Shown here piece after piece: positions 1 to 20,283 of a stretch of DNA of 20,283 bases (its first letter is position 1; each line of letters opens with the position of its first letter). The notes under the pieces are model-generated. The model saw nothing but the letters and a program-made list of their open reading frames with translations, did not search any database and was not told the DNA's origin. The position numbers were made by a program, and so were the translations under genes. The stretch covers positions 1-20,283 of IMG/VR virus record IMGVR_UViG_3300027784_000071; one strand, given 5' to 3'. Source of the stretch: a virus.

Positions 1-1
1 T

Positions 2-400
2 GATGGTTCAGTTTCCTCTAAAAAGCGAGATGAAGCAGTCAACGCATTCCAAAATGACCCGTCAGCCCGATTATTTATAGGCAACATTCAGGCCGCCGGC
101 ACCGGGTTAACCCTAACCGCAGCAAGTTCTGTGGCCTTCTTAGAGCTGCCCTGGACTCCCGGGGAGCTTGTCCAGGCAGAAGACCGCTGCCACAGGATAG
201 GGCAAGCCGGCTCAGTCAACGTGTATTACCTATTGGCTGACAACACAATCGAACAAAAAATAGCAACTATGCTGGACAATAAAAGGGAGGTGCTAAACGC
301 AGTATTGGATGGTGAGAAGGTTGAGGAGCATCAATTATTAACAGAGTTAATGAAAACCTATCAAAAGGAGGAACACACCCATGTTGGTAACCCATCTTGA
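2..400 (+). CDS. SNF2-family DNA helicase/translocase, C-terminal end (5' truncated by the window)
   Basis: The reading frame is open from base 2, so the start lies upstream of the window; about 132 residues are visible. They match the end of the second RecA-like lobe of SNF2 ATPases. Motif V is visible as AAGTGLTLTAAS and motif VI as QAEDRCHRIGQ, where the arginines contact ATP. The HRIGQ form is typical of SNF2/SMARCAL1-like remodelling translocases rather than UvrB or RecG helicases. These proteins use ATP to move along double-stranded DNA and can reverse or remodel forks; phage copies usually sit in replication or recombination modules, as here. After motif VI comes the usual short helical tail (NTIEQKIATMLDNKREVL). 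The end overlaps the next gene by 20 bases, suggesting translational coupling. The family call is firm; the exact role (fork remodelling or recombination) is inferred from context. Confidence 0.9.
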   Translation, partial: DGSVSSKKRDEAVNAFQNDPSARLFIGNIQAAGTGLTLTAASSVAFLELPWTPGELVQAEDRCHRIGQAGSVNVYYLLADNTIEQKIATMLDNKREVLNAVLDGEKVEEHQLLTELMKTYQKEEHTHVGNPS

Positions 401-884
401 CCTGATTAGGAAGCTCGCGTGGCAAAGGGCAAATAGTCACCCCGGCTTAGAATTTGATGATTTATTTTCTGAGGCATGTATCATAGTCTTAGAAAGGCAA
501 CACAAATACAACCCAGAAAGGGGTTCAGAAACATCCTTCATATGGAAGGTAGTAGACAACCACCTGTCACAATTACTGAGGCAGGAGGCTTACCGGAACA
601 CCAACGCCTTCCCCGTCCCAGAGGTTCACTACAGGGATTATGTAAACAGCACAGAGGAAGAAGCCCTAATTAATGAAAGCTGGCAGGAGTTTATAAGCGG
701 CCTTTCCCCGGAAGCGCAGGCAATTTGTTCTATGGTAATGGAAGAGCAAGACCTTTACCTACCTACAGACAAGCCAAAGAAGTGTAAAAGTATAATCAAG
801 AATGAGCTACGGACAAGGGGCTGGTTGTGGCGGGAGATATGGGGGAGTTTCTCAGAGCTCAAGCAAGCTGTTAACGCTTGGTAG
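381..884 (+). CDS. Sigma-70-region-2-like protein
   Basis: 167 residues, starting at ATG 381 behind AAGGAGG (365-371). Residues about 22-70 resemble sigma-70 region 2: an FDDLFSEACIIVLER helix, then YNPERGSETSFIWKVVDNHL, matching the DLxQEgxixLxxaxxxYDpxrGxxFxty pattern of region 2.1-2.3. Further on, LSPEAQAICSMVMEE looks like the start of a region-4-type helical domain, but no convincing DNA-recognition helix follows. The protein instead ends in a Trp-rich helical tail (RTRGWLWREIWGSF). It may be a small phage sigma factor for middle or late promoters, or a sigma-fold protein recruited to another job. The promoters in this window have consensus-like -10 boxes, so they do not obviously need it. 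It overlaps the SNF2 gene and ends just before the first promoter. The fold is fairly likely; sigma activity is uncertain. Confidence 0.6.
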   Translation: MLVTHLDLIRKLAWQRANSHPGLEFDDLFSEACIIVLERQHKYNPERGSETSFIWKVVDNHLSQLLRQEAYRNTNAFPVPEVHYRDYVNSTEEEALINESWQEFISGLSPEAQAICSMVMEEQDLYLPTDKPKKCKSIIKNELRTRGWLWREIWGSFSELKQAVNAW

Positions 885-885
885 T

Positions 886-914
886 TTTAAGGTAATTGCT
901 TAGTTACGTATAAT
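886..914 (+). promoter_or_regulatory. Promoter A (repeated phage promoter)
   Basis: The -35-like TTTAAG (886-891), a 17-base spacer and TATAAT (909-914) sit just upstream of the gene at 934. The block from GGTAAT (891) through CGTATAATA (915) aligns base for base, without gaps, with promoters at 5377-5405 and 17872-17900, and the spacer is conserved too. The expected transcript start, about 7 bases after the -10, falls near 921, at the edge of the ribosome binding site, so the leader would be only about 13 bases. Confidence 0.8.
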
Positions 915-933
915 ATAAAAAGGAGTGATTGAA

Positions 934-1134
934 ATGACTTGGAAAGTAGAACCGAGCTTTAAATTGCCACACAACTATGAGCTTCATGGGGACGTTGACC
1001 TTCTATACCTAAAAAGGTGGGTTAGTTCTAACGAAACCGCCTTAACAACCATAGCTACTTTTACCCACTACGTAAAGCCAGCAGAGATTCTAAAGGTTGT
1101 GCTGAATGACCAAATAAGCGAATTTGGTAGGTGA
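934..1134 (+). CDS. Small protein of unknown function, first gene of the primase/helicase operon
   Basis: 66 residues, beginning MTWKVEPSFKLP. I chose ATG 934 because AAGGAG at 920-925 lies 8 bases upstream; the in-frame GTG at 925 overlaps that ribosome binding site and is unlikely to be used. The product is soluble-looking, with no membrane segment, cysteine or recognisable motif. It has a central helix-prone part (GDVDLLYLKRWVSSNETAL) and a short amphipathic end (AEILKVVLNDQISEF). It lies directly behind promoter A and 6 bases before the primase gene, so it is co-expressed with the primase, initiator and helicase. That placement suits a small replication accessory or regulatory protein, but nothing in the sequence shows a function. 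Confidence 0.7.
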   Translation: MTWKVEPSFKLPHNYELHGDVDLLYLKRWVSSNETALTTIATFTHYVKPAEILKVVLNDQISEFGR

Positions 1135-1140
1135 GCCTAA

Positions 1141-2052
1141 ATGGACGTTATAAGGTTATTACATGACCACCACATACCTTTCGTAACAGAAGGCAACAAG
1201 CACTGCACGGAGGGGTGGGTAAACATACACTGCCCCTTCTGCGCGGGCTCACGGGATTACCACCTGGGCATTAGCGGGGACGGCAAAGGTGCTCACTGCT
1301 GGCGCTGCGGTGCTCACCCTGTGACTAAAGTACTAAGCCAAACCCTTAACCTCCCGGAATCTAAAGTCAGAGCGGTGCTCCATAAATACCAAATTGTGTC
1401 GGGACGTCAACGGGTGGTAGAACCTAAAGTTTCTATTTTCCCTTTGAAATTCCCCACGCCTCATAAGCCGCTGACCCCGGTCTACAAAAACTACCTGACC
1501 CAAAGGGGGTTTGACCCCGATAAGTTAGCACGGGAATGGCAATTAATTCAAACAGGGCCGGCAAGCTACCTGGACGGGATTGATTATAGTCACCGGCTGA
1601 TAATACCCATACGATGGGATGGGGAGGTAGTTAGCTTCCAGGGCCGGGATGTTACAGGCAAAAGTAAACTAAAATACCTATCATGCCCCAAGCGGCGGGA
1701 AAAGCTACACCATAAAACAATCCTCTACGGTAAGCAGGAATACTGGCAAAAAAGTAAAGGGGTTATTATAGTTGAGGGTGTAACTGACGTATGGCGGCTT
1801 GGTAAGGACGCCGCTGCTACCTTCGGGATTGAGTTTAAAATGGCGCAAGTTATACAGCTCAGTAAACTACACGGCAGGTTATTTATAGTTTTTGACGATG
1901 AGCCACAAGCCCAGCAACAGGCAAAGGTATTAGCTACCAAGCTCCGCTTATTGGGCAAAGTGGTTCATATTGAGAAGATAAAAGGTGACCCCGGGAGCCT
2001 TACCCAACCGGATGCGGACCACCTGGTGAAAGAACTACTGTTAAGGAGATGA
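1141..2052 (+). CDS. DnaG-type DNA primase (zinc finger plus TOPRIM)
   Basis: 303 residues. The N-terminal zinc-binding domain (residues 25-60) has HCPFC (C31, C34) and HCWRC (C53, C56), the CHC2-like template-recognition finger of bacterial and phage primases. The TOPRIM catalytic core is at about 205-290. VIIVEGVTDVWRLG carries the catalytic glutamate (E212), IVFDDEPQ gives the acidic pair (D252, D253), and KGDPGSL is the third metal-binding motif. Between them, residues 110-200 (including YLTQRGFDPDKLA and IIPIRWDGEVVSFQGRD) match the RNA-polymerase subdomain of DnaG-like primases. It is about half the length of DnaG because the C-terminal helicase-binding domain is missing, as is common in phages. 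It would make RNA primers at the fork together with the helicase encoded at 3277. Its start is 6 bases after the preceding stop, with an AGGTGAG ribosome binding site. Confidence 0.93.
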   Translation: MDVIRLLHDHHIPFVTEGNKHCTEGWVNIHCPFCAGSRDYHLGISGDGKGAHCWRCGAHPVTKVLSQTLNLPESKVRAVLHKYQIVSGRQRVVEPKVSIFPLKFPTPHKPLTPVYKNYLTQRGFDPDKLAREWQLIQTGPASYLDGIDYSHRLIIPIRWDGEVVSFQGRDVTGKSKLKYLSCPKRREKLHHKTILYGKQEYWQKSKGVIIVEGVTDVWRLGKDAAATFGIEFKMAQVIQLSKLHGRLFIVFDDEPQAQQQAKVLATKLRLLGKVVHIEKIKGDPGSLTQPDADHLVKELLLRR

Positions 2053-2056
2053 TAAA

Positions 2057-3262
2057 ATGGAAAGGACAACCACACCACTCAGGATTCCTGACGCCATAAA
2101 CTGTACTGCCTCCTCTAACTTCACCCAAGTTCCTAACGAAATATTAAGGAACCCCAGCCTATCACCAAAGGCAAAAGGTATTCTATGCCTGTTGCTATCC
2201 AATAAGAACGGTTGGCATAGTCACGTAGCTGCTATCACAAAAATGATGAACGCTGGAGAAAGGGCCATCCGCACAGGTTTGTCAGAATTGGAGGAGCACG
2301 GTTTGCTAATGCGATTAAAGTATAGGGACAAAAGCACCAAAAAATACCGTGGTGTGCTATGGTGCTACACAGACCAGCCCGGGGAATATAATCTGGAAGA
2401 AAAGGAGATCCTTGGCATTCTTGACAAACATGAATTAGAATTATATGATGGCTCCACAAGTGGGTTTTCCGAACGTGGATTTTCCGAACGTGGAAAACGG
2501 AGCACTAATAATACTAATAGAAAAAATATTAATAATAATAAGAAGAATATGGTGAAATCACAAAACAGTGAAAACAGTGGCCATATAACTTCAGCTATGT
2601 TTGATAAGTTTTGGAAGCTATACCCAAGGAAGGTAGATAAGGGGAAGGCCAAAACAAAATGGGAACAAATTTGTAGCAAGCCTACCAAGGAGCGCCCCAC
2701 TTGGAAGGAGGTGAAGTCAGCCATTCGTTCCCAACGGGAAAGTGAGCGTTGGCAAGAGATAAAATACATTCCCCATCCTACCACATGGTTGAACCAACAG
2801 AGATGGCTTGATGACCCAGCCGAAATGAAACCTCGCGGCGGTAAACCCTCAGAACATCCAAAAGAAACCCCTCAAGAAGACCCCCATACATTAATCAAAT
2901 CAGAATTCAAAGACCCAGACACAATAAGGGTATTCACTGAAAACTGCTACAAACCATTCGAACCGCTTTTCAACGGTGTAAACAAATCAGTAATGACCCA
3001 AGCCCTCATAAACCTATACTTAGATGTATCAGCTCAGCAACAAAGAAACCTTCCCAATAACCTGCGTGGGCTATTGCCTGGCCCCTTTGATGTAATAAGG
3101 GGTTATGCGGAATGGCTTGAGGGTAATAGCTGGGTGACCGATATATCTGTCAAATTGCTGTCCGTAGACCACACCCTGTTCCATAAGTTTAGGAGGCACG
3201 AAGCTACTAAGGACAATTCAGAGCGTGACCCGTTAACGGGCAAATCTTATATGAGAGGATAG
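2057..3262 (+). CDS. Replication initiator / replisome-organiser protein with winged helix and helicase-loader-like C-terminal domain
   Basis: 401 residues. Residues about 22-105 form a winged-helix domain of the phage replication-protein type: FTQVPNEILRNPSLSPKAKG, LLLSNKNGW, then a recognition-helix region GERAIRTGLSELEEHGLL and a wing. Residues 130-175 are a low-complexity, Asn/Lys-rich linker. A second conserved block (about 181-252) reads FDKFWKLYPRKVDKGKAK and later PHPTTWLNQQRWLDD, a module seen in many Firmicute phage replication proteins. The C-terminal 100 residues, including LPNNLRGLLPGPFDVIRGYAEWL, are not recognised. Between the DNA-binding half and the C-terminal half the gene holds 15-base tandem repeats and an A+T-rich stretch, the arrangement of lambda O. 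By analogy the N-terminus would bind the repeats and the C-terminus recruit the helicase encoded next. The family call is good; the loader role is inferred. Confidence 0.8.
   Translation: MERTTTPLRIPDAINCTASSNFTQVPNEILRNPSLSPKAKGILCLLLSNKNGWHSHVAAITKMMNAGERAIRTGLSELEEHGLLMRLKYRDKSTKKYRGVLWCYTDQPGEYNLEEKEILGILDKHELELYDGSTSGFSERGFSERGKRSTNNTNRKNINNNKKNMVKSQNSENSGHITSAMFDKFWKLYPRKVDKGKAKTKWEQICSKPTKERPTWKEVKSAIRSQRESERWQEIKYIPHPTTWLNQQRWLDDPAEMKPRGGKPSEHPKETPQEDPHTLIKSEFKDPDTIRVFTENCYKPFEPLFNGVNKSVMTQALINLYLDVSAQQQRNLPNNLRGLLPGPFDVIRGYAEWLEGNSWVTDISVKLLSVDHTLFHKFRRHEATKDNSERDPLTGKSYMRG
2454..2552 (+). other. Candidate replication origin inside the initiator gene (iteron-like repeats plus A+T-rich segment)
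   Basis: A perfect 15-base tandem repeat, TTTTCCGAACGTGGA, occupies 2465-2479 and 2480-2494. The second copy runs into AAA, giving inverted arms TTTTCC (2480-2485) and GGAAAA (2492-2497). CCAC/GTGG arms (2454-2463) lie just upstream. From about 2505 to 2552 the sequence is almost pure A/T with scattered G or C (runs such as AATATTAATAATAATAAG). Iterons followed by an unwinding-prone segment, within the initiator gene and between its domains, is the lambdoid origin layout. In protein terms the repeat encodes FSERG twice, inside a linker with little structural constraint. Confidence 0.55.
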
Positions 3263-3276
3263 GAGGTAATTAATAC

Positions 3277-4866
3277 ATGAGAGATGAACAGGAATTCTTT
3301 GAGAGGCGCATAGTAACCGGCATGATTGTTAGCACAGACTATTTAGATAGGATAAACCGGTTCTGGGACTCAACCCTATTAGAATCCCCTGAAGTAAAGC
3401 TAATTACTGACTGGTGCCTGGACTACTATGAGAAATATAACAGTGCCCCGGACAGTAACATTGAATCAATATATATGGAGCACCTAAAGCAAGGGGGCAT
3501 CCATAAAACTGACGCTCAATATATTGAGGCGCTGCTGGCGGGGTTAAGTGATGAATATGGTAGGGGCACTCAATTCAACTCAGCCTACCTTTATGACCAG
3601 ACCGTGAAATACCTAAAGACCCGGGAGCTGGAAAGGCATAATCAAGAAGTTCAGGCCTTAATAGATGTAGGTAAGGTAGAGGAAGCGGAGCAGCTTGCCC
3701 AAGGTTTCACCCCAACAGTAGCAATAGAGGCCAGCAGCGGTATAGACCTTTCCAGTGAGGAAGCCCTGGAAATGGTGGAAAGGGCTTTTAATGAAACCAG
3801 TCAGCGGGTGCTTGATTACCCGGGAGCCTTGGGCGATATGTGGAATGAACACCTTATTCGGGGTGGGTTTTTCACCCTCCTTGCCCCTGAGAAGCGTGGT
3901 AAAACATTTATGATGTTAGAACTGGCCTTGCGTGCTATTAGGCAGCGGGCAAACGTAGCCTTTTTTGAAGCAGGGGACATGACCGAAAGCCAACTACTCA
4001 GGCGGGTTTGCGTATATATTTCCCGGCGCTCAGACCGTGAAAAGTACTGCCAGGAACGGTTCATACCAGTAGGGGACTGCTCCCACAATCAGCTTGATAC
4101 CTGTGACCGGCAGGATAGGAACTGTGACCATGGCGTATTTGAAGGCATAGACTCCCAAGCCTTTTATACGAACCCAGAGCAGTTCATAGACCAAGAAACC
4201 CTTCAGGGGAAATGGGAGGAGTTCCCAGATTATGAACCTTGTGACAGTCATAGCTGTAAGGACAGGCGGGGCAGCATATGGGTAAAGAAGGTTAAGAAAA
4301 GCACACCCCTCAGCGGAAAACAAGCCAAGGAGCAAATGAAAAAGTTTTTTGAGCGGTACCGGCGGCGGTTTAAGTTAAGCTCTTGGCCCGCAGGATTCTT
4401 GACTACCACAGAGATGCGCCGGTGCCTGGACGAGTGGGAGCGGGTTGACGGGTTCGTGCCCGATATTATTGTAATTGATTATGCTGACTTGCTCTCCGCA
4501 GATGATGGGGCAGTAAACGAATTCAGGCACCGTCAAGACCACGTCTGGAAGAACCTGCGGGCACTATCACAAGAGCGGCACGCACTACTCGTTACAGCTA
4601 CCCAGGCAGACGCAGATAGCTACAAGCGGGGCCGGTTATCAATATCTAACTTCAGTGAAGATAAGCGTAAACTTGCTCATGTAACTGCCCAATATGGGTT
4701 AAACCAAGACCCCTTAGGCAGGGAGAAAAGGTTAGGGCTTATGCGTATAAATGAAATCGTAGTTAGGGAAGGGGAATTCTCTGCCGATAGGGAGGTTTAT
4801 GTTTTACAAGACCTGGCAGCAGGCAGACCGTTCCTGGAAAGCTATGCCAACCCCACGCATAAATAA
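3277..4866 (+). CDS. DnaB-like replicative DNA helicase with a Cys-rich (probably zinc-binding) insertion
   Basis: 529 residues; ATG 3277 follows a TAGGAGGT ribosome binding site. The first 150 residues are helical, consistent with a DnaB N-terminal/linker region (LLESPEVKLITDWCLDYYEKY). The RecA-fold ATPase follows: Walker A is APEKRGKT (203-210), with Ala in place of the usual first Gly, then VAFFEAGDMTESQLLRR (227-243). Walker B is IIVIDYADLL (397-406), and LLVTATQADADSYKRG (437-452) resembles the DnaB sensor/arginine-finger area. Between Walker A and B, residues 255-335 hold six cysteines (C258, C268, C276, C283, C322, C327) and histidines, an insertion unlike ordinary DnaB. It would unwind DNA ahead of the polymerase, loaded by the initiator encoded immediately upstream. 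The helicase call is strong; zinc binding by the insert is inferred. Confidence 0.85.
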   Translation: MRDEQEFFERRIVTGMIVSTDYLDRINRFWDSTLLESPEVKLITDWCLDYYEKYNSAPDSNIESIYMEHLKQGGIHKTDAQYIEALLAGLSDEYGRGTQFNSAYLYDQTVKYLKTRELERHNQEVQALIDVGKVEEAEQLAQGFTPTVAIEASSGIDLSSEEALEMVERAFNETSQRVLDYPGALGDMWNEHLIRGGFFTLLAPEKRGKTFMMLELALRAIRQRANVAFFEAGDMTESQLLRRVCVYISRRSDREKYCQERFIPVGDCSHNQLDTCDRQDRNCDHGVFEGIDSQAFYTNPEQFIDQETLQGKWEEFPDYEPCDSHSCKDRRGSIWVKKVKKSTPLSGKQAKEQMKKFFERYRRRFKLSSWPAGFLTTTEMRRCLDEWERVDGFVPDIIVIDYADLLSADDGAVNEFRHRQDHVWKNLRALSQERHALLVTATQADADSYKRGRLSISNFSEDKRKLAHVTAQYGLNQDPLGREKRLGLMRINEIVVREGEFSADREVYVLQDLAAGRPFLESYANPTHK

Positions 4867-4872
4867 ACCAAC

Positions 4873-4881
4873 CGTATAATA
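4873..4881 (+). promoter_or_regulatory. Possible weak promoter: -10 element only
   Basis: CGTATAATA here matches the last nine bases of the three strong promoters exactly and lies just before the ribosome binding site AAAGGAGG (4887-4894) of the gene at 4903. The upstream part of the shared motif is absent, and the -35 position (4852-4857, CCCACG) is poor. It may be a degraded copy, a weak internal promoter or chance. Confidence 0.35.
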
Positions 4882-4902
4882 TGGAGAAAGGAGGGGAGAG
4901 AT

Positions 4903-5199
4903 ATGCCAGTAATCTATAATTTAACAGACAACCCGTTTCGGCGGAATTTCTGGACAATAGAAAACATGAAAGCAGACCCCAGAACGATAGCAAAAATAAA
5001 GCATTGGGAAGAAGACCGGGCAAGAGCAAAAGAAGTCTACTGTAACCTGTGTGAAAGGTCTGTTGGTGGGGAGAAGAAGTTTAACACAATCCTATTTATA
5101 ATATTGCTATTACTATTCGGAATAGGGGCAGTTATTTACCTTGCTTATTACCTTTTCCTCCAAGCTAAGAAATGCCCCATCTGTAAAAACAAATTATAA
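4903..5199 (+). CDS. Small membrane protein with two CxxC pairs flanking the membrane segment
   Basis: 98 residues, ATG 4903 behind AAAGGAGG. Residues 1-45 are polar and charged (WTIENMKADPRTIAKIKHWE). A first pair, CNLC, is at 47-50. A strongly hydrophobic segment spans about 61-86 (NTILFIILLLLFGIGAVIYL, then AYYLFL), and a second pair, CPIC, is at 91-94, followed by a short Lys-rich tail. Two CxxC pairs at this scale usually make one zinc ribbon. Here they are split by a stretch long enough for one transmembrane helix, so they could meet only if the segment folds as a tight hairpin, or between subunits. There is no signal peptide cleavage site. It is not recognised as a named family. It sits between the helicase and another small membrane protein, so an anchor tying replication to the membrane is possible but unproven. 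Confidence 0.7.
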   Translation: MPVIYNLTDNPFRRNFWTIENMKADPRTIAKIKHWEEDRARAKEVYCNLCERSVGGEKKFNTILFIILLLLFGIGAVIYLAYYLFLQAKKCPICKNKL

Positions 5200-5212
5200 A
5201 GGAGGGCTCAAA

Positions 5213-5356
5213 ATGATTCAATGGACTATGTTATGGGCACCATCAGGAAGGGACGTTTTACACGACCCACAACCAGATTGGCTCTGGATAGCCGCCTTTG
5301 TATTTTACCTTGGGATGGTAGCTGTGGGTTATTATCAATACAGCAGAAAGCGATAA
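5213..5356 (+). CDS. 47-residue single-pass membrane protein
   Basis: ATG 5213 is chosen because AAAGGAGGG lies 6-8 bases upstream, just after the previous stop; a longer reading from TTG 5141 would run through the end of the preceding gene. The product begins MIQWTMLWAPSGRDVLHDPQ and has a single hydrophobic helix, about residues 23-42 (DWLWIAAFVFYLGMVAVGYY). The positively charged end YSRKR would stay in the cytoplasm by the positive-inside rule, leaving the N-terminus outside. No family is recognised. It is the last gene before promoter B. A holin is a conceivable alternative for such a short protein, but position among replication genes and absence of a nearby lysin argue against it. Confidence 0.6.
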   Translation: MIQWTMLWAPSGRDVLHDPQPDWLWIAAFVFYLGMVAVGYYQYSRKR

Positions 5357-5376
5357 AAGGTGAAGTATGGGGGGTC

Positions 5377-5405
5377 TTGATGGTAATTAAGTTTTAACGT
5401 ATAAT
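5377..5405 (+). promoter_or_regulatory. Promoter B (repeated phage promoter), start of the long radical-SAM/polymerase operon
   Basis: TTGATG (5377-5382), 17-base spacer, TATAAT (5400-5405). It is the copy closest to the sigma-70 consensus. Between GGTAAT and CGTATAATA it shares GTTTTAACG at the same offset with the promoter at 17872. The gene downstream begins at 5446, giving a leader of about 34 bases. No further promoter of this type is visible until 17872. Confidence 0.85.
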
Positions 5406-5445
5406 AGAGCAGTAGTAAAAAACAAAAAACAAAGGAGTGTAACAA

Positions 5446-6015
5446 ATGACACTGAAGAAGAAAGACGTTGTCCATGCCGCAAAGGAGCTTAACAAGGTGC
5501 TGGGCCTGGACCCGGAAATTGATACCGACCAGCCCAGAAAGCAGTTAGAGGAATTGGTAATAGAGGCCACGGAACTAATTGAACCAGCAGATGAGTTCTC
5601 AGAGCAGACTGACGCCGTTATCGCCGCACTTTTAGGAACCGGGGAAACCACACCTGAACCACCACCCGCACAGCCAGATGATTGGGATGAGGCAGTTAAC
5701 TCCCACACCCCAGAACCGGCACCAGAACCAGAACCGGCTCCAAAACCTAAAGAGGCACAGAAGGGTAAAAAAGGCACGTTCCCGCCCTCAATAGGTATTA
5801 CCAGAACAGAAGCCGCCGCACAAATACTACAGGGAAAAGATAAAATAACAATAACGGAGTGGGTAGCACAAACCGACGCGGCATATATAAATGAAGGGGG
5901 TTCTTCCAATACCAAGGAAAGCCGGTACTCAGTAAACATGGCTATCCGCGCGTTGCGGGGGTTCGGAGCAATAGAAGTAGAAGGGGAAACCGTGAAAAAC
6001 CTATTCAAAAAGTAA
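5446..6015 (+). CDS. Unknown protein with proline-rich linker and winged-helix-like C-terminal domain
   Basis: 189 residues; ATG 5446 follows AAAGGAGTG. It has three parts. The N-terminal helical acidic part (1-65) begins MTLKKKDVVHAAKELNKVLG and includes QLEELVIEATELIEPADEF. A Pro/Glu-rich linker (about 66-110) contains PEPAPEPEPAPKPKEAQKGK and is probably extended and flexible. The compact C-terminal part (about 115-189) has TRTEAAAQILQGKDKITITE, then WVAQTDAAYINEGG, then SVNMAIRALRGFGAIEVEGE. A helix, a Thr-led strand/helix, a second long helix and a final hairpin is a winged-helix pattern, so it may bind DNA. It is the first gene of the operon leading into the radical SAM cassette. It could be a regulator or a DNA-targeting adaptor for those enzymes; neither is shown. 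Confidence 0.7.
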   Translation: MTLKKKDVVHAAKELNKVLGLDPEIDTDQPRKQLEELVIEATELIEPADEFSEQTDAVIAALLGTGETTPEPPPAQPDDWDEAVNSHTPEPAPEPEPAPKPKEAQKGKKGTFPPSIGITRTEAAAQILQGKDKITITEWVAQTDAAYINEGGSSNTKESRYSVNMAIRALRGFGAIEVEGETVKNLFKK

Positions 6016-6032
6016 GGGAAAGGGGTTAACCC

Positions 6033-7061
6033 GTGAAAACTTATAAGTCCGCCTTGGGCATGAGGGGTGATATGTTATATTGCCCCCTTCCCCTCAGCAT
6101 AGACAGCTACTGGACATGCGAACCGAATTGCCTTCACTGTTATTCTCGCAGGATTAACCGCACATGGGGGGAAGACTTCCGTATGGCCGATGTAGAAGCT
6201 GTTAAGAAACAACTCCTCAGCGCCAAGGGCAAAAGCCCACTACACCAAGCCATACGTCAAAAGAAGACGTTGCGGTTAGGTAACAGAACAGACCCCTTCC
6301 AGAACTGTGAAAGGGAGTATGGGGTTTCTACCGCACTGACTAAGTTCCTTATGTCCCAAAAATGGGACACGGTGATACAAACTAAGTTCCCACAGCGCGC
6401 TTGGGAAATGACAGGGCTGGGAAAGTATAGCACCGTCATGGCTGTGATAATGGTAGGGCTGGAGGAGGATTGGCACACACTTGAACGGGAACAAACAGAA
6501 AACCCGGTTGAACGTATCAAGACTCTACAAAAGATTAAGGCTGCCGGGTTCCGTGTGGGTGTGAATGGGGAACCTTTTATTCCAGGCTACCACGGGGTGG
6601 AACAATTCCAGACTACGGTAAAATTGCTCAAGCAGCACGGTATAAACCGCTTCAATGTGTATAACCTTCACATCAACGACCTTGTATTAAAGAACCTCCA
6701 TGGCGCGGGGCTTGACATTGAGAAAATTTGGTATATGAATCAAGATGCCCCATGGAAGAAAACCCTGAAGAAGCTGTTAGCAATTGCTGACCGGCACGGC
6801 ATAATATTAGGTTGCCCGGACTTCGTGAACAGTGGTTGGGAAGATGTTCAGAAGAGTAATACTTGCTGTGGCCTTGACGTAGAGAACCCGTGTACTTGGA
6901 ATACGCACCACTTCAAGCGTGCTATACAACAGGGCAAAGACCCCTTACAAGTATGGGATGGCGTAGGGGACTATGAAGAAGGGGTTAAGATTATAGACGG
7001 TTCCCTCAAAGATATGTATACAATGAAGGATGTGTCAGGAAAGGGCTGGAAATTGCTATGA
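6033..7061 (+). CDS. Radical SAM protein 1 (SPL/COG1533-like)
   Basis: 342 residues from GTG 6033, behind GGGAAAGGGG. The radical SAM cluster motif CX3CX2C is CEPNCLHC (C29, C33, C36); these cysteines bind the [4Fe-4S] cluster that cleaves S-adenosylmethionine to a 5'-deoxyadenosyl radical. LRLGNRTDPFQNCE (80-93), IMVGLEEDW and GFRVGVNGEPFIPGYHG (172-188) fit strands of the partial TIM barrel in the spore-photoproduct-lyase-like group. Near the C-terminus is a second Cys group (C261, C278, C279, C287) with NTCCG, followed by an AIQQGKDPLQVW stretch. Related elements occur in the radical SAM genes at 7885 and 11754, so the three look like paralogs. Its stop overlaps the next start (ATGA). The family is firm; the substrate is unknown, with DNA lesion repair or base modification as the main options. 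Confidence 0.85.
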   Translation: MKTYKSALGMRGDMLYCPLPLSIDSYWTCEPNCLHCYSRRINRTWGEDFRMADVEAVKKQLLSAKGKSPLHQAIRQKKTLRLGNRTDPFQNCEREYGVSTALTKFLMSQKWDTVIQTKFPQRAWEMTGLGKYSTVMAVIMVGLEEDWHTLEREQTENPVERIKTLQKIKAAGFRVGVNGEPFIPGYHGVEQFQTTVKLLKQHGINRFNVYNLHINDLVLKNLHGAGLDIEKIWYMNQDAPWKKTLKKLLAIADRHGIILGCPDFVNSGWEDVQKSNTCCGLDVENPCTWNTHHFKRAIQQGKDPLQVWDGVGDYEEGVKIIDGSLKDMYTMKDVSGKGWKLL

Positions 7062-7879
7062 AAGAGATTATCCTCAACGACACCCCTATAGAAGAATATG
7101 ACGGCATTCACGTCAAGCGGGAAGACCTTTGTGCCCCTCCAGGCGCTCCGCCCTTCAGTAAGATAAGGGGATTGGTAAAACACCTGGAAAAGCTAAAACA
7201 ACAGGGGTTTGAGGGGGCAGCCTATGTAGAAACCTCAGTGAGTATGGCTGGGTGGGGGTTGGCTTGGGCTTGTTACCATCTGGGGCTGAAATGCCTGATT
7301 TTCAACCCTATATACAAAAACCCGGCCCCGCTGCTTCAGCATCATCGTTGGCAGTGGGAACGGTGGGGGGCTGAATTGGTAGACATCCCGGCAGGTAGGG
7401 CAAAAGTAAACTACTATACCGCCCAAAAACAGGTGCCTCAGGGGTTCCGGTTACTACCTTTGGGGCTGCCCCTATCGGAAACCCTTTCTGAAACCTATAC
7501 CGTGGCTCGGGATTGCGTTGAGAACTATCGTAGCATTGTGATATGCGTGGGCAGTGGAACGATTGCCGCTGGGGTATTTCAGGCAACCACCCCCGGGCAA
7601 ACCCTGTATGGGGTAATGTGCCGCTCCGGGGAGTTGGGTAGGAAAAGGCGGCACGTCATGGGGGATGTAATTTTCCCCGGCCTAAGTAAAGGGGAACTGC
7701 GGTTGATTGATAAAGGTTGGGAATACGCTCAACCTTGTGAAGTGAAAACCCCGTTCCCGTGCCATGATTATTATGACACTAAAGCATGGGAATGGCTGGT
7801 ACAAAATAAAGAATCGTTAGAACCCCCCATATTGTTCTGGAATATAGGGGCATTACCGGGGGGCTGGCCACATAAATAA
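7058..7879 (+). CDS. PLP-dependent fold-type II protein, ACC deaminase / D-cysteine desulfhydrase-like
   Basis: 273 residues, coupled to radical SAM 1 through an ATGA overlap. HVKREDLCAPPGAPPFSKIR (18-37) matches the start of ACC-deaminase and tryptophan-synthase-beta-like enzymes, where a Lys in a GxKxRKLE context forms the Schiff base with pyridoxal phosphate; K35 is the candidate. ETSVSMAGWGLAWACYHLGL (58-77) corresponds to the substrate loop and following helix. VICVGSGTIAAGVFQ (161-175) is a phosphate-binding Gly-rich loop. The ending ILFWNIGALPGGW matches the family's usual terminal FxHTGGxPxxF strand, with Asn in place of His. It is about 60 residues shorter than typical ACC deaminase but has both ends, so it looks minimal rather than truncated. 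Such enzymes deaminate, eliminate or exchange side groups of amino acids. In this cassette it may supply or trim an amino-acid-derived group, which is inference. Confidence 0.75.
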   Translation: MKEIILNDTPIEEYDGIHVKREDLCAPPGAPPFSKIRGLVKHLEKLKQQGFEGAAYVETSVSMAGWGLAWACYHLGLKCLIFNPIYKNPAPLLQHHRWQWERWGAELVDIPAGRAKVNYYTAQKQVPQGFRLLPLGLPLSETLSETYTVARDCVENYRSIVICVGSGTIAAGVFQATTPGQTLYGVMCRSGELGRKRRHVMGDVIFPGLSKGELRLIDKGWEYAQPCEVKTPFPCHDYYDTKAWEWLVQNKESLEPPILFWNIGALPGGWPHK

Positions 7880-7880
7880 A

Positions 7881-7885
7881 GGAGG
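7881..7885 (+). promoter_or_regulatory. Ribosome binding site that conflicts with the GTG start of radical SAM 2
   Basis: GGAGG occupies 7881-7885. The only standard in-frame start near it is GTG at 7885, which shares its first base with this site. The codon at the normal distance (8 bases, position 7894) is ATA. No other ATG, GTG or TTG appears in frame until about 79 codons in, so either the GTG is used at an abnormal spacing or ATA is the start. Confidence 0.6.
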
Positions 7886-9309
7886 TGTCAAAAATAGATT
7901 ATTCAGAACTGCGCAAAGAAGTCAGTAGAATAGTTCCGGGCCTTCGCCCATTTTTCAAAGCTACCGGTAAGGTTCAAGCGGTCAAGGAAAAAGGCAGAAA
8001 AAAAGACTACAGCCAATTCCACCTGCTTGACCAAGAGTGGAAGGAGCAAAGGCGCTTACTTAAGACTGAACAAATAAATACCTTCCTGGAAATATCCCTG
8101 CGTGCCCAAGCATGCCCTATGCCTTTTAATGGCGACGTATGGGACGGGTTGAATTGCCCGTTCGGTTGTATATATTGTTATGCTAATGCTTTTAGGGCCA
8201 GCTTATATACAGCCTTCTTTGATAATTCTAAGACCCTTGGACTGCGGCACTGTAACCCGGATTATTACAAAAGGGAAATGGAAAAAATGCTACCTTTAAG
8301 GGGCAAAGACCCCCACGGGCTTTACGACATCCGGAAAGCGTTCGCCATGGAAATACCACTGCGCTTGGGCATACGCTTTGAGGATTTTAATCCAGAGGAA
8401 CGCCGGGCCGGTATAAGCCTGGAAATGTTAAAATACTTAAAAGATATTGAATACCCGGTTATGATAAACACCAAAGCAGGCTTAGTAGGGGAGGATGAAT
8501 ACGTCAAAGCCCTTGGGGACAACCCTGCCGGTGCAGCGGTTCACATTACCCTTACATCATCTAACGACCGTGTAAACCGTAATATAGAACCGGGTGCTCC
8601 AAATTATTCAGAACGCATGACGGCGGCCAAAAACCTAATTGATGCGGGTGTGCGGGTTGTAGCAAGGATTGAGCCTTATTTATTCTTGGTTAATGATGAC
8701 CCGGATGAAGTGGAAAAGTATATTCAAGACATGAAAGAAATTGGGGTCAAAAACATAACCTTTGATACCTACTCTTACTCAGCGAACAACCCCGGTATAA
8801 GACAAGATTTTATCAACCGGGGCATAGACTTTGACCGTCTTTTTACAGCCGGGTGCGATAGCCAAAGGTTGGGCAGCACCCTATTAGGAGCCTACATGGA
8901 CAAGTTCCGGGAACACGGTATTTCCTGCTCTACGTTTGACTTGGGGAACGTTCCTAATAATGACCAGTCCATATGCTGCGAAGTAGGGGACTGGTTTAAA
9001 GGGGGCTGGAACTACGGTTGCACGGTCATGGCTGTGCGTTTCATTACCCAGAACAAAGGTAAACCGGTGACTTGGGGGCAATACAGAGATTGGGTTATGG
9101 AAAATGGGGGCTTTTTATCCCCGGGTTTGGAGCGGGAGGTTCATGAATTGTGGAATATAGAAGGGAGTAATGTGGCCTACAGCCCTATCTGGGCCGGGGG
9201 TGTGGTTCCCGTAGGATGGGATGAAGGGGGTGTGGTTTGGTCGTATATTCCAGCCTCAGATGAAAGGAAAGAACTAATAAACGCACTGAAAGTAGGGGTG
9301 AAGAAATGA
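7885..9309 (+). CDS. Radical SAM protein 2 (SPL/COG1533-like)
   Basis: 474 residues if GTG 7885 is the start; ATA 7894 is a possible alternative because the GGAGG site overlaps the GTG. The CX3CX2C motif is CPFGCIYC (C91, C95, C98) followed by YANAF. LRLGIRFEDFNPEERRAGIS (159-178), YPVMINTKAGLV (190-201), AAVHITLTSSNDRVNRNIEP (217-236) and VRVVARIEPYLF (256-267) are typical of spore-photoproduct-lyase-like barrels. ITLTSSNDRVNRNIEP resembles the lyase segment ISIsTxdpeLxrxlEP. The C-terminal third has SICCEVGDW (362-370), C379, NKGKPVTWGQYRDW (390-403) and a final GGVVPVGWDEGG strand region, features shared with radical SAM 3 and partly with 1. The stop overlaps the next start (ATGA). Radical chemistry is well supported; the substrate is not visible from the sequence. 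Confidence 0.87.
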   Translation: MSKIDYSELRKEVSRIVPGLRPFFKATGKVQAVKEKGRKKDYSQFHLLDQEWKEQRRLLKTEQINTFLEISLRAQACPMPFNGDVWDGLNCPFGCIYCYANAFRASLYTAFFDNSKTLGLRHCNPDYYKREMEKMLPLRGKDPHGLYDIRKAFAMEIPLRLGIRFEDFNPEERRAGISLEMLKYLKDIEYPVMINTKAGLVGEDEYVKALGDNPAGAAVHITLTSSNDRVNRNIEPGAPNYSERMTAAKNLIDAGVRVVARIEPYLFLVNDDPDEVEKYIQDMKEIGVKNITFDTYSYSANNPGIRQDFINRGIDFDRLFTAGCDSQRLGSTLLGAYMDKFREHGISCSTFDLGNVPNNDQSICCEVGDWFKGGWNYGCTVMAVRFITQNKGKPVTWGQYRDWVMENGGFLSPGLEREVHELWNIEGSNVAYSPIWAGGVVPVGWDEGGVVWSYIPASDERKELINALKVGVKK

Positions 9310-10154
9310 CAAGAATAAAAGCCAGTAGCAGGATAGAGGGTATTTTTGCCCACGCGGTAGCCATGGACAACCGGGGCATGAAGAATATAATTCACTGTGT
9401 GGGTTCCAGTGTTTATATACTGAATTTTGATTATAGCATGATATTGAAGTTTTCCCTGAGGAAGAGTGAGGTTTCCTTCCCTTCCCCTGTATCCTTTAAT
9501 GCTAACGAATATGATTCCCCGGACTTTTCCTTTAACGTAGATGAGCATGGTGGGGAGATAATATTCTATACCGCTTCAAAAGAATATGGTCGCAAAAAGA
9601 TTTGCCGGACACCCAAATCCGGGCCTGATGCTAAAGACGTTGCTAAACTATACCGGGGCTTGAAGAAGACCGGGGAACAAGGGCCATACTTATTTCACCT
9701 ATCAGAGGAGTGTGTGCCCCTATTGGAGGAAGGTCTTTCCCATACTGAAATATCGGTAGAAAATTCTAAGTTGGTATTGAGACAACGTAATGTATACACG
9801 GGAACGCTCATAGAAGTAGAGCCGTCTCGGGGCAAAGGGTTCTTTACAATAGATAATTTGCCTGAGAACCTTCCACCAATAGCACTAAAGACAAAGGACT
9901 TTATGAGCCTATTCGCTGCGCGTAAAGCTCTATCGTTTATACCTACCGAAGACTTCCTGATGGTAAAGGATTCCAAAAAAGAAGACTTTGAAGGTATATT
10001 AGCACTGTGTAAATATGATATGGTTATTGACCTTCACCAAGGTGAAGACGAGGAAGGAGGGGAGGACAATGGGCGGAAAGAGCCGGAAGAGAGGGCAGGT
10101 AAGCAAAAAGCTAATAGACCGGATAAAGCAAAACAACCCCAGCGGAGGAAGTAA
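9306..10154 (+). CDS. Unknown protein, possibly sliding-clamp-like fold, with basic tail
   Basis: 282 residues, ATGA-coupled to radical SAM 2. No family is recognised with certainty. The pattern is beta-rich with two similar halves. Residues about 15-100 have short strands (NIIHCVGSSVYILNFDYSMI; FSFNVDEHGGEIIFYTAS). Residues about 127-240 show helix then strands (LFHLSEECVPLLEEGLSHTE; KLVLRQRNVYTGTLIEVEP), then IALKTKDFMSLFAARKALSF followed by further strands. Helix-then-three-strands units, repeated, are what beta and PCNA clamps look like, so a divergent clamp fold is possible; a certain clamp is encoded nearby at 13298. The last 40 residues are highly charged and basic, ending KAKQPQRRK, and could bind nucleic acid. 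The final 86 bases overlap the next small gene in another frame. Alternatives include a scaffold for the flanking radical SAM enzymes. Confidence 0.65.
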   Translation: MTRIKASSRIEGIFAHAVAMDNRGMKNIIHCVGSSVYILNFDYSMILKFSLRKSEVSFPSPVSFNANEYDSPDFSFNVDEHGGEIIFYTASKEYGRKKICRTPKSGPDAKDVAKLYRGLKKTGEQGPYLFHLSEECVPLLEEGLSHTEISVENSKLVLRQRNVYTGTLIEVEPSRGKGFFTIDNLPENLPPIALKTKDFMSLFAARKALSFIPTEDFLMVKDSKKEDFEGILALCKYDMVIDLHQGEDEEGGEDNGRKEPEERAGKQKANRPDKAKQPQRRK

Positions 10155-10221
10155 TACTGAGGATGCCCCTAAAAAGAAGTCAAACTGCGCCCCGGTAAGG
10201 AAGGACGGGCCTTTGTTATGA
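10069..10221 (+). CDS. 50-residue basic protein overlapping its neighbours
   Basis: ATG 10069 is preceded by AAGGAGGGGAGG, a very strong ribosome binding site, which decides this start over a longer in-frame reading. The product begins MGGKSRKRGQVSKKLIDRIK and is rich in Lys, Arg, Ser and Asn, with a Pro/Gly-containing middle (NNPSGGSNTEDAPKKK); it is probably disordered apart from one short helix. It overlaps the 3' end of the previous gene by 86 bases in a different frame and its stop overlaps the next start (ATGA). It could be a small nucleic-acid-binding protein, or simply a coupling peptide that re-initiates ribosomes toward the gene at 10218. No family is recognised. Confidence 0.5.
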   Translation: MGGKSRKRGQVSKKLIDRIKQNNPSGGSNTEDAPKKKSNCAPVRKDGPLL

Positions 10222-10979
10222 TTATGAGTGAAGTGGTGGAATATATACAAAGGGCAAAACTGTTAGGAATCATACCCAATTTTTGGTTGAGTGAGGATTA
10301 CCTTGCCATACAAGATGCCCAGCTACGTAGCAACGGAAAGGTTATTTGGGTAGAAGAAGGGGAGTGGGCCATATTTCCGCCCTTGCCTATAGATTCCAAC
10401 GAACTCAAAAAGGAAAGTTGCCCGCCCCTTAAAGTGTGGAGTGACTTTGAAAACCTGTGCCCGGGAGATAATGCGGAATTCTTGGATTGGGAATACACCT
10501 ATGCCGCTGATAATTTCAACGCTATGGATGGGAAAAAATGGTCCACTTTCCGCAAAAATTCTCGCAAGTGGATAAAGGGTAGGGACTGGGACTATACGCA
10601 TCACCCTGCTCCAAATATTTGCGTAGAAATGTTATTACTGAAGTGGTTGGAAAGTAAACCAGTGGGTGAAGTAGTACACGACCAAGATTCAATGGTATGG
10701 TTCCTGTTTGAAAGTAAGCGGCGGGGGTTCCTATACGATAAGGATAAGTTGGTAGGAGTAAACGTGTGGGACAGCAATGACCCTTTATTGATGTATAGGT
10801 ATTGCGTCACAGACCCAGACGAGCCTTACCTTAACGAGTTTGCCCGGCTGCTATTTTACAGAAGTGTTCCTGGAAGGTTGGTGATTGATGGAGGTTGTTT
10901 AGGGAACCCGGGGTTGGAACGGTTCAAGGATAAGCTCAACCCCGTTAAAAAGCGGGCAATGTATTCAAGAGCGATATAA
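10218..10979 (+). CDS. Probable acyltransferase of the DUF2156 / GNAT-fold group
   Basis: 253 residues, start coupled by ATGA to the preceding small gene; ATG 10224 two codons later is also possible. Residues 87-120 (EFLDWEYTYAADNFNAMDGK, then KWSTFRKNSRKWIKG) match the pattern EYxYxxxxLxxLxGKKxxxKRNxxNxF of DUF2156 (phosphatidylglycerol lysyltransferase C-terminal-like) proteins. The C-terminus, VIDGGCLGNPGLERFKDKLN (222-241), matches that family's final NxExDLGxxGLRxxKxxxxP motif, with Gly-Gly-Cys where relatives have Arg-Glu-Asp-like residues. Middle strands WFLFESKRRGFLYDKDKLVG fit a GNAT-like sheet. Family members move acyl or aminoacyl groups from CoA or tRNA to amines and lipids. It is soluble and has no membrane domain, unlike MprF. 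Lying between two radical SAM genes, it may add a group to an intermediate they create; that is inference. Family assignment is moderately sure. Confidence 0.6.
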   Translation: MIMSEVVEYIQRAKLLGIIPNFWLSEDYLAIQDAQLRSNGKVIWVEEGEWAIFPPLPIDSNELKKESCPPLKVWSDFENLCPGDNAEFLDWEYTYAADNFNAMDGKKWSTFRKNSRKWIKGRDWDYTHHPAPNICVEMLLLKWLESKPVGEVVHDQDSMVWFLFESKRRGFLYDKDKLVGVNVWDSNDPLLMYRYCVTDPDEPYLNEFARLLFYRSVPGRLVIDGGCLGNPGLERFKDKLNPVKKRAMYSRAI

Positions 10980-10995
10980 AAAGGAGTGAGTAATA

Positions 10996-11457
10996 ATGAA
11001 ATACAAAGGAGAAAACTGGTCAGGGGCAGAAGTTAGAGCGTATTTCAAAGAGCGGTTCCCCGGCCTCAGGGTAACTACCAACAAGCCCTATAACAAAGGG
11101 GCATCTGCTATAGACCCGGACACGGGGGTGGTGTTACTTGAAGGCAAAAAAAATTTCATGCTGATAGACAAGGCTACGGCACCCGACACAGAAACCCTAA
11201 AGTTTGAATACCACAAATTAATAAACATGCCCCGAACAGTAGACTTGAAGAACCGCCCAGAGAAGTTATTCACGAAGGCTCTTTCCTATGTAATAGAAGC
11301 CATGGAACTGTCCGGTTTGAATCACCGCCCCCGTTTCATAGTTGGAGAGGACGGGTTCCCCACAAGCATCAAGTTGGGGGGCTTTGAATTCGACCTTCAT
11401 GGTATGAAAATTAAGGAGGGTACCAAGGGTGGACAAAGAAAAAAAAGAAAACAGTAA
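10996..11457 (+). CDS. Unknown protein of the radical SAM cassette
   Basis: 153 residues; ATG 10996 follows AAAAGGAGTG. It begins MKYKGENWSGAEVRAYFKER and continues into FPGLRVTTNKPYNKGASAID, then strand-rich VVLLEGKKNFMLIDKATAPD. A helical middle, PEKLFTKALSYVIEAMELSG, follows, then NHRPRFIVGEDGFPTSIKLG and a Lys/Arg-rich end (GGQRKKRKQ). The alternating alpha/beta pattern suggests a compact globular domain with a basic, possibly nucleic-acid-binding tail. There are no cysteines, no Walker motifs and no membrane segment. Its last 29 bases overlap the next gene in another frame. I do not recognise the family. Position between the acyltransferase-like gene and radical SAM 3 implies co-expression with that pathway. 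Confidence 0.7.
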   Translation: MKYKGENWSGAEVRAYFKERFPGLRVTTNKPYNKGASAIDPDTGVVLLEGKKNFMLIDKATAPDTETLKFEYHKLINMPRTVDLKNRPEKLFTKALSYVIEAMELSGLNHRPRFIVGEDGFPTSIKLGGFEFDLHGMKIKEGTKGGQRKKRKQ

Positions 11458-11779
11458 AAAGGAAAAGCGGTTACTGCCCGGGGACTTTCAGCGCAAGATA
11501 AAATATGAAAGCCTGGATGACAACCCAAAGGAAATAGAACAAAGCCGGGGCAGGTTATTTGAATTCCCTGAGGACTTAAAAGGGTTCCAATTTGAAGACC
11601 GGGACTTCCTGGTGTTCTACTTTGACAACAAGGAAGACTACACCACCGTGCTAAAACAATTCGGTATAGCAAAGCGGGGGCTGAGTCACCCGGAGTTAGA
11701 TACAGACAAGTTGGTCAAATTGGTTAAATGGTATAAGGCAGCCCGGGAAAGGGGTGAGAAGATTGAGGAGGAAGAATAA
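11429..11779 (+). CDS. Small acidic/basic unknown protein of the radical SAM cassette
   Basis: 116 residues from GTG 11429, which has AAGGAGGG 8 bases upstream inside the end of the previous gene. The N-terminus is extremely charged (MDKEKKENSKKEKRLLPGDF). The core reads DFLVFYFDNKEDYTTVLKQF, then GIAKRGLSHPELDTDKLVKL, and ends in Glu residues. The FDNKEDYxxxLxxFGI segment is reminiscent of the FxxxEDYxxFxxxI strand-helix unit that occurs in some phage DNA-modification-associated and ParB-like proteins; I consider this similarity weak. There are no cysteines or catalytic motifs. It overlaps radical SAM 3 by 26 bases, so the two are probably made together, and an accessory or partner role to that enzyme is plausible. 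Confidence 0.65.
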   Translation: MDKEKKENSKKEKRLLPGDFQRKIKYESLDDNPKEIEQSRGRLFEFPEDLKGFQFEDRDFLVFYFDNKEDYTTVLKQFGIAKRGLSHPELDTDKLVKLVKWYKAARERGEKIEEEE

Positions 11780-13268
11780 TAACGGGGGCCAAACGCAATA
11801 CTTGGAAATATGTGAGGCTTGCGGGGTTTGTAAAAGTGTAGATGTTCCCCCGGGAACGCTGTGTGCCTCTTTAAGTAAACAAGCCCGGATACAGTTTGAA
11901 TACCCGGAAACCTTCCCACAAAACTATGGGGGGTGCCGGTTCTCTTCTGACGCATTTGATTGTGCCATACCTATAGCAATAGACAGTCACTCCGGTTGCT
12001 CTTATAATTGCCTTTACTGCTTTTCCAACAACCTTCAAAGGGCATTTGACCGCAACAACAGCATACTAAAGATTGCGCAGGAAGGGGGTTCCCTATATAA
12101 GGAATGGCCTATTAAGCAGCTGGAAAAGTTCTTGGCCCGGGAATATCAAGATGAACAAAGTCAGGCCATGTATACTTTAATGGACCGTGGTGCCCCAGTA
12201 CAATTAGGGGCATTGGGAGACCCCTTTGATGACTTGGAAATACACAGCGGCTGGGCCAAGAAGGCTATTCCCTTGTTTATAAAATACAAACAGCCCGTAC
12301 GCATAAGCACTAAAGGGGGCAAGGCGCTACAAAACAAAGAATACCTACAGCTTATTGAGCAAAGCCCGGAACAATTTTGGTTCGCGTGGAGTATTATATG
12401 TAACGATGATGAAAGGATATCAAAGGTGGATATAAATGCCCCGGTAACTTCTGAGCGGCTACAAGCAATGAAGCAGCTCACCGATATGGGGAGCCGGTGT
12501 AGCTTGAGGTTCCGGCCATTCCTGCCGGGGTTGAGTGATAGCTATCCCGGGGAACCGGAGGCATGGCGGGTGCTAATAGAGCGGGCACATGAAGCCGGAG
12601 CTGAGGCGGTAAGTTTTGAATACATCTTTTTATCTTCCTTTCTTACTCCCCGGCAAAAGGCTATGTATCAGCTGATGTTCCGTGCTATGGATTGGCCCGA
12701 CTTCGGTGAATGGTGGAATTCCCAAAGTAACCCAGCAGAGGCTTGCCGCAGGGCCACCCGGGATTACAAGCATGATATGACCAAAAAAGTCTACGACACT
12801 TGTAAGGGCTTGGGTATGCGGTTCGGGATAAGCGACCCACATTTCAAGGAACTTAACGATACCGGCTGCTGTTGCGGTATGCCGGAAGAGGATGAGTGGT
12901 TCGGTAACTGGAGCCGCCGCCAAACAACGGAGGTTCTGGTTCAAGCACGTAGGGCTTACGAAAAGGGTGAACCCCGCTTATTCACTTATAATGACTGGCG
13001 CCCCGAGTGGGCTCATAGGGTACCCCTTACGACTATGGTTAGTGCCAGCAACTGGCATAATTACCGCCGCAAAAAGTTCAAAACATTCGGAGATAAAATG
13101 AGGGACATATGGAATAATCCTAAAGCTGCCCGGGGGCCATATCAATACTTCGGCAAAGTCCTGGTACCCGTAGGGAAAGATCGCCACACTGATGACCTCA
13201 TATATGAGTATCAACCTTGGTATTCGGGGAAGGAAAAAAAGACAATATACAAAAGCCTTACCCAGTAG
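11754..13268 (+). CDS. Radical SAM protein 3 (SPL/COG1533-like) with extra N-terminal Cys cluster
   Basis: 504 residues if GTG 11754 is the start; TTG 11763, with AAAGGGG 8 bases upstream, is equally plausible. The radical SAM motif is CSYNCLYC (C82, C86, C89). LGALGDPFDDLEIHSGWAKK (151-170), PVRISTKGGKAL (181-192), FAWSIICNDDERISKVD (210-226) and CSLRFRPFLPGLS (249-261) are barrel strands like those in proteins 1 and 2. An additional N-terminal group CEACGVC plus C37 (C20, C23, C26, C37) could bind zinc or a second Fe-S cluster. The C-terminal region has TGCCCG (370-375), EKGEPRLFTYNDW and KVLVPVGKD, elements shared with radical SAM 2. Its gene ends 29 bases before the sliding clamp start, with no promoter between, so it is tied to replication. 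The substrate is unknown. Confidence 0.85.
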   Translation: MRRLRRKNNNGGQTQYLEICEACGVCKSVDVPPGTLCASLSKQARIQFEYPETFPQNYGGCRFSSDAFDCAIPIAIDSHSGCSYNCLYCFSNNLQRAFDRNNSILKIAQEGGSLYKEWPIKQLEKFLAREYQDEQSQAMYTLMDRGAPVQLGALGDPFDDLEIHSGWAKKAIPLFIKYKQPVRISTKGGKALQNKEYLQLIEQSPEQFWFAWSIICNDDERISKVDINAPVTSERLQAMKQLTDMGSRCSLRFRPFLPGLSDSYPGEPEAWRVLIERAHEAGAEAVSFEYIFLSSFLTPRQKAMYQLMFRAMDWPDFGEWWNSQSNPAEACRRATRDYKHDMTKKVYDTCKGLGMRFGISDPHFKELNDTGCCCGMPEEDEWFGNWSRRQTTEVLVQARRAYEKGEPRLFTYNDWRPEWAHRVPLTTMVSASNWHNYRRKKFKTFGDKMRDIWNNPKAARGPYQYFGKVLVPVGKDRHTDDLIYEYQPWYSGKEKKTIYKSLTQ

Positions 13269-13280
13269 AATAAAAAATGA

Positions 13281-13287
13281 AAAGGAG
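13281..13287 (+). promoter_or_regulatory. Ribosome binding site selecting GTG 13298 for the sliding clamp
   Basis: AAAGGAG here lies 10 bases before the in-frame GTG at 13298. The upstream ATG at 13277 precedes this site and has no good ribosome binding site of its own, so the longer reading, which would add MKRSCSV, is less likely. Confidence 0.7.
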
Positions 13288-13297
13288 TTGTTCGGTT

Positions 13298-14317
13298 GTG
13301 AAAATCAACAAATCAGATTTGCAAGGCGCGTTGGAAAAGGTAAAGCCGGGGCTGGCCAACAGGGAATTAATTGAACAGTCTACAAGCTTCGCCTTCATGG
13401 GGGACAGGGTTGTTACTTATAATGATGAAATCAGTATATCACACCCGGTAGAAGGGCTGAATGTAACCGGGGCCATCAAAGCTCAGGCGCTTTATGCCTT
13501 CCTCAGTAAAGTAAAGCGGGAAGAGATTGACGTAGAATGGGAAGAAAATCAAGTTGTAATCAAGGCCGGTAAGTCTAAAGCGGGGTTGGTATTTGAGCAG
13601 GAGGTAAGGCTACCAGTGGAAGAGGTGGGGGAAATTGGCAAGTGGAAGAAGCTCCCCGCAGATGTATTAGACGGGTTAAAGTTCTGCTACCCATGCTGTT
13701 CTAAGGATATGAGTCGGCCCATTCTAACCTGTGTTCATGTTGAAGAGGATAAAGTGGAAGCGTCAGACTCCTACCAGATTGTAAAATATACGCTGGGCAA
13801 AAAGGTTCCTGTCAAGCGTTCATTAATACCTGCCGCAGCGGTGAGGGAACTACTAAAATATGACGTCAAAGAAGTGGCGGAAGGGAGTGGTTGGTTACAC
13901 TTCAAAACAGAAGATGGAACGGTATTCTCCTCACGGGTATTTGATGGGGACTACCCAGAAGTAGACGAGTTCCTTGCGTTTGAGGGGGTGGAAATACCTT
14001 TCCCCAAAACAGCCTCTTCCGCCCTTGAGCGGGCACAGGTGTTCTCAAAGAGTGATTTCAGCACGAATGATGTGGCTGTGGTAGTAGTTGAGGTGGCGGA
14101 GGGTGAGATTAAGTTTACCGCTCAGGACGAATACGGATGGTTTGAGGAAACAATAAAGACAAAATACAAAGGGGAGGCTGTCAGGTTTACCACCAGTGTA
14201 GAATTCTTAATCAACCTATTGGAGCAATCCCCGGCCTGTATATATGGTGAGGACAGGATTAAGTTTACCGGGGAGAATTGGGAACATGTAGCAGCAGCTA
14301 CAGCGGGCAGGGAGTGA
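13298..14317 (+). CDS. dnaN: DNA polymerase III beta-type sliding clamp
   Basis: 339 residues from GTG 13298. The N-terminus VKINKSDLQGALEKVKPGLA matches the beta clamp's first strand-helix unit. Three repeats of the clamp fold are visible: domain 1 to about 110; domain 2 from KLPADVLDGLKFCYPCCSKD to about 235, with RPILTCVHVEEDKVEASDSY, the highly recognisable G/RPxLxxVxxxxxxxxAtDxyr segment; domain 3 from about 236 to the end. RVFDGDYPEVDEFL matches the clamp RLIDGxFPdYxxvi motif. The protein would encircle DNA as a dimer and tether the polymerase encoded downstream. It is slightly shorter than bacterial DnaN (about 366-380). It lies 4 bases before the uracil-glycosylase/exonuclease gene and two genes before the polymerase domain. 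The call is strong; the exact partner is inferred from synteny. Confidence 0.88.
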   Translation: MKINKSDLQGALEKVKPGLANRELIEQSTSFAFMGDRVVTYNDEISISHPVEGLNVTGAIKAQALYAFLSKVKREEIDVEWEENQVVIKAGKSKAGLVFEQEVRLPVEEVGEIGKWKKLPADVLDGLKFCYPCCSKDMSRPILTCVHVEEDKVEASDSYQIVKYTLGKKVPVKRSLIPAAAVRELLKYDVKEVAEGSGWLHFKTEDGTVFSSRVFDGDYPEVDEFLAFEGVEIPFPKTASSALERAQVFSKSDFSTNDVAVVVVEVAEGEIKFTAQDEYGWFEETIKTKYKGEAVRFTTSVEFLINLLEQSPACIYGEDRIKFTGENWEHVAAATAGRE

Positions 14318-14321
14318 TTAG

Positions 14322-15548
14322 GTGAAGGGCTTTTTTAATATAGAACAGACCCAGACCAAAGGCGGGGAAACTAAAGGCAATTCCTGCGCCTCCTGTGGGC
14401 TTTACAGGTTTGCCTTAACTCCAAAGATGGAGCCATACGGAGGGTTCAAAAAAGGTATTATGGTGATTGGGGAAGCTCCCGGTGAGGATGAAGACCGGCG
14501 GGGCAGACCATGGCAGGGCAAGATGGGCAGGGTTTTGCAAAGAAAATACAAGCAACTCGGGTTGGACTTGTTTGAGGATTGTGTGAGTCTGAATGCCGTG
14601 AACTGCCACCCCACCGATAAAAAGGGGGCAAACCGGGGTCCAACCGACCAAGAAATTGCCTGCTGCCGGCCAAAGGTTATGCGTATCATAGAGCAATACC
14701 AACCTGAAATAATTATACTACACGGGGGGGTTCCTACTACCTCTCTCATAGGGCATAAATGGCGCGGGGACTTCGGCGGTATAATGAAATGGCGAGGTTG
14801 GACTATCCCAGACAGGGAATATAATGCTTGGGTTTGCCCAACCTTCCACCCTTCCTTTATCGAACGGCAGGAAGGGGCCAGTGAAGCGGAAGTAATTTGG
14901 GCAAGGGATTTGGAACAAGCCTTTTCCCGGCAAGGGGTTCCTTTTCCTAACCGAGGGGAACCGGAAGCGTGTGTTGAGGTAAGTAATGATATAGAGGGGG
15001 TCTTAATGAAGCTGCTGGACCACCCATACATGACGGCCTTTGATATTGAAACCACGGGACTGAAGCCCTATAACACAGACGCTCATAAAATAGTTACAAT
15101 TTCCTTCTGCCAGAGCCCTGATAAAGCATACGCAATACCTTTCCCTACTGAAAAGAAGCACCTGCGCATATTGAAAACACTATTGAAAAGCCCGGGTGTG
15201 CCTAAGATAGCGGCCAATATGAAGTATGAGGACAACTGGTTACAGGTATTGTATGGGATAAAGGTTTACCCGTGGTTGTTTGATACTATGCAGGCGGCTC
15301 ATATATTAAACAACCACCCCGGTATAACAAGCCTGAAATTCCAGAGTTATGTAAGGTTTGGGGTGCTGGGTTATGACGGTGAGGTTTCCCCTTACCTGAA
15401 AAGCGGTAACTCTCACGGGGTGAATAGAATCACGGAATTGGTAGAGAACGAAGAATGGTTTCAAAAACTATTACTTTATAACGGGGTGGACAGCCTAATG
15501 ACTTACAGATTAGCCATATCACAAATGCGGGAGTTGAACCTATTATGA
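14322..15548 (+). CDS. Family-4 uracil-DNA glycosylase fused to DNA polymerase I-type 3'-5' exonuclease domain
   Basis: 408 residues from GTG 14322, behind GGAGTG. Residues about 20-205 are a family-4 (Fe-S) uracil-DNA glycosylase. CASC is at 22-25; IMVIGEAPGEDEDRRGRPWQ (46-65) holds the water-activating and uracil-binding motif 1; NAVNCHPTDK follows at 91-100. IACCRPKVM, then EIIILHG and PTFHPSFIE (173-181), supplies the family HPS loop. C22, C25, C114/C115 and C172 are candidate cluster ligands. Residues about 235-405 are a DEDD exonuclease: FDIETTGL (240-247; D241, E243), NMKYEDNW (299-306; D304) and YNGVDSLMTYRL (386-397; D390), the Exo I, II and III motifs of Pol I proofreading domains. 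The gene ends in ATGA overlap with the polymerase domain gene. So the exonuclease that normally belongs to the polymerase chain is attached instead to a base-excision enzyme. Both domain calls are strong. Confidence 0.9.
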   Translation: MKGFFNIEQTQTKGGETKGNSCASCGLYRFALTPKMEPYGGFKKGIMVIGEAPGEDEDRRGRPWQGKMGRVLQRKYKQLGLDLFEDCVSLNAVNCHPTDKKGANRGPTDQEIACCRPKVMRIIEQYQPEIIILHGGVPTTSLIGHKWRGDFGGIMKWRGWTIPDREYNAWVCPTFHPSFIERQEGASEAEVIWARDLEQAFSRQGVPFPNRGEPEACVEVSNDIEGVLMKLLDHPYMTAFDIETTGLKPYNTDAHKIVTISFCQSPDKAYAIPFPTEKKHLRILKTLLKSPGVPKIAANMKYEDNWLQVLYGIKVYPWLFDTMQAAHILNNHPGITSLKFQSYVRFGVLGYDGEVSPYLKSGNSHGVNRITELVENEEWFQKLLLYNGVDSLMTYRLAISQMRELNLL

Positions 15549-16918
15549 AAACTCAAGCCACAACAGCGGATGCCTATAAACTATTTCATGACGGGGTTCA
15601 GGCACTGGCCCGGGCCGAGCGGGAGGGCATAAGGGTTGACGTGGACTACTGTTCTCGGAAGAAAACGCACCTTGCCCGGAAGATTGAATACTTTCATAAA
15701 CAACTGGAACAGACAAAGCTATACCGGCAGTGGTGCCACATATACAAGGATAAGGTAAACATCCACAGCAATCACCAACTGTCCAGAATACTATACCATA
15801 CTATGAAAATAGAGCCTACCAAGACCACAGAAAGTGGTCAGGGTTCTACCGATGAAGAAGTGCTAAGCCGGTTAGGGGTTCCCGGGCTGGAACTAATCCT
15901 GAGAATCCGCAAACTCGCTAAGATAAAAAGCACCTACCTGGAAGCCTTCGTAAGGGAGCAGTATGGGGGTTACATTCACCCATCCTTTAACTTACACACC
16001 GTTCGCACCTATCGCTCCAGCTCAGCAGACCCTAACTTCCAGAATATCCCCAAGCGGGATAAGGAGGCAATGAGGATATGCCGGAGGGCCTTGTTGCCCA
16101 GGCCGGGGCATATGTTAGTAGAGGCTGACTTTTCCGCCTTAGAAGTAATGATATCAGCGTGCTACCATAAAGACCCTACTATGATGGATTATCTCAAGGA
16201 TAAGAACGCCGACATGCACCTTGATATGGCCAAGCAAATATTCATGTTTGACAGCTTAGATAAGACCCTTCCCCCATACGCACTACTTAGGCAAGCCGCC
16301 AAGAATGGGTTTGTGTTCCCTCAATTTTATGGTGACTACTACGGGAACAACGCCTTCTCTTTATGCGAATGGGTAAAACTACCTACTGGGAAATGGCAGA
16401 CCGGGCAGGGCATTACCCTCCCAGATGGGACGTATATATCAACTCACCTACGAAAGCACGGTTTGCGCAATTTTGACCAGTTTATGGAGCATATAAAGCA
16501 GGTGGAAGATGACTTCTGGGGCAGGAGGTTTCGCGTATATAGCAGCTGGCGAAAAAGTTGGGTGGAGAAATATCGTAAGCGGGGTTGGCTGAAGATGCAT
16601 ACCGGGTTTGTATGCTCAGGTATAATGAAGAAGAACGAAATTATTAATTACCCTATTCAGGGTTCAGCCTTCCATTGCCTACTGTTCACCTTTACAGAAC
16701 TGGACAAAGTTATGGAGCAGCAAGGGTGGAAGTCAAGACTGGTGGGACAAATACATGACTCAATTATTATGGATGTATACCCGTCAGAACTGCCCACAAT
16801 AAAGCAAGAAATCAACCATATCGTAAGTGAGAAACTACCAGAGGCCTGGAAATGGATTATTGTGCCCCTTGAAATTGATGTGGACGAATATGAAATAGAC
16901 GGGCCTTGGATAGCTTAA
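15545..16918 (+). CDS. Family-A DNA polymerase, polymerase domain only
   Basis: 457 residues, coupled by ATGA to the exonuclease gene. Residues 1-140 form the thumb (including DKVNIHSNHQLSRIL and GQGSTDEEVLSRLG, both typical of Pol I). HTVRTYRSSSADPNFQNIPK (151-170) is the template/primer-binding TGRLSSxxPNLQNIP motif. Motif A is VEADFSALE (192-200; D195). Motif B, the O helix, is RQAAKNGFVFPQFYG (249-263; R249, K253, Y262), one residue longer between the Lys and the Tyr than in E. coli Pol I and containing a proline. NYPIQGSA is at 368-375, and motif C is QIHDSIIMDV (402-411; H404, D405). A segment around 277-310 is an insertion relative to E. coli Pol I. All catalytic residues are present, so it should be active, with proofreading supplied by the adjacent separate protein. 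Confidence 0.93.
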   Translation: MKTQATTADAYKLFHDGVQALARAEREGIRVDVDYCSRKKTHLARKIEYFHKQLEQTKLYRQWCHIYKDKVNIHSNHQLSRILYHTMKIEPTKTTESGQGSTDEEVLSRLGVPGLELILRIRKLAKIKSTYLEAFVREQYGGYIHPSFNLHTVRTYRSSSADPNFQNIPKRDKEAMRICRRALLPRPGHMLVEADFSALEVMISACYHKDPTMMDYLKDKNADMHLDMAKQIFMFDSLDKTLPPYALLRQAAKNGFVFPQFYGDYYGNNAFSLCEWVKLPTGKWQTGQGITLPDGTYISTHLRKHGLRNFDQFMEHIKQVEDDFWGRRFRVYSSWRKSWVEKYRKRGWLKMHTGFVCSGIMKKNEIINYPIQGSAFHCLLFTFTELDKVMEQQGWKSRLVGQIHDSIIMDVYPSELPTIKQEINHIVSEKLPEAWKWIIVPLEIDVDEYEIDGPWIA

Positions 16919-16937
16919 TTAAAAAGGAGGGCATGAA

Positions 16938-17876
16938 ATGACGTTACACCTAAAATACCGGCCAGACACCCTTGATGAGGTGGTAGGTAATAAAGATGTT
17001 ATTCAAGTATTGAGAGACCAACTAACTGAGGGGGCAAAGCAGCCTCTATCTAAGAGCTTACTATTTCACGGGCCAACGGGTTGCGGCAAAACTACCTTGG
17101 GCAGGATTATAGCGCGGGAGCTTGGGGCAAAGGGGAATGACCTGCGGGAAATTGACTCTGCGGACTTCCGGGGCATAGAAACTATTCGGGATATTCGTAA
17201 GCAAAGTTCTTACAAACCATTAGAAAGCCCTTGCCGGGTGTGGATACTTGATGAGGTTCACCGCTTAACCGGTGACGCCCAAAGTGCTCTGCTAAAAGCC
17301 TTAGAGGACACACCTTCACATGTTTACTACATCTTGTGTACCACCGACCCACAGAAACTACTGCCCACTATAAAGGGCCGGTGTGCCCACTACCAAGTAA
17401 GCCCTTTAACCGATAAAGAAATGAAAAGATTACTCCGTCACGTGGTTAAAGCGGAAGAGGACTCCCTGCCCAAGGAAATATATGACCAGATAACTCAGGA
17501 CAGCATGGGCTACCCAAGGAACGCTTTACAGGTGCTGGCTCAAGTATTGGCGGTAGAAGAGGAAAAAAGAATGGAGGTAGCAAGGCGCACCGCAGAAGTC
17601 CAGTCAAAAACTATTGAGCTCTGCCGCGCTTTAACCCAAGGAACGTCTTGGGGGGCTGTAGCTCAAATATTAAAAGGGTTAAAGGAAGAGGAACCGGAGC
17701 AAATAAGGAGGGCTGTGCTTGGTTACTGCCAATCAGTTTTATTAGGACAAACGAGGAATGATGGGGTGGCCGGGGTGATGGAGGAGTTCATTGAACCCTT
17801 CTATAATTCAGGGTTCCCGGGCCTCACCCTTGCCTGCTACAATGTTCTATTCGGTGGGGAGGATGTGCCTTTTTAA
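16938..17876 (+). CDS. Clamp loader ATPase (DnaX / RFC-like)
   Basis: 312 residues; ATG 16938 behind AAAAAGGAGGG. The N-terminus LKYRPDTLDEVVGNKDVIQV (5-24) is the classic DnaX/RFC box (YRPxxFxxvvGQexv). Walker A is GPTGCGKT (45-52), Walker B WILDEVH (102-108), and sensor/arginine-finger motif GRC (147-149), replacing the usual SRC. Residues about 160-215 form the lid domain (LLRHVVKAEEDSLPKEIYDQ; GYPRNALQVLAQV). The DnaX zinc cysteines between Walker A and B are absent, making it closer in size to phage or archaeal small loader subunits. It would open the clamp encoded at 13298 with ATP and load it at primer ends. Only one loader gene is visible, so it may act as a homo-oligomer or with an unrecognised partner. 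It is the last gene before promoter C. Confidence 0.92.
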   Translation: MTLHLKYRPDTLDEVVGNKDVIQVLRDQLTEGAKQPLSKSLLFHGPTGCGKTTLGRIIARELGAKGNDLREIDSADFRGIETIRDIRKQSSYKPLESPCRVWILDEVHRLTGDAQSALLKALEDTPSHVYYILCTTDPQKLLPTIKGRCAHYQVSPLTDKEMKRLLRHVVKAEEDSLPKEIYDQITQDSMGYPRNALQVLAQVLAVEEEKRMEVARRTAEVQSKTIELCRALTQGTSWGAVAQILKGLKEEEPEQIRRAVLGYCQSVLLGQTRNDGVAGVMEEFIEPFYNSGFPGLTLACYNVLFGGEDVPF

Positions 17877-17900
17877 GGTAATCAGGTTTTAACGTATAAT
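17872..17900 (+). promoter_or_regulatory. Promoter C (repeated phage promoter)
   Basis: TTTAAG (17872-17877), 17-base spacer, TATAAT (17895-17900). The -35 region overlaps the stop of the clamp loader gene. TTTTAAGGTAAT is identical to promoter A, and GTTTTAACGTATAATA is identical to promoter B. The expected start near 17907 leaves a leader of about 17 bases before ATG 17924, with AGAGGGGG as ribosome binding site. Confidence 0.85.
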
Positions 17901-17923
17901 AAGGCAGGAGAGGGGGTGACAGA

Positions 17924-18424
17924 ATGGAGAACCTTAACTATGAGCAGGACGTCAAGATTGACCCGAACGCCCTTGACGTGGAGTGGCTGGAGCAAGCGGA
18001 GTTAATGAAGAAATACGCACATCATGCTGCGGATACAAAAAAGGATATGGATGAAGCCAAAGAGCGTATGGAGGCCGGTAAAGCAAGGATAGAGATGGAC
18101 GTTCGGACAAGCCCACAACTCTATAACCTGGAAAAGGTAACTGAAGGGGCCATACAAAGCACCATACTACTACAGAAGGACTATCAAGAATTGGTTACAG
18201 AATACAACAAAGCTAAGTATGAATATGACGTGTCTGTGGCGGTTGTGCGGGCCATTGACCAAAGGAAAACAGCCCTGGAGAACCTCGTTAAGTTGTTAAC
18301 CGCTTCTTACTTTGCCGGGCCAAAAGCGCCCCGCGATTTGTATCAGGAGCACCTTGAACAACAAGAACGTAAAAAGGAAAATGCCAAGGTCAAAATTTCA
18401 CGCAAGAAAGGAGGGCACAAATGA
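17924..18424 (+). CDS. Coiled-coil protein, possible UvsY-like recombination mediator
   Basis: 166 residues, mostly helical. DVEWLEQAELMKKYAHHAAD (19-38) leads into a charged coiled coil (TKKDMDEAKERMEAGKARIE). YNLEKVTEGAIQSTILLQKD (67-86) and YEYDVSVAVVRAIDQRKTAL (98-117) form further helices, then ENLVKLLTASYFAGPKAPRD and a basic tail ending KKGGHK. The order (helical core, a Lys-rich helix pair, LExLVxLxxxxYFAxPxxP) resembles small phage proteins annotated as UvsY-like recombination mediators or recombination-repair proteins, but I cannot confirm this. The neighbours support it: SSB and a RecA-family recombinase are encoded two to four genes downstream in the same transcript. A mediator that loads recombinase onto SSB-coated DNA would fit. 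It overlaps the next gene by 4 bases (ATGA). Confidence 0.7.
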   Translation: MENLNYEQDVKIDPNALDVEWLEQAELMKKYAHHAADTKKDMDEAKERMEAGKARIEMDVRTSPQLYNLEKVTEGAIQSTILLQKDYQELVTEYNKAKYEYDVSVAVVRAIDQRKTALENLVKLLTASYFAGPKAPRDLYQEHLEQQERKKENAKVKISRKKGGHK

Positions 18425-18561
18425 GCTTTACAGAAGAGTTGGCAATCACAATATTCATAGCAATACTACTACTCCCCATTTACGTGATTGTGCTCTCTAT
18501 GAGCGCTTATATTGGCAAGGTGTGGGCAATAAAATTATTATTCAAAAAGGAGAGATTATAA
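18421..18561 (+). CDS. 46-residue membrane peptide
   Basis: ATG 18421 overlaps the previous stop (ATGA) and has AAAGGAGGG just upstream; the stop TAA at 18559-18561 overlaps the next start (TAATG). The product begins MSFTEELAITIFIAILLLPI and continues with YVIVLSMSAYIGKVWAIKLL and FKKERL. One hydrophobic helix of about 20-24 residues (about 8-30) is followed by a basic cytoplasmic-type tail. Coupling on both sides and a good ribosome binding site argue that it is a real gene despite its size. No family is recognised. It is the third tiny membrane protein in this replication region, after those at 4903 and 5213. Confidence 0.65.
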   Translation: MSFTEELAITIFIAILLLPIYVIVLSMSAYIGKVWAIKLLFKKERL

Positions 18562-19667
18562 TGGCGAAAAAAGTTAAGAAGAAAAGGTTCAAAGGGACAG
18601 TATCAAGGAACGCGGCAAAGCAAGCCCGTGGTACTCAGCTTGGGCATTTAAGCCTACCTAAGGGGTTGCCTGTATTCAAGGAGGAGCCGGGTTCCCGGGT
18701 CAGCCTGGATATTATACCGTATGTCGTTACAGATTCACAGCACCCAGATAAAGATGAAGAATACGAAATTGCGGTTGAAGGCAGCCTGTGGTATAAGCGG
18801 CCTTACTGGTTACACCGTAACATTGGGCCGGAGAACCAAGCGGTAGTCTGCCCTGTCAGTGCCGCACAAAAGTGCCCTATTTGCGAATACAGGGCTCAAC
18901 TATTGAAAGACGGGGCCGACTGGCAGGATGAATCTGTAAAAGCCCTGAAGGCATCTATGCGTAACCTTTACTTCGCAGTTCCTAAAGGCGCAAAGAAGTA
19001 TGAGGAAACACCCCATGTCTGGGATATAAGTCAGTTCCTTTTCCAGACTAAGCTGAATGAGGAAATCGGGGAAAATGAAGATTATGAAACCTTCCCCGAC
19101 CTGGAAGACGGTTACACCCTTCAAATAAGGTTCAGTGAAGAGAGTTTAGGGGCCAACAAGTATGCTGAAACAAGCCGGATTGATTTTAAGGAGCGGGATA
19201 AACCCTACAAGGAGTCCATAATAGATGACCTGCCTTCCTTAGATGCCCTGCTGGACGTGCCGTCTTACAAAGCGGTAGAAGCTATGTTCTTTGGGGGGCT
19301 TGACCAAGAAGAAGCGGAAGAAGAGGTTGAAGTAACCGATGAAGATGCGGTTGAAGCGGAGGAGGAAGAAGAGCAGCCAAAACCGGCACGCAAGCGTAAA
19401 CCAGAACCCGAGCCAGAGGATGATGATGAAGAGGAAGAAGAGGAAGAGGATGAAGAGGAAGAGGAAGAGGAAGAGGATGAAGAAGAGGAAGAGGTAAAGC
19501 CTAAAGAAAAAAAGAAAGAACCGCCGAAAAAAGAGCCCAAAGGCAAGGGCAAAGGTAAAACTGAAAAATGCCCTCACGGTCATACGTTTGGAGAGGACTG
19601 TGAAGAGTATGATGAATGTGACGAATGTGAGCTGTGGGAGAAGTGTATGGACGCTTCAGAAAAGTAG
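18561..19667 (+). CDS. Single-stranded DNA-binding protein, T4 gp32-like, with long acidic tract and C-terminal Cys cluster
   Basis: 368 residues from ATG 18561 (AAAGGAGAG upstream, one-base overlap with the previous stop). The basic N-terminus MAKKVKKKRFKGTVSRN may mediate cooperative binding as in gp32. The core (about 45-245) has LHRNIG (H85), VVCPVSAAQKCPICEYRAQL (C97, C105, C108): His-X11-Cys-X7-Cys-X2-Cys, close to the gp32 zinc ligands His64, Cys77, Cys87, Cys90. MRNLYFAVPKGAKKYE and GYTLQIRFSEESLGANKYAE are OB-fold-like strands. Residues about 260-318 are overwhelmingly Glu and Asp, followed by a Lys/Pro-rich hinge (PPKKEPKGKGKGKTEK). The final segment CPHGHTFGEDCEEYDECDEC onward to C362 is a second metal-binding-looking module. 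It would coat single-stranded DNA at the fork and interact through its acidic tract. Assignment is strong for the core; the tail function is inferred. Confidence 0.85.
   Translation: MAKKVKKKRFKGTVSRNAAKQARGTQLGHLSLPKGLPVFKEEPGSRVSLDIIPYVVTDSQHPDKDEEYEIAVEGSLWYKRPYWLHRNIGPENQAVVCPVSAAQKCPICEYRAQLLKDGADWQDESVKALKASMRNLYFAVPKGAKKYEETPHVWDISQFLFQTKLNEEIGENEDYETFPDLEDGYTLQIRFSEESLGANKYAETSRIDFKERDKPYKESIIDDLPSLDALLDVPSYKAVEAMFFGGLDQEEAEEEVEVTDEDAVEAEEEEEQPKPARKRKPEPEPEDDDEEEEEEEDEEEEEEEEDEEEEEVKPKEKKKEPPKKEPKGKGKGKTEKCPHGHTFGEDCEEYDECDECELWEKCMDASEK
19416..19492 (+). repeat. Low-complexity purine-rich (GAA/GAG/GAT) tract
   Basis: About 77 bases consisting of G and A, with T only in GAT codons, encode the acidic run of the SSB. 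The long polypurine/polypyrimidine asymmetry could form triplex DNA and can slip during replication, so its length may vary between relatives. It explains the open but meaningless frames on the opposite strand here. Confidence 0.8.
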
Positions 19668-19684
19668 GGAGGAGGTAACTATAA

Positions 19685-20044
19685 ATGAAAGATGACATAC
19701 TATTAAGTGGAGAACAGCAATTTGTGGGGGCTTACCTGCCCCCGCAGGTTGCTGACTACCTGCGGCTGCTATCCGTAAATTGGGGGCAAAGTGTACAAAA
19801 AACTTTACAACGGTTGATTGATGATAAAAGAGTAGACCTACCTGAGAATCAGCTTGTTGCTAACTTAGCGAATCAAGCTGTAACTGACTGGCGGTACCGG
19901 TTAGAAAGGGGGATTTTGAGCGGTAATAAACAGCAGCAGCAAGCCTTCATATACCAATTGAGGGCCAAGTTAAAGCGGAAGAAGATTAATGAAATTTACA
20001 TTCAGAATATAATAGCTCAAGCCCAAAGGGGTATTACCACATGA
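19685..20044 (+). CDS. Ribbon-helix-helix-like protein
   Basis: 119 residues; ATG 19685 behind GGGAGGAGGT. Residues about 11-46 (QQFVGAYLPPQVADYLRLLS, then VNWGQSVQKTLQRLIDDKRV) have the form short strand, LPPxxxxYLxxL helix, a Gly/Ser turn, second helix, which is the ribbon-helix-helix layout of Arc/MetJ-type regulators and antitoxins. The remainder is helical and polar: WRYRLERGILSGNKQQQQAF, then QLRAKLKRKKINEIYIQNII. It may be a DNA-binding regulator of this operon or, given its place between SSB and recombinase, an accessory recombination factor. No named family is recognised. Its stop overlaps the next start (ATGA). The fold is a moderate-confidence reading; the function is open. Confidence 0.65.
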   Translation: MKDDILLSGEQQFVGAYLPPQVADYLRLLSVNWGQSVQKTLQRLIDDKRVDLPENQLVANLANQAVTDWRYRLERGILSGNKQQQQAFIYQLRAKLKRKKINEIYIQNIIAQAQRGITT

Positions 20045-20283
20045 AAAGAACAAAGGCGCAAAAGCTAAGCACACAAGTGGAGCATAAAGCTAAAAACAAA
20101 GATAAGCAAACCACTCCCCAGTATGAAGGAACGAGCACTGCTGTATCTACTGGGTCCACGCTGCTTGACTTAGCCATATCCGGGGGCCGGTTCCGGGAAG
20201 GGGGGATACCCACAGGGATTCTGGTGGAAATATTTGGCCCGTCAGGCACAGGGAAGACGGTATTGCTTTGCCAAATCGCAGGG
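20041..20283 (+). CDS. RecA-family recombinase (RecA/UvsX/Sak4-like), N-terminal part, truncated by the window
   Basis: 81 residues visible, starting at ATG 20041 in ATGA overlap with the previous gene. A basic, flexible N-terminus (MKRTKAQKLSTQVEHKAKNK) precedes the RecA-type entry STGSTLLDLAISGGRF, REGGIPTGILVEIFGPSGTG and KTVLLCQIAG. The Walker A motif is GPSGTGKT. The STGSxxLDxAxxGGxxxxGIPxGxxxEIxGPxGxGKT order is typical of RecA, RadA and phage recombinases; the Walker B and L2 regions lie beyond the window, so the subfamily cannot be chosen. It would form filaments on SSB-coated single strands for recombination-dependent replication, with the SSB and possible mediator encoded just upstream. 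Confidence 0.88.
   Translation, partial: MKRTKAQKLSTQVEHKAKNKDKQTTPQYEGTSTAVSTGSTLLDLAISGGRFREGGIPTGILVEIFGPSGTGKTVLLCQIAG

Follow-up and report, generated by a model that had tools for sequence, protein, structure and literature searches.

A conserved radical SAM gene cassette in phage replication operons, probably a clamp-associated system of DNA base hypermodification

A cassette of radical SAM and transferase genes in the replication operon of an uncultured phage is, with a probability that we put at about 0.7, a clamp-associated, radical-SAM-based system for the hypermodification of phage DNA bases. That the cassette modifies DNA is well supported by its context and, because it holds the slot in which relatives carry known DNA-disguising genes, the route is probably an unfamiliar one. 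Its conserved core is rSAM1, rSAM2, the PCNA-like g282, sm68 and a transferase, while the PLP enzyme is interchangeable and rSAM3 with g116 is a rare add-on. The window, that is, the whole stretch of DNA analysed (20,283 bp), is a complete IMG/VR record, itself a fragment, with the following features:

5446–6015, + strand: g5446, upstream border of the slot, in a position common to cassette-bearing and cassette-less phages
6033–7061, + strand: rSAM1, radical SAM protein, core gene (NCBIfam PA0069-type, 5e-11)
7058–7879, + strand: PLP enzyme of fold type II (threonine dehydratase / ACC deaminase-like; PALP, 2e-10), variable tailoring gene
7885–9309, + strand: rSAM2, radical SAM protein with CX3CX2C, core gene
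9306–10154, + strand: g282, clamp-like protein of 282 aa with predicted PCNA fold (AlphaFold/Foldseek)
10069–10221, + strand: sm68, small basic protein (alignment of 54)
10218–10979, + strand: predicted DUF2156/MprF-like tandem-GNAT acyl- or aminoacyltransferase (AlphaFold/Foldseek, profile match)
10996–11457, + strand: g153, accessory protein outside the core (the first set of loci contains 9 ORFs related to it)
11429–11779, + strand: g116, accessory protein adjoining rSAM3
11754–13268, + strand: rSAM3, third radical SAM protein, accessory (Rv2578c-type, 2e-13)
13277–14317, + strand: DnaN-type sliding clamp (DNA_pol3_beta_3, 7e-5), downstream border of the slot, present in cassette-less relatives too

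Every gene named in an earlier sequence-only reading of this DNA is an open frame in its place, and the coupling that it described is borne out by ATGA overlaps at 7058/7061, 9306/9309 and 10218/10221; there are longer overlaps at 11429 and 11754, and gaps of 5–16 nt at the remaining junctions. A small ORF that had been placed at 10015 stands as an ORF but not in its start, the true start being the ATG at 10069 (MGGKSRK..., conserved in 54 sequences). The same operon contains a UDG-exonuclease, and the phage encodes a clamp loader besides its DnaN clamp.

The gene order is more than chance, as about 60 viral contigs share the series rSAM1 – variable enzymes – rSAM2 – g282 – sm68 – DUF2156-type transferase – DnaN clamp. 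Among 64 neighbourhoods sharing the replisome, 12 carried the full core, 51 none of it and one a lone transferase relative; the core is inherited all-or-none among these phages. The cassette genes thus travel as a set and not as scattered homologs, and the earlier proposal of one pathway unit holds as regards co-occurrence, inheritance as a unit and, most likely, DNA base modification, while the PLP, rSAM3 and g116 genes that it had included fall outside the core. Tree-free distance correlations showed moderate co-inheritance of the cassette genes, not clearly above that of the neighbouring clamp, and we therefore do not claim independent transfer. Across 50,697 deposited phage genomes the cassette was absent, apart from remote radical-SAM matches, and a search of plasmids found no close relative.

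The occupants of the same slot in cassette-less relatives point to DNA modification. Genes for 7-deazaguanine (DpdA, GTP cyclohydrolase I, QueC) fill 26 of 37 occupied slots, and DNA methyltransferases or a 5-hmdU kinase (HMUDK + ThyA-like) a further eight, bringing DNA modification to 34/37. GTP cyclohydrolase I and DpdA occurred in none of 36 cassette records vs 24 of 36 relatives without the cassette (Fisher 3e-10), in a comparison of contigs that are fragments, such that modification genes elsewhere in the genomes could fall outside the counts; one contig (L004/L187), with cassette genes plus DpdA, is an exception. The lack of a hydroxymethylase or base kinase, first remarked on for the window, extends to 36 longer cassette records: HMUDK (PF18723) was found in none, by a search without a positive control, though the model matches contig L203 at 4e-71, and the thymidylate-synthase fold (PF00303) was found in three. 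As judged from these profile searches, the cassette's modification pathway appears to use no detected 7-deazaguanine or 5-hmdU gene. By their avoidance of palindromes (restriction sites), cassette phages could not be told apart from 7-deazaguanine phages, and the comparison with the few slot-empty phages was not clear-cut.

Among what had been called four small unknown proteins, g282 is neither small nor, by its fold, obscure. Its monomer model (AlphaFold pLDDT 88) has a PCNA-type two-domain sliding-clamp fold, with 9-1-1/PCNA as best Foldseek matches (7e-9) and 471 PDB chains at E<1e-3; sequence similarity of g282 to PCNA or 9-1-1 clamps is undetectable and, unlike them, g282 coexists with a separate DnaN-type clamp. 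The aligned sm68 sequences (54) have an invariant N-terminal GGKSRK...G, a disordered linker and a short hydrophobic C-terminal motif; [GPQ][LFI][LFI] occurs in 24 of 58 tails, against 4.9 expected. A terminal [GP][LF][LF] is common to sm68, the methyltransferase-like protein, rSAM1 and the UDG-exonuclease, and may be a clamp-binding element. On the one hand, g282 and sm68 could be auxiliary replication factors, with the modification pathway confined to the radical SAM and transferase genes: PCNA is itself a replication factor, and the clamp loader that accompanies the phage DnaN clamp could load either clamp. On the other hand, neither g282 nor sm68 is found without the cassette, both being missing from cassette-less phages that have the same replisome, so that we regard an auxiliary role as rather unlikely.

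Some phages make modified dNTPs before polymerization, and by this precedent the modification could be placed on the nucleotide (dNMP or dNTP) ahead of replication rather than on DNA afterwards. We find this distinctly improbable, since the cassette has its own PCNA-fold protein, its proteins matched no nucleotide kinase families and the thymidylate-synthase fold is limited to the three records above.

The gene at 10218–10979, first described as a DUF2156-like acyltransferase, is indeed a DUF2156/MprF-type tandem GNAT by both fold and sequence relation. Its model (AlphaFold pLDDT 95) matched MprF (3e-11), 2HQY (1e-9), Sbb17 (4e-6) and FemX (4e-6) in Foldseek, and 2HQY was also matched by its sequence profile (6e-5); as modelled, it is a tandem GNAT like the aminoacyl-tRNA users MprF and FemX. 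The known acceptors of the MprF, DUF2156, FemX and Sbb17 aminoacyl-tRNA-dependent transferases, which have this fold in common, are phosphatidylglycerol, peptidoglycan and streptothricin-type molecules, whereas the cassette transferase is a short soluble phage protein. The core is fixed but the tailoring genes differ by phage, and include PLP, methyltransferase-like, aldo-keto reductase, FAD oxidoreductase and DUF362 genes. The PLP gene, which 22 of 49 complete cassettes carry, was correctly recognized from the window: besides the PALP domain it has K35 invariant in 19 sequences, as befits fold type II, a match to phrog_7093 (1e-45), and PDB matches to IlvA, L-serine dehydratase and ACC deaminase. 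Many radical SAM enzymes use RNA or peptide substrates, and those of the MprF and FemX relatives are lipids and peptides, which would suit a cassette that targets RNA, a ribosomal or polymerase protein, a small molecule or a lipid and sits in the operon through chance module exchange. Such a target is very unlikely, given that DNA-modification genes make up 34 of the slot's 37 alternative occupants and that the cassette encodes a DNA-clamp fold.

The three radical SAM proteins recognized from the window all have CX3CX2C and match the PA0069/Rv2578c families (5e-11 to 8e-16 for rSAM1 and rSAM2, 2e-13 for rSAM3), which we place in the SplB-type ('DNA repair photolyase') group, but with scores of 34–58 bits, vs curated cutoffs of 360–430, they lie outside these families proper. 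Pfam and NCBIfam scans returned only these families and generic Radical_SAM, whose cutoff was passed by rSAM2, with rSAM1 and rSAM3 below it; no spore photoproduct lyase (SPL) model matched. Membership of the superfamily is clear from CX3CX2C, invariant in 52/52 rSAM1 and 49/49 rSAM2 relatives. In rSAM1 the motif is C29, C33, C36, with C17 and CC278-279 likewise kept in 52/52; in rSAM2 it is C91, C95, C98, with invariant C77 and CC364-365; rSAM3 has motifs of the same kind (C-x-I-P...CX3CX2C, and CCC at its C-terminus). The radical SAM genes are more conserved than clamp and helicase, and rSAM2 is the most conserved gene of the cassette (mean identity 0.545 vs 0.27 for the clamp, 26 phages). 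Some rSAM2 genes are interrupted; an Rfam scan of the window and six relatives was empty, and hence we did not take the interruptions for introns. They are inteins, inserted at the catalytic Cys. Apparent rSAM3 genes in L008, L027, L051, L052, L060, L070 and L082 turned out to be the N-terminal halves of rSAM2 genes split by inteins, and rSAM3 was therefore demoted from the core. Outside the window it is full length in one other contig only (L094, where g116 again adjoins it), and a separate query of viral contigs with rSAM3 found no relative.

Lesion repair was the alternative offered by the sequence-only reading. In such a scheme SPL-like enzymes, delivered to the fork by the clamp-like protein, would mend UV or other base damage. 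Repair would fit the SplB-type affinity and the UDG-exonuclease of the operon, but it is very unlikely because the slot otherwise carries DNA-modification genes; it would neither predict replacement of, and mutual exclusion with, 7-deazaguanine pathways nor call for a transferase and a changing set of tailoring enzymes, and the SPL families themselves are unmatched.

Elp3, a radical SAM enzyme with a GNAT domain that acts at C5 of the tRNA wobble uridine, offers an analogy for a carbon group put on a pyrimidine by this pairing, although the cassette enzymes are separate proteins, with another GNAT family and another Cys spacing, and Elp3 acts on tRNA. Other described routes of DNA hypermodification include tailoring by PLP enzymes, radical SAM enzymes and acyltransferases. 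Thymidine hypermodification from 5-hmdU in phages M6, ViI and phiW-14 (PMC6449724) is, like the pathway proposed here, a multi-enzyme one on DNA; in contrast, the 36 cassette records lack its pairing of dUMP hydroxymethylase with 5-hmdU DNA kinase, the kinase being unmatched and the thymidylate-synthase fold rare, and radical SAMs form the invariant core. The 5-carboxymethylcytosine system CmoA/CmoX/CmoY, which works with Cx-SAM, a C5-methyltransferase and an ATP-dependent ligase (PMC12783734), resembles the proposed chemistry in installing a carbon handle, at C5, to which an amino acid is then attached, but neither a C5-methyltransferase nor an amide ligase was matched among the cassette proteins. 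In close relatives the cassette's slot is held by the 7-deazaguanine system (DpdA, FolE, QueD, QueE, QueC; PMC6884629), presumably for the same anti-restriction purpose; the cassette lacks its DpdA, GCH-I and QueC genes and its purine-insertion step, and GCH-I and DpdA are essentially exclusive with the cassette.

We therefore favour DNA base hypermodification by a co-inherited unit that, as its context supports, takes the place of known DNA-modification pathways at a dedicated slot in the replication operon. The SPL-type radical SAM enzymes, of which there are two (three in this phage), would open an unreactive C–H bond on a DNA base, most likely at the thymine methyl or a ring carbon, giving a carbon-linked handle with no hydroxymethyl intermediate. 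The MprF/FemX-type tandem GNAT would then attach an acyl or aminoacyl group, for which aminoacyl-tRNA may be the donor; the interchangeable enzymes would trim or vary the product from phage to phage; g282 and sm68 may tether the enzymes to newly made DNA; and the purpose would be escape from host restriction. More tentatively, clamp-bound radical SAMs that functionalize a base at carbon, followed by an MprF-like enzyme adding an amino acid from aminoacyl-tRNA, might constitute a new chemical class of hypermodification in phage DNA.

If the favoured reading is true, widespread uncultured phages protect their DNA with a base of novel chemistry, independent of the 7-deazaguanine and hydroxymethyl routes. 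Radical SAM enzymes would be central tools of DNA hypermodification, a sliding-clamp-like protein would be tied to DNA modification, and an aminoacyl-tRNA donor, if one is used, would link translation substrates to it. The replication-operon slot would then be a place to find further DNA-modification systems through its occupants.

The window (20,283 bp, one entire IMG/VR virus record) carries a compact replication operon in which domain matches identify a DnaB-type helicase, the cassette, a DnaN-type clamp, a UDG-exonuclease, a family A polymerase and a clamp loader, followed by SSB- and RecA-like genes assigned through homology across relatives. All cassette genes named by the sequence-only reading, which had proposed multi-step base modification of phage DNA or lesion repair, are present as it described them. 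The polymerase shares at most ~29% identity with cultured phages among the best matches listed.

6.0-13.3 kb: cassette, between the DnaB-type helicase and the DnaN-type clamp
14322-15548: fusion of a UDG domain and a 3'-5' exonuclease; the polymerase domain lies in a separate gene (domain matches)

To follow the cassette's inheritance, we collected relatives through the polymerase and UDG-exonuclease of this replisome, blind to cassette presence. Upstream sequence sufficed in 64 neighbourhoods (one contig may count more than once); of these, 12 held the whole core (rSAM1, rSAM2, g282, sm68 and the transferase), 51 held none of it and one held a lone transferase relative, so that the proteins co-occur, as the earlier reading had asked to be checked. 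In cassette-less relatives, the slot between g5446 (the gene at 5446-6015) and the clamp is usually filled. Among 43 distinct cassette-less contigs it was empty in six and contained 7-deazaguanine genes in 26, DNA methyltransferases (N6/N4, C5, D12 and Dam types by domain) or an HMUDK plus thymidylate-synthase pair in eight, and other genes in three; domain matches include GTP cyclohydrolase I (9e-69), QueC (4e-50), HMUDK_hel (4e-71) and DpdA/TGT (3e-37). In published work, the DNA of phages that encode DpdA and preQ0 genes contains 7-deazaguanines, and these block restriction (PMC6884629). Across whole records, DpdA and GTP cyclohydrolase I occurred in 24 of 36 cassette-less relatives versus none of 36 cassette phages (Fisher 3e-10; the cassette set includes a few near-identical records). 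The sole exception is L004/L187, where DpdA and a Vut_1 (YhhQ-type) transporter lie beside the transferase end of the cassette; L004 is possibly a double-modification phage. Elsewhere the slot holds either a PLP enzyme and an N6/N4-type DNA methyltransferase, adjacent or fused, or the methyltransferase together with a lone transferase relative; these sets may represent another undescribed DNA modification. Occupants with no known DNA-modification label, including a different radical SAM family and a 242-aa protein, are candidates for further unknown modification systems.

L004 1758-3547: Vut_1 (YhhQ-type) transporter and DpdA-like gene, adjoining the cassette
L203 2555-7278: HMUDK_hel and thymidylate-synthase-like genes in the slot (5-hmdU-type pathway)
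L147/L202 2512-5427, L193 6526-8232, L210 4135-6024, L181 5970-8035: smaller combinations
L194 8038-9000, L234 2808-3692, L248 8252-8980: unlabelled occupants

IMG/VR searches recovered 74 rSAM2 and 23 transferase loci, nearly all ordered rSAM1, variable genes, rSAM2, g282, sm68, transferase, clamp, with cassette genes that overlap or almost touch in mapped loci. Outside these, a search of 85,000 species genomes gave a single contig of 3.5 kb, from the bin of a Bacillota MAG, that carries rSAM2-g282-sm68-transferase. Across the 26 phages in which every gene was present, pairwise identity averaged 0.545 (rSAM2) and 0.474 (rSAM1), compared with 0.271 (clamp) and 0.297 (DnaB).

Each of the window's three radical SAM proteins has CX3CX2C; their nearest families are PA0069/Rv2578c, at scores far under family cutoffs. 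Invariant cysteines are C17, CX3CX2C and CC278-279 in rSAM1 (52/52 relatives) and C77, CX3CX2C and CC364-365 in rSAM2 (49/49). Inteins interrupt rSAM2 exactly at cluster-motif C91 or C98 (at both in L064), and several are fractured, a homing endonuclease lying between the ORFs for the N- and C-halves. In 7 of 49 complete cassettes, Pfam matches place a DUF362 protein and another radical SAM in place of rSAM1. A QueE-like radical SAM (1e-31; L030 5839-6573) and, judged by eye, an RtcB-like gene (L006 7942-9120) also lie near or inside cassettes.

L064 8292-11128, L008 6761-9159, L027 2966-5643, L051, L052, L060, L068, L070, L072: rSAM2 inteins at C91 and/or C98
L020 7439-9408 and 7 other contigs: DUF362 variant (match 7e-36), whose second radical SAM shares the C-terminal CCG motif

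Among 50,697 deposited phages the transferase had no match, and the radical SAM proteins had only remote ones (23-30% identity over less than half their length). No description of the gene combination was found in the literature searched, which covers the key papers incompletely; the nearest published parallel in gene richness comes from Campylobacter phages CP220/CPt10, which encode 11-12 radical SAM proteins of unknown role (PMC2853527).

By its structure model (pLDDT 95) and by profile search, the 253-aa transferase is a DUF2156/MprF-type tandem GNAT; the model matches MprF (3e-11), 2HQY, Sbb17 and FemX. The window's PLP protein is a PALP-fold enzyme nearest to threonine/serine dehydratases and ACC deaminase among solved structures. 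Tailoring genes in the 49 complete cassettes were PLP (22), methyltransferase-like (17), aldo-keto reductase (11) and D-amino-acid-oxidase-like (3), with none in seven; a chemistry core that stays fixed while the finishing enzymes change is the pattern expected of anti-restriction base modification under diversifying pressure.

Family searches with g282 (282 aa, between rSAM2 and the transferase) gave no match, yet its model (pLDDT 88) is a PCNA/9-1-1-type clamp (best E 7e-9; 471 chains below 1e-3), and thus the operon holds a second clamp-fold protein besides DnaN. Directly after it, the short, basic sm68 (true start 10069) has GGKSRK and a later Gly invariant in 54 relatives, and ends in a disordered linker that carries a short [GP][LF][LF] motif in 24/58 tails, versus 4.9 in shuffles. 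This putative clamp-binding motif is also enriched in the methyltransferase-like protein (12/19 versus 3.4), rSAM1 (11/52 versus 2.8) and, as GFF, the UDG-exonuclease N-terminus (80/113 versus 5.3), where it probably binds the clamp; RFC, SSB and RecA showed no enrichment.

These data support the cassette as a co-inherited unit, with folds as assigned, that is exchanged with DNA-modification pathways. We infer that it modifies DNA bases at or behind the replication fork: the radical SAM enzymes would create a carbon handle on the base, the MprF-like enzyme would transfer an acyl or aminoacyl group, and PLP or oxidoreductase enzymes would process the product, while g282 and sm68 may localise the cassette enzymes.

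Follow-up and report, generated by a model that had tools for sequence, protein, structure and literature searches.

What would radical SAM enzymes do inside a phage replication operon? The question is raised by IMG/VR virus record IMGVR_UViG_3300027784_000071, of which positions 1 to 20,283 (20,283 nucleotides, hereafter the window) were analysed. The genes of a cassette at 6033–13268 are all open, lie on a single strand and form one coupled operon encoding three radical SAM proteins, a PLP enzyme and a DUF2156-like transferase (Table 1), with ATGA overlaps at 7058, 9306 and 10218, more extensive ones at 11429 and 11754 and gaps of 5 to 16 bases at the remaining cassette junctions. An initial annotation, made from the sequence alone, had described this composition and coupling, and coordinates, motifs, family matches and overlaps confirm it; the continuation into clamp, UDG-exonuclease and polymerase genes is borne out by the downstream Pfam matches. 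The count of four small unknown proteins did not stand in full: the product at 9306–10154 is not small and is a predicted clamp, and the ORF at 10015 is doubtful, the single relative seen (L031/L083) being 46% identical (E 4e-9). The 153-aa protein at 10996 matched no family in Pfam, NCBIfam and PHROG profile searches, the 116-aa protein at 11429 had no relatives among 78 loci and PADLOC returned nothing useful.

Table 1. Genes of the cassette and adjoining replication genes in the window
Feature	Coordinates	Strand	Remarks
rSAM1, core radical SAM enzyme	6033..7061	+	CX3CX2C at residue 29; NTCCG conserved towards C terminus
Fold-II PLP-dependent enzyme related to gp52 of phage M6	7058..7879	+	slot gene, non-obligatory
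rSAM2, core radical SAM enzyme	7885..9309	+	CX3CX2C at residue 91; ICCEV near C terminus
PCNA/9-1-1-like second sliding clamp, two-domain, core, 282 aa	9306..10154	+	predicted structure
68-aa ORF, doubtful gene	10015..10221	+	140 b overlap with PCNA-like clamp gene
ACT, DUF2156/MprF/FemX-fold aminoacyltransferase-like protein, core, 253 aa	10218..10979	+	predicted fold, 68 loci
153-aa protein, accessory	10996..11457	+	relatives in ~10 loci
116-aa protein	11429..11779	+	sporadic, non-core
rSAM3, third of the radical SAM proteins, accessory, specific to the window	11754..13268	+	CX3CX2C at 82; CCCG at 372
Polymerase (beta-type) sliding clamp	13277..14317	+	PF02768 (beta-clamp C-terminal domain) 7e-5, below cut-off
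Uracil-DNA glycosylase domain fused to PolA-type 3'-5' exonuclease	14322..15548	+	PF03167 1e-19, PF01612 1e-10
DNA polymerase A, polymerase domain	15545..16918	+	PF00476 2e-52
DnaX-like clamp loader ATPase	16938..17876	+	PF13177 8e-23, PF00004 2e-15

The scattering of homologues that the initial annotation had named as evidence against a common pathway was not observed. The order rSAM1, variable slot, rSAM2, PCNA-like clamp, ACT, beta clamp and polymerase recurs in approximately 60 distinct phage contigs, always with replication genes, and is kept down to approximately 46% identity. Among non-redundant clusters with enough flank, rSAM1 or a variant lies upstream in 41/41 and a helicase is present in 31/32, whilst downstream of rSAM2 the beta clamp is found in 40/41, the PCNA-like clamp in 46/49 and ACT in 46/47, the window being a false miss in the last two counts as rSAM3 was taken as the last rSAM2. 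These data show a core of four genes, encoding rSAM1, rSAM2, a predicted PCNA-like clamp and the ACT protein, set between helicase and polymerase genes. The three radical SAM proteins, previously taken as one set, do not belong together, since rSAM3 was found only in the window and, weakly, in L085; it lies outside the conserved core, as do the 10996 and 11429 proteins. A chance gathering of metabolic genes in one phage would fit these three sporadic genes, and nothing else beyond the single window, and has a negligible probability given the core order in so many divergent contigs. INPHARED gave only weak partial radical SAM matches, in unannotated fecal phage clones; the bacterial viruses that carry the module are numerous, and no cultured phage is among them. 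Three MAG contigs, from Bacillota, Bacteroidota and Thioalkalivibrio, also contain it.

Each radical SAM protein has a single CX3CX2C motif (CEPNCLHC in rSAM1, CPFGCIYC in rSAM2 and CSYNCLYC in rSAM3) and a C-terminal CC pair. The Pfam Radical_SAM model matched rSAM2 above cut-off (E 1e-9) and rSAM1 and rSAM3 below it (0.009), whilst NCBIfam PA0069/Rv2578c models matched all three (E 1e-11 to 1e-16). The proteins share the CX3CX2C motif and an SPL-like sequence with the PA0069/Rv2578c family and spore photoproduct lyase (SPL), but score far below the equivalog cut-offs (58 versus 360 bits, 50 versus 430 bits) and lie in a gene context unlike that of SPL. rSAM2 is the most conserved member, present at 74 IMG/VR loci with 46–77% identity in most (8-row alignment); in relatives, inteins are inserted in its cluster-binding motif, and it gave no sequence match to solved structures. 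rSAM1 was found at 59 IMG/VR loci, with its cysteines invariant in an 11-row alignment, and is remote kin of phage M6 gp53 (hhalign probability 96.8, E 2.8e-10). A single-sequence scan of viral_contigs gave no close relative of rSAM3, which aligns with rSAM2 (hhalign probability 98.6); it is almost confined to the window.

For the protein encoded at 9306, structure prediction points to a PCNA/9-1-1-like clamp, which the phage would have besides the polymerase clamp. Its AF2 model (pLDDT 87, pTM 0.80) has a two-domain PCNA-type clamp fold, nearly all of the top 50 Foldseek matches were PCNA (E 4e-9), and VIA aligned the model with RAD9 (Z 16.7, rmsd 3.4, 214 residues aligned) and the E. coli beta clamp (Z 15.8). 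The fold is shared with PCNA and the 9-1-1 (RAD9) clamps (Z 15 to 17), but identity is approximately 10%, the phage also has a beta-type clamp, and the putative second clamp is an obligate neighbour of rSAM2 and ACT. The same stretch also codes for a DnaX-like loader.

These features bear on lesion repair, the alternative offered in the initial annotation, whereby SPL-like enzymes would reverse UV photoproducts or thymine damage at the fork with the second clamp as a 9-1-1-like repair platform. The SPL-like CX3CX2C enzymes, RAD9 as the top structural match and the UDG domain within the operon are in keeping with it, but the Pfam SPL model (PF20903) matched no window protein and was approached only by relative L037 (14 bits versus a cut-off of 27, E 0.02). 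Photolyase is moreover one enzyme rather than two conserved radical SAM proteins plus an aminoacyltransferase, and PLP and FAD amino-acid enzymes, exchangeable slot genes and the kinship of slot enzymes to base-hypermodification enzymes fit such a role poorly. Lesion repair has little support and is very unlikely.

The AF2 model of ACT (pLDDT 95.7) was aligned by VIA with 2hqy over 248 residues (Z 22.5), MprF (16.1), Sbb17/Sba18 (13.0) and FemX (12.3), and relative L034 matches PF09924 (E 4e-5). The match to 2hqy and the PF09924 relative indicate a tandem GNAT fold of DUF2156 type, in agreement with the earlier assignment. MprF, FemX and Sbb17 are aminoacyl-tRNA-dependent transferases, and ACT would probably use aminoacyl-tRNA as donor; fold kinship is insufficient to establish this, since many GNAT-fold enzymes use acyl-CoA. 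ACT is present without radical SAM genes in two lineages (L165; L179/L180) and may therefore have a separate role of its own.

A 206-aa protein encoded directly upstream of ACT in L179/L180 is clamp-like by eye only.

ACT also raises the possibility that DNA bases are not the target, and that the module acts instead on a small molecule, on tRNA or on a protein of the replisome, for instance as a switch in which the clamp is aminoacylated. MprF/FemX/ATE1-like transferases have lipids, peptides, antibiotics and proteins among their substrates, the tailoring enzymes could work on small molecules or RNA, and ACT and clamp genes appear to be kept without radical SAM genes in the two lineages above, where the clamp search was run without a positive control. 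Against these points stand the two radical SAM proteins and amino-acid tailoring enzymes of DNA pathways in most members, the strict linkage to helicase, clamp and polymerase and the lack of any evident precursor-peptide gene, and a target other than DNA is unlikely.

The tailoring enzymes occupy the variable slot, which holds PLP, FAD, aldo-keto reductase, methyltransferase-like or DUF362 proteins. The PLP protein, initially annotated as ACC-deaminase-like, matches PALP (E 2e-10) and phrog_7093 (1e-45), and is 35–39% identical to its relatives over full length (35% over 99% of the query for Mesyanzhinovviridae enzymes). With this full-length match and a conserved PLP lysine (Lys35 in SKxRG, invariant in the alignment), it is a gp52-type tailoring enzyme. 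The PLP enzyme fills the slot in 19/41 testable clusters. A single-sequence scan found no relatives and a later profile scan gave 73 loci, at which at least three core genes and M6-type genes never occur together, in either direction. In the PLP tree, core PLPs are placed beside M6-type PLPs; 24 of the core PLPs group on one side with full support, and those of L079, L081, L086, L091 and L282, encoded upstream of rSAM1, fall on the M6 side. Exchange between the core module and the M6-type pathway is only suggested by this sequence-based tree, because a single core PLP clade was not rejected (p-AU 0.169). The FAD slot enzyme of four loci (L040, L056, L057 and L076) shares 28% identity (E 8e-40) with ORF10 of phage Ab18, which sits between genes for the amino acid:DNA transferase (AADT) and the 5-hmdU kinase. 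The kinship of PLP with M6 gp52 and of FAD with Ab18 ORF10 means that two tailoring families of known pathways recur here. The second clamp, the gp52 kinship and the interchangeable slot had all been missed in the initial annotation.

Known amino-acid-type thymidine hypermodifications begin at hydroxymethyl-dU, and AADT in phage M6 works with free amino acids. M6 gp52 lies between AADT (PF18724, E 1e-46) and an SPL-like radical SAM protein, near HMUDK. AADT was found in 0/12 and 0/27 records, with phage M6 matching as positive control (2e-48), and by local HMM in 0/61 clusters. The 5-hmdU DNA kinase (PF18723, HMUDK helical domain) was found in 0/27 long records of 36–172 kb (M6 control 1e-57), and the dUMP hydroxymethylase (ThyA family, PF00303) in 0/12 records and 2/27 of the larger set. 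TET/JBP dioxygenase (PF12851), which could be another source of hydroxymethyl-dU, gave 0/28 records, the positive control being likewise silent. As the records are contigs without stated completeness, the absence of hydroxymethyl-dU genes is strong only by number; the initial observation that neither hydroxymethylase nor kinase was visible holds far outside the window. A first guess, that an M6 cluster had been cut by the contig end, was ruled out by the long relatives lacking AADT and HMUDK. Another reading takes the module for the M6 pathway itself in variant form, with hydroxymethyl-dU, kinase and AADT coming from another contig or the host. This would account for the shared gp52-type PLP and Ab18-type FAD enzymes and the remote kinship of the radical SAM proteins to gp53. 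It is nonetheless highly improbable given these absences, as AADT and kinase genes are usually adjacent in M6-type phages and we know of no host encoding AADT.

In our view, the cassette is likely to be a module, coupled to the replisome, that hypermodifies DNA bases without hydroxymethyl-dU. Of the base-modification pathway proposed initially, the DNA-base target stands as the best reading because slot enzymes are related to known thymidine hypermodification enzymes, whilst the chemistry is conjectural; bases would probably be decorated by a route that matches none of those described to date. The DnaX-like loader would load the second clamp, and this clamp would tether the enzymes to newly made DNA, where one radical SAM enzyme could activate an inert C-H of the base. 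The thymine 5-methyl would be the likeliest target, since the radical SAM proteins are SPL-like and slot enzymes come from thymidine pathways. ACT would then supply an amino acid, with aminoacyl-tRNA as its probable source, and so take the place that AADT has in M6, the second radical SAM enzyme would rearrange or join it (C-C or C-N), and slot enzymes would trim the product, the gp52-type PLP enzyme of the window decarboxylating or eliminating to leave a short amine. Such a route would need no hydroxymethyl-dU, base kinase or AADT.

If correct, this would be a second, radical-based entry to amino-acid-decorated DNA, with modification enzymes riding their own clamp at the fork and new nucleosides predicted in many uncultured phages. 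A bolder and rather doubtful proposal is that the phages carrying the module aminoacylate DNA, a clamp-borne MprF-fold transferase passing amino acids from aminoacyl-tRNA to radical-SAM-activated bases without recourse to a hydroxymethyl base, a kinase or a pyrophosphorylase; charged tRNA would thereby be connected to DNA chemistry for the first time.

Compared with known systems, the module retains two tailoring families and lacks the entry steps, whilst a putative dedicated clamp and an aminoacyl-tRNA-transferase fold come in addition. The DNA of phage M6 carries 5-(2-aminoethyl)dU (PMC6449724); PMC6449724 and PMC11946847 bear on the radical SAM and PLP chemistry of M6. M6 and its Yuavirus kin have, as here, a gp52-type PLP gene adjoining an SPL-like radical SAM gene in a phage DNA-metabolism cluster, but the present module lacks AADT, 5-hmdU kinase and, in 25/27, a ThyA-family protein, its two core radical SAM proteins are only remotely gp53-like, and the MprF-fold protein and PCNA-like clamp are additions. 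The AADT/FAD/GNAT cluster of Abidjanvirus (phage Ab18) shares the FAD-dependent DAO-like enzyme, which lies there beside AADT, kinase and ThyA-like genes and here beside rSAM1, aldo-keto reductase and rSAM2. ACT shares its full-length fold with MprF / A-PGS / L-PGS, DUF2156, FemX and Sbb17 proteins (Z 12 to 22), but has no membrane flippase domain, is 253 aa long and is encoded in a phage replication operon. A further comparison is with the 5-carboxymethylcytosine system CmoA/CmoX/CmoY, in which a Cx-SAM methyltransferase installs the handle and an ATP-dependent ligase follows (PMC12783734). There, as proposed here, a non-hydroxymethyl handle is placed on a phage base before an amino acid is attached, whereas in the present module this work would fall to radical SAM enzymes and a protein with the fold of aminoacyl-tRNA transferases.

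The window is 20,283 b long and corresponds to a virus record in IMG/VR. Its positions 6033-13268 are 99% occupied by eight genes, all on one strand. Translational coupling of these genes, noted in the initial annotation, was borne out on checking, as was their continuation into replication genes, with a beta-type clamp, UDG-exonuclease, polymerase A and DnaX-like loader downstream. The three radical SAM (rSAM) proteins each contain one copy of CX3CX2C, as had been described, and also a CC pair close to the C terminus, which the initial annotation did not mention. The fused UDG and exonuclease, beside a separate polymerase gene, are kept in most relatives.

Features of the window and of related loci (L numbers)
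Locus	Position	Feature
Window	6033-7061	rSAM1
Window	7058-7879	PLP enzyme, in the variable slot between rSAM1 and rSAM2
Window	7885-9309	rSAM2
Window	9306-10154	282-aa protein
Window	10218-10979	253-aa protein
Window	11754-13268	rSAM3
Window	14322-15548	Uracil-DNA glycosylase domain and PolA-type 3'-5' exonuclease in one protein; polymerase domain in a separate gene
Window	18492-19667	Single-strand-binding-like protein; long acidic low-complexity tract, C-terminal Cys cluster
L007	8685-11122	Intein in rSAM2 [4Fe-4S] motif, ahead of third Cys of CX3CX2C
L083	8730-11128	As L007
L087	8292-11128	Two inteins in rSAM2 [4Fe-4S] motif, ahead of first and third Cys; also in near-copies L088, L089, L107
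L061	8523-9440	Amidoligase (PF12224) adjoining PLP enzyme in slot
L055	5839-6573	QueE-like rSAM protein (7-deazaguanine pathway look) between helicase and rSAM1
L179, L180	7379-7999	206-aa protein directly upstream of aminoacyltransferase, clamp-like by eye

The 282-aa protein matched no sequence family in family profile searches. Its AF2 model, built with 50 relatives (pLDDT 87), matched PCNA in Foldseek (E 4e-9) and, in VIA-align, RAD9 of 9-1-1 (Z 16.7), PCNA (Z 15.8) and domains 2-3 of the E. coli beta clamp (Z 15.8), matches by which it is a predicted second sliding-clamp-like protein additional to the polymerase clamp. The AF2 model of the 253-aa protein (pLDDT 95.7) resembled DUF2156 structure 2hqy (Z 22.5), MprF (Z 16.1), the streptothricin aminoacyl-tRNA-dependent synthases Sbb17/Sba18 (Z 13.0) and FemX (Z 12.3), and by its fold it is a predicted aminoacyltransferase-like protein. 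The best-studied of these matches take amino acids from tRNA.

A profile search with rSAM2 returned 74 IMG/VR loci and three MAG contigs; the module was found in no isolate, all relatives being metagenomic contigs. Across the 78 loci, which fall into 61 clusters at 90% DNA identity, the recurrent order was helicase, rSAM1, slot, rSAM2, PCNA-like clamp, aminoacyltransferase, beta clamp, UDG/exo, polymerase and DnaX. Among clusters with enough flank, rSAM1 or its variant was present in 41/41, the aminoacyltransferase in 46/47, the second clamp in 46/49, the beta clamp in 40/41, the helicase in 31/32 and the PLP enzyme in 19/41. The window itself is a false miss in the second-clamp and aminoacyltransferase counts because rSAM3 was scored as its last rSAM2; rSAM3 and the small genes starting at 10996 and 11429 are accessories outside the core. 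rSAM2 is split or interrupted in 9 of the 61 clusters. A variant rSAM stands in for rSAM1 in seven clusters, mostly adjoined by a DUF362 protein (PF04015, 3e-35), and possibly represents a second chemotype; its CSMGCWWCFC motif occurs upstream of rSAM2 in L047, L050, L067, L071, L094, L099, L102 and L103. The reverse scan with rSAM1 gave 59 loci, only three lacking rSAM2, all cut at a contig end. That with the aminoacyltransferase gave 68, three truly without rSAM2 (L165, L179 and L180). Since it was found without rSAMs in two lineages, the transferase can serve apart from them. Given that rSAM genes are absent from the L179 and L180 phages, its pairing with a clamp may form the module's oldest part.

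Gene content, order and absences were observed directly, and folds by prediction. We consider DNA base hypermodification the probable function of the module: DNA would be the substrate, thymine the likely modified base and aminoacyl-tRNA the likely amino-acid source for the transferase, and the second clamp may tether the enzymes. Confidence is much lower for the exact sequence of steps. An unchanging core combined with interchangeable enzymes for amino-acid tailoring is what a hypermodification pathway would be expected to show. Besides the PLP enzyme, the slot holds an aldo-keto reductase (PF00248, 15 loci), a methyltransferase-looking family without Pfam match (about 18 loci), an amidoligase (L061/L062), putatively a further route to amine attachment, and a FAD/DAO-like enzyme. 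The last is kin of ORF10 of Abidjanvirus phage Ab18 (28%, E 8e-40), where the order is amino acid:DNA transferase (AADT), ORF10, acetyltransferase, kinase, kinase helical domain and ThyA-like. With its QueE-like protein between helicase and rSAM1, the L055 phage possibly has two ways of modifying its DNA.

The window PLP enzyme is a full-length relative (35%) of gp52 of Pseudomonas phage M6, whose DNA contains 5-(2-aminoethyl)dU (PMC6449724). The gp52 gene is flanked by AADT (PF18724) and an SPL-like rSAM, with 5-hmdU kinase genes beside. Lee et al. in 2021 reportedly assigned an isomerase role to gp53-type rSAMs and a decarboxylase role to the PLP enzymes. In a PLP scan the enzyme was accompanied by at least three core genes or by M6-type genes, never by both sets. 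Exchange between the two pathways is not established by the PLP tree (p-AU 0.169). rSAM1 and rSAM2 show only remote likeness to M6 gp53 (hhalign E 3e-10 and 4e-7). Of 27 long records, which range from 36 to 172 kb, 2 have ThyA-family proteins and none has AADT or the 5-hmdU kinase helical domain, both of which the same search detected in M6; by gene content in these records the module is not the known AADT/kinase route. A broken, M6 gp53-like stretch present in four places in the unverified record of Escherichia phage ERS-1 (PP337211.1, L117) looks like sequencing error or contamination. Four M6-type loci (L248, L270, L274 and L280) carry AADT and/or gp53 with a second, weakly rSAM2-like rSAM, and are possible intermediates between the module and the M6-type pathway.
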